From assembly GCF_900103935.1 (NCBI RefSeq), contig NZ_FNIC01000006.1, positions 1 to 64,000 on the forward strand: a DNA stretch of 64,000 bases. Reading direction: 5' to 3'. Within the stretch, counting starts at the first letter, position 1; each line of letters begins with the position of its first letter. The notes below the pieces were generated by a model. It was not told where the DNA came from. It saw only the letters and a program-made list of their open reading frames with translations, and did no database searches. Shown here one piece after another: positions 1 to 64,000 of this stretch. The stretch comes from Nocardioides szechwanensis (GTDB lineage Bacteria > Actinomycetota > Actinomycetes > Propionibacteriales > Nocardioidaceae). Position numbers and translations under genes: made by a program.

Positions 1-209
1 AACTTTCCACACCCATCCCATGCAGGAGAGTGTCGTATCAGGTATTAGACCCCGTTTCCGAAGCTTATCCCCAAGTGGAGGGCAGATTACTCACGTGTTA
101 CTCACCCGTTCGCCGCTCGTGTACCCCCGAAAGGGCCTTACCGCTCGACTTGCATGTGTTAAGCACGCCGCCAGCGTTCGTCCTGAGCCAGGATCAAACT
201 CTCCGTAGA
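1..209 (-). rRNA. rrs: 16S ribosomal RNA, 5' part only (cut by window start)
   Basis: The complement reads as the conserved 5' region of bacterial 16S rRNA. The universal AGAGTTTGATCCTGGCTCAG site is at 202-183 on the minus strand, followed by the conserved GACGAACGCTGGCGGCGTGC region and the actinobacterial stretch around the first variable region. By analogy with E. coli numbering the mature 5' end lies near 209. Only about 210 of roughly 1,500 bases are present; the rest lies beyond base 1. The gene is on the same strand as the arginine operon. Confidence 0.98.
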
Positions 210-442
210 AAATTCCATCACTGACAAGAACAAAACTGACAATTGCCAGAATCATTAATGCCGAAAAAACAACCCAAACATCCAAAGATGAGGGCATACA
301 AACTAATTCATCGACTATGACACACTGTTGAGTTCTCAAAAATCAGACACACACCTGACAGGCACCATTGCTGGTGTGCCTGGGGCTGGTCGCACCTCGT
401 CACGTGGCCCTTGCGGGCCCGCTTGGGGCAACCCGGAGAACA
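210..442 (-). promoter_or_regulatory. rRNA operon leader with boxA-like antitermination element; no protein gene
   Basis: This gap between the glycosylase gene and 16S is strikingly AT-rich from about 210 to 350, unlike the GC-rich surroundings, as is usual for rRNA leaders. On the minus strand 345-322 reads TTTGAGAACTCAACAGTGTG, a sequence widely conserved in actinobacterial 16S leaders next to the boxA antitermination signal. I could not fix a -10/-35 pair with confidence. A short GGCCC-TTGC-GGGCC hairpin near 403-419 is the only terminator-like structure between the upstream gene and the rRNA. Confidence 0.7.
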
Positions 443-4450
<4,008 letters not shown>

Positions 4451-4458
<8 letters not shown>

Positions 4459-5386
4459 GCGAGTCTCCCGCCGCTCCGACGAGGAAGGTCAGGATCGCCT
4501 TCTGTGCGTGGCGGCGGTTCTCGGCCTCGTCCCACACGACGCTCTGCGGACCGTCGATCACCTCGGCGGCGATCTCCTTGCCGCGGTAGGCCGGCAGGCA
4601 GTGCATCACGATCGCGTCGGGCTTGGCGTGGGCGAGCAGCTCGGGGGTGACCGACCAGGCGGCGAAGACCTCGGCGCGCGAGGTCGCCTCGTCCTCCTTG
4701 CCCATCGACACCCAGGTGTCGGTCACGACCACGTCGGCACCGGTCACGGCCGCGACCGGGTCGGGCTCGTCGGACACCGACCCGCCGGCGTACGACGTGA
4801 TGTCGGCGGCGCGGCGGAACATCTCCGCCGACGGGACGTAGCCCTCGGGCCCGCTGACGATGACGTGCATGCCCGCGGTGGCGCCGGCGAGCAGCCAGGA
4901 GTTGCCCATGTTGCAGGCGGCGTCGCCGACGAAGGCGACGCGCAGCCCGGCGAGCTCGCCCTTGTGCTCCTGCACGGTGAGCAGGTCGGCGAGCAGCTGG
5001 CAGGGGTGGAAGTCGTCGGTCAGCGCGTTGACCACGGGGACGCCGGCGTGCTCGGCCATCTCCTCGAGAGCGGTCTGGGCGAACGTGCGCCACACGATCG
5101 CGGAGGCCTGGCGGCCGAGCACCTTGGCGACGTCGGAGACCGACTCACGCACGCCGATCCCGGCGAGGGTCCCGTCGACGAGCATCGGGTAGCCGCCAAG
5201 CTCTGCGATGCCGGCCGCGAACGACGCCTGCGTGCGCAGAGTCGGCTTGTCGAAGATCATCGCGACGGTGCGCGGGCCGCCCAGCGACTTGGCGTCGTAC
5301 GGCGCGGCCTTGAGGTCGGCGGCCAGCCGCAGCACCTGCGCCTGCTCGTCGGGACGCAGGTCGTCGTCAGCGAGGAAGTGCCTCAT
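4451..5386 (-). CDS. argF: Ornithine carbamoyltransferase
   Basis: Transfers the carbamoyl group from carbamoyl phosphate to ornithine, giving citrulline. It is 311 aa, typical. The ATG at 5386 lies in an ATGA overlap with argD. Supporting motifs are IVWRTF, the ornithine region [10 protein letters not shown] (HPCQ at 127-130) and MHCLPAYRG. The carbamoyl-phosphate loop reads [10 protein letters not shown] (T49-Q53) instead of the usual STRTR. The pyrB product in this same window keeps STRTR, so the change is real and not a reading error of the family. It is probably still active, given the rest of the site. Confidence 0.96.
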
Positions 5387-6573
5387 GACTGGCCCTCGAA
5401 CGCCTCGTCGAGGATCGCCGGCCACGCCGTGAGGAAGGCCTCGGCGTCGTCCTGGGTGAGCACGAGCGGCGGCGCGAGCCGGATGCGGTGCGGTGTCGGG
5501 TTGTTGATGATGAACCCGTGTGCGAGCGCGCCCGCCGTGACCGCGGCCGAGACCTCGGCCGCGAGGTCCAGCCCGATCAGCAGCCCCTCGCCGCGGACCT
5601 CGGTGACCCGCGGGTCGGCCGCGAGGCCGTCGCGCAGCTTCTGGCCGAGGGCCGTGACGTGCTCGAGGAGACCGTCGGTCTCGATGGTGCCGATGACCGC
5701 GAGCGCCGCGGCGCAGGCGACCGGGTTGCCGCCGAAGGTAGTGCCGTGGTTGCCCGGCTCGAGCAGCGTGCCGGACTCCCCCACCCCGATGCAGGCGCCG
5801 ATCGGGATGCCCCCGGCCAGGCCCTTGGCGACGGTGACGATGTCGGGCGTGACGCCCGCCGAGTGGTGGGCGAACCAGCGGCCGGTGCGACCGAGGCCGG
5901 TCTGGATCTCGTCGAGCCACAGCAGCGCGCCGTGCTCGTCGGCGATCGTGCGGGCCGCGGCCAGGTAGCCCTTGGGCGGCGTGACGACGCCGGCCTCGCC
6001 CTGCATCGGCTCGAGCAGGATCGCGGCCGTGCGGTCGGTGACGGCCGCGGCGAGCGCCTCGGCGTCGCCGTAGGGCACGAACGTGACGTCGCCGGGCAGC
6101 GGCTCGAACGGGGCGCGGTAGGCCTCCTTCGAGGTGAGCGCGAGCGCGCCCATGGTGCGTCCGTGGAAGCCGCCCTGCGCCGCGACCACGTGAGTGCGGC
6201 CGGTGCGGCGGGTCAGCTTGAACGCGGCCTCGTTGGCCTCGGCGCCGGAGTTGGTGAAGAAGACCTTGCCCGGGCCGGCGTCCAGCAACGCGAGGAGCTT
6301 CTCCGCGAGCCGGACCTGCGGCTCGCTGGCGAAGAAGTTGGAGATGTGGCCGAGCGTGCCCAGCTGCGCGGTGACCGCCTCGACCAGTGCCGGGTGGGCG
6401 TGGCCGAGCGCGTTGACCGCGATGCCGCCGAGCAGGTCGACGTACTCCTTGCCGTCGGTGTCCCAGACGTGGGCGCCGGCGCCGCGGGTGAGGACCAGCT
6501 TGGGCTGTCCGAAGGTGTTCATCAGCGAGTCGGCGTAGCGCTCGCCCCAGGTGTGCTCTTGGGTGTCGGTCAT
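5383..6573 (-). CDS. argD: Acetylornithine aminotransferase
   Basis: PLP-dependent class III transaminase converting N-acetylglutamate semialdehyde to N-acetylornithine. It is 396 aa. The PLP lysine lies in [14 protein letters not shown], and the aspartate in [15 protein letters not shown] binds the pyridine nitrogen. [12 protein letters not shown] and [11 protein letters not shown] are also family motifs. The start ATG at 6573 is in an ATGA overlap with argB; longer upstream frames are shadows. It might also serve lysine synthesis (DapC activity), as in other actinobacteria, but nothing here shows that. Confidence 0.97.
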
Positions 6574-7493
6574 GACGGGGTGTCCCTCGCCTTCCGCGTC
6601 TTCGTCTCCACGCCGGGCAGGACCTGCGTGCCGACGCCCTCGTTGGTGAAGAGCTCGAGGAGTACGGCGTGGAGCTGGCGTCCGTCGACGACGGTCGCGC
6701 GCGGCACCCCGCCCTGGACGGCCTGCAGGCAGGCGCCCATCTTGGGGACCATCCCGCTGGCCAGGCTCGGCATCAGCTCGGCCAGCGACTCGGGGTTTAT
6801 CTCGCCGATCACGTCGTCGGAGCTGGGCCAGTCGAGGTAGAGACCCTCGACGTCGGTCAGCACCAGCAGCTTCTCGGCCTTGAGCGCGACCGCGAGGGCG
6901 GCGGCGGCCAGGTCGGCGTTGACGTTGTGGACCTGGCCGTCGACGTCGGGCGCGACGCTGGAGACGACCGGGATCCGGCCGGCCTCGATCAGGTCGAGCA
7001 CGGACTCGGGGCGCACGTGGGCGACCTCGCCGACCAGTCCGAGGTCGACCTCCTCGCCGTCGACGATGGTGTTGGTCTGCTCGGCGGTGAACAGGCCGGC
7101 GTCCTCGCCGGAGAGGCCGACGGCGAGCGGGCCGTGCTCGTTGATCAGGCCGACCAGCTCGCGCTGGACCTGCCCGACGAGCACCATCCGCACGACCTCC
7201 ATGGCCTCGGGGGTGGTGACGCGCAGGCCGCCCTTGAACTCCGACTCGATGCCGAGCTTGTCGAGCATCCGGGAGATCTGTGGGCCGCCGCCGTGCACCA
7301 CGACCGGCTTGAAGCCGGCGAAGCGCAGGAACGCGATGTCCTCGGCGAACGCGCGCTTGAGGTTGTCGTCGGTCATGGCGTTGCCGCCGTACTTCACCAC
7401 CACGATCTTGCCGTGGTAGCGCTTGAGCCACGGAAGGGCGTTGGCCAGGACCTCGGCCTTGGCAGGGTCGGGCTTGCCGGGTGTCTGGGTCAT
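6570..7493 (-). CDS. argB: Acetylglutamate kinase
   Basis: Phosphorylates N-acetylglutamate, usually the arginine-inhibited step when ArgJ recycles acetyl groups. It is 307 aa of the amino acid kinase fold. VVKYGGNAM supplies the phosphate-binding lysine and glycines, [11 protein letters not shown] binds the substrate, and [11 protein letters not shown] carries the C-terminal lysine. The N-terminal extension before VVKYGG is of the length seen in hexameric, arginine-sensitive forms. It overlaps argJ and argD by four bases each. Confidence 0.98.
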
Positions 7494-8637
7494 GAGCTGT
7501 AGGCACTGTTCTCGTGGACGTACGCGTGGGTGAGGTCGTTGGTCCAGACGGTCGCGCGGGCGTCGCCGGACTTGAGGTCGATGGTCACGCTGACCTCGCG
7601 GGGCTTGAGGTCGACCAGCGCCGGGTCGGCGTCCGGCGTGGAGCTGCGGCAGACCCAGACACCGTTCATCGCGACGTCGAGGTCGGCCGGGTCGAACGCG
7701 GCCTGGGTGGTGCCGATGCTGGCCAGGACGCGACCCCAGTTGGGGTCGTTGCCGAAGACCGCGGCCTTGAACAGGTTGCTGCGGGCGACGCTGCGGCCCG
7801 CCTCGACGGCGTCGTCCTCACTGGCCGCGTTGAGCACCGTGATCGCGATCTCGTGGTCGGCGCCCTCGGCGTCGCGCAGCAGCTGCATCGCGAGGTCGGT
7901 GCAGGCCTGCGTCAGCGCGTCGGTGAAGTCGGGCAGCGTCGGCGTGATCCCGCTGGCGCCGCTGGCCATCACGGTGACGGTGTCGTTGGTGGACATGCAA
8001 CCGTCGGAGTCGAGCCGGTCGAAGCTGACCCGGGTCGCGGCGCGCAGCGCCTGGTCGAGGTCGGCGGCGGGCACGACGGCGTCGGTGGTGAGGATGACCA
8101 GCATGGTCGCGAGCTGGGGCGCGAGCATCCCGGCGCCCTTGGCCATGCCGCCGATCGACCAGCCGGCGCCCTCGACGACGACCTGCTTGCTCACCGAGTC
8201 GGTGGTCATGATCGCGGTCGCCGCGTCTGCCCCGCCGTCGCCGGACAGGGCGGCGTACGCCGTGTCGACGCCGGCGAGCAGGTGGTCGCGGTCGTTGGCG
8301 AGGCCGATCAGCCCCGTGGAGCAGACCACGACGTCGCCGGGGGCGACGCCGAGCACGGAGCCGACCTTCTCGGCCACCGCATGGGTGGTCTGGAAACCGT
8401 CGGGGCCGGTGTAGCAGTTGGCACCGCCGGAGTTGAGGACGACCGCGCGCACGACGCCGTCCTTGACCACCTCCTGGCTCCACAGGATCGGGTTGGCCTT
8501 GCAGCGGTTGGCGGTGAAGACGCTCGCGGAGTCGAAGGCGGGCCCGTCGTTGACGACGAGCGCGAGGTCCTTGGCTCCTGTGGACTTCAGGCCGGCGGGG
8601 ATGCCCGCGGCCCGGAAGCCTGCGGGGGTGGTGACGG

Positions 8638-8641
<4 letters not shown>
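7490..8641 (-). CDS. argJ: Bifunctional ornithine acetyltransferase / N-acetylglutamate synthase
   Basis: Recycles the acetyl group from N-acetylornithine to glutamate and may also make N-acetylglutamate from acetyl-CoA. It is 383 aa from ATG 8641. The precursor cuts itself at the Ala-Thr bond of QLATMLV, inside [20 protein letters not shown]; the freed Thr is the nucleophile of the beta chain. [10 protein letters not shown] and NDPNWGR are also conserved. Its presence means the cluster uses the cyclic acetyl pathway and needs no ArgE deacetylase. Confidence 0.97.
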
Positions 8642-10245
<1,604 letters not shown>

Positions 10246-10252
10246 CCCGAAC

Positions 10253-11059
10253 ATGCCTCCAGCCATGACGCGACTCGCCTTCCCGGACTACCTCGAGCAC
10301 CTCCGCAGCGACTCCGCGCGCTTCCGCGACGTGCTGGCCGACTGCGACCCGGCCGCGCGGGTGCCGGCCTGCCCCGACTGGGACGCCGCCGACCTGCTGT
10401 GGCACCTCGCGGGCGTGCAGTGGTTCTGGGCGTCGGTCATCCGCAAGCGCCCGGCCGGGCCCGGCGAGGACGACCCCGGCCCCGACCGTCCGGGCTCCTA
10501 CCCGGCGCTGCTGGCGTTCTTCGACGAGTGCGCAGCCAGCCTGGTCGCCCAGCTGGAGGCGGCCGACCCGACCGAGCCGGCGTGGTCCTGGGCTCCCGAG
10601 CAGACCGTCGGCTTCACCTTCCGGCGCCAGGCGCACGAGGCGCTCATCCACCGGCTCGACGCCGAGCAGACCGCCGGCGAGGTCACCGGTCTCGACCCGC
10701 GGCTGGCCGCTGACGGGGTCGCCGAGCTGATGGACGTGATGTACGGCGGCGAGGCACCCGAGTGGGGCCGCACCGAGATGGGCGAGGAGCTGGTCGAGAT
10801 CCAGATGACCGACGTCGAGCAGTCGCTCTTCGTCCGCCCCGGGATGTTCTTCGGCACCGATCCCGACTCCGGGAAGAACTACGACGGCCCGCACCTGCTG
10901 CTGGCCGAGCCGGGCGACGCCGCTGCCGTCGTACGAGGTAAGGCGGCCGACCTCGACGCCTGGCTCTGGAAGCGGCGCGACGACTCGGGCATCGAGGTGA
11001 GCGGCGACCGCCGGGTCTACGACGCCATGATCAGCGCGGTCAGCGAGCCTCTCACCTGA
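10253..11059 (+). CDS. Maleylpyruvate isomerase-family, mycothiol-dependent enzyme (DinB-like)
   Basis: 268 aa. The N-terminal half is the MDMPI_N/DinB-like four-helix bundle: the aligned CPDWDAADLLWHLAGVQWFW segment carries the conserved His-bearing helix, and RRQAHEALIHRLDAE carries further potential metal-binding His residues. The C-terminal half (about 180-268) is the MDMPI_C domain. Relatives use mycothiol, the actinobacterial thiol, as cofactor or substrate; the actual substrate is unknown. It diverges from argC across the shared intergenic region. ATG 10265 is a possible later start. Confidence 0.85.
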   Translation: MPPAMTRLAFPDYLEHLRSDSARFRDVLADCDPAARVPACPDWDAADLLWHLAGVQWFWASVIRKRPAGPGEDDPGPDRPGSYPALLAFFDECAASLVAQLEAADPTEPAWSWAPEQTVGFTFRRQAHEALIHRLDAEQTAGEVTGLDPRLAADGVAELMDVMYGGEAPEWGRTEMGEELVEIQMTDVEQSLFVRPGMFFGTDPDSGKNYDGPHLLLAEPGDAAAVVRGKAADLDAWLWKRRDDSGIEVSGDRRVYDAMISAVSEPLT

Positions 11060-11089
11060 CCGTGTGGCGCCGGGGTGCAGGATCGGGGC

Positions 11090-12145
11090 ATGACCACACC
11101 ACCGCCCTACCGCGCCGCCGATGACCGCTACGACTCCCACGCCTACCGGCGCTGCGGGCGCTCCGGGCTGAAGCTGCCGGCAGTCTCCCTCGGGCTGTGG
11201 CACAACTTCGGCGACGACAAGCCGGTCGAGACCCAGCGCGCGATCCTGCGCCGGGCGTTCGACCGCGGGGTCACGCACTTCGACCTGGCCAACAACTACG
11301 GTCCGCCGTACGGCTCGGCCGAGACCAACTTCGGCAGGATCTTCGCCGACGACTTCCGGCCCTACCGCGACGAGCTGGTGATCTCCACCAAGGCCGGCTA
11401 CGACATGTGGCCGGGGCCGTACGGCGAGTGGGGGTCGCGCAAGTACCTCCTCGGCTCCCTCGACCAGAGCCTGGCCCGGATGGGGCTGGACCACGTCGAC
11501 ATCTTCTACAGCCACCGGTTCGACCCCGAGACCCCGCTGGAGGAGACGATGGGCGCCCTGGCGACCGCCGTGCAGTCCGGACGGGCGACCTACGCCGGGA
11601 TTTCCTCCTACTCTGCCGAGCGGACCCGCGAGGCGGCCGGGCTGCTGCGCGAGATGGGCGTGCCGCTGTTGATCCACCAGCCGTCGTACTCCATGCTCAA
11701 CCGCTGGGTCGAGGAGCCGTCGGACGACGGGGCGTCACTGCTCGACGTGCTCGGCGAGGAGGGCGTGGGCTGCATCGCGTTCTCGCCGCTGGCGCAGGGG
11801 ATGCTGACCGACCGCTACCTCGACGGCATCCCGGAGGGTTCGCGGGCAGCCCAGGGCAAGTCGCTCGACCCCTCGCTGCTGAGTGACGAGGCGGTGGCGC
11901 ACGTCCGCCGGCTCAACGAGATCGCCCAGGGCCGCGGGCAGTCGTTGGCGCAGCTCGCCCTGGCGTGGGTGCTGCGCGACCCGCGGGTGACGTCGGTGCT
12001 GGTCGGGGCCAGCAGCGTGGCCCAGCTCGACGACAACCTCGACGTGCTCGACAACCTCGAGATCAGCGCGTCCGAGCTCGATGCGATCGAGCAGGACGCC
12101 GTCGACTCGGGGATCAACATCTGGTCGGCGTCGTCCGAGACCTGA
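11090..12145 (+). CDS. Aldo/keto reductase, YghZ / glyceraldehyde-3-phosphate reductase-like
   Basis: 351 aa TIM-barrel NADPH reductase. The catalytic tetrad is visible: Asp and Tyr in FDLANNYGPPYGSAETNFG, Lys in VISTKAGYDM, His in FYSHRFDP. The cofactor site is near the C terminus (VLVGASSVAQLDDNL). The YGPPYGSAE signature points to the AKR14/YghZ group, which reduces small aldehydes such as methylglyoxal or L-glyceraldehyde 3-phosphate. It starts 30 bases after the isomerase gene, with the stop 25 bases from the convergent pheT stop. Confidence 0.93.
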   Translation: MTTPPPYRAADDRYDSHAYRRCGRSGLKLPAVSLGLWHNFGDDKPVETQRAILRRAFDRGVTHFDLANNYGPPYGSAETNFGRIFADDFRPYRDELVISTKAGYDMWPGPYGEWGSRKYLLGSLDQSLARMGLDHVDIFYSHRFDPETPLEETMGALATAVQSGRATYAGISSYSAERTREAAGLLREMGVPLLIHQPSYSMLNRWVEEPSDDGASLLDVLGEEGVGCIAFSPLAQGMLTDRYLDGIPEGSRAAQGKSLDPSLLSDEAVAHVRRLNEIAQGRGQSLAQLALAWVLRDPRVTSVLVGASSVAQLDDNLDVLDNLEISASELDAIEQDAVDSGINIWSASSET

Positions 12146-12170
12146 CCTCGTCGCCCGAGCCGCCGACTGG

Positions 12171-14651
12171 TCAGCGCTGAACCGCGCCGCAGCGCTCGGC
12201 GGCCGCGGTTACGGCGGCGTCGCGGGCGGCGCTGGTCTCCTGCTCGGTGAGGGTGCGGTCGGTGGCCCGGAACCGGAGGGCGAAGGCCAACGACTTCTTG
12301 CCCGCGCCGATCTGGTCACCGGTGTAGACGTCGAAGAGCCGGATCGACTCCAGCAGCTCGCCGGCGCCGTGACGCAGGGCGTCCTCGACGTCGGCGACCG
12401 TCGCGGTGGCGTCGACCACGAGGGCGACGTCCTCCTTGGCGAGCGGGTAGGTCGAGAGCTCCGGGCCGGGTACGACGTCGACCGCGCGGCGCATCAGGAA
12501 GTCGAGGTCGACCTCCACCGCGGCGCTGCGCACCGGGAGCCCGAACGCCTTGCACACCGACGGGTGCAGCTCGCCCGCGTGCCCGAGCTCCACGCCGTCG
12601 ACCTCGAAGCGCGCGCACCGACCGGGGTGCCAGGGCGCGCGAGCCGCGGAGCGGACGTCGAGCTGGACGCCGAGCTCGGCGGCGAGACGTCGTACGAGAC
12701 CGATCGCGTCGGCCCAGCCGCTCTCGCGGCCGGAGCCCCACCAGCCGGCCCGCTCGCTCTCGCCCGCCAGCACGAGCGCCAGGAACAGCGGCTGGTGCGG
12801 GATGGCCTCGAACAGCTTGGCCAGCTCGTCGTCGGTCGGGCGCCAGTCGACGCCGTAGATGGGGGCCGCGCCGCGGTCGGCCGGGAAGGCGACCGTGCCG
12901 GTCTCGAACAGTGCGACGCCGGAGGCGCCGCGGCCGAGGTTGCGCGAGGCCGCCTTGAGCAGCCCCGGCAGCAGGGTCGTCGTGTAGGACGGCTCCTCCG
13001 ACGAGATCGGGTTGGCGATGCGCACGGTGTGCCGCAGCGGGTCGTCGGCCGGGAGCCCGAGGGCGTCGAAGGTGGCCTCGCCGACGAACGGGAAGCTCAC
13101 CACCTCGACACAGCCGGCGCCGGCCAGCAGGCGTCCGACCCGTCGGCGCAGCCGCTGCTCGCGGGTGAGCCCGCGACCGGCCGCCTCGCGCGGCAGGATC
13201 GACGGCACCTGGTCGTAGCCCACGACCCGCGCGACCTCCTCGACCAGGTCGTAGGGGTCGGTGACGTCAGGGCGCCAGGTCGCCGGGGTGACCGTGAGCC
13301 GGTCGCCGGTGGCCTCGACGACGCAGCCGACGGCCTCGAGGTGGGCGACCGTCGTGGCGGCCTCGATCGGCATGCCGGTGATCCGGGCCGGAAGGTCGGC
13401 GTCGATCTCGATCGTCGGCGGGGTCGGTGCGATCCCGACCAGGGTGGCGCCGGGCTCCACCGTCCCGCCGCCGTACGTCGTCAGCAGCTCGGCGACCCGG
13501 TCGGCGGCGATGGCCGGCAGCTGCGGGTCGACACCGCGCTCGTTGCGCTTGCCGGCCTCGGAGGACAGCTTGTGCCGCTTGCCGGTGCGGAACATGGAGA
13601 CGGCGTCCCAGTGGGCGGCCTCGATCACCACGTGAGTAGTGGTCTCGGACAGCTCGGTGGTCGCGCCGCCCATGACCCCGGCCAGACCGACCGGGCCGGA
13701 GCCGTCGACGATCACGAGGTCCTCGACGGACAGGGTGCGGCGGGCTCCGTCGAGCGTGGTGAGCTGCTCGCCCTCGGTGGCGCGGCGCACGTAGATCGCG
13801 CCGTCGAGCTTGTCGCCGTCGTAGCCGTGGATGGGCTGGCCGAGCTCGAGCATGACGTAGTTGGTGACGTCGACCCCGAGCGAGATCGGCCGCATCCCGG
13901 CGAGCTGGATGCGTCGCGCCATCCAGCCGGGGGTCGGCGCGGTGGGGTCGAAGCCGGTCACCCGGCGAGCGGCGAAGACCGGGCAACCGGACGGGTCGTC
14001 GATGATCACGGGGTAGCCGTCGGCGTCGGGCTCGGGGACCTGGCGCTCGGCGGGGTCGTGGAACGGCACGGCGTACGCGAGCGAGGCCTCACGGGCGATG
14101 CCGCGCAGGGACAGCGCGTAGGCCCGGTCGGGGTTGATCTCGAACTCGATGACCTCTTCGGTCAGACCGAGCACCGCGAACGCGTCGTCGCCAGGGCTGG
14201 CGGCGTCGGCGGGCAGCACGATGATGCCGTCGTGGTCCTCACCGAGGCCCAGCTCGGCGGCCGAGCAGATCATCCCCGCGGAGACGTGGCCGTAGGTCTT
14301 GCGGGCGGCGATGTGGAAGTCGCCCGGGAGCACCGCACCAGGGAGCACGACGACGACGAGGTCACCGGGGGCGAAGTTGTGGGCGCCGCAGACGATGCCC
14401 TGGGGCTCACCGGTCCCGTTGGCGTCGGCGACGTCGACGGTGCACCAGTTGATGGTCTTGCCGTTCTTCTGCGGCTCGGGCTCCATCGTCAGCACACGGC
14501 CGACGACGAGCGGACCGGTGATCTGGTCGCCGGGCTTCTCGATCGCCTCGAGCTTGAGCCCGAGGGCGGTGAGCCGGGCAGCGAGCTGCTCGGTGGTGAC
14601 GTCGGCCGGCAGGTCGACGTACTCGCGGATCCAGGAGACGGGGGTCTTCAT
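12171..14651 (-). CDS. pheT: Phenylalanyl-tRNA synthetase beta subunit
   Basis: 826 aa, full length. It starts at MKTPVSWIREYVDL. Residues about 45-150 are the EMAP-like tRNA-binding OB domain, followed by B3/B4 editing (about 210-370), B5, the catalytic-like core and the C-terminal FDX-ACB anticodon-binding domain (last 95 residues). It partners PheS in an alpha2-beta2 enzyme. The ATG is two bases after the pheS stop, so the pair is co-transcribed. Confidence 0.98.
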   Translation of the reverse strand: MKTPVSWIREYVDLPADVTTEQLAARLTALGLKLEAIEKPGDQITGPLVVGRVLTMEPEPQKNGKTINWCTVDVADANGTGEPQGIVCGAHNFAPGDLVVVVLPGAVLPGDFHIAARKTYGHVSAGMICSAAELGLGEDHDGIIVLPADAASPGDDAFAVLGLTEEVIEFEINPDRAYALSLRGIAREASLAYAVPFHDPAERQVPEPDADGYPVIIDDPSGCPVFAARRVTGFDPTAPTPGWMARRIQLAGMRPISLGVDVTNYVMLELGQPIHGYDGDKLDGAIYVRRATEGEQLTTLDGARRTLSVEDLVIVDGSGPVGLAGVMGGATTELSETTTHVVIEAAHWDAVSMFRTGKRHKLSSEAGKRNERGVDPQLPAIAADRVAELLTTYGGGTVEPGATLVGIAPTPPTIEIDADLPARITGMPIEAATTVAHLEAVGCVVEATGDRLTVTPATWRPDVTDPYDLVEEVARVVGYDQVPSILPREAAGRGLTREQRLRRRVGRLLAGAGCVEVVSFPFVGEATFDALGLPADDPLRHTVRIANPISSEEPSYTTTLLPGLLKAASRNLGRGASGVALFETGTVAFPADRGAAPIYGVDWRPTDDELAKLFEAIPHQPLFLALVLAGESERAGWWGSGRESGWADAIGLVRRLAAELGVQLDVRSAARAPWHPGRCARFEVDGVELGHAGELHPSVCKAFGLPVRSAAVEVDLDFLMRRAVDVVPGPELSTYPLAKEDVALVVDATATVADVEDALRHGAGELLESIRLFDVYTGDQIGAGKKSLAFALRFRATDRTLTEQETSAARDAAVTAAAERCGAVQR

Positions 14652-14653
14652 GG

Positions 14654-15766
14654 TCAGAGCTCCGTCCCGAACGCAGTGGTGAAGCGGATGTCGCCCTCGA
14701 ACAGGGCGCGCAGGTCCTCGAGGCCGTGGCGGAACATCAACGTGCGGTCGATGCCCATGCCGAAGGCGAACCCGGAATAGCGCTCGGAGTCGATGCCGCA
14801 GGCGGCCAGCACCCGCGGGTTGACCACGCCGCAGCCGCCCCACTCGATCCAGCCCTCGCCCCGGCAGGTCCGGCAGGACTCGGGACCCGCCCCGTTCAAA
14901 CCGGTGCCGCGACAGACGAAGCAGACCAGGTCGACCTCGGCGCTGGGCTCGGTGAAGGGGAAGAACGACGGCCGGAACCGGGTGGTGATGCCCTCGCCGA
15001 ACATCGAGGTCGCGAAGTGGTCGAGCGTGCCCTTGAGGTGGCCCATGGTGATGCCCTCGTCGACGGCCAGCCCCTCGACCTGGTGGAACATCGGGCTGTG
15101 CGTGGCGTCGTACTCGTCGGTGCGGAAGACCCGACCGGGGCACACGACGTAGATCGGTGGCTGGCGGCTCAGCATGGTGCGGGCCTGGACCGGCGAGGTG
15201 TGGGTGCGCAGCACGACGTGGTCCTCGGCCGGTGCCGTCCAGAACGTGTCCTGCATGGTGCGCGCCGGGTGGTCCGGCCCGAGGTTGAGCGCGTCGAAGT
15301 TGAGCCACTCGGCCTCGATCACCGGACCCTCGGCGACCTCCCAGCCCATGGCCACGAAGATGTCGGCGATCAGCTCCGAGCCGGTCGTGATCGGGTGCCG
15401 GGCGCCGGTGGGGAAGCGGTCGGCCGGGAGGGTGACGTCGACGGTCTCCTCGACCAGCATCCGCTCCTCGCGCTCGGCCTCGAGCACCTCCTGGCGCGCC
15501 GCGAGCGCCTGGCTGACCGCGCCGCGGGCCTGCCCGATCCGCTGGCCGGCCTCCTTGCGCGCCTGCGGCGGCAGGGCACCGATCTCGCGGTTGGCCAGCG
15601 CCAGCGGCGAGCGGTCGCCGGTGTGCTCGATCCGCGCCTGCTTGAGCTGCTCGAGGTCGGTCGCACCGGCGATCGCCGCGAGCGCGGCGTCGCGGGCTGC
15701 CGCGACCTCTTCTGGCTGCAAGGTGCTGACCTCCACGGGGTCGTAGTCGCTGTTGGGTCCGGACAC
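14654..15766 (-). CDS. pheS: Phenylalanyl-tRNA synthetase alpha subunit, with cysteine knuckle
   Basis: 370 aa catalytic subunit charging tRNA-Phe. The coiled-coil N-terminal arm is at about 15-105. Class II motif 2 is [19 protein letters not shown] (214-232) and motif 3 is [13 protein letters not shown] (332-344). An insertion at 282-312 has Cys at 282, 285, 298 and 301 in two CxxC pairs, probably a zinc knuckle that the mycobacterial enzyme lacks. The start is GTG 15766, seven bases after a TAGACT -10 box; longer readings enter a palindrome cluster. Confidence 0.97.
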
Positions 15767-15773
15767 GGGGATG

Positions 15774-15779
15774 AGTCTA
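15774..15779 (-). promoter_or_regulatory. pheST -10 box (leaderless start)
   Basis: On the minus strand TAGACT is followed by CATCCCC and then GTG 15766. The seven-base spacing places transcription start at the start codon, so no leader-peptide attenuator precedes pheST here. No convincing -35 was seen. Confidence 0.65.
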
Positions 15780-15830
15780 GGAAGGTCACTCTCCGCTGCG
15801 CGAACGGGTTGTCCCCCGGCAGCGCGGGCG

Positions 15831-15915
15831 AATCTCAGCAGAAGCTGAGATTGCCGTCGTTCCGGGGGGTTGCAACTCCCCGGAACCGCGGGGATCTCAG
15901 CAGATGCTGAGATCC
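15831..15915. repeat. Three evenly spaced perfect palindromes upstream of pheS
   Basis: Hairpin 1 is AATCTCAGC-AGAA-GCTGAGATT (15831-15852). Hairpin 2 has arms GTTCCGGGG (15859-15867) and CCCCGGAAC (15878-15886). Hairpin 3 is GGATCTCAGC-AGAT-GCTGAGATCC (15892-15915). The outer two share the core ATCTCAGC-N4-GCTGAGAT. The centres are at 15841.5, 15872.5 and 15903.5, exactly 31 bases apart. They lie just after the histidine kinase stop and before the pheS promoter. They could terminate the kinase mRNA, though no T-run follows, or bind a dimeric regulator. Confidence 0.85.
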
Positions 15916-15925
15916 GACGCCCCAC

Positions 15926-16981
15926 TCAGAGCATGCTGCCCGCGGGCCAGGTGAGTACGACGCGCGCTCCGCCACCGGGTGCGTCGTCGATCGTGACGGT
16001 CCCGCCGTGGGCGCGGACCAGGCCGTTGACGAGGTAGAGGCCCAGGCCGGAGCCGCCGCGGACTCCCCCGCGCCAGAACTTCGTGAACACCCGGCGACGC
16101 AGCTCGACGGGGATGCCCTCGCCCTCGTCGTCGACGGTCAGCTCGACGGACGGCCCGTCACCCGCGTCGGGCAGCGGCGCGAGCCTGACCCGCACCCGCC
16201 CTTCCCCGTGGCGCACGGCGTTCTCGACCAGGTTGGTCACGACCTGGGTGAACTTGTCGGGGTCGACGTTGACCTGCGGCAGCCCCGGTGCGACGTCGAG
16301 CTCGATCCGGCGCGAGGTGCCGGCCTGCACGGAGTCGGCGATCCGCTGCACCAGCACCGCCGCGTCGGAGGGCCGCGGGTGCAGCTGGAGCCGGCCGGTG
16401 TCGATCCGGGCCACGTCGAGCAGCTCCGCGATCAGCCGGCTCAGCCGGTCGGAGTCGGCGTGCACCGTGGTGAGCATCAGCTTCTTCTGGTCGTCGGAGA
16501 GCTTGTCCCACCGGGTCAGCAGCGCCTGCACGAAACCCTTCACGCCCGTCAGCGGCGAGCGGAGCTCGTGGGCGACGGTCGCGACCAGGTCGGAGCGCTC
16601 ACGGTCGAGCCGGGCCCGGCCCCGCCCGGAGCGGATCGTCACCGCGACCAGCGAGACCGGCTCGTGCAGCGACGGCCGGTGCAGGCGTGCGGAGACCAGC
16701 ACCTCGGTGCCGTTGGGCAGCAGCCACGACTGCTCGGGCACGGCGGTGCGCGTGGCCAGACCGTCGTACGGCGTGTTGGTCGCCGCCCACTCCTGGCCGT
16801 CCTGGTCCTGGAGCGCCAGGACCTCGCCCAGCGGCCGACCGGTCAGCCCGGCGACGTCACCGCCGAGCATCCGCGCGGCCGTCGTGGAGACCAGCGTGAC
16901 CACACCGTCACCGTCGGCCAGGACCACGCCGTCGGGCAGCGCGTCGGCCAGCGCCTGCGCGCTCTCGGTGCCCCCGGTCAT
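15926..16981 (-). CDS. Soluble PAS-domain sensor histidine kinase (orphan)
   Basis: 351 aa with no membrane segment or signal peptide. A PAS-like sensor is at about 10-118. The HisKA domain has the phosphorylated His138 in ATVAHELRSPLTGVKG. The HATPase domain has N box TNLVENAVRHG, G1 DDEGEGIP and G2 GSGLGLYLV. No response regulator gene is in the window, so its partner lies elsewhere. The start ATG 16981 is six bases after a TAGGGT -10 box (16993-16988), probably a leaderless mRNA. Confidence 0.93.
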   Translation of the reverse strand: MTGGTESAQALADALPDGVVLADGDGVVTLVSTTAARMLGGDVAGLTGRPLGEVLALQDQDGQEWAATNTPYDGLATRTAVPEQSWLLPNGTEVLVSARLHRPSLHEPVSLVAVTIRSGRGRARLDRERSDLVATVAHELRSPLTGVKGFVQALLTRWDKLSDDQKKLMLTTVHADSDRLSRLIAELLDVARIDTGRLQLHPRPSDAAVLVQRIADSVQAGTSRRIELDVAPGLPQVNVDPDKFTQVVTNLVENAVRHGEGRVRVRLAPLPDAGDGPSVELTVDDEGEGIPVELRRRVFTKFWRGGVRGGSGLGLYLVNGLVRAHGGTVTIDDAPGGGARVVLTWPAGSML

Positions 16982-17013
16982 GGGAGCACCCTACGAGCGG
17001 ACCGCTTTCGGCC

Positions 17014-17859
17014 CTACGACCGACGATGCGCGGTGGCCGAGGCGTAGAGGCAGAGCGCCGCCGCCGTCGACAGGTTGAGGCTCTCGGCGCGGCCGTGGAT
17101 CGGGATCGCGAGGCGGTGGTCGGCGAGGGCCGCCAGCTCGTCGGGGAGGCCCCAGGCCTCGTTGCCGAACAGCCAGGCCGTCGGCTGCGTGAGCAGGTCG
17201 CCGGCCTCGAAGAGGTCGACATCACCGGCACCGTCGGCGGCCAGTACGACGAGCCCCGCCGCCTGCGCGGCGCGCACGGCGGTCGCCGGGTCGGGCTCGA
17301 CCGCGAGCGGGAGGCGGAACAGGCTGCCCACGCTGGCGCGGACCGTCTTGGGGTTGTAGGCGTCGACCGAGCTGCCGGCCATCACCACCGCGTCGGCACC
17401 GGCGGCGTCCGCGCTGCGGATCACGGTCCCGGCGTTGCCGGGGTCGCGCACGTCGGCGCAGATCGCGACCAGGCGCGGCGCGGGGTCGAGCAGGTGGGCG
17501 AACGGCCGGTCGACGAACCGGCACAGGGCCACGACACCCGCCGGGCTGACGCTGTCGCTGAGGGACGCGAGAGCGCGCTCGTCGACCAGCGTCCAGACGG
17601 GCGCGGCGGCCGCGAGGGCGGCGTACTGCTCCGTGGCGGCCGGGGTCGCGAAGACCTCGACCACGCAGCTCACCCCAGAGTCCGACACCGCGCCGAGCGC
17701 GCCCTCGACGGCCTTCGGGCCGTCGGCAAGGAACAGCCGCCGCTCGGATCGCTCCGAGCGGCGGCTGAGCTTGCGGGTCTCCTTGAGCCGGGTGTTGCCC
17801 GACGTCAGCGGAGTGCCCAGCGGGTTTCGAGACAGGCGCTGCGCGCCTTCCTCAACCAC
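17014..17859 (-). CDS. SPOUT (TrmH/SpoU-family) RNA 2'-O-methyltransferase
   Basis: 281 aa. The N-terminal substrate-binding domain (TSGNTRLKETRKL to about 110) is followed by the SPOUT knot: motif 1 ADVRDPGNAGTVIRSADAAGAD, motif 2 WLFGNEAWGLP, motif 3 IPIHGRAESLNLSTAAALCLYA. It probably methylates a ribose in 23S rRNA, as TsnR/RlmB relatives do; the target is not readable here. The only conventional start before the conserved region is GTG 17859, which lies inside a repeat element five bases after rplT, so the true N terminus is uncertain. Confidence 0.9.
   Translation of the reverse strand: MVEEGAQRLSRNPLGTPLTSGNTRLKETRKLSRRSERSERRLFLADGPKAVEGALGAVSDSGVSCVVEVFATPAATEQYAALAAAAPVWTLVDERALASLSDSVSPAGVVALCRFVDRPFAHLLDPAPRLVAICADVRDPGNAGTVIRSADAAGADAVVMAGSSVDAYNPKTVRASVGSLFRLPLAVEPDPATAVRAAQAAGLVVLAADGAGDVDLFEAGDLLTQPTAWLFGNEAWGLPDELAALADHRLAIPIHGRAESLNLSTAAALCLYASATAHRRS
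17706..17766. repeat. Two perfect hairpins early in the SPOUT methyltransferase gene
   Basis: One has 14-base arms AGCCGCCGCTCGGA (17735-17748) and TCCGAGCGGCGGCT (17753-17766) around a TCGC loop. It encodes the SRRSERSERR segment. The second has 8-base arms CGACGGCC (17706-17713) and GGCCGTCG (17718-17725) around TTCG, within DGPKAV. Such strong structures early in a coding region are unusual. Codon choice could produce them by chance at this GC content. Confidence 0.6.
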
Positions 17860-17862
17860 CGG
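17820..17862. repeat. REP-like palindromic repeat between rplT and the methyltransferase gene
   Basis: The plus strand runs from GGTTTCGAGACAGGCGC through a GGCGC-TGC-GCGCC core to CTTCCTCAACCACC. From general knowledge, sequences of the form GGTTTCGAGAC...CTCAACCACC are abundant dispersed repeats in Nocardioides and related genomes. It covers the rplT downstream gap and the first codons assigned to the methyltransferase. Only this copy was noticed in the window. Confidence 0.7.
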
Positions 17863-17863
17863 G

Positions 17864-18256
17864 TTACGCGGTGGCCTCGACCTTGGGCGCGTTGACGTCC
17901 TCGGGCAGAGCCGCGCGGGCGGCCTCGAGGATCGCGGTGAACGCGGCCGGGTCGTTGACAGCCAGGTCGGCGAGGATCTTGCGGTCGACCTCGATGCCGG
18001 CCAGGTGCAGGCCCTGGATGAAGCGGTTGTAGGTCATGCCCTGCGCACGCGCGGCGGCGTTGATGCGCTGGATCCACAGCTTGCGGAAGTTGCCCTTGTT
18101 CTTGCGGCGGTCGTTGTAGCTGTAGACCAGGGAGTGGGTGACCTGCTCCTTGGCCTTGCGGTAGAGACGCGAGCGCTGGCCGCGGTAGCCGGCAGCGCGC
18201 TCGAGGGTGGTACGGCGCTTCTTCTGGGCGTTCACTGCCCGCTTGACGCGTGCCAT
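17864..18256 (-). CDS. rplT: 50S ribosomal protein L20
   Basis: 130 aa, primary 23S rRNA-binding protein needed early in 50S assembly. It starts [21 protein letters not shown] and carries the conserved [15 protein letters not shown] and [20 protein letters not shown] blocks. A clear SD, AAGGAGTAACACC, precedes the ATG. It is the third gene of infC-rpmI-rplT, 67 bases after rpmI. In Bacillus the orthologue represses its operon through the mRNA leader. Confidence 0.99.
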
Positions 18257-18323
18257 GGTGTTACTCCTTGGTGCTGAAGTTGCTCGATCGAGAGGCCTCG
18301 ACCAACGAACGGGTGGACGAGGG

Positions 18324-18518
18324 TCAGATGCCGAGCATCTTCTTGACGCGCTTGGTGTCGTTCTTGGCGACCGTCACCGTGCCCGTCAGGCGACGCGTGA
18401 CCTTGGAGGCCTTCTTCTCCAGGTTGTGGCGCTTGCCTGCCTTCTCGCGAAGGATCTTGCCGGAGCCGGTCACGCGGAAGCGCTTGCCGGCACCGGAGTG
18501 GCTCTTGTTCTTCGGCAT
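18324..18518 (-). CDS. rpmI: 50S ribosomal protein L35
   Basis: 64 aa. The start [14 protein letters not shown] is the family N terminus, so the longer reading frame upstream is not used. Basic throughout, ending KRVKKMLGI. It sits between infC (77-base gap) and rplT, the universal order of this operon. Confidence 0.99.
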
Positions 18519-18595
18519 CTCTGTCTCTCTCTTCTCGGTCGTGGTCGCGACGGGCGCGACCACCGAACGTCTCGTGGGGCGCTGGGCCCCGGGTC

Positions 18596-19279
18596 TCAGG
18601 CCTCGATCTCGGGATCGAGGTTCTCGGAGCGGCCGCGCTCCTTCTTCTGCGCCACGGGACCCGCGGCATGTGCGGCCTCGCGCTCGGCCTGCTCTTCCTC
18701 GACCAGCGCTGCTCGCTCTGCGGCCTTGGAGTCCTTCTCGGCCTGCATGTCGATGCGGGCGTCGGCCTTCTTCTTGTGCGGGCCGAGCACCATGATCATG
18801 TTGCGGCCGTCCTGCTTGGGCGACGACTCGACGAAGCCCAGCTCGGTGACGTCCTCGGCCAGGCGCTGCAGCAGCCGGAAGCCCAGCTCGGGACGGTGCT
18901 GCTCGCGGCCTCGGAACATGATCGTGATCTTGACCTTGTCGCCGGCGCGCAGGAACCGCACCACGTGACCCTTCTTGGTCTCGTAGTCGTGCGCGTCGAT
19001 CTTGGGACGAAGCTTCATCTCCTTGATGATCACGTTCGTCTGGTTCCGGCGCGCCTCACGGGCCTTCTGGGCGTTCTCGTACTTGAACTTCCCGTAGTCC
19101 ATGAGCTTGCACACGGGCGGCTTGCCCTGGGGGGCGATCTCGACGAGGTCGAGGTCGGCCTCCTGGGCCAGCTTGAGGGCCTGGTCGGTCGGCACGATGC
19201 CGACCGTCTCGCCGTTGGGTCCGACGAGGCGGACCTCGGGTACCCGGATCCGCTCGTTGATACGAAGCTCGGTGCTGAT
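18596..19279 (-). CDS. infC: Translation initiation factor IF-3, non-canonical AUC start
   Basis: 227 aa. IF-3 binds the 30S subunit and rejects wrong start codons. The conserved N domain begins [20 protein letters not shown], and the C domain includes the [18 protein letters not shown] region and [15 protein letters not shown]. In frame before the conserved start there is a TGA (about 13 codons upstream) and no ATG, GTG or TTG after it. Codon ATC at 19279 follows TGGAGGACAC, a good SD. The first downstream GTG (19195) would delete 28 conserved residues. E. coli infC uses AUU for autoregulation, and AUC fits the same logic. A long acidic/basic tail follows the C domain. Confidence 0.95.
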
Positions 19280-19582
19280 GTGTCCTCCAGTGTGTTCGGG
19301 GCCCGGGAACCGCCCTCAAATGAAGAACGGCTCCCGCTGTCTCAAGCGGAAGCCAGTCGCATCGCGTCCACCTCAAAGGCTTCTGCGACTCCGTAGGCTT
19401 CGGGTCTGCGCGTGCGCTAGGCGCTCACGCAAGGCCGGAGCCTGCGGGACCGGACCCGACGACCTGTTTCGGTCGATGCGGGTGGGAGACGATGAAGCTG
19501 ACTCCGCTTGTGTGATCGGTCCAGTTTCCTGGACTGATCGGTCAACGCCACATGCTAGTCGAACATTCCGTCGGGAGCCCAA
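19280..19582 (-). promoter_or_regulatory. infC-rpmI-rplT leader with terminator/antiterminator-like structure; no gene
   Basis: This 303-base gap has no coding signal. A possible -10 TAGCAT (19557-19552) would give a leader of about 265 bases. In RNA order it holds a hairpin with arms GATC-GTCCAG type around GAAA (19539-19514, one mismatch). Next come AGTCGCA (19390-19384) and GAAGCC (19383-19378), then TGCGACT (19361-19355). Last is a 10-base-pair hairpin, GGCTTCCGCT-TGAGAC-AGCGGGAGCC (19354-19329), followed by GTTCTTCATTT. GAAGCC can pair with the GGCTTC half of the last hairpin, so two exclusive folds exist. Confidence 0.55.
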
Positions 19583-20077
19583 TCAGGGACGGAGCCAGGC
19601 CGAGCGGTCGCCGACCCGGGTGAGGGTCCAGCCGGAGGCGACCCCGACCAGGTCGTCGCCCTCGAGGACGTAGGTGGCCGGGCCGGCGATGTCGACGACG
19701 AGCGCCGCGGCGTGCTCCTGGAGGGCCGCCTGGGCGGCGGTCGAGGCGGCCACGGGCACCGGCCGGGCCGCGGGGTCCCACGCGGCCATCGCGTCGGTGC
19801 CGGTGAACGCGAGCATCGCCAGCCGTCCGTCGGCGCCCTCGAGCAGCACCGCTGCCATGTCGCTGGTCTTGTCGCGGGCCAGGCCGTCCTCGCCCACCTC
19901 GACCTCACCGAGCACGGCGACGATGGGCACCAGCAGGCGGGCGCCGGCCAGCGCGGCCAGCGCGTCGGCGTGCAGCGCCGGGTCCTCGTCGTACGACGTC
20001 AGCGCTCGCCGTACGTCGGGGTCGGCCTGGCCGGTGTCGTCGGGGAAGGCCGGACCGAGGAGGCGTCGTTCGCTCAC
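19583..20077 (-). CDS. SseB-family protein
   Basis: 164 aa from GTG 20077. It resembles the SseB N-terminal domain common in actinobacteria: ARLLVPIVAVLGE, then MAAVLLEGADGRLAMLAFTGTDAMAAWDPAARPVPV, then ALVVDIAGPATYVLEGDDL near the end. Function is unknown; the family name comes from an enterobacterial serine-sensitivity enhancer. The gene is divergent from the small membrane-protein gene starting at 20118, with 40 bases between the start codons. No signal peptide or membrane segment. Confidence 0.8.
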   Translation of the reverse strand: MSERRLLGPAFPDDTGQADPDVRRALTSYDEDPALHADALAALAGARLLVPIVAVLGEVEVGEDGLARDKTSDMAAVLLEGADGRLAMLAFTGTDAMAAWDPAARPVPVAASTAAQAALQEHAAALVVDIAGPATYVLEGDDLVGVASGWTLTRVGDRSAWLRP

Positions 20078-20117
20078 AGAGCCATTGTCGCTGCTGCTGA
20101 TGTGCCACCCTGAGCGG

Positions 20118-20558
20118 GTGGACGACGTGACTTGGGCAGCGCTTGCGCTGACGCTCACCCTGCTGGGTGGAATCTGGACCTGGATCGCCTACCAGCGGCG
20201 CGGTCTCCCCGCCGCGCTGAAGGGTGCGGGGCTGACCCTGCTGCCGCTCGCCGCCTACCTCACCAAGACCCTCCAGATGCTCACCGAGATCGGTGACGCG
20301 GTCGTCGACTGGGCCACGTCTCTCGTCTTCAGCCCCGTCGTCTGGCTCGGGGTCGTCCTGGCCGGGGTCGGGGTCGTGCTCTTCGGCGTCGGTCGAGCAC
20401 TCGAGCAGCGCCGCGGCCCGGAGCCGACGTCGCGGACGGAGTCCCCTACGCCGTCCGAGAAGTCGCTGCCGGCCGCCCGGCAGAAGCGCGCCGCACCTGC
20501 GATCGACGACGACCTGGCCGAGATCGAGGCGCTCCTGCGCAAGCGCGGGATCAGCTGA
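20118..20558 (+). CDS. Small membrane protein of unknown function
   Basis: 146 aa from GTG 20118 (MDDVTWAALALTLTLLGG). Three hydrophobic segments lie at about 5-24, 30-48 and 68-92. A charged cytosolic tail follows and ends with an Asp/Glu- and Arg/Lys-rich helix (DDDLAEIEALLRKRGIS). I recognise no domain. It overlaps the aldolase gene by one base (TGATG), so the two are probably translated together. Confidence 0.7.
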   Translation: MDDVTWAALALTLTLLGGIWTWIAYQRRGLPAALKGAGLTLLPLAAYLTKTLQMLTEIGDAVVDWATSLVFSPVVWLGVVLAGVGVVLFGVGRALEQRRGPEPTSRTESPTPSEKSLPAARQKRAAPAIDDDLAEIEALLRKRGIS

Positions 20559-21799
20559 TGGGGCCGGAGCAGGACAGCCACGACGGCTCGTCCTTCGTCG
20601 ACCGCAACCGCCTCTGGGCGCGGCTCAAGGACGCCGTCGAGACCCACGGCACTCCCCTGTCGACACCGCTGATGGTGGTCGACCTCGACGCGTTCGACGC
20701 CAACGCCGACGACCTGCTGCGGCGCGCGGCCGGCACCCCGATCCGGGTGGCGTCCAAGTCGATCCGGGTCCCCGCGCTGCTGCGCCGGGCGCTGGCCCGC
20801 GACGGCTTCCACGGCGTCCTGGCCTACACGCTGGCCGAGGCCTTGTGGCTCGAGGAGGAGGGCATCACCGACGACATCGTCGTGGCCTACCCCACCGTCG
20901 ACCGGCGCTCGCTGGCCCGCCTGGTCGAGTCGCCCCGCGCGGCCGGACGGGTCACGCTGATGATCGACGACCTCGCCCACCTCGACGTGGTCGACTCGGT
21001 GCGGAGGTCGCACGCCGTACCCATCCGCGTCGCGATCGAGATCGACGCCGGCCTGCGCCTGGGCCGCCAGCACGTCGGCCCCAAGCGCTCCCCGCTCTAC
21101 GACGCCGACGCGGTCGTCAAGCTGGCCCAGGCCGTGCTCGACCGCCCCGGCTTCCGGCTGGTCGGCGTCATGACCTACGAGGGCCAGGTCGCCGGGCTGC
21201 CCGACGACGTGCCCACCGCCCGGGCCAAGTCCCTCGTCGTCCGGCGGCTGAAGTCGATGTCGATGACCCAGCTGGAGGTCCGCCGCCGCGAGATCTCGGA
21301 CGCCCTGCGCAAGATCGTCGACCTGGAGTTCTGGAACGCCGGCGGGTCCGGCTCGGTCGAGGCGACCGTGGCCGACCCCGTGGTCACCGAGGTGGCCGCG
21401 GGCTCCGGGCTGCTCGTCCCGGGGCTGTTCGACCACTACCAGTCGTTCCGGCCCCGGCCCGCTGCGTTCTACGGCCTGCCCGTCGTACGCCGCCCCTCGC
21501 CGCACCTCGCCACCGTCCACGGAGGCGGGTTCGTGGCCTCGGGCCCGGCCGGCACCGACCGGCTGCCCATCCCGTGGGCACCGGCCGGTCTCCACCTGAC
21601 CGGGCTCGAGGGCGCCGGAGAGGTCCAGACCCCGCTCACCGGCCACCCGGCCGGGCTGCTCGCGATCGGCGACCTGGTGTGGTTCCGCCACGCCAAGTCC
21701 GGCGAGCTCTTCGAGCACACCAACACCGTGCACCTCCTCGCCGGCCGGGAGCTGACCCAGGAGGTCCGGACCTACCGTGGTCACGGCCACGCCTTCTGA
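20558..21799 (+). CDS. Amino acid deaminase/aldolase, fold-III PLP enzyme (alanine racemase N-domain)
   Basis: 413 aa. The N-terminal TIM-barrel of the alanine racemase superfamily is seen as TPLMVVDLDAFDANADDL, then IRVASKSIRVPALLRRAL, whose Lys (in VASKS) is the expected PLP lysine. GVMTYEGQVAG and EFWNAGGSGSVE are barrel segments. The C-terminal domain FVASGPAGTD, WFRHAKSGELFEHTNTVHLL has the His/Asp-type metal site of D-threonine aldolase-like enzymes. The most likely reaction is breakdown of a D-amino or beta-hydroxy amino acid; the substrate is not predictable. Confidence 0.85.
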   Translation: MGPEQDSHDGSSFVDRNRLWARLKDAVETHGTPLSTPLMVVDLDAFDANADDLLRRAAGTPIRVASKSIRVPALLRRALARDGFHGVLAYTLAEALWLEEEGITDDIVVAYPTVDRRSLARLVESPRAAGRVTLMIDDLAHLDVVDSVRRSHAVPIRVAIEIDAGLRLGRQHVGPKRSPLYDADAVVKLAQAVLDRPGFRLVGVMTYEGQVAGLPDDVPTARAKSLVVRRLKSMSMTQLEVRRREISDALRKIVDLEFWNAGGSGSVEATVADPVVTEVAAGSGLLVPGLFDHYQSFRPRPAAFYGLPVVRRPSPHLATVHGGGFVASGPAGTDRLPIPWAPAGLHLTGLEGAGEVQTPLTGHPAGLLAIGDLVWFRHAKSGELFEHTNTVHLLAGRELTQEVRTYRGHGHAF

Positions 21800-22364
21800 C
21801 GTCGCCGAGACCGCGCTCCAGCGGGCTCGCGCGCTGCCCGCGACGCTGGGCTCCGGCCGGTTGATCTGCGTCGACGGCCCAGCGGGCTCGGGCAAGACCA
21901 CGCTGGCCGCAGCGATCGGCCGGCTGGCCGGCGCCCTGGTCGTGCACATGGACGCGCTCTACGACGGCTGGGAGGGTCTCCCCCGCGTCGCCGACCAGCT
22001 CGACGCGCTGCTGCTCCCGCTGGCCGAGGACCACACGGGTCACTACCTGCGATACGACTGGGACCTGGGCCAGTACGTCGAGACCGTCACCGTCGAGCCG
22101 GGGCCGCTGCTGGTGCTCGAGGGCGTCGGGTCGGGCTCCCGCGCGTACGCCGGCCTGTGCACCGTGCTGGTGTGGGTCGAGGCGCCTTCGGACCTGCGCC
22201 TGGCCCGGGGGCTCGAGCGCGACGGTGCCCTGCTGGAGGACCGCTGGCGTCGCTGGATGCGCGACGAGGCGGAGCACTTCACCCGAGACGACACCAGCAC
22301 CCGCGCGGACCTCGTCGTCGACGGCACGGGTCGCCGGGCACCGATCGCCCGCTGGAACCCCTGA
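21777..22364 (+). CDS. Small P-loop kinase, uridine kinase-like
   Basis: 195 aa. Walker A is DGPAGSGKTTLA (about 33-44). The region after it (VVHMDALYDGW) has the DxxY of nucleoside and phosphoribulokinase-like proteins. LLVLEGVGSGS precedes an AR-G-ER lid. It is likely a nucleoside or small-molecule kinase, but the substrate is unknown. GTG 21777 overlaps the aldolase gene by 23 bases; a later start is possible. It ends 63 bases before the sulfatase start. Confidence 0.8.
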   Translation: MVTATPSDVAETALQRARALPATLGSGRLICVDGPAGSGKTTLAAAIGRLAGALVVHMDALYDGWEGLPRVADQLDALLLPLAEDHTGHYLRYDWDLGQYVETVTVEPGPLLVLEGVGSGSRAYAGLCTVLVWVEAPSDLRLARGLERDGALLEDRWRRWMRDEAEHFTRDDTSTRADLVVDGTGRRAPIARWNP

Positions 22365-22396
22365 GCCACCCATTTTCGGGGAGGGGCGAACAAAAC

Positions 22397-22421
22397 CGCG
22401 TCACCACGCGTCACCTAAGTT
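22397..22421 (+). promoter_or_regulatory. Sulfatase promoter with direct repeat CGCGTCACC
   Basis: Two copies of CGCGTCACC (22397-22405 and 22407-22415) with a 10-base period abut a -10 box TAAGTT (22416-22421). Six bases later is GTG 22428. Direct repeats at one helical turn in this place are typical of a response-regulator or other tandem-binding activator site. The GTCACC core recalls the streptomycete PHO box, but that has an 11-base period. Confidence 0.5.
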
Positions 22422-22427
22422 GTGCCG

Positions 22428-24152
22428 GTGCTCCCGTCGTCCTCTCCCCGCCGCTTCAGCGCGCCCAAAATCATCGGGCCGGCGCTGCTGCTGGTGATGG
22501 TCGCGGTCGGGCTCGCCGTACCCCACGTGGGACTGGCGGCCACGCCGGAGGCGGTCTCGGAGGCGGCTGCCATCGGCCCGGTCACGCCCCAGAAGCCCCG
22601 CGGCAAGCCGAACATCGTGGTCGTGATGGCCGACGACATGCGCGTCGACGAGCTCCTGCACATGCCGTCCCTGCGGGCCGCGGTCGGCAACCACGGGCTG
22701 ACCTTCCAGAACTCCTTCTCGCCCTACCCGTTGTGCTGCCCCGCCCGGGCGTCGTTCCTCACCGGGCGCTACGCCCACAACCACCACGTCTACTGGCACG
22801 AGGCGCCCTACGGCTACGGCGCCTTCGACGACTCCCGCACCCTCGCGACCTCGCTGCGGGCCGCGGGCTACTCGACCGGCTTCGTCGGCAAGTACCTCAA
22901 CCGCTACGGCCCCGCTCGCTCCAAGGTCAGCGGCAAGCGGTCCTTCAAGTACGTGCCTCGGGGCTGGACCGACTGGCGGGCGTCGATCGACGCCACCCAC
23001 GGCCTGGGCGTGCACGGCAGCACCTACAACTACATGGACACCCCGTTCAACGTGAACGGCAAGATCGACAACCGCTACCGCGGTCGCTACCAGTCCAACG
23101 TCATCGGTGACTTCTCCGTCGACATGGCCCGCGGCTTCGGCCGGCGCGCCGAGCCGTTCTTCATGTACGTCAACTACGTCGCCCCGCACTTCGGGGGGCC
23201 GCGTGAGCCCGACGACCCGCCGTCGTTCCTGACCGACGACCGCGGCCGGCGCCAGGACGTCCGGACCCCCGCCCGGCCCCCGTCGGTGCGCGGCCGCTTC
23301 GACGCGCTGATCACCCGCGGCGCCGGGATGCCCAAGGCCGGCGGGTCGAGCGAGCCGGACGTCTCCGACAAGCCCCACGCGTTCAGCCGGCTGCCCGAGC
23401 TCAACGCGAGAGAGCGCGGGGCGCTCGCCGAGCTGACCCGGCAGCGCGCCGAGGCGATCTACGTCATGGACCGGCAGGTGAATCGGCTGATCCGCGAGCT
23501 GAAGCGCTCCGGCGAGTGGGCGAACACGGTCTTCATGTTCACCTCCGACAACGGCTACTACCTGGGCGAGCACCGGCGGCGCAGCGGCAAGGTCCGCGCC
23601 CACGAGCCGTCGCTGCGGGTGCCGTTCCTGGTCACCGGGCCGGGCATGCGCACCAAGGCCAACCGCTACGACCCGATCACCACGATCGACGTCACCGCCT
23701 CGATCCTCGACCTCGCCGGCGCCCGCCCGCCGTACCGCGCCGACGGCACCAGCCGGGTGCCGACCATGCGGCGCGGCGACCGCGGCTGGACCGTACCCGT
23801 GCTCAACGAGTCGACCCACGGCGAGGGGGCCGCCCGCCGTACGCCCGGCTTCGGTGGCCCGCGCACCTCCATCGGCATCCGCACCGTGCGCTACTCCTAC
23901 ATCCGCAACCGCACCGGCGAGCACGAGCTCTACGACCTCAAGCGCGACCCGCTCCAGCTGGACAACGTCCACGGACAGCCCGGCTACGCCGCGGTCGAGC
24001 GCGCGCTGGGCCGCGTCTGGTGGCGCACCCGCAGCTGTGTGGGCCCGGAGTGCCGCGTGCTGCTCCCGCGCGTGCTCCGCGCCGGCTCCGCGCTCGAGGC
24101 CAAGCTGACGCGCGGCTACTGGCAGCGGGTCCGGCGGGTCTACGGGTTCTGA
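22428..24152 (+). CDS. Secreted arylsulfatase-family protein
   Basis: 574 aa. A basic start and one hydrophobic segment (residues about 16-37, ending VGLAVPHVGLA) form a signal peptide or anchor. NIVVVMADDMRVDELLHMP is the sulfatase metal site. The motif PLCCPARASFLTGR contains CxPxR, in which the first Cys (residue 103 here) would be converted to formylglycine. FTSDNGYYLGEHR is the second metal site. The protein probably hydrolyses a sulfate or phosphate ester outside the cell. GTG 22422 is an alternative start. The stop overlaps the convergent PH-domain gene by 13 bases. Confidence 0.92.
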   Translation: MLPSSSPRRFSAPKIIGPALLLVMVAVGLAVPHVGLAATPEAVSEAAAIGPVTPQKPRGKPNIVVVMADDMRVDELLHMPSLRAAVGNHGLTFQNSFSPYPLCCPARASFLTGRYAHNHHVYWHEAPYGYGAFDDSRTLATSLRAAGYSTGFVGKYLNRYGPARSKVSGKRSFKYVPRGWTDWRASIDATHGLGVHGSTYNYMDTPFNVNGKIDNRYRGRYQSNVIGDFSVDMARGFGRRAEPFFMYVNYVAPHFGGPREPDDPPSFLTDDRGRRQDVRTPARPPSVRGRFDALITRGAGMPKAGGSSEPDVSDKPHAFSRLPELNARERGALAELTRQRAEAIYVMDRQVNRLIRELKRSGEWANTVFMFTSDNGYYLGEHRRRSGKVRAHEPSLRVPFLVTGPGMRTKANRYDPITTIDVTASILDLAGARPPYRADGTSRVPTMRRGDRGWTVPVLNESTHGEGAARRTPGFGGPRTSIGIRTVRYSYIRNRTGEHELYDLKRDPLQLDNVHGQPGYAAVERALGRVWWRTRSCVGPECRVLLPRVLRAGSALEAKLTRGYWQRVRRVYGF

Positions 24153-24601
24153 GGGCGGTCGACGAGCGCACGGAGCTGGCGCAGCGCGCGCTTGGCGCGC
24201 TCACCGTCGGAACCCTGGATCGCCATGACCGACGCGGTCGTGCCGTCGGCGAGGTCGAGGGTCACCCACGGGGCTCCCGGCGGCATCCGGACCGCGATGA
24301 TCTGCTCCCACGCGTAGGTGTGGCGCCGGTAGCCGTTGACCACCACGAGCCCGTCGATCTCCGCATCCGCGCGTGAGCGCGCCAGCGCGTGGATCACGGA
24401 GGCGGCCAGGAGCCCGAACGCGACCACGGTGCCCCGCTGGAACGGCGTCACCGCGGCCCGCGTCTCGGCGTCGAAGCCCACCCACAGGAAGACCGTGATC
24501 ACCAGGACGACGGCGCCGGCCACGATGCCGGCGATCCGCGGGCCCAGCGGCCGCCACGTGTGCGGCAGCGGGACCAGCGACGGCTCAGAGTCGGCAGGCA
24601 T
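24140..24601 (-). CDS. PH-domain-like membrane protein
   Basis: 153 aa. Two hydrophobic segments (about 22-44 and 56-75) precede a soluble part of bacterial PH-domain type: EIDGLVVVNGYRRHTYAWEQIIAV then PWVTLDLADGTTASVMAIQGSDGERAKRAL. Function unknown. ATG 24601 overlaps the hisG stop by 17 bases, so it is probably the last gene of hisE-hisG. A PH-domain gene after hisG is a common actinobacterial arrangement as I know it. Confidence 0.75.
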   Translation of the reverse strand: MPADSEPSLVPLPHTWRPLGPRIAGIVAGAVVLVITVFLWVGFDAETRAAVTPFQRGTVVAFGLLAASVIHALARSRADAEIDGLVVVNGYRRHTYAWEQIIAVRMPPGAPWVTLDLADGTTASVMAIQGSDGERAKRALRQLRALVDRPQNP

Positions 24602-25433
24602 GGATGTCGGTGGTGAGGATCCCGCGCGCACCGATGCCGTAGAGCTCGTCCATCAGGCGCTGGGCGCCGGCCCGCGGGACCATGGCGCGGACGGCGACCC
24701 AGCCCTCGCGATGCAGCGGGGAGATGGTCGGACCCTCGATGCCGGGCGTCAGCGCCACGGCGGTCGTCACGTGCTGCTCCTCGATGTCGTAGTCCATCAT
24801 CACGAAGCTGCGTGCCACGAGGACACCGTCGACGCGGCGCTTGAAAATCTCGAAGTCGGCCGGCACGTTGCCGTTGCGGGTGATGAGCACCGCCTCGGAC
24901 TCCAGGATCGGCTCCCCGAACGTCTCCAGGCCGGCCTGGCGCAAGGTGCTGCCGGTCTCGACCACGTCGGCGATCACGTCGGCGACGCCGAGCTGGATGC
25001 TGGACTCCACCGCCCCGTCCAGCCGGGTGACGGTGGCCTCGATGCCGCGCTCCTCGAGGAACGCGCGCACGATCCCGACGTACGACGTGGCGATGCGGGT
25101 GCCCGCGAGCTGCCCCAGGTCGGTGAACTTGCCGACCGGCCCGGCGAAGCGGAACGTGCTCCGCCCGAAGCCGAGGTTGAGCGACTCCTCGGCCTTGGCG
25201 CCGGAGTCGCGCAGGAGGTCGCGGCCGGTGATGCCGACGTCGAGGGTGCCCTCGCCGACGTACAGCGCGATGTCGCGCGGGCGCAGGTAGAAGAACTCGA
25301 CGCCGTTCTCGGCGTCGATGAGCGTCAGCTCCTTGGAGTCCGTGCGCTGGCGGTAGCCGGACTCACGCAGGATGTCGGACGCGGACTGGGACAGCGACCC
25401 CTTGTTGGGGACCGCGACTCGCAAGAGGGACAT
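24585..25433 (-). CDS. hisG: ATP phosphoribosyltransferase, long form
   Basis: First and feedback-controlled step of histidine synthesis: ATP plus PRPP. It is 282 aa, the long form with its own C-terminal regulatory domain (about 205-282), so no HisZ is needed. VAVPNKGSLSQSA starts the catalytic fold. The GVADVIADVVETGSTLRQAGL segment contains the PRPP-binding loop. ATG 25433 follows hisE by ten bases. Confidence 0.98.
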   Translation of the reverse strand: MSLLRVAVPNKGSLSQSASDILRESGYRQRTDSKELTLIDAENGVEFFYLRPRDIALYVGEGTLDVGITGRDLLRDSGAKAEESLNLGFGRSTFRFAGPVGKFTDLGQLAGTRIATSYVGIVRAFLEERGIEATVTRLDGAVESSIQLGVADVIADVVETGSTLRQAGLETFGEPILESEAVLITRNGNVPADFEIFKRRVDGVLVARSFVMMDYDIEEQHVTTAVALTPGIEGPTISPLHREGWVAVRAMVPRAGAQRLMDELYGIGARGILTTDIHACRL

Positions 25434-25443
25434 GGAACAACCT

Positions 25444-25707
25444 TCAGAGGTGGGCGTAGACGTCGTCGAGCTCGATGCCGCTGGCCAGCATCAGCACCTG
25501 GGCGTGGTAGAGCAGTTGGCTGATCTCCTCGGCCGCCCGCTCCTTGCCCTCGTGCTCGGCGGCCATCCAGGACTCGGCGGCCTCCTCGACCAGCTTCTTG
25601 CCGATGGCATGCACCCCGGCGTCGAGCGCGCGCACGGTGTCGGATCCATCGGGGCGGGTCCGAGCCTTGTCGCTCAGCTCGGCCCAGAGCTCGTCGAACG
25701 TCTTCAC
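25444..25707 (-). CDS. hisE: Phosphoribosyl-ATP pyrophosphatase
   Basis: Second step of histidine synthesis: hydrolyses PR-ATP to PR-AMP. It is 87 aa, an all-alpha NTP pyrophosphatase (MazG-like) with [16 protein letters not shown] and [14 protein letters not shown] supplying the metal-binding Glu/Asp residues. GTG 25707 is seven bases after TAGGCT (25720-25715), a leaderless start. It leads the hisE-hisG pair; hisI is elsewhere. Confidence 0.97.
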
Positions 25708-25766
25708 GGGCCTCAGCCTACGGTCCGGGCGCGCTACGGCCGCTCCCGGGCGTGGGGCGCGAGACG

Positions 25767-26255
25767 TCAGGCCTCGTAGCCGCGCTTGACGCGCTTGAGG
25801 GTCTGCGCGGTCAGCAGCGCCGCGGCGGTCGCCTCGTAGCCCTTGTCCTCCGCGGAGCCCTGGAGCCCGGCGCGGTCGAGGGCCTGCTGCTCGGTGTCGC
25901 AGGTGAGTACGCCGAAGCCGACCGCGGTCTGGTGGTCCAGCGCGACCCGGGTCAGGCCGTCGGTCGCGGCGGAGCACACGTAGTCGAAGTGCGGCGTGCC
26001 GCCGCGGATGACCACGCCCAGGGCCACCACGGCGTCGTACCCCTGCGTGGCCAGGGCCGCGGCCACGACCGGGAGCTCGAACGTGCCCGGGACGCGGACC
26101 ACGACGGGCGCCTCGACGGAGTGGGCGCTCAGCGCCCGCTCGGCGCCGGCCACGAGGCCGTCCATCACCTGGGTGTGCCAGCTCGCGGCGACGACGGCGA
26201 CCCGCAGGTCGTGGCAGTCGACGGGTTCCTGGGTGGGTGCTCCGTGGCCACTCAT
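25767..26255 (-). CDS. ribH: 6,7-dimethyl-8-ribityllumazine synthase
   Basis: Penultimate riboflavin step. It is 162 aa, with [16 protein letters not shown] and [14 protein letters not shown] forming the active site. The His in TPHFDYV is the catalytic one by family. ATG 26255 is in an ATGA overlap with ribBA. It is the last gene of the rib operon and forms the multimeric shell around riboflavin synthase in many bacteria. Confidence 0.98.
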
Positions 26256-27529
26256 CAGATGACTCCCCTGTCGTGGTCGGCTTGGTCGGATCGGTCGTTG
26301 TCGAGGTCGGGCAGGTGGTGGCCCATGCGGTCGCGCTTGGTCAGCAGGTAGGCGAGGTTGTGGTCGTTGGGGTGCGGGGTCAGCGGGACCCGCTCGGCGA
26401 CCTTGATCCCGAAGTCCTCGAGGTTGTCGACCTTGTCGGGGTTGTTGGTCATCAGCCGCACGCTCTCGACCTTGAGGTCGCGCAGGACCTGGGTGGCCGT
26501 GCCGTAGTGGCGCGCGTCGGCCGGCAGCCCGAGGTCGAGGTTGGCGTCGACGGTGTCGCGGCCGCCGTCCTGGAGCTGGTAGGCCTGCAGCTTGGCCACC
26601 AGGCCGATCCCACGGCCCTCGTGCCCGCGCAGGTAGACCACCACGCCACGCCCTTCGGCCACGATCCGCTCCAGGGCCTCGTCGAGCTGCGGGCCGCAGT
26701 CGCAGCGGCTGCTGCCGAACACGTCGCCGGTGAGGCACTCCGAGTGCACCCGGGTCAGGACCGGGTCGGAGCCGCCCACGTCGCCGTAGACCAGCGCGAT
26801 GTGCTCGCTGCCGTCGACCGTGATCCGGTAGCCGTACGCCGTGAAGTCGCCGTGGCGGGTCGGCAACCGGGTCTCGGCGACCCGCTCGACGAGGTTCTCG
26901 TGGCGGCGCCGGTAACGCACCAGGTCGTCGATCGAGATCATCGCCAGCCCGTGCTCGTCGGCGAACTCCCGCAGCTCGGGCGCGCGCTTCATGGTGCCGT
27001 CGTCGTTGACCACCTCGACCAGGACCCCGGCAGGCGTGAGGCCGGCGAGGGTGGCCAGGTCGACGGCCGCCTCGGTGTGGCCGCGGCGTACGAGCACGCC
27101 GCCCTCGCGGTAGCGCAGCGGGAACACATGGCCCGGCCGGGTGATCTCCCACGGCTCGGTCGCGGAGTCGGCGAGCACCCGCACGGTGTGGGCCCGGTCG
27201 GCCGCGGAGATGCCGGTGCTGACGCCGTCGCGGGCGTCGACCGAGATCGTGTAGGCGGTGCGGAGCTTGTCCTTGTTGTGCGGCGTCATCAGCGGGATCT
27301 CCAGCCGGTCGAGCATGTCGGCCGGCATCGGCACGCAGATCACCCCGCTGGAGTAGCGGATCGTGAAGGCCATCAGCTCCGGCGTCGCCTTGCTGGCGGC
27401 GAAGATGATGTCGCCCTCGTTCTCGCGGGTCTCGTCGTCGACGACCACCACGGCCTTGCCGTCGGCGATGTCGGCGATCGCGCGCTCGATGCTGTCGAGG
27501 CGGACCTTCCCGTGCTGGTGGTTGGTCAT
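26255..27529 (-). CDS. ribBA: Bifunctional DHBP synthase / GTP cyclohydrolase II
   Basis: Makes both riboflavin precursors. Residues about 10-210 are 3,4-dihydroxy-2-butanone-4-phosphate synthase, with DETRENEGD at 32-40 and the [16 protein letters not shown] stretch. Residues about 215-405 are GTP cyclohydrolase II, with zinc Cys at 265, 276 and 278 in [17 protein letters not shown] and [10 protein letters not shown] after it. It is 424 aa. It overlaps ribE and ribH by four bases each. Confidence 0.98.
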
Positions 27530-28158
27530 GACTGCTCCTTGCTGGGGTCGTGCGCGTATGCCTGGATGAGCTTCTCGACGTGCTTGGCGATGATGTCGAC
27601 CTCGAGGTTGACCCGGTCGCCGGGTTGGCGCAGGCCGAGGGTGGTGCGGGCGAGCGTCTCGGGGATGAGGCTGACCGTGAAGGTGTCGCCCCGGACCTCG
27701 ACGACGGTCAGGCTCACGCCGTCGACGGTGATGGAGCCCTTGTCGACCAGGTAGCGCCCGAGGCTCCCCTTCGCGTCCGGCGCCGGCAGTGAGATCTCGA
27801 CGACCTCCCAGTGCTCGCTGGGCGTCCGGCTCACGACGTGGCCGACGCCGTCGACGTGGCCCTGCACGATGTGGCCACCGAGGCGCTTCTCGGCGGTGAC
27901 CGCGCGCTCGAGGTTGACCCGGTCGCCCGGGCGCACGCCGTGGAGGCTGGTCTTGTCGAGCGTCTCCTGCATGACGTCGGCGGTCCACTTGAGGCCGTCG
28001 TGCGAGACCACCGTCAGGCAGCAGCCGTTGACCGAGATGGAGTCGCCCAGACCGGCGTCGTCCAGGACGGTGGACGCCTGCACCGTGAGCCGGATGGCGT
28101 CGCCCTGGTCCTCGACGGCGGCGACGGTGCCGAGCTCTTCGACGATTCCGGTGAACAT
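27526..28158 (-). CDS. ribE: Riboflavin synthase alpha chain
   Basis: Dismutates two lumazines to riboflavin. It is 210 aa with two similar barrel halves: [10 protein letters not shown] with NGCCLTVV, and VDGVGHVVS with [10 protein letters not shown]. The Cys in GCCLTV and the N-terminal MFTGIVE are conserved active-site elements. It starts one base after the ribD stop. The gene is named ribC in some organisms. Confidence 0.98.
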
Positions 28159-28159
28159 G

Positions 28160-29194
28160 TCAGGCTCCCTGCGGGGTCATGGTGAGGCGGATGTTGGGCT
28201 CTTCGCCCTCGATGCCGGGCAGCACGGTGATGTCGGTGACCGTGGGACGCAACGCCCCGGCGATGGTGCTGATTCCGAGGTCGGCGACGGCTGCGCTGCC
28301 GGCGCCGAGCAGCATGGGGGCGACGTACGTGACGATCTCGTCGACCAGGCCGGCCCGCAGGAACGCCGCAGCGAGGGTCGGCCCGCCCTCGAGGAAGACG
28401 TGCTGCCGGTCGCGGGCGAAGAGCTCCTTGAGCGCGGTCACCGGGTCGCGGGTGCGCAGGTGCAGGTCGAGACCGTGGTCGGCTAGGTCGCGCTCCCCCA
28501 TCACGACGCGCAGCGGCTGGAGCGCCAGGGGCTGGTCGTCGTCGTCGCGCACGCTGAGCCGGGGGTGGTCGACGGCGACCGTGTTGGTGCCGACCAGCAT
28601 CACGTCGCACAGCGCCCGCAGCCGGTGGGTGTCGCGGCGGGCGGCCGTGCCGGAGACCCAGCGCGACGTGCCGTCGGCGGCGGCGCTGCGGCCGTCCAGC
28701 GTGGTGGCAAACTTCCAGGTCACGAACGGACGCTGGTGGTCGGTGGCGAACGTCCACACCCGGTTGACCTCACGGGCCTCCGCGGCGAGCAGCCCGCTCT
28801 CGACCTCGATGCCCGCGGCACGCAGCGTGTCGGCTCCCCCGCGGGCGACCGGGTTGGGGTCCTCCTGGGCGAACACCACCCGGCGTACGCCGGCGGCCAC
28901 CAGCGCCTGCGAGCACGGCCCGGTGCGCCCGGTGTGGTTGCACGGCTCGAGGGTGACGACCGCCGTGGTGCCCCGCGCCGCCTCGCCCGCGTGGGCCAGC
29001 GCGTCGGCCTCGGCATGCGCCGTGCCCGCGCCGCGGTGATAGCCCTCCGCGACCGTCGCTCCGGTGTCGTCGAGCAGCACGCACCCCACCCGCGGGTTGG
29101 GCCCCAGTGGGACGCCGGGCGTGACCGCGAGCTCGAGGGCGCGGGTCATCGCCGCCTGCTCGGCCGGCCAGAAGGTGCCTGGCGTGAAAGTCAT
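28160..29194 (-). CDS. ribD: Bifunctional diaminohydroxyphosphoribosylaminopyrimidine deaminase / reductase
   Basis: 344 aa. The deaminase domain is at about 10-140, with zinc motifs HAEADAL and PCNHTGRTGPC. The RibD-type reductase is at about 150-344, with VTWKFATTLDGRSAA, TNTVAVDHPRL and FLEGGPTLAAAFL. Start ATG 29194 follows a GAGGGCAGGAC ribosome-binding site. It is the first gene of the rib operon, under an FMN riboswitch. Confidence 0.97.
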   Translation of the reverse strand: MTFTPGTFWPAEQAAMTRALELAVTPGVPLGPNPRVGCVLLDDTGATVAEGYHRGAGTAHAEADALAHAGEAARGTTAVVTLEPCNHTGRTGPCSQALVAAGVRRVVFAQEDPNPVARGGADTLRAAGIEVESGLLAAEAREVNRVWTFATDHQRPFVTWKFATTLDGRSAAADGTSRWVSGTAARRDTHRLRALCDVMLVGTNTVAVDHPRLSVRDDDDQPLALQPLRVVMGERDLADHGLDLHLRTRDPVTALKELFARDRQHVFLEGGPTLAAAFLRAGLVDEIVTYVAPMLLGAGSAAVADLGISTIAGALRPTVTDITVLPGIEGEEPNIRLTMTPQGA

Positions 29195-29283
29195 GTCCTG
29201 CCCTCGGGTCCGTGCGTGGACTCCGGGGCGGACGGCGGCGCCGGACACACCAACTGCTCGTGCGTCGACGTCACCTGCGTGCG

Positions 29284-29422
29284 CTTCCCATCCGGACTTT
29301 AACCGTCGGTCCAGGAATCACACCTGGTCAACCGGTCACTGGCTGTGACCGGGTCGCGGACTTCCGAGCGAAGCAAGGCTTCGAACGGATCACCGCCGGC
29401 TCGGAATTGCACCGACCCCAGA
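29284..29422 (-). promoter_or_regulatory. FMN riboswitch (RFN element)
   Basis: The minus strand shows the conserved RFN pieces in order: GGGGTCGGTGCAATTCCGA, GCCGGCGGTGATCC, then a variable stem built on GGTCAC/GTGACC, GTGATTCCTGGACCGACGGT, and finally AAAGTCCGGATGGGA. It ends about 90 bases before ribD. FMN binding should switch off ribDEBAH. No T-rich terminator was seen between aptamer and ribD, so control at the ribosome-binding site is more likely than termination. From 29195 to 29576 no gene is present: bases 29195-29283 are the expression platform and 29423-29565 hold nothing I can name. Confidence 0.95.
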
Positions 29423-29565
29423 GCACGCGAGTTGTTAGCTCGTCAGGGACAAGCCTGCCACATCGCTTGAGCGGACGGTGCGGGTGCCCGGATGTCGGCC
29501 ACCCTCCGCTGCCAGGTGGAGGCCCTGCCTGTGGAGAGAGCCGGCAACCGGGAGCAGGACGTGGT

Positions 29566-29581
29566 GGCATGACGTCATGCC
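29566..29581. promoter_or_regulatory. Perfect 16-base palindrome over the TetR start codon (candidate operator)
   Basis: GGCATGACGTCATGCC is identical to its reverse complement, and it contains the ATG (29577-29579) of the TetR-type gene. TetR-family regulators usually bind palindromes of this size at their own promoters. The element is therefore probably an autoregulatory operator, even though the gene itself is broken. Confidence 0.6.
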
Positions 29582-30160
29582 GCGCCTGCTCGACACCGAG
29601 TCCCGCACTAACACCGTGGTGCGCGCCATCAACGACCTCCTCGCCAGGGACGGCGCCGCCGGACTGACCATGCGCGCGATCGGCCGGGAGAGCCGAATCA
29701 GCCCGGCTCGTTGACCATGCACTACGCCTCACGCGAGCACCTGCTCCGCGTGGCCGCTCATCGCACGGGCCGGGCGCGACGCGACGAGATCTCTCGCCGC
29801 AGCTACACCGCGCAGGCGCTGGCCTTCCTGCCGCGTGATCCCGACGAGATCGTCGAGGCGCGCGTCTGGCTGAGCCGGTGCGATCTCGGTCGCAGCGCGG
29901 AGTCGCTGTCGGAGACGATCCGGGAGGCGCGGGCAGAGGAGGTCGGGATTCTTGCGCGGGCCTTCGACTACCACCTGGCCCGCCCCGAGCTGGATGCCCT
30001 GTACGCGCTACTCGAAGGACTCACTGCAGCCGTGTGCGCGGCGTTGGACCCGATGCCGCTCGAGACCGCCAGGGCGATCGCGACGACGGGTCAGGAGCGC
30101 GCCGCCTCCGCGGCGGCCCGGAGCTCGGCGACCATCCGGTCGGGGTCGTCGGCGGAGTAG
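29577..30160 (+). pseudogene. TetR-family transcriptional regulator, frameshifted
   Basis: The first frame gives MPRLLDTESRTNTVVRAIN through LTMRAIGRESRISPAR and then a stop at 29712-29714. The next frame continues GSLTMHYASREHLLRVAAH, exactly the expected end of a TetR helix-turn-helix. One extra G in CCCGGCTCG (29702-29710) would join the two into an about 195-aa regulator. The second part runs through the ligand domain (about 150 aa) and reads 70 bases into the convergent rpe gene. This is either a true single-base loss or a sequencing error. If intact it would regulate a neighbour or itself. Confidence 0.8.
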
Positions 30161-30753
30161 ACCGCGGAACCCGCGACAAAGGTGTCGGCGCCCGCCTCGG
30201 CGCAGCGCTCGATCGTCTCGAGGGACACCCCGCCGTCGACCTGGAGCCAGGTCTCGATGCCGTGCTTGTCGAGCATCGCCCGGGCCGCCCGGATCTTGGG
30301 CAGGCACAGGTCCAGGAACTTCTGGCCGCCGAAGCCGGGCTCGACGGTCATGATCAGCAGCATGTCGAGCTCGGGGAGCAGGTCCTCGTAGGGCTCGATC
30401 GGGGTGGCCGGCCGTAGGGCCATGCTGGCCCGGGCGCCGGCGGCCCGGATCTCGCGGGCGAGCCGCACGGGCGCCTTGGCCGCCTCGACGTGGAACGTGA
30501 CCGACCCGCAGCCGGCGTCGACGTACTCCAGGGCGTTGCGGTCGGCGTCCTCGATCATCAGGTGCGCGTCGAGGGGGATGTCGGTCGAGCGGGCGAGGGC
30601 CTCGACCATGGTCGGCCCGAACGTCAGGTTGGGGACGAAGTGGTTGTCCATCACGTCGACGTGCACCCAGTCGGCGCTGCCGATGCGTGCGACCTCCTCG
30701 CCCAGCCGGGCGAAGTCGGCGTTGAGGATGCTCGGCGTGATCTGGATTCCCAC
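30091..30753 (-). CDS. rpe: Ribulose-phosphate 3-epimerase
   Basis: Interconverts ribulose 5-phosphate and xylulose 5-phosphate. It is a 220-aa TIM barrel: [35 protein letters not shown] with metal-binding His and Asp, [12 protein letters not shown] with the catalytic Asp-type region, and [14 protein letters not shown] 30753 is six bases after TAGGCT (30765-30760), a leaderless start. The 3' end overlaps the broken TetR gene. Confidence 0.97.
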
Positions 30754-30779
30754 GGGCCCAGCCTAGGGCCGAGGGGGCC

Positions 30780-31748
30780 TCAGGCCTCCTCCGGCTCCTC
30801 GGGCGTCTCGTACCCCTCACGCTCGTCGCGGTCGGCCCAGTCGAGCAGCGGGGTGATGTCGAAGGGATGGTCGTCGATGTCCTCGTGCAGGTCACCGAGC
30901 TCGGCGAAGCGCGCGGGAACGGTGAAGATCGTGAAGTCGTGGGGATCGACATCGTCGATCTCGTCCCAGCGGACCGGGGTGGAGACCCGGGCGTCGGGGA
31001 CGCCGCGTACCGAGTAGGCGGCCGCGATCGTGTGGTCACGGGCGTTCTGGTTGTAGTCGACGAAGAGGTGGTGCGGGTCGCGGTCCTTGCGCCACCAGGT
31101 GGTGGTGACGTCGTCGGGTGCGCGCCGCTCGACCTCGCGCGCGAACGCGAGCGCCGCTCGGCGGACGACCTTGTGGCCGTGGTCGGGAGGGATCCGCACG
31201 TAGATGTGCAGCCCGGAGCCGCCGCTGGTCTTGGGGTAGCCGACCGCACCGAGCTCGTCGAGAATCTCGTGGGCGACGTGCGCGACGCGCTGCACCTGCG
31301 CGAAGTCCGAGAGCGGGCCGGGGTCGAGGTCGATGCGCCACTCGTCGGGGCTCTCGGGGTCCTCGCGACGGCTGTTCCACGGGTGGAACTCCACCGTCGA
31401 CATCTGGACCGCCCAGATCACCGACCCGAGCTCGGTGACGCACAGCTCGTCGGCGGTCCGGTCCCAGCGTGGGAAGTGCAGCCGCACGGTCTCGACCCAC
31501 GGGGGCGCGCCGGCGGGCAGCCGCTTCTGGTGCACCTTGTCGCCGGACAGACCCTTCGGGAAGCGATGCAGCATGCAGGGCCGCTCGAACAGGGCGTTGA
31601 CGATGCCGGGGCCGACGGCGAGGTAGTAGTCGACCAGGTCGGCCTTCGTGGCACCCGACTCCGGGAAGTAGACCCGGTCCGGGTTGCTGACGCGGATCAC
31701 CCGATCGTCCACCTCGACCTCGATCGCGGGCGACTTGCCGGTCACCAT
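30780..31748 (-). CDS. LigD-type DNA polymerase/primase domain protein (stand-alone)
   Basis: 322 aa archaeo-eukaryotic primase-like polymerase of the LigD PolDom family. VSNPDRVYFPESGATKADLVDYY is the family start. The catalytic Asp pair is in RIDLDPGP (Asp140 and Asp142). SGGSGLHIYV (174-183) binds nucleotide. There is no ligase or nuclease domain. Relatives fill gaps in non-homologous end joining or base-excision repair. No Ku or ligase gene is nearby in this window. It lies 15 bases after rsmB and before rpe. Confidence 0.9.
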   Translation of the reverse strand: MVTGKSPAIEVEVDDRVIRVSNPDRVYFPESGATKADLVDYYLAVGPGIVNALFERPCMLHRFPKGLSGDKVHQKRLPAGAPPWVETVRLHFPRWDRTADELCVTELGSVIWAVQMSTVEFHPWNSRREDPESPDEWRIDLDPGPLSDFAQVQRVAHVAHEILDELGAVGYPKTSGGSGLHIYVRIPPDHGHKVVRRAALAFAREVERRAPDDVTTTWWRKDRDPHHLFVDYNQNARDHTIAAAYSVRGVPDARVSTPVRWDEIDDVDPHDFTIFTVPARFAELGDLHEDIDDHPFDITPLLDWADRDEREGYETPEEPEEA

Positions 31749-31763
31749 GTCAGGGCCGCCATG

Positions 31764-33152
31764 TCAGACCTTCCGGAACAGCGCCATGAACATCGCGTCA
31801 GTGCCATGACGGTGCGGCCACAGCTGCACCGTGCCGGGCAGGTGTCCGTCGCAGTCGGGCACCTGCGGCAGCAGCGCGCGGGCATCCTCGAGTACGACGT
31901 CCTTGCGCTGACGCAGCACCGAGGTGACCACGTCGTCGGTCTCGGCGCGCACCGGGGAGCACGTGGCGTAGAGCACCAGCCCGCCGACCCGCGTGACATC
32001 GATCGCGGAGGCCACCAGCGTGCGCTGCAGCAGCACCAGCGTGAACAGGTCGTCGGCCTTGCGGCGCCACCGCGCCTCCGGGCGACGGCGCAGCGCCCCG
32101 AGCCCGGTGCACGGCGCGTCGACCAGCACCCGGTCGAAGAAGCCGGGCCGCAGCGGCGGCGTCGTACCGTCCGCGGTCACGATGCCGCTCACGCCGCTGG
32201 AGCCGGCCAGCGACGAGGCGACAAGCCGGGCGCGGTGGTGCTGGCGCTCGAGCGCGAGCAGCCCGGCGCCGCGCTGGCCCGCGAGCCCGGCCAGCAGGGC
32301 CGCCTTGCCGCCCGGTCCCGCGCAGAGGTCGAGCCAGTGCTCGTCCGGGCCGTCGAGCGGAGCCGTGGCCAGGACCTCGGCGACCAGCTGCGAGCCCTCG
32401 TCCTGCACGCCGGCCCGGCCTTCAGCGACGGCCGGCACGGCGCCGGGGTCGCCGCCCTCGAGGACGACACCGTAGGGCGAGTACGCCGTGGGCGTGCCCG
32501 GGAGCTCGGCGACCGTGGCCTGCCCGGGCCGCGCGACCAGCGTCACCCGGGGCGGGAGGTTGTCGGCCTCGAGGGCGGCATGGAGCTCCGCCTCCCCCAC
32601 CGACTTGCGCAGCTCGTCGACGATCCACACGGGGTGGCTGAACGCCACCGCGGCATAGCGGCTGGGCGACTTGTGCGGCGCGACCAGCGCGATCCACTCG
32701 TCGAGGTCGTGCTCGGAGACCCGGCGCAGGACCGCGTTGGCGAAGTTTCCCGCCCCCGACGTGCCCTTGGTGCGCACCAGGCTGACGGTGGTGCTGATCG
32801 CCGCGTGGTCGGGCACCCGCATCGACAGGAGCTGGTGCGCGCCGAGCCGCAGCGCGTCGAGCACCTTGTCCTCGATCTTGCGCAGCGGCCGGTCCGCGCA
32901 GGACGTGATGATCGCGTCGTACGTGCCCCGCATCCGCAGCGTGCCGGAGGCGAGCTCGGTGGTGAAGGCAGCGTCACGGGCGTCGAGCTTGAAGTGCCGG
33001 ATCACGGCGGGCAGCACCAGGTTGGCGTAGGCGCCGTCGACCCGCACCGCCTTGAGCACCTCGTAGGCGGCCAGCCGGGCGGGGTCGATCTCCAGCCGGG
33101 GTCCGCTGCCCCGGGGCGCCGGGCGGCGCCCCTTGGTGGGGGTGTCAGTCAT
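31764..33152 (-). CDS. rsmB: 16S rRNA m5C967 methyltransferase
   Basis: 462 aa. An N-terminal NusB-like RNA-binding domain (about 25-150) is followed by an Rsm/NOL1 methyltransferase. SAM binds at LDLCAGPGGKAALLAGL. The two cysteines are in VDAPCTGLGALRRRPEARW and YATCSPVRAETDDVV. The last motif reads RAET where many orthologues have EN, a mild change. It overlaps the MmcQ-family gene by eight bases. Confidence 0.95.
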   Translation of the reverse strand: MTDTPTKGRRPAPRGSGPRLEIDPARLAAYEVLKAVRVDGAYANLVLPAVIRHFKLDARDAAFTTELASGTLRMRGTYDAIITSCADRPLRKIEDKVLDALRLGAHQLLSMRVPDHAAISTTVSLVRTKGTSGAGNFANAVLRRVSEHDLDEWIALVAPHKSPSRYAAVAFSHPVWIVDELRKSVGEAELHAALEADNLPPRVTLVARPGQATVAELPGTPTAYSPYGVVLEGGDPGAVPAVAEGRAGVQDEGSQLVAEVLATAPLDGPDEHWLDLCAGPGGKAALLAGLAGQRGAGLLALERQHHRARLVASSLAGSSGVSGIVTADGTTPPLRPGFFDRVLVDAPCTGLGALRRRPEARWRRKADDLFTLVLLQRTLVASAIDVTRVGGLVLYATCSPVRAETDDVVTSVLRQRKDVVLEDARALLPQVPDCDGHLPGTVQLWPHRHGTDAMFMALFRKV

Positions 33153-33561
33153 CGCCGAAGAGCTTCCGCACGAGGCTCCGGGGCGCCTTGCACGTCCAGG
33201 CCTCCGTGATGATCTCGGCGAGCTCGTCGCGGCTCATCTCGGCCAGCCGCGACTGCTGCACCAGCACCGCGTTGAAGCCCTTGAAGTGGTCGATCGTGAA
33301 GAACGGCAGCGCCGGGTCCGCGACCAGCGCCTCCTTCTCGGCCGGGCCGGGAGTCATGATCACCAGCAGGTCGTCGTACTCCTCGCCGGTCTCCGGGTCG
33401 ACCGCCGACTTGTGCGGCGCACGGCAGAGCAGGAACCCCTTGCCCTTGGGGCCGGTCGGGACCTTGTACGTCGGACGGTCGACCCACGAGATGCCCAGCT
33501 CCACCTCGGGCAGGCTGCGGCAGATCTCGTCCACGTCGTCGGGAGTGGCCGCGCGACTCAT
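33145..33561 (-). CDS. MmcQ/YjbR-family protein
   Basis: 138 aa. Residues include ICRSLPEVELGISWVDRPTYKV, KGKGFLLCRAPHKSA and FFTIDHFKGFNAVLV, typical of the CyaY-like MmcQ/YjbR fold described as DNA-binding; the role is not settled. ATG 33561 is six bases after TAGGTT (33573-33568), so it is leaderless and starts the transcript with rsmB. Confidence 0.85.
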   Translation of the reverse strand: MSRAATPDDVDEICRSLPEVELGISWVDRPTYKVPTGPKGKGFLLCRAPHKSAVDPETGEEYDDLLVIMTPGPAEKEALVADPALPFFTIDHFKGFNAVLVQQSRLAEMSRDELAEIITEAWTCKAPRSLVRKLFGDD

Positions 33562-33585
33562 ATCGCCAACCTAGGGGAGCCTGGG

Positions 33586-34512
33586 TCACGAGGCACCGAG
33601 CCTGGCCCCGTTTTCGAGACGGGCGCCGCGGGCCCAGTCGGTGGCGGCCATCTGCTTCTTGCCGAACGGCTTCACGTCGCCCAGGCGGAGGGCGTAGGTG
33701 CTGGTGCCGACCAGGACGTGGGCCTTACGGACGTCGAGCATCCCGGGCGGCACCTGCTCGTCGATGACGGTGACCGGGCCGAGCTTGATCCGCTCCCCCT
33801 CGAACACGGACCACGCGCCCGGCGCGGGCGTGCACGCGCGGATCTGGCGCTCGGTGAGGTGCGCCGGCAGGTCCCAGTCGACCCGGGCGTCGTCGACGGT
33901 GATCTTGGGCGCGAGCGAGACGCCGTCCTCCGGCTGCTCGCGGGCGACGATGGAGCCGTCGGCGAGGCCGTCGAGGGTGGCGACGAGGAGGCCTGCCCCG
34001 CCCTCGGCCAGCCGCGCCAGCAGGTCGCCGGCGGTGTCGGTGGGCCGGATCCGCTCGGTCATCACGCCGAAGGTGGGGCCGGCGTCGAGCTCCTTCACGA
34101 TCCGGAACGTCGTAGCGCCGGTGACCTCGTCACCTGCCCAGATCGAGTGCTGGACCGGCGCGGCGCCGCGCCAGGCCGGGAGACAGGAGAAGTGCAGGTT
34201 GACCCAGCCGTGGGCCGGGATGTCGAGGGCTGACTGGGGCAGCAGGGCGCCGTAGGCCACGACCGGGCAGCAGTCGGGCGCCAGGTCGCGCAGCTGCTGC
34301 TGGAAGTCGGGGTCGCGCGGGTGGTCGGGCTTGAGGACCGGCAGCCCGAGCTCCTCGGCGCGCTGGGCGACCGGGCTGGCGACCAGCTTGCGGCCCCGCC
34401 CGGCGGGGGCGTCGGGACGGGTGACGACCCCGACCACGTCGTGGCCGGAGTCGAGCAGGGCGTCGAGTGCCGGGAGGGCGACCTCGGGGGTGCCGGCGAA
34501 GACCAGCCGCAT
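33586..34512 (-). CDS. fmt: Methionyl-tRNA formyltransferase
   Basis: Formylates initiator Met-tRNA. It is 308 aa. [16 protein letters not shown] begins the Rossmann domain. [21 protein letters not shown] contains the folate/catalytic Asn-His region, and [14 protein letters not shown] the Asp. The C-terminal OB-like domain binds tRNA. The start overlaps the def stop by one base (TGATG), the classic def-fmt pair. Confidence 0.97.
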
Positions 34513-35057
34513 CAGAGACCGAGCCCACGGGTCGCATGGGGGCTGAGCCGGACGGTGGGCTGCTCGAGCCCGAACCACTCGGACTCGCGGATCTCGCGCA
34601 TCGCGGCCTTCCGGGCCTCGGTGTCGAGGCGGTCGATGAACAGCACCCCGTCGAGGTGGTCGGTCTCGTGCTGGATCGCGCGGGCCAGCAGGTCGGAGCC
34701 CTCGATCGTGACCGGCTCGCCGTGCACGTCGAAACCGCGGGCCACCACGGAGAGCGCCCGCTTGCAGTCGTAGGTCAGCTCGGGCAGCGACAGGCACCCC
34801 TCCGGGCCGTCCTGGAGCTCGGTCGAGAGGTCGAGGCTGGGGTTGATCAGGTGCCCGAGCTCGCCGTCGATGTACCAGGTGAAGACGCGCAGGCCGACCC
34901 CGATCTGCGGCGCCGCCAGCCCGGCGCCCGGCGCGTCGAGCATCGTGTCGGTGAGGTCGTCGACCAGCCGGCGCAGCTCCTTGTCGAAGTCGACGACCTC
35001 GATCGCGGGACGGCGGAGGACGGGGTCACCGAAGAGTCGGATCGGCTGGACGGGCAT
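34512..35057 (-). CDS. def: Peptide deformylase
   Basis: Removes the N-formyl group from nascent proteins. It is 181 aa with the three motifs [19 protein letters not shown] (metal Cys) and QHETDHLDG (metal His and catalytic Glu). ATG 35057 is six bases after TAGACT (35069-35064), a leaderless start. Confidence 0.98.
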
Positions 35058-35105
35058 ACCGCCAGTCTAGGGAGGGCACTGGTGCCGGCTCCGGGGGCCT
35101 CAGGC

Positions 35106-37154
35106 TCAGAGACCGACCGGGTCAACCTGGATGCGTACGGCGTCCAGCTTGCGCGCCGAGCGCACCCGCTGAAGCTCGCCCAGGGCCGCCGACAGGGCGG
35201 GGCCGTGGGCGCGGGGTACCCGGACCACCACCCGGCTCTCCCTCTCACCATGGTCACCAGCCTGGTCGACCGGGCCGAGCACCTCGGCGCTCGGCGGCGC
35301 CGCGAGCAGGGTGACCGCGTCGTCGACGGCCCCGGGCTCGCCACTGATGGTCGCCAGCCGGGACGCCGGCGGCAGGTGGGCCTCCTGGCGCTGTGCCGAC
35401 TCGCGCTCGGCGAAGCCGCCCGGGTCCCACCGGACCAGCGCCTGGATCGCGGGGTGGGCGGGGTCTCCGACCACGATCGCCTCGCCGCCGGGACGGACCA
35501 GCCCGACCGCGTTGGACCAGCGCCGCAGCGCCTCCTCGTCGGTGCGCAGGTCGGTGCGCCCGAGCAGCAGCCAGGTGTCGAGGAGGACCACCGCGGTGTA
35601 GCCACCGGCCGCCACCGGCTCAGCGCCGGGGGTGGCCACGACGATCGCGCGCTCGGAGTCGACGGCGGCCAGCACCCGCTCGCCCGAGGAGGTGAGCACG
35701 CGCACGCCCGGGAACGCCCGGCCGAGCTCCTCGGCGGTGCGCGCGTCGCCGAGGACGGGGGCCCGCAGCCCGCGGTAGCCGCACTCGCCGCAGGACCAGG
35801 CCGGGTCGACGGTGCCGCACCAGCGGCAGGCGGGTGGCGCCGCAGGTCCGCCGAGCGCCAGCGGACCCTGGCAGGCGGAGCACCGGGCCGGCGTACGGCA
35901 GCGCTCGCAGGCGAGGGAGGTGACGTAGCCCAGCCGCGGGGTCTGGACCAGGACCGGCCCGGAGTCGAGGGCCCGGGCGACCGAGGCGTGGAGCTGGCGG
36001 GGCATCCGGCTGGCGCGCGCGTGCGGGTCGCGCTCGAGGTCCCATTCGGTGGCGCCGGCCACGCTCACCGTGACCGCGCGGCGCAGCGCGTCGCGCTCGG
36101 GGTCCAGCTCGTGGGCCCAGCCGGTCTTGACGAGATGGGACGCCTCGACGGTGCGCGCGAACCCGCCGAGCAGCACCGCCGTGCCCTCACGCTCGGCCCG
36201 CAGGAGCAGGGTCTCGCGCACGTGCGGGTAGGGCGCGCGCGGCTCGGCGTGGAGGTCGTCGCCGTCGTCCCAGAGCACGACCAGGCCGAGGTCGTGGACG
36301 GGCGCGAAGGCGGCCGCACGGGTGCCGACGATGATGCGGCGAGCGCCTCGGCTCACCGCGAGGAACTCCCGGTAGCGCGCGGCCGGCCCCCGCCCGGCCG
36401 TCAGGGTCACGTGGTGGCCGGCGCCCAGCCGGTCGGTGAGCGCGGCGGCGACGCGGTCGACGTCCTTGCCGTCGGGCACGCACACGAGCACGCCCCGGCC
36501 CCCGGCGTAGGTCTCGGCGGCGGCGTGCGCCACCAGCGCCGGCCAGTCAGCGCCCGGGACGGAGCCCCACACGGCACGCGGGGAGCCCCCGGTGCGCAGG
36601 TGGCCGAGGAACGCCGCAGCGTGGGGATGCGCCGCCCAGCCCTCCGGCGGCGGGGGCATCTCCCCCAGCGGTGGGGCCGGCTCGGAGGGCTCGGCCTCGA
36701 CGGTGGCGTGGCGCGGGGGCAGCGCGAGACGGAGTACGTCGGAACGGGTGCCGGCGTAGCGCTCGGCGACGTCGTCGGCGAGCGCGGCGACCTCCGGGGA
36801 CAGGACCGGCTCGGCGCTGACCAGGCGGCGCAGCGGCGCGAGCGTGCCCGGGTGGTCGGTCGTGTCGGTGCGCGCGAGCACGAAGCCGTCGAGGTCCTGG
36901 CCGGCGAAGCGGACCTTGACCCGCACCCCGGGCGTGACGCTGTCGGCGAGGGTCGCCGGCACGGCGTAGTCGAAGGGCCGGTCGAGGTGGGCGAGCGGCA
37001 CGTCGACCAGCACCCGCGCGACGGGATCGACGTCGGCCACGGCCGCGGCGGCGGCCTTGCGCGCCTTCGTCGCCCGCGCCTTGGCCTGCGACGCCTTGAC
37101 CGTCGCCCGCACCATGCCCGGGAGCAGCTCGGGCTGCTCCTCGGGTCCGGTCAT
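35106..37154 (-). CDS. priA: PriA-like primosomal protein N', actinobacterial form without helicase motifs
   Basis: 682 aa. The N-terminal DNA-binding domain (VLVDVPLAHLDRPFDYAVP) and a double zinc module are present: CERCRTPARCSACQ with CRWCGTVDPAWSCGECG gives eight Cys. The Walker A GxTGSGKT loop is absent around the expected place (ADWPALVAHAAAETYAGG), and the DEAH-like box is replaced by LWDDGDD. Actinobacterial PriA proteins are known to lack detectable helicase motifs. It probably keeps a loading or recognition role at stalled forks. It is 48 bases before def. Confidence 0.92.
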   Translation of the reverse strand: MTGPEEQPELLPGMVRATVKASQAKARATKARKAAAAAVADVDPVARVLVDVPLAHLDRPFDYAVPATLADSVTPGVRVKVRFAGQDLDGFVLARTDTTDHPGTLAPLRRLVSAEPVLSPEVAALADDVAERYAGTRSDVLRLALPPRHATVEAEPSEPAPPLGEMPPPPEGWAAHPHAAAFLGHLRTGGSPRAVWGSVPGADWPALVAHAAAETYAGGRGVLVCVPDGKDVDRVAAALTDRLGAGHHVTLTAGRGPAARYREFLAVSRGARRIIVGTRAAAFAPVHDLGLVVLWDDGDDLHAEPRAPYPHVRETLLLRAEREGTAVLLGGFARTVEASHLVKTGWAHELDPERDALRRAVTVSVAGATEWDLERDPHARASRMPRQLHASVARALDSGPVLVQTPRLGYVTSLACERCRTPARCSACQGPLALGGPAAPPACRWCGTVDPAWSCGECGYRGLRAPVLGDARTAEELGRAFPGVRVLTSSGERVLAAVDSERAIVVATPGAEPVAAGGYTAVVLLDTWLLLGRTDLRTDEEALRRWSNAVGLVRPGGEAIVVGDPAHPAIQALVRWDPGGFAERESAQRQEAHLPPASRLATISGEPGAVDDAVTLLAAPPSAEVLGPVDQAGDHGERESRVVVRVPRAHGPALSAALGELQRVRSARKLDAVRIQVDPVGL

Positions 37155-37210
37155 GCCCAGAGTTCTACCAGCGCCCACCGACCGACCCGCACCCGCTGTC
37201 GCGCCCAAAT

Positions 37211-37249
37211 CACGTTGACCCGCCCGAAAGTTTCGGGCGGGTCAACGTG
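37211..37249 (-). terminator. Terminator-like 39-base perfect palindrome after metK
   Basis: The arms CACGTTGACCCGCCCGAAA and its exact complement leave one central base. It begins 12 bases after the metK stop, on its downstream side. On the minus strand ATTTGGGCG follows, only a weak T-run. A 19-base perfect stem is long for an intrinsic terminator; it may also insulate metK from priA. Confidence 0.75.
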
Positions 37250-37261
37250 TGGAGCAAGCGG

Positions 37262-38476
<1,215 letters not shown>

Positions 38477-38503
38477 TCCCGTTCGGCGAACTCGATGAGC
38501 TCG

Positions 38504-38509
38504 ATCATA
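38504..38509 (-). promoter_or_regulatory. metK -10 box
   Basis: TATGAT on the minus strand, 28 bases before the metK GTG, in a locally AT-rich patch. A direct repeat ATCGAG-CTC-ATCGAG follows. There is no room for a SAM riboswitch in the 63-base gap. Confidence 0.5.
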
Positions 38510-38539
38510 TTTGAGGGACCAGCATGCAAGACGGCGGTC

Positions 38540-39748
38540 TCACGCACCGAATCGGCGCACGACCTGGTCCCAGATGGCGTGCGCCACGGCGGTCTTCGAC
38601 CCGCGGGGTACGTCGGTCGCGGTGCCGTCGCTCGCCAGGATCACCGCCTCGTTGTCGGGAGAGCCGAACACGGCTCCCCCGCTCACGTCGTTGACGACCA
38701 GCAGGTCGCAGCCCTTGCGGGCCAGCTTGGCCGCGGCGAGCTCGCGCACGGAGCCGCTGTCGTCGCCGGTCTCGGCCGCGAAGCCGACGACCACGGAGTC
38801 GGGGCGGCTGCGGTGGTGGGCGAGCTCGTGGAGGATGTCGGCGTTCTGGACCAGCTCGATGCTCGGGGACGACCCGTCGTCGGCCTTCTTGATCTTGGCG
38901 GCGCTGACGCCGGTGGGCCGGAAGTCGGCCGGGGCGGCCGCCATCACGACCGCGTCGGCACCGGCGGCCGCGGCCACCATCTCGCTGTGCAGCTCGGCGG
39001 TCGTCTCGACCCGCACCACCTTGACCCCGGCCGGGTCGGGCAGGGCGACGTTGGCGGCGACCAGGGTGACCTCGGCGCCGCGGGCCTGCGCAGTGCGGGC
39101 CAGGGCATAGCCCTGCAGCCCGGACGAGCGGTTGCCGAGGAAGCGCACGGGGTCGAGGTACTCGCGGGTGCCGCCGGCCGACACCACGACGTGGCGCCCG
39201 GCCAGGTCGAGCCCGCGGCCGGTGGCGCCGGAGGCGAGGACGTCGACACAGACGTCGTAGATCTCGGCGGGCTCGGGCAGCCGGCCCTTGCCGGTGTCCT
39301 TGCCGGTCAGGCGGCCCTCGGCGGGCTCGATCACGAGCGCGCCGCGCGAGCGCAGGGTGTCGACGTTGGCCTGGGTGGCGGGGTGCTCCCACATCTCGGT
39401 GTGCATGGCCGGCGCGAACACGACCGGACAGCGCGCGGTCAGCAGCGTGTTGGTCAGCAAGTCGTCGGCCAGCCCGTGGGCGGCCTTGGCCAGCAGGTCG
39501 GCGGTGGCCGGCGCCACGACCACGAGGTCGGCGCTCTGGCCGATCCGCACGTGGGGCACCTGGTGGACGTCGTCCCACACCGAGGTCGACACGGGCTTGC
39601 CCGACAGGCCCGCCCAGGTGGGCGCGCCGACGAACTCCAGCGCCGCCGCCGTGGGTACGACGGTCACGTCGTGGCCGGACTCGGTGAGCCGCCGCAGCAG
39701 CTCGCAGGCCTTGTAGGCGGCGATGCCCCCGGAGACCCCCAGAACCAC
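38540..39748 (-). CDS. coaBC: Bifunctional phosphopantothenoylcysteine decarboxylase / synthase
   Basis: Two steps of coenzyme A synthesis. CoaC flavoprotein at about 1-175 has VLGVSGGIAAYKACELLRRL, the His-bearing WDDVHQVPHVRIG segment and PAMHTEMW. CoaB at about 180-402 has SAGGTREYLDPVRFLGNRSSG and the catalytic region AAPADFRP with AAKIKK. It is 402 aa from GTG 39748. The frame is open further upstream (ARPRVVLG) without an ATG, GTG or TTG, so the start is slightly uncertain. Confidence 0.95.
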   Translation of the reverse strand: MVLGVSGGIAAYKACELLRRLTESGHDVTVVPTAAALEFVGAPTWAGLSGKPVSTSVWDDVHQVPHVRIGQSADLVVVAPATADLLAKAAHGLADDLLTNTLLTARCPVVFAPAMHTEMWEHPATQANVDTLRSRGALVIEPAEGRLTGKDTGKGRLPEPAEIYDVCVDVLASGATGRGLDLAGRHVVVSAGGTREYLDPVRFLGNRSSGLQGYALARTAQARGAEVTLVAANVALPDPAGVKVVRVETTAELHSEMVAAAAGADAVVMAAAPADFRPTGVSAAKIKKADDGSSPSIELVQNADILHELAHHRSRPDSVVVGFAAETGDDSGSVRELAAAKLARKGCDLLVVNDVSGGAVFGSPDNEAVILASDGTATDVPRGSKTAVAHAIWDQVVRRFGA

Positions 39749-39752
39749 ACGG

Positions 39753-39779
39753 GGCCGCGCCCCGGTGGGGGGCGCGGCC
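39753..39779 (-). promoter_or_regulatory. Strong hairpin directly before the coaBC start
   Basis: Arms GGCCGCGCCCC (39753-39763) and GGGGCGCGGCC (39769-39779) pair perfectly with a five-base loop. The stem ends four bases before GTG 39748 and leaves no SD sequence free. It may terminate the rpoZ transcript or hide the coaBC start. Confidence 0.65.
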
Positions 39780-39806
39780 TCGTGAGAGCTGGTGATGCTC
39801 AGCGGA

Positions 39807-40139
39807 TCACTCGTTCGACGTGAAGGATGCGTCGATGGCGGCCTGCTTGGCAGCGGCCTCCTCGGCGGCGAGCTCGGCCGGGTCGACGTCCTCGCAGGTC
39901 AGCAGGTCCTGGTTGATCTCGCGAAGCGCGATCGAGAGGGGCTTCTCCTGCACGTGGGTGTCGACGAGCGGACCGACGTACTCGAGCAGGCCCTCGCCCA
40001 GCTGGGAGTAGTAGGCGTTGATCTGCCGCGCCCGCTTGGCGCTGTAGAGCACCAGCTTGTACTTGCTGTCGGTCTTGGTGAGCAGGTCGTCGATCGAAGG
40101 GTTGGTGACACCCTGAGCGTCGATGTTGGGCGCAGACAC
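39807..40139 (-). CDS. rpoZ: RNA polymerase omega subunit
   Basis: 110 aa. Contains [34 protein letters not shown], the conserved omega core that clamps the beta-prime subunit, and an actinobacterial acidic Ala-rich C-terminal tail ([16 protein letters not shown]). GTG 40139 is chosen as the first start just before the conserved [14 protein letters not shown]. It sits between gmk and coaBC as in most actinobacteria. Confidence 0.96.
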
Positions 40140-40189
40140 GCGTAAAGCCTCGCAGAGGTTGTGGGCCGAGATCGGGGTTCTTGGTGGGG

Positions 40190-40798
40190 TCAGTCGGCGT
40201 CGTGGGACGACGCGTCCGGACCCAGTGTCATCAAGGTTACCAACTGATCGGCTGCAACGCGTACTTCGTGGTTGACGATGGTGAGGTCGAACTCCGCCTC
40301 GGCGGCCAGCTCGTCGCGCGCGGTGGCCAGTCGGCGCTCCCGCTCGGCCTCGCTCTCGGTGCCCCGGCCGACCAGGCGGCGGACGAGCTCGTCCCACGAC
40401 GGGGGCTTCAGGAAGACGAACAGCGCCTCCGGCATCGTCTCGCGGACCTGGCGGGCGCCCTGCAGGTCGATCTCCAGCATGGCGGGGCGGCCGGAGGCCA
40501 GCGTCGCCTCCACGGGGGCCCGCGGCGTGCCGTAGCGGGCGGCCTGGTGGACCACCGCCCACTCCAGGAGCTCGCCCTCGGCGACCATGCGATCGAACTC
40601 GCCGTCGCTGACGAACCAGTAGTGGACGCCGTCGGCCTCGCCGGGGCGCGGCTTGCGGGTCGTCGCGGAGACCGAGATCCACACCTCGGGGTGGTGCTCG
40701 CGGATCGCGGCCGCGACCGTGCCCTTTCCGACCGCGGTGGGGCCGGCGAGCACGACGAGCCGGGTGGGCGACGGGTGCTGGTGCTGAGAGTCAGTCAC
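40190..40798 (-). CDS. gmk: Guanylate kinase
   Basis: GMP to GDP. It is 202 aa with the P-loop GPTAVGKGT (Thr in place of the more usual Ser), [22 protein letters not shown] for GMP binding and [16 protein letters not shown] 40798 overlaps the mihF stop by eight bases. Confidence 0.98.
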
Positions 40799-41111
40799 CC
40801 GGTGCGAACTCGCGCTCCAAAGCGGCGACCTGCTTGGTGCCCAGCCCGCGCACCCGGCGGCTCTCGGCGATGCCGAGGCGCTCCATGGTCTGGCGGGCGC
40901 GGACCTTGCCCAGGCCGGGCATCGACTGCAGGAGGTCGACGACCCGCATCTTGCCGATGACCTCGTTGGTCTGCCCCTGGTGCAGCACCTCGACGATGGA
41001 GGCGCCGGAGTTCTTGAGCCGGTTCTTCACCTCGGCGCGTTCGCGGCGGGAGGCGGCGGCCTTCGCGAGCGCTGCGTGACGCTGTTCGGTGGTGAGCGGG
41101 GGCAGAGCCAC
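40791..41111 (-). CDS. mihF: Integration host factor, actinobacterial type
   Basis: Small DNA-bending nucleoid protein. It is 106 aa, nearly the size of the mycobacterial protein. It starts [32 protein letters not shown] and has the helix-two-turn-helix [31 protein letters not shown] 41111 follows an AAGGA site nine bases upstream; the frame is open eight codons further, but homologues start here. Confidence 0.96.
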
Positions 41112-41165
41112 GAGCAATGGTCCTTCGGTCGTCAAGGCGGGGGGAGCAAGAGCCGCTGAGAGGTC

Positions 41166-41195
41166 AATCTAGTCAGAACTGCGACGGAGCGGCAA
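41166..41195 (-). promoter_or_regulatory. mihF-gmk-rpoZ promoter
   Basis: On the minus strand, -35 TTGCCG (41195-41190), an 18-base spacer and -10 TAGATT (41171-41166) lie about 55 bases before the mihF start. It gives a leader with an SD, unlike the leaderless genes nearby. Confidence 0.6.
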
Positions 41196-41226
41196 TCGCG
41201 CGATCAGAACACGTTGCAGAAACCGC

Positions 41227-41673
41227 TCAGAAGGCGAGCGGTGTCTTGCACACGTCGAGCGCCTGCTGCTGCACGCCCTCGGAGGCCTGCACGGTCGAGG
41301 GCGCCGTCAGCTCCCCCGCGGCCGCGTCGATGGCGGTCTTCTCGTCGGCGCTGAGGCCCGCCGGCGGCTGGTCCCGGTCGTAGGTCGAGGGGTCGACGTC
41401 GGCGGCCTCGAACGCCTCGACCAGGGCCTCGACCCGGCCGACGAGGAGGTCCCACTCGTCGGCGATGTCGCGCGGTGACTCCTCCTGGAGGGCGCGAAAG
41501 CTGGGCAGGGCGTCGATGAGCGCGGTGGGGCCACCGGCGGCCTGTGCCTCGGTGAGCGCCTTCTGCTGCGCCTTCACCTCCGCGCAGTAGTCGGCGTAGG
41601 GGTCGTCCTCGCCGCACGCCGTGAGCCCTCCGGCCAGCGCCGCTGCCAGCACTCCGGCGACGAGGGCCCTCAC
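41227..41673 (-). CDS. Small lipoprotein of unknown function
   Basis: 148 aa. A lipoprotein signal peptide ends in the lipobox LTAC with the acylated Cys20. The mature part is acidic and helical (EVKAQQKALTEAQAAGG, LVGRVEALVEAFEAADV) with two further Cys that could form a disulfide (in ADYC and DVCKT). It overlaps pyrF by four bases (GTGA), so it is the last gene of the pyrimidine operon. No known domain recognised. Confidence 0.85.
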   Translation of the reverse strand: MRALVAGVLAAALAGGLTACGEDDPYADYCAEVKAQQKALTEAQAAGGPTALIDALPSFRALQEESPRDIADEWDLLVGRVEALVEAFEAADVDPSTYDRDQPPAGLSADEKTAIDAAAGELTAPSTVQASEGVQQQALDVCKTPLAF

Positions 41674-42494
41674 GCGCGCAGCTCGTCGTTGGCGACGTGG
41701 ACGGCGTCGCGCATGGCCGCCACGTCGGGCCCGAGGCGCAGCACCTCACGCGAGGAGCTGGCGATGACGTGACCGCTGGCCGAGCCGAAGATCCGCCGGA
41801 TGTCGGCGATGGTGCCGCCCTGGGCGCCGTAGCCCGGGGCGAGGACGGGGCCGTTGAAGTCGAGGTCGACGTCGGTGTCGCCGATGGTCGCGCCGACGAC
41901 CGCGCCGAACGAGCCGAGCGGCTGGGCGCCGTCGTTGAGGCGGCGCAGGTGCTCGATCATCAGGCCGCCCACGCTCTGCCCGTCGGCCCCGCCCTCGACC
42001 CGAGCTCCCTGGACCTCGGGGCCTTCCTTGTTGGAGGTGAGGGCCAGCACGAAGACGCCGGCGTCGTGCTTGCGGGCGGTGTCGAACATCGGGTCGAGCG
42101 AGCCGAAGCCGAGGTAGGGGCTGGCGGTGATCGCGTCGGAGGCCAGCGGCGAGGACGGGTCGAGGTAGGCGTCGGCGTAGGCCTGCGAGGTGGAGCCGAT
42201 GTCGCCGCGCTTGACGTCGAGGAGCACCAGGGCTCCCGCGGCTCGGGACTCGGCGATCACCCGCTCGAGCACCGCGACCCCGCGGCTGCCGAAGCGCTCG
42301 TAGAACGCCGACTGCGGCTTGACCACGGAGCAGACCGGGGCGACCGCCTCGACCACGGTGAGCGCGAAGCGCTCGAGGCCGGCGACGTCGTCGGCCAGGC
42401 CCCAGTCGTGGAGCAGGCCGGAGTGCGGGTCGATGCCCACGCAGAACGGGCCGCGGGCGGCCAGCGCCGCGTGCACTCGGGCTCCGAAGGTCAT
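41670..42494 (-). CDS. pyrF: Orotidine 5'-phosphate decarboxylase, type 2
   Basis: Last step of UMP synthesis. It is 274 aa, the larger subfamily typical of actinobacteria. [17 protein letters not shown] opens the barrel, and [21 protein letters not shown] holds the catalytic Asp-Lys-Asp network. [26 protein letters not shown] closes the phosphate site. It overlaps pyrD and the lipoprotein gene by four bases each. Confidence 0.97.
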
Positions 42495-43524
42495 CTGGTC
42501 ACTCCCTTGACTCCCTTGATGATGCGTCGCGGCCAGAGCGGCCCCTCGTAGATGAACGCCGTGTAGCCCTGCAGCAGGTCGGCCCCCGCGTCGAGCCGGG
42601 CCCGCGCGTCGTCGACCGTGGTGATCCCGCCGACCCCGATCAGGGTGAGGTCGGTCCCGACGCGCTGGCGCAGCATCCGCGTGACGTCGAGCGCGCGCGC
42701 CGTCAGCGGCCGCCCGGACAGTCCCCCGGCGCCGGTCCGCCCGACCTCGGCGGCGTCGGTGCGCAGTCCGTCGCGCGAGATCGTCGTGTTGGTGGCGATG
42801 ATCCCGTCGAGGCCGATCGCCAGCGCCAGGTCGGCCACGGCGAGCACGTCGTCGTCGGCCAGGTCCGGGGCGATCTTGACCAGCAGCGGCACGCGTCGCC
42901 GGGGACAGGCCTCGTCGGCGGTACGGCGTACTCGCTGGAGCAGGGGCTCGAGCTTCTCCACCGACTGGAGGTTGCGCAGGCCGGGTGTGTTGGGGCTGCT
43001 GACGTTGACCACGAGGTAGTCGGCGTGAGGCGTCAACAGCCGGGCGCTCTTCTCGTAGTCGGCCTCCACCGCCGCCTGGTCGTCGTCCGGCACCACCTTG
43101 GTCTTGCCGATGTTGACCCCCAGGACGGTGTCGCCACGGCGGGCGCGCCGCTCCAGGCGAGCGGCGACGACCTCGGCGCCGTCGTTGTTGAAACCCATCC
43201 GGTTGACGACCGCACGGTCCCTCGGCAGCCGGAACAGCCGCGGCCGCGGGTTGCCCGGTTGGGCCTCGCCGGTGACCGTGCCGATCTCGACGTGGCCGAA
43301 GCCGAGCGCCGCCAGCGCGTCGATGCCGACGGCGTTCTTGTCGAACCCCGCGGCCAGGCCGAGGACGTTGGGGAAGGTCAGCCCGAGCGCCTCCACGGGA
43401 TCGCCCGGGCGCCCCAGCGCGCGCAGCGCCGGAGCCGCCACCCGGATCCCGCGAAAGCCCAGGTGGTGGGCGGTCTCGGGGTCGATCCTCGTGAGGCCGT
43501 GGTCGAACAGCAGGCTATACAACG

Positions 43525-43528
<4 letters not shown>
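42491..43528 (-). CDS. pyrD: Dihydroorotate dehydrogenase, class 2 (quinone)
   Basis: 345 aa. The N-terminal helical segment ([23 protein letters not shown]) is the membrane-associating arm of class 2. [18 protein letters not shown] binds FMN and substrate. [15 protein letters not shown] holds the catalytic Ser. [24 protein letters not shown] is the FMN phosphate site. GTG 43528 overlaps the carB stop (GTGA). Confidence 0.98.
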
Positions 43529-46857
<3,329 letters not shown>

Positions 46858-46858
46858 G

Positions 46859-47977
46859 TCACGCCTCCTTCGTCATCAGGCTGACGAACCGGTCGAAGAG
46901 GTACGCCGCGTCGTGCGGCCCGGCGGCCGCCTCCGGGTGGTACTGCACGGAGAAGCTCTTCAGCTCCCCGTCGGGGGTGCGCAGCTCGAGCCCCTCCACG
47001 ACTTCGTCGTTGAGGCAGACGTGGCTGACCGTCGCGACGCCGTACGGCGTCTCGGTGGGCGCGTCGAGAGGAGCGTCGACGGCGAACCCGTGGTTGTGGG
47101 CGGTCACCTCGACCTTGCCGGTGGTGCGGTCCATGACCGGCTGGTTGATGCCGCGGTGGCCGTACTTGAGCTTGTAGGTGCCGAAGCCGAGGGCCCGGCC
47201 GAACAGCTGGTTGCCGAAGCAGATCCCGAAGTAGGGCAGGTCCTGGGCGAGCGCGCCCTGGAGCAGCTCGACCTGGTCGGTGGTCGCGGCGGGGTCGCCG
47301 GGCCCGTTGGAGAAGAACAGCCCGTCTGGCTTGACCGCGAGCACCTCCTCGAGGGTCGAGGTCGCCGGCAGCACGTGCACCTCGATGCCACGCTCGGCCA
47401 TCCGGTAGGGCGTCATCGTCTTGATCCCGAGGTCGAGCGCGGCGACGGTGAAGCGCTTCTCACCGTGCGCCGGCACGACGTAGGACTCCTTCGTCGACAC
47501 CTCGCCGGCCAGCTCGGTGCCGCTCATCTGGTCGGCGCTCTTGACCCGCGTGAGCAGGGCCGCGGGGTCGGTCTCGGTCGAGGAGATGCCGACGCGCATC
47601 GCGCCGCGCTCGCGCAGGTGGCGGGTCAGCGCGCGGGTGTCGATGCCGGAGATGCCGACGACGCCCTGGTTTCGCAGCTCGTCGTCGAGCGAGCGCCGGG
47701 AGCGCCAGTTGCTGGTGATCCGCGACGGGTCGCGCACGACGTACCCGGCCACCCAGATCCGCGACGACTCCTGGTCCTCGTCGTTGACGCCGGTGTTGCC
47801 GATGTGCGGAGCCGTCATCACGACGACCTGGCGGTGGTAGGACGGGTCGGTCAGCGTCTCCTGGTAGCCGGTCATGCCGGTGTTGAAGACCGCCTCACCG
47901 AACGTCTCCCCCACGGCGCCGTAGGCCTCACCGTGGAACGTCCGCCCGTCCTCGAGGACCAGCAGCGCGGCGCTCAC
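46859..47977 (-). CDS. carA: Carbamoyl-phosphate synthase small (glutaminase) chain
   Basis: 372 aa. The N-terminal CPSase domain ([22 protein letters not shown]) is followed by a class I amidotransferase with Cys in [11 protein letters not shown] and His-Glu in [11 protein letters not shown]. The usual GxH after the Cys reads GN here, a change I believe common in actinobacterial CarA. GTG 47977 overlaps pyrC (GTGA). Confidence 0.97.
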
Positions 47978-49256
47978 TGGAGTTTCCCGTCCAGGACGGT
48001 GGCGGTGCCGCGCAGGAACGTCGCGACGACGCGGCCGGGCAGCTCCATGCCGGCGTACGGCGTGTTGCGGCTCAGCGACGCGGACTCCGACGGCTCGACG
48101 GTGCGGCGCACGCTGGGGTCGTAGAGGACGACGTTGGCGGGCGCGCCCTGCTCGATCGGCCGGCCGTGGTCGCTGACCCGGCCGATCCGGGCCGGGGCGT
48201 AGGACATCCGGTCGGCGACGCCGGCCCAGTCGAGCAGGCCGGGGTCGACCATCGTCTCCTGCACGATCGACAGCGCGGTCTCGAGGCCGAGCATGCCGAA
48301 CGCGGCGGCCGCCCACTCGCAGTCCTTGTCCTCGTGCGGGTGCGGGGCGTGGTCGGTGGCGACGATGTCGATGGTCCCGTCGGCCAGGCCGGCGCGCAGG
48401 GCCTCGCCGTCGGCCGCCGTACGCAGCGGCGGGTTGACCTTGTAGATCGGGTTGTAGCTGGCGGCCAGCTCGTCGGTCAGCAGCAGGTGGTGGGGGCAGG
48501 CCTCGGCGGTGACGTTCCAGCCCTTCGACTTGGCCCAGCGGACGATCTCGACCGACCCGGCGGTGGAGACGTGGCAGACGTGGAGGCGGGAGCCGACGTG
48601 GGCCGCGAGCAGGCAGTCGCGGGCGATGATCGCCTCCTCGGCGACGGCCGGCCAGCCGGCCAGCCCGAGCCGCCCGGAGAGGTCGCCCTCGTTCATCTGG
48701 GCACCCTCGGTCAGCCGGGGCTCCTGCGCGTGCTGGGCGATGACGCCGTCGAACGCCTTGACGTACTCCAGCGCCCGGCGCATCAGCACCGCGTCGCTCA
48801 CGCACTTGCCGTCGTCGGAGAAGACCCGGACCCGGGCGGCCGAGTCGGCCATCGCGCCGAGCTCGGCCAGCTGCGTGCCGGCCAGGCCGACGGTGACCGC
48901 ACCCACCGGGTAGACGTCGCAGTAGCCGGCCTCGCGTCCCAGCCGCCAGACCTGCTCGACGACCCCGGCGGTGTCGGCCACCGGCTCGGTGTTGGCCATC
49001 GCGTGGACGGCGGTGAAGCCGCCCAGCGCCGCGGCCTGGGTGCCGGACTCGACGGTCTCGGCGTCCTCACGGCCCGGCTCGCGCAGGTGCGTGTGCAGGT
49101 CGACCAGGCCGGGCAGGGCGATCAGCCCGGTGGCGTCGATAACCTCCGCGCCGTCGGCCGAGACTCCCGCCCCGATGGAGGCGACCACGCCGTCCTCGAG
49201 CAGCAGGTCGGTGGGGGCGCCGCCGAGGATGGCGACGTTCTTGATCAGGTACGCGG

Positions 49257-49260
<4 letters not shown>
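47974..49260 (-). CDS. pyrC: Dihydroorotase
   Basis: Cyclises carbamoyl aspartate. It is a 428-aa class I amidohydrolase with [21 protein letters not shown] metal His residues, [12 protein letters not shown] and [18 protein letters not shown] 49260 overlaps pyrB by four bases. Confidence 0.97.
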
Positions 49261-50883
<1,623 letters not shown>

Positions 50884-50997
50884 CCCGCCCGGGCGACCCC
50901 GCGGCGTACCGGCTCTCCGGCTTCTCGGCCCTCGGACACCCTCTCGGGGACGGGGCTACCGTGGACAGCCCCCGCCCAGCTCCTCCAGGAGGCCCGC

Positions 50998-51405
50998 ATG
51001 CCCGAGCTGCCCTTCCCCGACGACGTCCGTGCCCTGCTCACCAAGCCCAACCCGGCCGTGGTGGCCACGCTCCGCTCCGACGGCCAGCCGGTCTCGGTCG
51101 CCACGTGGTACCTCCTCGAGGACGACGACCGCGTCCTGCTCAACATGGACGTGACCCGGGTCCGCCTCAAGCACCTGCGCCGCGACCCCCGCGTCACGCT
51201 GACCGCCCTCGACGAGGCCGAGTGGTACACCCACGTCTCGCTCATCGGTCGCATCGTCGAGATCCGCGACGACGAGGGCCTGGTCGACATCGACCGCCTC
51301 AGCACCCACTACGGCGGCGGCCCCTACCCCAAGCGCGACAGCCCCCGCGTCAGCGCCTGGATGCAGGTCGACCGCTGGCACGGCTGGGGTGCTGCGAAGG
51401 ACTGA
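50998..51405 (+). CDS. PPOX-class F420-dependent oxidoreductase-family protein
   Basis: 135 aa split-barrel flavin/deazaflavin-binding protein. Residues NPAVVATLRSDGQPVSVATWYLLEDDDRVLLNMD and RVRLKHLRRDPRVTLTAL are typical. The WYTHVSLIGRIVEIRDDEGL part completes the barrel. An AGGAGG site precedes ATG 50998, and TACCGT about 35 bases upstream could be its -10. It diverges from pyrR. The substrate is unknown. Confidence 0.88.
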   Translation: MPELPFPDDVRALLTKPNPAVVATLRSDGQPVSVATWYLLEDDDRVLLNMDVTRVRLKHLRRDPRVTLTALDEAEWYTHVSLIGRIVEIRDDEGLVDIDRLSTHYGGGPYPKRDSPRVSAWMQVDRWHGWGAAKD

Positions 51406-51455
51406 GGCGGCGCAGTTTCGCCGGTCAGGCTGGGGCGCATGGGAAACCCGCGCCC

Positions 51456-51923
51456 TCAACCGTCCAGCCGTACGCCGCCCCGATGCCGGACCGCGGTGTG
51501 GATCCGCTCGGCGAGCACGGGCTCCATCTCCGGCAGGTCGCCGACCGGGCACCAGCGCACCTCCGACGACTCGTCGTCCGCGACGTGGGCCGTCCCGGAG
51601 ACGTAACGGCAGCGGAAGGTGTGGTCGAGGTACTGCGCCCGGTCGCCGTTGACGTGAGTGCGCTCCGAGGTGACGTTGACCCAGACCAGTGCCTCGACCT
51701 CGCACGAGACCCCGGTCTCCTCCTCGGTCTCCCGCGCGGCGGCCACTGCAGGATGCTCGCCCGGGTCCACGATGCCGGTGACCGGCGCCCACCGCCCGTT
51801 GTCGGAGCGTCGCACCAGCAGTACCTCGTCGCCGCGCAGCACCACCGCGGTCACCCCGGGCAGCCAGAGCAGGTCGTGACCGATGTGCTCACGCAGACGG
51901 ACCACGAAGTCAGGGATCGGCAT
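51456..51923 (-). CDS. NUDIX hydrolase
   Basis: 155 aa. The Nudix box GIVDPGEHPAVAAARETEEETGV fits GX5EX7REUXEEXGU fully, given in two halves here: GIVDPGEHP and AVAAARETEEETGV. It hydrolyses a nucleoside diphosphate-linked compound; the substrate is not predictable. ATG 51923 is six bases after TAGCGT (51935-51930), a leaderless start. Confidence 0.92.
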   Translation of the reverse strand: MPIPDFVVRLREHIGHDLLWLPGVTAVVLRGDEVLLVRRSDNGRWAPVTGIVDPGEHPAVAAARETEEETGVSCEVEALVWVNVTSERTHVNGDRAQYLDHTFRCRYVSGTAHVADDESSEVRWCPVGDLPEMEPVLAERIHTAVRHRGGVRLDG

Positions 51924-52012
51924 ACGTCCACGCTACGTCGAGGCGCTGGCCCACCCCCGCGACAGCTCGCCCCACCAGTCACAGCCCACTCAGCACGTGA
52001 CACGCTGACCCC

Positions 52013-52414
52013 ATGTGGGGGGCGGCGATCGCGGTCGGCGGTGGGCTGATCGTCGTCTGGCTCGCGTCCGTCGCGGCGCTGTACGCCGTGGCGCGACGCC
52101 AGGATGACCCGGGCTCACTGCGCGAGGCGCTGCGGCTGCTGCCGGACGTGCTCCGCCTGTTGCGCCGCCTCGCCACCGACCCGAGCCTGCCCCGAGGAGT
52201 GCGCTGGCGGATCGGGCTCACGGTCGCCTACCTGGCGATGCCCGTCGACCTGGTGCCGGACTTCCTGCCGGTGGTCGGGTACGCCGACGACGTGCTCGTC
52301 GTCGCCCTGGCGCTGCGGTCCGTGGTACGCGCCGCCGGGCCGGAGGCGCTCGAGCGCCACTGGCCGGGCACTCCCGCCGGCCTGGACGCCGCACGCCGCC
52401 TCAGCTCCCGCTGA
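52013..52414 (+). CDS. DUF1232 (YkvA-like) membrane protein
   Basis: 133 aa. An N-terminal membrane helix (about 4-26) is followed by the DUF1232 core, RWRIGLTVAYLAMPVDLVPDFLPVVGYADDVLVVALAL, which contains the family motif PxDLxPDFxPxxGYxDD. Function unknown. It is convergent with the quinone reductase gene. Confidence 0.88.
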   Translation: MWGAAIAVGGGLIVVWLASVAALYAVARRQDDPGSLREALRLLPDVLRLLRRLATDPSLPRGVRWRIGLTVAYLAMPVDLVPDFLPVVGYADDVLVVALALRSVVRAAGPEALERHWPGTPAGLDAARRLSSR

Positions 52415-52458
52415 ACCGACCTCCGCACCACCGGCGCGGCGCGCAGCACCCTCCTCGG

Positions 52459-53475
52459 TCAGGACGAAGCGACGTCGATCAGGACCTTGCCGACCAGCCC
52501 GGCCTCGACGGCGTCGTGCGCCGCGGCGGTGTCCTCGAGAGCGAAGTGGTGCAGCGGCATCCCGGCGGCCTCCCCCACCCGCAGCGCCCCGGCGGCCACC
52601 GCCGCGCTGACGTCCTCGGTCGCGGCCCGCAGGAGGTCGCGGTCCAGCGTGTAGAGCAGCAGGAACTGGTAGCGCAGGTTGCGTGAGAACGTCGGACGGA
52701 TCTCGATCGGGAACGTCTCACCGCCGTTGTTGGCGTAGATCGAGATCGTTCCGTGGTTGCGCACCACCTCGACGTCGAGGGCGTTGTTCTGGGCCGGCGC
52801 CACCTCGACCGCGATGTCCACGCCGTCCGGGGCGATCGCCAGGACCTCCCGCGCGGTGTCGCCGGTGCGGTAGTTGACGACGTGCTGGGCGCCCGCGGCC
52901 GTGGCGAGCGCTGCCTTCTCGTCGCTGCTGACCGTCGTGACGACGGTCGCTCCCGACCAGCGCGCCAGCTGGATCGCGGCGTTGCCGACGGCTCCCGCGC
53001 CGCCGGCCACGAGCACGACCCGCCCGGCGAGGGTGCCGGGCCCGAGCCGGGTGGGCCCGTCCTGCGCCCCGGTCAGCGCGCGGTGTGCGGTCACGGCAGG
53101 TACGCCGAGGCTCGCGCCGAGGTCGAAGTCGGCACCGTCCGGCAGCGGGATCACCTGCTCGGCGGGCTGGACGGTGAGCTCGGCCGCCGTACCTCCGGCC
53201 CGGCCGTACTGGGCGAGCACCAGCCACACCCGGTCACCGACGGCCAACCCGCGCACGCCCTCACCAAGCGCGGCGACGATGCCGGCACCGTCCTGGCCCG
53301 GCACCACCTCGTCGTAGCCCTGGGACATGCCGGCCCGGAACTTCCAGTCGGTCGGGTTGACGCCCGACCGCACCAGCCGGACCCGCACCTCCCCCGGCCC
53401 CGGCTCGGGCGTCGGACGCTCCACCAGGCTCAGGACGGAGGACGGACCGGTCTCGGTGTAGACGACTGCACGCAT
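52459..53475 (-). CDS. Zinc-less medium-chain reductase, quinone oxidoreductase type
   Basis: 338 aa. GroES-like N-terminal domain (VRLVRSGVNPTDWKFRAG, VPGQDGAGIVAALGEGV), then a Rossmann domain with VLVAGGAGAVGNAAIQLARWSGA. The catalytic zinc Cys/His set is absent, as in NADPH:quinone reductases. It lies 35 bases after the MinD-like gene on the same strand. Confidence 0.92.
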   Translation of the reverse strand: MRAVVYTETGPSSVLSLVERPTPEPGPGEVRVRLVRSGVNPTDWKFRAGMSQGYDEVVPGQDGAGIVAALGEGVRGLAVGDRVWLVLAQYGRAGGTAAELTVQPAEQVIPLPDGADFDLGASLGVPAVTAHRALTGAQDGPTRLGPGTLAGRVVLVAGGAGAVGNAAIQLARWSGATVVTTVSSDEKAALATAAGAQHVVNYRTGDTAREVLAIAPDGVDIAVEVAPAQNNALDVEVVRNHGTISIYANNGGETFPIEIRPTFSRNLRYQFLLLYTLDRDLLRAATEDVSAAVAAGALRVGEAAGMPLHHFALEDTAAAHDAVEAGLVGKVLIDVASS

Positions 53476-53510
53476 GTCAGTGCCAAGGCGCCTCGCGCCT
53501 CAGATGTTCC

Positions 53511-54839
53511 TCAGAGCGCCGCCGCCATGCCCGCGCACGCCTCGAGCCACGACATCTTGGTGGCCTCGGAGAGCTGCGCGTAGGGCACGACGGAGCCGGC
53601 GACGAGCACCGGGTCGTAGGGCACGCGGAAGACGGCGCGGGTGCGCTGCTCGTAGACCTGGACCAGGTCGTGCGCGAGCTTGCTGTCGACCTGGGCGGAC
53701 GGGTCGGACAGGACCGTGATCGCCTTGTACTTGAGGTTCTGCATGCCCGCGTCCTGCAACGCGTCCAGCATCCACAGGCCGCTGTAGCCGGTGTCCTCGC
53801 GCACGGTGCTCGTGATCACGAGCAGGTCGGCGGCGTCGGCCGCGGCCAGCCAGTTCTCGGCGCGCATGTTGTTGCCGGTGTCGACCAGGATCACCCGGTA
53901 GAACCGCTCCAGGAGTCGGTGGACCGCGTTGAAGTCGTCGGCGCGGATGGTGCCGGTGACGTCGGGCCGCTCGTCGGAGGCGAGCACGTCGAAGTGGGCG
54001 TCCCCCTGCGAGCGCACGAACGCGCCCAGGTCACCGATCCGCGACTGGTAGACGTCGCTGAACCGCTCGAGGTCCTCGAGCAGCTCACGGGTGGTGTTGC
54101 GGTGGGCGCTGCGCGTCCCGCGGATGCCGAGCGTGCCGCGGGTCTCGTTGTTGTCCCACGCGACCACGCCGCCACCGCGGACGGTGCCGAACGTGTAGCC
54201 GGCGGCGAGTACGCCGGTCGTCTTGGCCGCGCCGCCCTTGGGGTTGATGAAGGCGATGGTGCGCGGGCCGTCGAAGTCCTTCTGGATAGCCCGGCGGTGG
54301 TCCTCGTAGCGCAGCTCGGCGGCGCCCATCTTGGGCTGGATCAGGCCGCCGCTCCACCGGCGGACGCGGCCGCGCCAGCCCCAGCTCGCGGGGCCGTGCT
54401 CCTTCTCGTTGTCGCGACGGTCGAGGAAGTCGGTCGCCGTCATGAAGCGGCGTACGTCGGGCTCGCCGTCGGCCGGCGGCTCCTGCGCGGCCGGGGGCGC
54501 GGCCGGCACCGGGGTGACCGAGTGCGGCGGGGGCGGCGGGGCCACCGGCGGGGCGGCCGGCGGCGCGGCGGCCGGGTGCGGAGCGAAGGGGGGCGCGGCC
54601 GGCGGCGGGGCCTGCGGCGGCGGGGCGGCGGGAGGCGGGCCGACGGGGCGCGCGGCCGCCTGGTAGCCGGGCAGTGGGTCGGACAGGGGGTCGGACAACG
54701 GGTCGCCGCCGTAGGCCGCCGGGGCGGGTGGCGCCGGCGGGGCGTAGGCCGCGAGCTCCTCGGGCGTGTAGAGCCGGTCGCTGGTGTCGGAGACGTCGTC
54801 GCTCTCGGGGAACGGTGGGTGGTGCGGTGACTGGGTCAT
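53511..54839 (-). CDS. Proline-rich MinD/ParA-like ATPase (EspI-like architecture)
   Basis: 442 aa. Residues about 1-130 are disordered and very Pro/Ala-rich, with repeated DPLSD/DPLPG and APPP blocks. A basic linker follows. The ATPase begins near 190, with a deviant Walker A, FINPKGGAAKTT (residues 197-208). ILVDTGNNMRAENWLAAADAADLLVITS holds the Walker B-like region. The layout recalls mycobacterial EspI (type VII secretion), but no esx gene is near. A strong SD (AAGGAG) precedes ATG 54839. A role in positioning or membrane-linked regulation is inference. Confidence 0.85.
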   Translation of the reverse strand: MTQSPHHPPFPESDDVSDTSDRLYTPEELAAYAPPAPPAPAAYGGDPLSDPLSDPLPGYQAAARPVGPPPAAPPPQAPPPAAPPFAPHPAAAPPAAPPVAPPPPPHSVTPVPAAPPAAQEPPADGEPDVRRFMTATDFLDRRDNEKEHGPASWGWRGRVRRWSGGLIQPKMGAAELRYEDHRRAIQKDFDGPRTIAFINPKGGAAKTTGVLAAGYTFGTVRGGGVVAWDNNETRGTLGIRGTRSAHRNTTRELLEDLERFSDVYQSRIGDLGAFVRSQGDAHFDVLASDERPDVTGTIRADDFNAVHRLLERFYRVILVDTGNNMRAENWLAAADAADLLVITSTVREDTGYSGLWMLDALQDAGMQNLKYKAITVLSDPSAQVDSKLAHDLVQVYEQRTRAVFRVPYDPVLVAGSVVPYAQLSEATKMSWLEACAGMAAAL

Positions 54840-54951
54840 GTGACTCCTTCGCTCCGGGACGGGTGGACACGCAGACGCGAGGCCGCGTGGGCCGTCGGGC
54901 GAAGTCTGTCCACCTGGGGGCGGATCAAACCCCGCCCCATCCGAGGAGCCG

Positions 54952-56325
54952 TCAGCTGTCCAGACCGTCGAGCGCCACCTCGATGGCGCGGTGGAAGGTC
55001 GGGTAGGCGAAGTGCATGGTGCGGAGCGTGGCCACCGGGACCTGGGCATGCACGGCCGCAGCGAGCAGCCCCAGCACCTCGCCGCCGGAGGGCGCGACCG
55101 CGGACGCACCGACCAGCACCATCCGCTCGGCGTCGGCGACCAGCTTGATGATCCCCTCGTTGCCGGCCTGGTGGATCCAACCGCGGCTGGACTCGGGGAT
55201 CTCCGCGACGCTGGTGATCACCGCCAGTCCGGCCTCGCGGGCCTGGCGCTCCGACATCCCGACCGAGCCGACCTCCGGGTCGGTGAAGGTCACCCGGCTG
55301 ACCGCGCGGTAGTCCGCCCACGGGCCGTCGGCACCGAGGATGTCGCGGACCGCCACCGCGGCCTGGTACATCGAGATGTGCGTGAACTGCCCCTTGCCCG
55401 TGATGTCACCGACCGCCCACAGCCGCTCGCCCGCGCGCAGCCGCTCGTCGGTGTCGATGACCTTGAGGTCGTCGGCCAGACCCACCGTCTCCAGCCCGAT
55501 ACCGCTGAGCTGGGTGCGGCGACCGGCCGCGACCAGCAGCTGGTCGGCGGTCACGACCTCGTCGCCCAGGTCCACGTGGAAGGCGCCGTCGTGGGTGACC
55601 CGCTTGATGCTCACGCCCGCCCTGACGTCGACCCCCTCGGCCGTGAGCACGCCGTGGATCACCTCGGCGCTCTCGGGCTCCTCGGGGCCGAGGATCCGGT
55701 CGGCGACCTCGAGCAGAGTCACCTTGACCCCGAACCGCGTGAACGCCTGGGTGAGCTCGCACCCGATCGGGCCTCCGCCGATGACGACCAGCGAGGCGGG
55801 CAGCTCCGAGACCCGCACCACCTCCCGGTTGGTCCAGTACGGCGTGTCCGCGAGGCCCTCGATCGGCAGCGTGGCGGGCATCGTGCCGGCGTTGAGCACG
55901 ACGCCACGGCTGGCGACCAGCTCGTGGCGGCTGCCGTCGGTGCCGTCGACGATCACCCGGCCCGGGCCGTCGAGACGGCCCACGCCGCGCAGGATCTCCA
56001 CGCCGGCCGCGGTCAGGCGCTCGACGTGCGACGAGTCGTCCCAGTGGTTGGTGGCCTGCCGGTCGATGCGCTCCGCGACCAGGCTCCAGTCGGGGCGTAC
56101 GTCGACCTGGCCGGCGAGCGTCTGCGCGCGACGGGCCTCGGCGAGCGCGTTGGCGGCCCGGATCATGATCTTGGACGGGATGCACCCGTAGAACGGGCAC
56201 TCGCCCCCGACCAGACCCTTGTCGACCCCGACGACCGTGAGGCCGGCCTCGGCGAGCTTCTGCGCGGCGTACTCGCCGCCTGGTCCCAAACCGATCACGA
56301 CGACGTCGACGTCCCTGGCACTCAT
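54952..56325 (-). CDS. Pyridine nucleotide-disulfide oxidoreductase (class I flavoprotein)
   Basis: 457 aa. FAD site VVVIGLGPGGEYAAQKL, redox disulfide GGECPFYGCIPSK (Cys43 and Cys48), NADH site LVVIGGGPIGCELTQAF, and a second FAD motif LWAVGDITGKGQFTHISMYQ. At the C terminus the usual H-x-H-P-T-x-S-E dyad segment reads HFAYPTFHRA, so the catalytic His-Glu pair seems absent. It may reduce a non-glutathione substrate such as a mercuric, mycothiol or lipoamide-like compound, or work as a quinone reductase; not decidable. Confidence 0.88.
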   Translation of the reverse strand: MSARDVDVVVIGLGPGGEYAAQKLAEAGLTVVGVDKGLVGGECPFYGCIPSKIMIRAANALAEARRAQTLAGQVDVRPDWSLVAERIDRQATNHWDDSSHVERLTAAGVEILRGVGRLDGPGRVIVDGTDGSRHELVASRGVVLNAGTMPATLPIEGLADTPYWTNREVVRVSELPASLVVIGGGPIGCELTQAFTRFGVKVTLLEVADRILGPEEPESAEVIHGVLTAEGVDVRAGVSIKRVTHDGAFHVDLGDEVVTADQLLVAAGRRTQLSGIGLETVGLADDLKVIDTDERLRAGERLWAVGDITGKGQFTHISMYQAAVAVRDILGADGPWADYRAVSRVTFTDPEVGSVGMSERQAREAGLAVITSVAEIPESSRGWIHQAGNEGIIKLVADAERMVLVGASAVAPSGGEVLGLLAAAVHAQVPVATLRTMHFAYPTFHRAIEVALDGLDS

Positions 56326-56353
56326 GGGCACCAGCCTCGCACGCGGGTCAACG

Positions 56354-57148
56354 TCAGCTGGGTGAGTCCTGCTTGGCGCGGGCGAACGCGAACAGGCCGT
56401 AGGCGGCGATGCCGACGGCGACCAGGGTGAGCAGTACCGGCCCGAAGGGCTGGTCCAGGATCTTGCGCAGCGCCTGGTCGAGGCCACCGGACTTCTTGGC
56501 CTCGTGGGTGGCCGCGGCGTAGACGAACAGGCCGCCGATGACGGCGATCGCGACGCCCTTGGCGGCGTAGCCGGCCTTGCCGAACCACTTGAACGCCGTG
56601 CCGGTGCTGCCGGACTGGTCCTTGCCGTCGATCTTCTTCAGGAACCGTTCCGACCAGGCGACGTAGACCAGCCAGCTGCCGTAGCCGATGACCGCCAGGC
56701 CCGCGGCGCCCACGAGCGGCTGGCCTCCCGGCCACTCCATGACGGTGGCCGTCATCGAGTCGGAGCTGCTGCCCTTGGAGGAGCCGGCCCCGACCGCGAC
56801 CTTGACCGCGCTCACGCCGACCGCGACGTAGAGGAGCGCCTTGCCGATGCCGAGCGCGGCCCCCACCGCCCGGTCGGAGTCGTCGTCGCCGCCGTGGCCC
56901 AGCAGCGCATCGAGCACCCGCCAGAGCGCGAGCAGGAACATCCCGACGGCCACCGCCCACACCAGGAAGGCGCCCTGGGGCTGCTCCGCGAGCTGCTGGA
57001 TGGCGCCGGTGCTCGACGCCGAGCCCTCGCGGTCACCGAACGCGAGCTGCAGCGCCAGCCACGCAACCACGAGGTGGACGAGCCCGTAGGCGACCAGTCC
57101 GACGCGTCCCGCGGTATCGAGCGCGTCCTGGCCGTCGGTGCCGTTCAT
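56354..57148 (-). CDS. DUF1206 integral membrane protein
   Basis: 264 aa with about six membrane segments arranged as three pairs. The repeating pattern is GxxxYGxVxxxxA: VGLVAYGLVHLVVAWLAL, IGKALLYVAVGVSAVKVAVG and AGYAAKGVAIAVIGGLFVYAA, each with a following helix. These are the three DUF1206 repeats. Function unknown. SD AGGAG precedes ATG 57148, which is 11 bases after the nusB stop. Confidence 0.88.
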   Translation of the reverse strand: MNGTDGQDALDTAGRVGLVAYGLVHLVVAWLALQLAFGDREGSASSTGAIQQLAEQPQGAFLVWAVAVGMFLLALWRVLDALLGHGGDDDSDRAVGAALGIGKALLYVAVGVSAVKVAVGAGSSKGSSSDSMTATVMEWPGGQPLVGAAGLAVIGYGSWLVYVAWSERFLKKIDGKDQSGSTGTAFKWFGKAGYAAKGVAIAVIGGLFVYAAATHEAKKSGGLDQALRKILDQPFGPVLLTLVAVGIAAYGLFAFARAKQDSPS

Positions 57149-57159
57149 GGGGACTCCTG

Positions 57160-57567
57160 TCAGGCCGGCGTCGGCTTGTGACGCTGGATGTTGCCCAGTA
57201 CCCCGTTGACGAAGGGAGGCGACTCGTCGGTCGACAGGTCGCGGACCAGCGCCATCGCCTCGGTGACCGCGACGGTGTCCGGGACGTCGTCGGCGTAGAG
57301 CATCTCCCACACCCCGAGCCGCAGCACGTTGCGGTCGACGGCGGGCATCCGGTCGAGGGTCCAGCCCTCGGAGTACGACGACAGCAGCTCGTCGATCTCG
57401 GCCTGGTGCTCGACCACGCCGCGGACCAGCGTCACGGTGTAGTCGTTGGTCGGCCCCTCACCCTCGGCAATGGCTCGGTCCAGCGCCTCGGTCGCCGGCT
57501 CCCCGCGCATCTCGGAGGCATAGAGCACGTCGAGCGCACGCTTGCGGGCCTTGGAGCGAGCACCCAT
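57160..57567 (-). CDS. nusB: Transcription antitermination factor NusB
   Basis: 135 aa. [22 protein letters not shown] is the basic boxA-RNA-binding arm. Five helices follow, with DRNVLRLGVWEML and FVNGVLGNIQRH conserved. It acts with NusE (S10) on rRNA leaders such as the one at the left end of this window. Its ATG overlaps the efp stop by one base (TGATG). Confidence 0.97.
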   Translation of the reverse strand: MGARSKARKRALDVLYASEMRGEPATEALDRAIAEGEGPTNDYTVTLVRGVVEHQAEIDELLSSYSEGWTLDRMPAVDRNVLRLGVWEMLYADDVPDTVAVTEAMALVRDLSTDESPPFVNGVLGNIQRHKPTPA

Positions 57568-58130
57568 CAGGACTTGACGCGGCCCAGGTAGGACGAGTCG
57601 CGCGTGTCGACCTTGACCTTCTCGCCCTGGTTGATGAAGAGCGGGACCTGGATCTCGTGGCCGGTCTCCAGGGTGGCCGGCTTGGTGCGGCCGGTGGCGC
57701 TGTCGCCGGCGAGGCCGGGCTCGGTGAACGTGATCACGAGCTCGACCGACGCGGGGAGCTCGACGAAGAGCACGCGGCCCTCGTTGGTGGCCACGATCGC
57801 GTCCTGGTTCTCCAGGAGGAAGTTGGCGCCGTCGCCGAGGACCTCCGGCGAGACCTCGGTCTGCTCGTAGGTGCCGGTGTCCATGAAGACGAAGGACGTG
57901 CCGTCGTTGTAGAGGTACTGCATCGTGCGGCGGTCGACCGTGGCGGTCTCGACCTTGGTCCCGGCGTTGAACGTCTTGTCGACGTTCTTGCCCGACTCGA
58001 CGTTGCGGAGCTTGGTCCGCACGAAGGCGGGGCCCTTGCCCGGCTTGACGTGCTGGAAGTCGACGACAGCCCACAGCTGACCGTCGATGTTGAGCACCAT
58101 GCCGTTCTTGAGGTCGTTGGTCGATGCCAT
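57567..58130 (-). CDS. efp: Elongation factor P
   Basis: 187 aa, three beta domains. It starts [20 protein letters not shown]. The tip loop [16 protein letters not shown] places a Lys at the functional position that rescues ribosomes at polyproline. [30 protein letters not shown] closes domain III. Polyproline proteins such as the MinD-like ATPase in this window would need it. It is followed directly by nusB. Confidence 0.98.
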
Positions 58131-58228
58131 GCGCGCGGGAACCTTGCCTTCACTGGGTGGACCGGGGTCCGGGAACTGGACTGGGTGGCCGACGGGATTG
58201 GCTCCCCCGGCAACAGCCGACCAGTCTA
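58131..58228 (-). promoter_or_regulatory. efp-nusB promoter and structured leader
   Basis: A -10 box TAGACT (58228-58223) gives a leader of about 85 bases, unlike the leaderless genes nearby. It contains CCACCCAG twice (58188-58181 and 58160-58153), flanking a small GGACC/GGTCC stem. The SD is AAGG about ten bases before ATG 58130. Confidence 0.5.
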
Positions 58229-58250
58229 GCCCGGACCCCGCCGCTTCTCC

Positions 58251-59048
58251 TCAGTCGGCGAGCTCCCACACCACCTGGACGTCGACCCCGAGGTCAGCCC
58301 GGCCGGCCTGGATCGGCAGCGACGCCATGTCCCTGGCCGCGTACGCCGCCACCTCGCCGTACATCAGGCCCTGCTGGTCGATCGCGCTCTGCGAGGTCTC
58401 CTCGACCTCACGCAGCGTCATCACGGCGCCGAGCTCCTGGCCGGTCGCGTCGGCGTACTCCTGTGCCTTGCGGGTGGCCTCCTCCACGGCCTGCGTGCGG
58501 GCCTTGGCCAGCGCGGCCTCGGGGTCGCCGATCTTGAGCCTGATGTCGCCGACGCGGACCGCGTTGCCGCCGCTGTTCACGGCCGCGGTGACCGCCTTGC
58601 CCGCCGACTTGAGCTCGGTGACCAGCACCGCGGCCCGCTGGGTGACGCGGTAGCCCTTGAGCACCGGCGCCGAGTAGCGCGGGTAGTCGTAGACGGGGTT
58701 CATCTCGAGACCCGTCGTCTGGATGTCCTTGCGCGCCACGCCCTGCGCCTCCAGCGCGTCGAGCACCTTCTCCATGGTGCGGTTGGACTCGTCGAGCGCG
58801 TCCTCGAGCTCGGGCCGCATCATCCGCACCGAGACGTCGAAGACCACCTGGTCGGGTACGGCCGTCGCCTCGCCCGAGCCGGTCATCGTCACCGTCCGCG
58901 CTGCCGCCACTGCGCCTTCCTCCGGTGCCGCTGCCTGCGCCGCGGGCGTGCTGCCGTTGCCTCCCAGCAGGTAGGCGACCGCCAGTGCCAACAGCACCAA
59001 CCCCGCCACCAGCAGGCCCTTCACGCTGACCGTCACGTTCTTGTCCAC
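58251..59048 (-). CDS. SIMPL-domain protein, membrane-anchored
   Basis: 265 aa. One hydrophobic segment (about 9-30) anchors or exports it. The SIMPL domain follows: VTMTGSGEATAVPDQVVFDVSVRM, GVARKDIQTTGLEMNPVYDYP, AQEYADATGQELGAVMTLREV. Family members are periplasmic or surface proteins of unclear function, linked with oxidative stress in E. coli YggE. GTG 59048 follows a GGAGG site. Confidence 0.9.
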   Translation of the reverse strand: MDKNVTVSVKGLLVAGLVLLALAVAYLLGGNGSTPAAQAAAPEEGAVAAARTVTMTGSGEATAVPDQVVFDVSVRMMRPELEDALDESNRTMEKVLDALEAQGVARKDIQTTGLEMNPVYDYPRYSAPVLKGYRVTQRAAVLVTELKSAGKAVTAAVNSGGNAVRVGDIRLKIGDPEAALAKARTQAVEEATRKAQEYADATGQELGAVMTLREVEETSQSAIDQQGLMYGEVAAYAARDMASLPIQAGRADLGVDVQVVWELAD

Positions 59049-59118
59049 AGTTCCTCCGAGTGTCGAGTTGTGTGTACGACGAGGTCGGAGCGTGAGGGGT
59101 TCCGGTCTGGTTCAACGT

Positions 59119-59700
59119 TCAGCCGAGGGCGGCGACCTTGTCCAGGAGGTCGACCAAGGAGAGCAGCCCGATCGTGAGCGCACCCGCGCGCGCGATCCAC
59201 AGGGCCGCGACGAGTGGCAGAGGGCCCGTCGGAGGGACCGGCCACGACCTGAGGAGCCGACGCTCCACGACCAGGTGCAGCGCCACGGCGTAGAGCGCGG
59301 GAATGGTGACGAAGCACGCGGCGGACAGCCAGGCCGGTTGGAGCAGCGTGAAGTCCACGCCGTCCACGTGCACGATCTGGTTGCCGACGGGGACCCCTGC
59401 TCCCGCCGCCACACACGTGAGCCGGAACCAGGCAGGGCCGAGGAGCAGCAACCGGACGAGCGCGTAGATGACGCCGCCCATCAAGCCGAGGAATCCGCCG
59501 ACCAGCAGCAGGTTGAAAGACCCGGACACCGTGAAGCGGCCCATCTCGAAGCCGTCGTCGCTGACGCGCCCGACGGCCTCCGGGCTGATCCGTACCAACA
59601 CGTACATCACCAGTCGGCCGAGGATCCCGCCGACGAGCGCGCCCAGCACCAGCCCCACGACGGGGACTGCGGCCAGCCGCCACGGCAGCCCAGAGGTCAT
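59119..59700 (-). CDS. Membrane protein of unknown function
   Basis: 193 aa from ATG 59700. Four to five hydrophobic segments are apparent: about 9-38, 60-92, 118-145 and 160-190. The first two are glycine-rich (LVLGALVGGILGR, LLLVGGFLGLMGG). No domain recognised. It lies between the SIMPL gene and aroQ. The upstream frame is an extension through aroQ-complement sequence and is not used. Confidence 0.7.
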   Translation of the reverse strand: MTSGLPWRLAAVPVVGLVLGALVGGILGRLVMYVLVRISPEAVGRVSDDGFEMGRFTVSGSFNLLLVGGFLGLMGGVIYALVRLLLLGPAWFRLTCVAAGAGVPVGNQIVHVDGVDFTLLQPAWLSAACFVTIPALYAVALHLVVERRLLRSWPVPPTGPLPLVAALWIARAGALTIGLLSLVDLLDKVAALG

Positions 59701-59735
59701 GGCCGAGTGTGGCACAGCGAGGTCCGGCCCGGCTC

Positions 59736-60164
59736 TCAGTCGCGCGCGATCCGCTCCAGTGCGAGCCGGTAGCCCTCGATCCCGTGACCGACGACGACCT
59801 CCTCGGCGTGCGGGGTGACCACGGAGGTGTGCCGGAAGACCTCGGGACGCTGCCCGGGGTTGGAGATGTGGACCTCGACGAGGGGCGCGGTGAGCTGCGC
59901 GCAGGCGTCGTAGACGGCGTACGAGTAGTGGCTCCAGGCGGCGGCGTTGAGCACGACCGGGGTCGCGTCGTCGGCGGCGTCGTTGAGCCAGTCGAGCAGC
60001 TCGCCCTCGTGGTTGGTCTGGCGGACCTCCACCTCGAGCCCGAGGTCGCGACCCCAGCCGACACACAGGTCGGCGAGCTCGGCATGGGTGGTGGTGCCAT
60101 AGATCTCCGGCTCGCGCCGGCCGAGTCGGCCCAGGTTGGGGCCGTTGAGGACCAGTACCTTCAT
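59736..60164 (-). CDS. aroQ: 3-dehydroquinate dehydratase, type II
   Basis: 142 aa. [20 protein letters not shown] has the catalytic Tyr and the flexible-loop Arg. [14 protein letters not shown] and [18 protein letters not shown] bind substrate, and [11 protein letters not shown] holds the catalytic His. ATGA overlap with aroB. Third step of the shikimate pathway. Confidence 0.97.
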
Positions 60165-61279
60165 GAGTGTCCTCCCGTGATCACGTCGAAGGCAGCGCGC
60201 AGGTCGTCCTCGGACGGGCCCGCGAGCACGGTGGGCCGGGCGAGGTCGTCGAGCACGACGAACCGCAGCTGGGAGCCGCGCGCCTTCTTGTCCACGCGCA
60301 TGGCGGCGTGGAGCTCGTCGAAGTCGGCGCCGCTGTAGGTGGTCGGCAGGCCGACCCGGGCGAAGACGGTGTGGTGGCGGTCGGCGACCTCCGGCGCGAG
60401 CCGCCCGGTGAGCCGCGCGAGCTCGGCGACGAAGACGCAGCCGATGGCCACGGCCTCCCCGTGCCGGATCGCGTAGTCCTCGGCGCGCTCGATGGCGTGG
60501 GCCAGGGTGTGCCCGTAGTTGAGCGCCTCGCGTCCCGGGTGGCCGTCGACGCCACCGGTCTCCTTGAGGTCGGCCACCACGACGTCGATCTTGACACCGA
60601 TGGCGCGCTCGACCAGCTCCCGCAGGACCGGCGACCCCGCGGTCAGGGCGGCCGGGTCGGTCTCCTCGATGAGGCGCAGGATCTCGGGGTCGGCGATGAA
60701 GCCGCACTTGACGACCTCCCCGAGCCCCGCGACCAGCTCGTCGCGCGGCAGCGTCTCGAGCAGCGTGAGGTCGCACAGCACCCCGGCGGGCTCGTGGAAG
60801 GAGCCGACGAGGTTCTTGCCGGCGGCGGTGTTGATGCCGGTCTTGCCGCCCACCGCCGCGTCGACCATGGCCAGCAGGGTCGTGGGCACGTGCACCACGC
60901 GTACGCCGCGCAGCCAGGTCGCCGCGACGAAGCCGCCGAGGTCGGTGGTCGCGCCGCCGCCGAAGGTGACCACGGCGTCGGAGCGGGTGAAGCCGGCCGC
61001 GCCGAGCGCCTCCCAGCAGTCGTGGGCGACCGAGGCGGTCTTGGTCTCCTCGCCGTCGGGCAGCCCGAGCGCGAGCACGTCGTAGCGCAGCGTCAGCGCG
61101 TCGAAGACCGGCTGCGCGAGCTCGCCGAGCTGGCCAGCGAAGAGGAACGCGACCCGCTCGACCTGCGGCCCGAGGAGCTCGGCCAACCGGTCGGCCAGGC
61201 CGTGCCCGACCACGACGTCGTACGGCGACGCGCCGCCGATGTGGAGCACCGTGGCGTCGGGGGCCTCGAGGGCGCTCAC
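60161..61279 (-). CDS. aroB: 3-dehydroquinate synthase
   Basis: 372 aa. [18 protein letters not shown] and [23 protein letters not shown] form the NAD site. [19 protein letters not shown] and the zinc-ligand region [22 protein letters not shown] are present. GTG 61279 overlaps the aroK stop (GTGA). Second shikimate step. Confidence 0.98.
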
Positions 61280-61779
61280 GTCAGCGCCTTGCGGATCTCG
61301 TCGACGATGTCCTCCGGGGTGCGCTGGTCGGTGTCGACCGTGACGTCCGCGACGGACGCGTAGATCGGCGCGCGCTCGTCGAGCAGCGCCTTGATCCGGG
61401 ATCGGACGTTGCCGAGCAGCAGGGGGCGGCCGGTGCCGAGACCGACCCGCTTGACCGCCTCGCTGAGGCCCACTCGGAGGAACACCACCCGGTGGTCGGC
61501 CAGCAGCGCGCGGGTGTCGGGGTCGAGCACCGCTCCCCCGCCCAACGACAGCACGCCGTCGTGGGTGGCCAGCGCCTCGGCGACCGCTTGCTTCTCCAGC
61601 GCCCGGAAGTGCTCCTCGCCGGACTCGACGAAGATGTCGGAGACCTCCCGGCCCGCGAGCCGCTCCACGTCGGCGTCGGTGTCGCGGGCGGTGACCCCGA
61701 GGGCCTCGGCGAGCAGCGCACCGACCGTGGACTTGCCGGAGCCCATGGGCCCGACCAGCACAGCCAGTGGGTGGGTCAT
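61276..61779 (-). CDS. aroK: Shikimate kinase
   Basis: 167 aa. P-loop [11 protein letters not shown], shikimate-binding [18 protein letters not shown] and [17 protein letters not shown], lid Arg in GTGRPLL. ATG 61779 overlaps the aroC stop (ATGA). Fifth shikimate step. Confidence 0.98.
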
Positions 61780-62954
61780 CGGAACCTCAGGGTGTCCAGG
61801 TAGCTCTGGACGTTGCGTCGCGTCTCCTGCACCGAGTCGCCGCCGAACTTCTCCACGACCGCGTCGGCGAGCACCAGCGCGACCATCGCCTCGGCGACGA
61901 TGCCGGCGGCCGGGACCGCGCAGACGTCGGAGCGCTGGTGGTGGGCGACGGTCTCCTCGCCGGTGCTGACGTCGACGGTGCGCAGCGCCCGCGGCACGGT
62001 CGCGATCGGCTTCATCGCCGCCCGCACCCGCAGCACCTCACCGGTGGTCATGCCGCCCTCGGTGCCGCCGGAGCGGTCCGTCGTACGACGGATCCCGGCG
62101 TCGGTGGGCACGATCTCGTCGTGTGCGAGCGAGCCGGGGGTGGCCGCGAGGGCGAACCCGTCACCGACCTCGACGCCCTTGATCGCCTGGATGCCCATGA
62201 GCGCACCGGCCAGCCGCGAGTCGAGGCGGCGGTCCCAGTGGACGTGCGAACCGAGGCCGGGCGGCAGCCCGTGGACCACGACCTCGACGACGCCGCCGAG
62301 CGTGTCGCCGTCCTTGTGGGCCTGGTCGATGGCCGCGACCATCGCCGCGGAGGTCTCGGGGTCGAGGCACCGCACCGGGTCCTCGTCCAGACGCTGTACG
62401 TCGTCAGCGGTCGGCCACAGTCCGTCGGGACCGCGCACTCCGCCGAGCTCGATCACGTGGGACACGATCCGGGCGCCGGTGGCCTGCTCGACGAAGTTGC
62501 TGGCGACCCGCCCGAGCGCCACGCGCGCCGCGGTCTCGCGGGCGGAGGCGCGCTCGAGGATCGGCCGGGAGTCCTGGAAGTCGTACTTCTGCATGCCGGC
62601 GAGGTCGGCGTGGCCGGGCCGGGGCCGGGTGAGCGGGGCGTTGCGGGCCAGCGCCTCGAGCTCCACGGGGTCGACGGGGTCGGCCGACATGACCTTCTCC
62701 CACTTGGGCCACTCGGTGTTGCCGACCTGGATGGCGACCGGGCCGCCCTGGGTGAGCCCGTGGCGCACGCCGCCGGTGATCGTGACCTCGTCCTGCTCGA
62801 ACTTCATCCGGGCGCCGCGGCCGTAGCCGAGGCGCCGCCGGGCCAGGGAGTCGCCGATGTCGTCGGAGGTCACCCGCACATGGGCGGGGAGCCCCTCGAG
62901 GATCGCGACCAGGGACGGGCCGTGGGACTCGCCCGCGGTGAGCCAACGCAGCAT
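61776..62954 (-). CDS. aroC: Chorismate synthase
   Basis: 392 aa, FMN-dependent. [20 protein letters not shown] and RRQLGYGRG-type residues ([17 protein letters not shown]) are the N-terminal signatures. The central [33 protein letters not shown] holds the second. [24 protein letters not shown] closes the site. First of the aroC-aroK-aroB-aroQ run. ATG 62954 is preceded by AAGACT, a weak -10. Confidence 0.98.
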
Positions 62955-62994
62955 GGGGTCAGTCTTTCATTGCCCGGGGCCGCGGCGTCGCCGG

Positions 62995-63723
62995 TCACCC
63001 GCCGACGAGACTCCGGAGCACCGGGTCGCCCACCGCGATGCCGACCAGCGCGCCCACCAGCATGAACGGGCCGAACGGGAACGCCCGCCGCTCGACGACG
63101 CGCAGCAGCGACAGCAGACCGCCGCCGACGCCGCCCAGGAGGAAGCCGGCGTAGAGACCGACGAGCAGCTCGCCCCAGCCCAGGTAGCCGAGCGCGATGC
63201 CCAGCACGCCGGCCAGCCGCACGTCGCCGTAGCCGAGGCCGCGCGGGTGCACGAACCACAGGACGAAGAAGGACCCGCCGCACACCAGCCAGCCCAGGCC
63301 GGCCCTGACGAGGTCGTCGGTGTCGCGGGTCGCGGCGAAGCAGACCAGGACCAGCACCACGGTGAGCAGGTAGGTCGGGGCGATCACCTTGGTCGGCAGC
63401 AGCCGGGTCCGCCAGTCGACCACGGCCAGGGCCACGCAGATCGGCACCAGCGGCACCAGGAACAGCAGCGGCCAGTCCCAGCCGACCTCGGCTCCCACGA
63501 GCGCACCCGCCGCCGCGGAGGCGAGGGACGCCTTCGTCGCCAGCCCGGGGAGCTCGGCGATGGCGGCGTAGCGCTCCTTCGGCGGTTCCTCGGGCGTCTC
63601 CTCACCCGGGGCGGGGGCGACCGGGACGGGCTCGGGGATCCGGCGGATCAGCTCCGGAACCAGCAGGCCGAGCGCGCAGCAGACGCCCAGGGACAGGAAG
63701 AGCGCGGTCGGGACCTCGGTCAC
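62995..63723 (-). CDS. A24-type prepilin peptidase, short form
   Basis: 242 aa, mostly membrane helices. The two catalytic Asp are in ALAVVDWRTRLLP and PRGLGYGDVRLAG, the A24 aspartic-protease motif GxGD-type. The N-terminal methylase domain with Cys pairs is absent, as in many actinobacterial forms. Processes prepilin or pseudopilin signal peptides. It overlaps aroE by four bases (GTGA); the association with aro genes is common in actinobacteria. Confidence 0.92.
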   Translation of the reverse strand: MTEVPTALFLSLGVCCALGLLVPELIRRIPEPVPVAPAPGEETPEEPPKERYAAIAELPGLATKASLASAAAGALVGAEVGWDWPLLFLVPLVPICVALAVVDWRTRLLPTKVIAPTYLLTVVLVLVCFAATRDTDDLVRAGLGWLVCGGSFFVLWFVHPRGLGYGDVRLAGVLGIALGYLGWGELLVGLYAGFLLGGVGGGLLSLLRVVERRAFPFGPFMLVGALVGIAVGDPVLRSLVGG

Positions 63724-64000
63724 GGCGCCGACCGGCGCTCCGCGAGCGCGGCCTCGCCGGCCTCCCGCATCCGCGCCAGCGGCGCCGGCAGGCCGGTGAA
63801 GATCTCGAGCTGGAGCGCCGCCTGGTGCACGAGCAGGTCCAGGCCGCCGACCAGCGTCCGGTCACCGGTGCTGTCGGCCAACGGGGTCGGCCACGGGTCG
63901 TAGAGCACCTCGAACACCACCGGCACCCGGCCGCAGCGCGCCACCAGGTCGGGCGTCTGCGCGTCGGCGGGCACAGTCGAGACCAGCACCTCGCCGGTGG
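63720..64000 (-). CDS. aroE: Shikimate dehydrogenase, C-terminal part (cut by window end)
   Basis: About 93 C-terminal residues. VLVSTVPADAQTPDLVAR sits after the NADP-binding fold, and DPWPTPLADSTGDRTLVGGLDLLVHQAALQLEIFTG is the shikimate dehydrogenase C-terminal signature (usual form DxxYxPxxTPLL...G.GLxMLxxQAxxxFxxxTG). Position ahead of the prepilin peptidase and aroC supports the call. The N terminus lies beyond base 64000. Confidence 0.9.
   Translation of the reverse strand, partial: TGEVLVSTVPADAQTPDLVARCGRVPVVFEVLYDPWPTPLADSTGDRTLVGGLDLLVHQAALQLEIFTGLPAPLARMREAGEAALAERRSAP

Follow-up and report, generated by a model that had tools for sequence, protein, structure and literature searches.

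The 300-nt gap upstream of infC in Nocardioides szechwanensis raises the question of whether an actinobacterium controls its infC-rpmI-rplT operon by attenuation in the leader, as Bacillus does through L20, and, if so, with which RNA structures and which ligand. We analysed a window of 64,000 nucleotides (contig NZ_FNIC01000006.1, positions 1 to 64,000), in which the operon was assigned as follows.

18596-19279, minus strand: infC, encoding IF3 (Pfam IF3_N/IF3_C), with the start codon ATC at 19279
19288-19284, minus strand: Shine-Dalgarno sequence GGAGG of infC
18324-18518, minus strand: rpmI, encoding L35 (Pfam)
17864-18256, minus strand: rplT, encoding L20 (Pfam), candidate ligand of the switch described below

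The upstream neighbour of infC is an sseB-like gene, also on the minus strand, which ends at 19583. Directly 3′ of rplT lies a gene for a SpoU/TrmH-type rRNA methylase (17014-17859, minus strand). The infC start codon is ATC in 88 of 89 leaders from the genus and in 70 of 71 wider leaders, the other two having ATT; pipelines restricted to ATG, GTG and TTG would misplace this start (in the window, at GTG 19195). Elsewhere in the window we observed the 5′ end of a 16S rRNA gene (1-209, minus strand), truncated by the contig end, and an FMN riboswitch aptamer (29275-29430, minus strand, 90.9 bits), which is the sole riboswitch present; a 23S rRNA gene was not found in this genome's assembly. No Rfam riboswitch or T-box matched the infC leader of the window, and no Rfam family covered this leader stretch.

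The terminator of the infC leader

The original prediction described a 10-bp hairpin followed by the tail GTTCTTCATTT, and both are present directly upstream of infC, within the intergenic gap.

19354-19345/19338-19329, U-rich tail to 19318, minus strand: intrinsic terminator, supported by terminator scan, folding and covariation

An independent terminator scan recovered the element at 19354-19318, and the hairpin folds at -19.2 kcal/mol compared with -9.4 for shuffled sequences (z -4.3); the whole infC leader of the window has a folding z of -6.1. Comparison with other Nocardioides leaders, the check that had been proposed together with the hairpin, drew on infC genes identified in 145 of 147 genomes, from which 89 leaders were taken and 58 aligned (alignment A1). 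In this alignment 99.1% of the cells of the terminator stem are paired and six of the ten pairs show compensatory changes, against 42-61% paired in slid controls, and none of 500 shuffles reached the observed covariation score. The tail is T-rich almost everywhere among the genus leaders. The RNA device in the infC leader very probably cuts transcription short. A terminator was not recognisable in some members of the family (L117, L118, L140, L144 and others), and therefore a translational role may also exist.

Aptamer and long-range pairing

The original prediction covered only the 3′ part of the device; the conserved device spans 19543-19318 and consists of a four-helix aptamer (P0-P3) at the 5′ end of the transcript, a variable linker and the terminator. 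Its elements upstream of the terminator stem, together with the strand that overlaps the stem's 5′ arm, are listed below, where ON and OFF denote the predicted readthrough and termination folds.

19552-19557, minus strand: predicted -10 box TAGCAT, with a predicted transcript start at about 19545-19543
19539-19543, minus strand: P0 5′ strand GACCG, pairing with CGGTC at 19452-19448 (A4 covariation)
19514-19539, minus strand: P1, variable hairpin GATC.GTCCAG-GAAA-CTGGAC.GATC (fold of the leader)
19498-19510, minus strand: putative switching strand CAAGCGGAGTCAG, which contributes GGAG to P2 in the OFF fold and pairs over its whole length with the terminator 5′ arm in the ON fold
19485-19505, minus strand: P2, hairpin GGAG (19505-19502)/CTCC (19488-19485), excluded by the antiterminator helix
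19454-19483, minus strand: P3, hairpin ACCCG-CAT-CGACC ... GGTCG-T-CGGGT, with outer helix ACCCG/CGGGT and inner helix CGACC/GGTCG
19448-19452, minus strand: P0 3′ strand CGGTC (A4 covariation)
19343-19356, minus strand: putative antiterminator 3′ strand CTGGCTTCCGCTTG, the terminator 5′ arm (minimum free energy fold, conservation and swap test)

In nearly all listed relatives a -10-like TANNNT motif stands 8-9 nt before GACC, and the predicted transcript start matches the 5′ end of the Rfam family Scr1601 (AACGACCGG) at the corresponding place in Streptomyces. The aptamer was assessed in A4, a structural alignment of 76 loci built via two rounds of covariance models (R1 and R2). Overall, 93.0% of its cells are paired, 15 of 20 pairs show compensatory changes and 94 cells are double-changed, compared with 23 in shuffles and 7-20 when the structure was slid; A4 was fitted to the structure and hence favours it, and the slid controls share the same alignment. 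The helices covary individually: P0 (GACC/GGTC; helix 1 of A4) is 87% paired with compensatory changes in three of four pairs, P2 (helix 2) is 91% paired with changes in five of six, and P3 (helices 3 and 4) is 99% and 94% paired with changes in seven of ten, its ACC/GGT being invariant. P1 is in relatives a hairpin varying in sequence and length, and is absent in L004, L009 and L018. The letters AAG-N-G, C-ACC and GGT of the aptamer are identical in all 76 loci, the first of these (AAG and the next-but-one G) belonging to the switching strand.

The minimum free energy fold of the full window leader pairs CTGGCTTCCGCTTG (19356-19343) with CAAGCGGAGTCAG (19510-19498), about 150 nt apart. The competitor of the terminator 5′ arm is therein CAAGCGGAG at 19510, which replaces the GAAGCC of the original prediction; the strand of the conserved alternative fold lies 110-130 nt further upstream, beyond the coordinates considered there. 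Within Nocardioides both strands of the long-range helix hardly vary, and the helix accordingly shows no covariation there. We therefore rely on a wider comparison, in which kinship is not fully removed, and in which this helix, like the terminator stem and the aptamer helices, covaries. In a swap test on 33 leaders, mostly one per genus with four from Nocardioides, CAAGYGGAG strand and terminator 5′ arm had a mean duplex energy of -19.97 kcal/mol as own partners and of -16.68 (sd 0.42) when the arms were swapped between species, and none of 20,000 permutations reached the own value, a count that is not a strict probability since related species are not fully independent. Strands from P3 and from the linker, used as controls, showed nothing, and a strand from the 3′ side of P1 showed a weak effect (414 of 20,000); an earlier set of 31 leaders had given the same result as the set of 33. 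Variants of the pair include GGCTCC/GGAGCC in the Streptomyces type, GCGGAGACCC/GGGTCTTCGC in L155 and GGAGGCCCACC/GGTGGCCTCC in L304. When the best partner of the terminator arm was sought across each leader, the switching strand came top in 85% of genus leaders and in 47% of wider leaders, where terminator calls are poor in some. Judged from these comparisons, the long-range helix is likely to be the antiterminator. Both it and the terminator are conserved, and their sequences make the ON and OFF folds mutually exclusive.

Four species (L018, L066, L069 and L075) have lost the 3′ half of the terminator and the U-run and have kept the 5′ arm and its partner, with pairing energies of -21 to -26 kcal/mol; the pairing therefore seems to serve some purpose in its own right. 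In these leaders of the Nocardioides group (L018:1309-1500, L066:86-259, L069:450-655 and L075:478-652) it lies 23-34 nt before the start codon, and they are perhaps a translational variant. A further candidate, in which the terminator 3′ arm forms a hairpin with the downstream GAGGGCGGTTCCC, was rejected as it was seen only in this strain and in L007.

Distribution and relation to known leaders

The R2 covariance model found one copy each in 132 of 198 well-assembled genomes of Actinomycetia, representing 59 of 76 genera; the element is ancient and common to most genera of the class. The matches include Streptomyces-type IF3 families (L281-L292) and Mycobacterium-type ones (L293-L298), these names being assigned from the IF3 protein sequence. 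A plain pattern scan of 84,980 genomes, blind to genes, returned 116 matches, every one of them 150-300 nt upstream of infC and on the right strand. The gene context is fixed: in all 115 loci with enough downstream sequence the leader is linked to rplT and to the IF3 and L35 genes alike, and none of the 115 separates the leader from rplT, a separation that would have told L20 from IF3. A search for second copies in the N. szechwanensis genome, for example before infA, given the similarity of the infA and infC UTRs (PMC3207917), gave one real match only. A weak match outside the class (L302:1501-1598) also precedes infC, and contains AAGCGGAG, helices resembling P2 and P3, and CCTCCGCC a short distance upstream of the Shine-Dalgarno sequence; in this leader the same aptamer may be coupled to a switch that acts on translation.

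Among the closest known systems is Streptomyces RNA 1601 (Rfam RF02830, Scr1601), a homologous element at the same position upstream of infC. Its model matches the Streptomyces homologues end to end with 102-186 bits, from 5′ AACGACCGG to GGGGCATTTTTT at the terminator U-run, which fits premature termination there; R2 and Scr1601 matches coincide before infC in Streptomyces-type loci (L281, L283, L287, L292 and others), and the RF02830 model has no match at the leader of the window. As far as we have seen, Scr1601 is restricted to Streptomyces, and Rfam types it as 'Gene; sRNA' and not as a cis-regulator. According to passages of PMC8388888, its expression was confirmed in S. coelicolor (citing Vockenhuber et al.), growth-phase expression of scr RNAs was reported, and the scr1601 homologues of S. 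ambofaciens lay within a UTR and did not qualify as sRNAs. We take Streptomyces scr1601 to be the terminated infC leader, and the sRNA record supports the existence of a terminated product. The device had been expected to be new in an actinobacterium, and this holds in part: the Streptomyces homologues were already catalogued, yet within the reach of our literature search, outside which many journals lie, we found no paper describing the leader as an infC attenuator or beyond Streptomyces.

Passages of a study in M. tuberculosis (Arnvig 2011, PMC3207917) report a 326-nt 5′ UTR for infC, with a UTR/CDS ratio of 2.6 in exponential and 4.9 in stationary phase, overlapping a divergent upstream gene, and suggest that this UTR is homologous to that of infA and may have a regulatory role; these passages contain no structure or attenuator. 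The Mycobacterium-like genomes of our set (L293-L298) carry both element and terminator, in leaders of 214-301 nt, which may be compared with that long UTR, more abundant than its coding region.

The L20 leader of Bacillus subtilis (Rfam L20_leader; Choonee 2007; Babina 2018, PMC6097659) stands upstream of infC in the same operon, and likewise consists of an aptamer region and, 3′ of it, a Rho-independent terminator for which an alternative fold exists; it too has an AA dimer and two consecutive G-C pairs. As in leaders of this Firmicutes type, the actinobacterial leader lies upstream of infC-rpmI-rplT and contains an intrinsic terminator. Unlike the Bacillus leader, it has P0-P3 at its 5′ end and a long-range antiterminator, and L20 is only a candidate ligand. 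The Bacillus form has been described as confined to Firmicutes (PMC6097659), and the Rfam L20 leader models matched neither the window (at gathering thresholds or with E up to 5) nor 16 diverse homologues (E up to 1). The E. coli L20 operator, a pseudoknot and hairpin before rpmI, shares L20-linked cis-regulation and long-range pairing, but acts on rpmI-rplT translation instead of infC transcription, without a terminator and on an unrelated scaffold. With this operator and with the L20 r-leader of Deltaproteobacteria the shared hallmark is two G-C pairs and AA (PMC7247131); the L20 leaders listed in the same 2020 survey of r-leaders come from Gammaproteobacteria, Firmicutes and Deltaproteobacteria only.

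Proposed mechanism, ligand and alternatives

In Actinomycetia, the leader of infC-rpmI-rplT probably attenuates transcription in response to a protein, as an r-leader, with surplus L20 as the most likely ligand. The proposal of an attenuator with a logic like that of Bacillus L20 is well supported by the comparative evidence, and what did not survive is the antiterminator first named for it. In the ON state, the terminator 5′ arm, once transcribed, would pair with CAAGCGGAGTCAG far upstream, which would open P2 and block the terminator. In the OFF state, a ligand would hold P0-P1-P2-P3, with CAAGCGGAG engaged in or beside P2, so that the 5′ arm would stay free and the terminator would form before infC. 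Folding of the window leader in stages gave -100.9 (ON) versus -92.0 kcal/mol when the 5′ arm is just made (ON better by about 9), -105.2 (ON) versus -108.1 (OFF) when the U-run is reached, the unconstrained minimum being aptamer (P0-P3) plus terminator, about 3 better, and -129.0 (ON) versus -125.7 (OFF) for the full leader (ON better by about 3). Readthrough is therefore the probable default, and the choice would fall before the 3′ arm has been transcribed. If P2/P3 were stabilised by a ligand, this default would give way to termination; the direction of the response is inferred.

The ligand would be surplus L20, product of the last gene, whose 23S rRNA site the leader would mimic. L20 is our best guess because it is known to regulate this same operon in Bacillus and, in E. 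coli, rpmI-rplT (PMC10931766; PMC6097659), because rplT is never separated from the leader, and because of the invariant AA and G-C pairs. The hallmarks of L20 r-leaders are two consecutive G-C pairs and an AA dimer (PMC7247131), and in A4 the AA (columns 69-70) and two C-G pairs (121-196 and 122-195) are invariant in 76 of 76 loci; this records the presence of the letters only and is weak evidence, because AA and G-C pairs are common. A plain sequence search for rRNA mimicry against E. coli 16S and 23S rRNA gave short words only, all of them outside the L20 site region. The CAAGCGG of the invariant strand occurs twice in E. coli 16S rRNA (L306, at about 934 and 1273), which may be chance.

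The same switch could answer to another ligand, with IF3, product of the first gene, or L35 binding the aptamer and closing the feedback loop; this we regard as possible but doubtful. Both are linked to the leader as constantly as L20 is. For IF3, this loop would come in addition to start-codon discrimination at the ATC, which is kept in 158 of 160 leaders and points to autocontrol of translation by IF3; E. coli 16S rRNA also contains the leader word CACAAGCGG, near 934. This match is short, however, and we know of no IF3 site that includes it; moreover, the known ligand of infC-operon leaders is L20, and the invariant nucleotides agree with the L20 hallmark. The near-universal ATC suggests a second, translational control by IF3. 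It is unlikely that the element is chiefly a trans-acting small RNA with termination before infC as its production route, in spite of the Rfam type and the growth-phase expression mentioned above: it always stands directly upstream of infC, its covarying alternative fold prevents its own terminator, and the S. ambofaciens homologues lie in a UTR. The hairpin might also be the ordinary terminator of the sseB-like gene, outside the infC transcript. That gene does end upstream on the same strand, but a conserved -10 box and the entire conserved RNA stand between it and the hairpin, the corresponding upstream gene of M. tuberculosis is the divergent one noted in PMC3207917, and the borders of Scr1601 are exactly those of the leader, which makes this reading very improbable.

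Two further explanations place the switch within the 3′ part of the leader. In one, GAAGCC (19383-19378) would be the antiterminator, pairing with the GGCTTC half of the hairpin in a single alternative fold with AGTCGCA/TGCGACT. These words are present, the latter two at 19390-19384/19361-19355, and the complementarity exists in this strain and partly in the close relative L007, but the order AGTCGCA, GAAGCC, TGCGACT, GGCTTC makes the two pairings cross instead of nest; the sole copy of GAAGCC that nests with GGCTTC is a second one at 19401-19396. In the 58 aligned leaders the GAAGCC and AGTCGCA strands sit in the gappy, variable linker, and relatives conserve neither the GAAGCC/GGCTTC pairing nor AGTCGCA/TGCGACT. 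Shuffled sequences fold as well as this region does (z 0.12). AGTCGCA/TGCGACT can moreover form together with the terminator and is present in the predicted OFF fold. We give this antiterminator hardly any credence. In the other, a ribosome translating the short reading frame MRLASA (19362-19342, minus strand; ATG CGA CTG GCT TCC GCT TGA), with its stop codon in the terminator loop, would mediate attenuation. The frame has a good Shine-Dalgarno sequence (GAGGTGGA) in the window, but its start and stop occur together in only six of 77 genus leaders, and the conserved letters track base pairing and not codons; the mini-ORF is strain-specific, and a leader-peptide attenuator was rejected as scarcely credible.

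To our knowledge, ribosomal protein balance in Actinomycetia (Streptomyces, Mycobacterium and Nocardioides) is poorly known. We read the leader described here as an attenuator of the r-leader kind that is spread across a bacterial class and combines an aptamer of its own with antitermination by long-range pairing. It offers a concrete conserved RNA switch in front of an essential operon and shows precisely which strands mutations should target. We see about an even chance for the broadest reading, that this is a new, class-wide L20-sensing r-leader on an independent scaffold, which attenuates transcription in most lineages and acts on translation in species that lost the terminator, with scr1601 as the terminated product. 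The attenuator accounts for a small RNA catalogued in Streptomyces, which would be a truncated leader, and gives a possible reason for the abundant infC 5′ UTR of M. tuberculosis. If L20 is the ligand, the leader would be a further RNA that came independently to mimic the rRNA site of L20.
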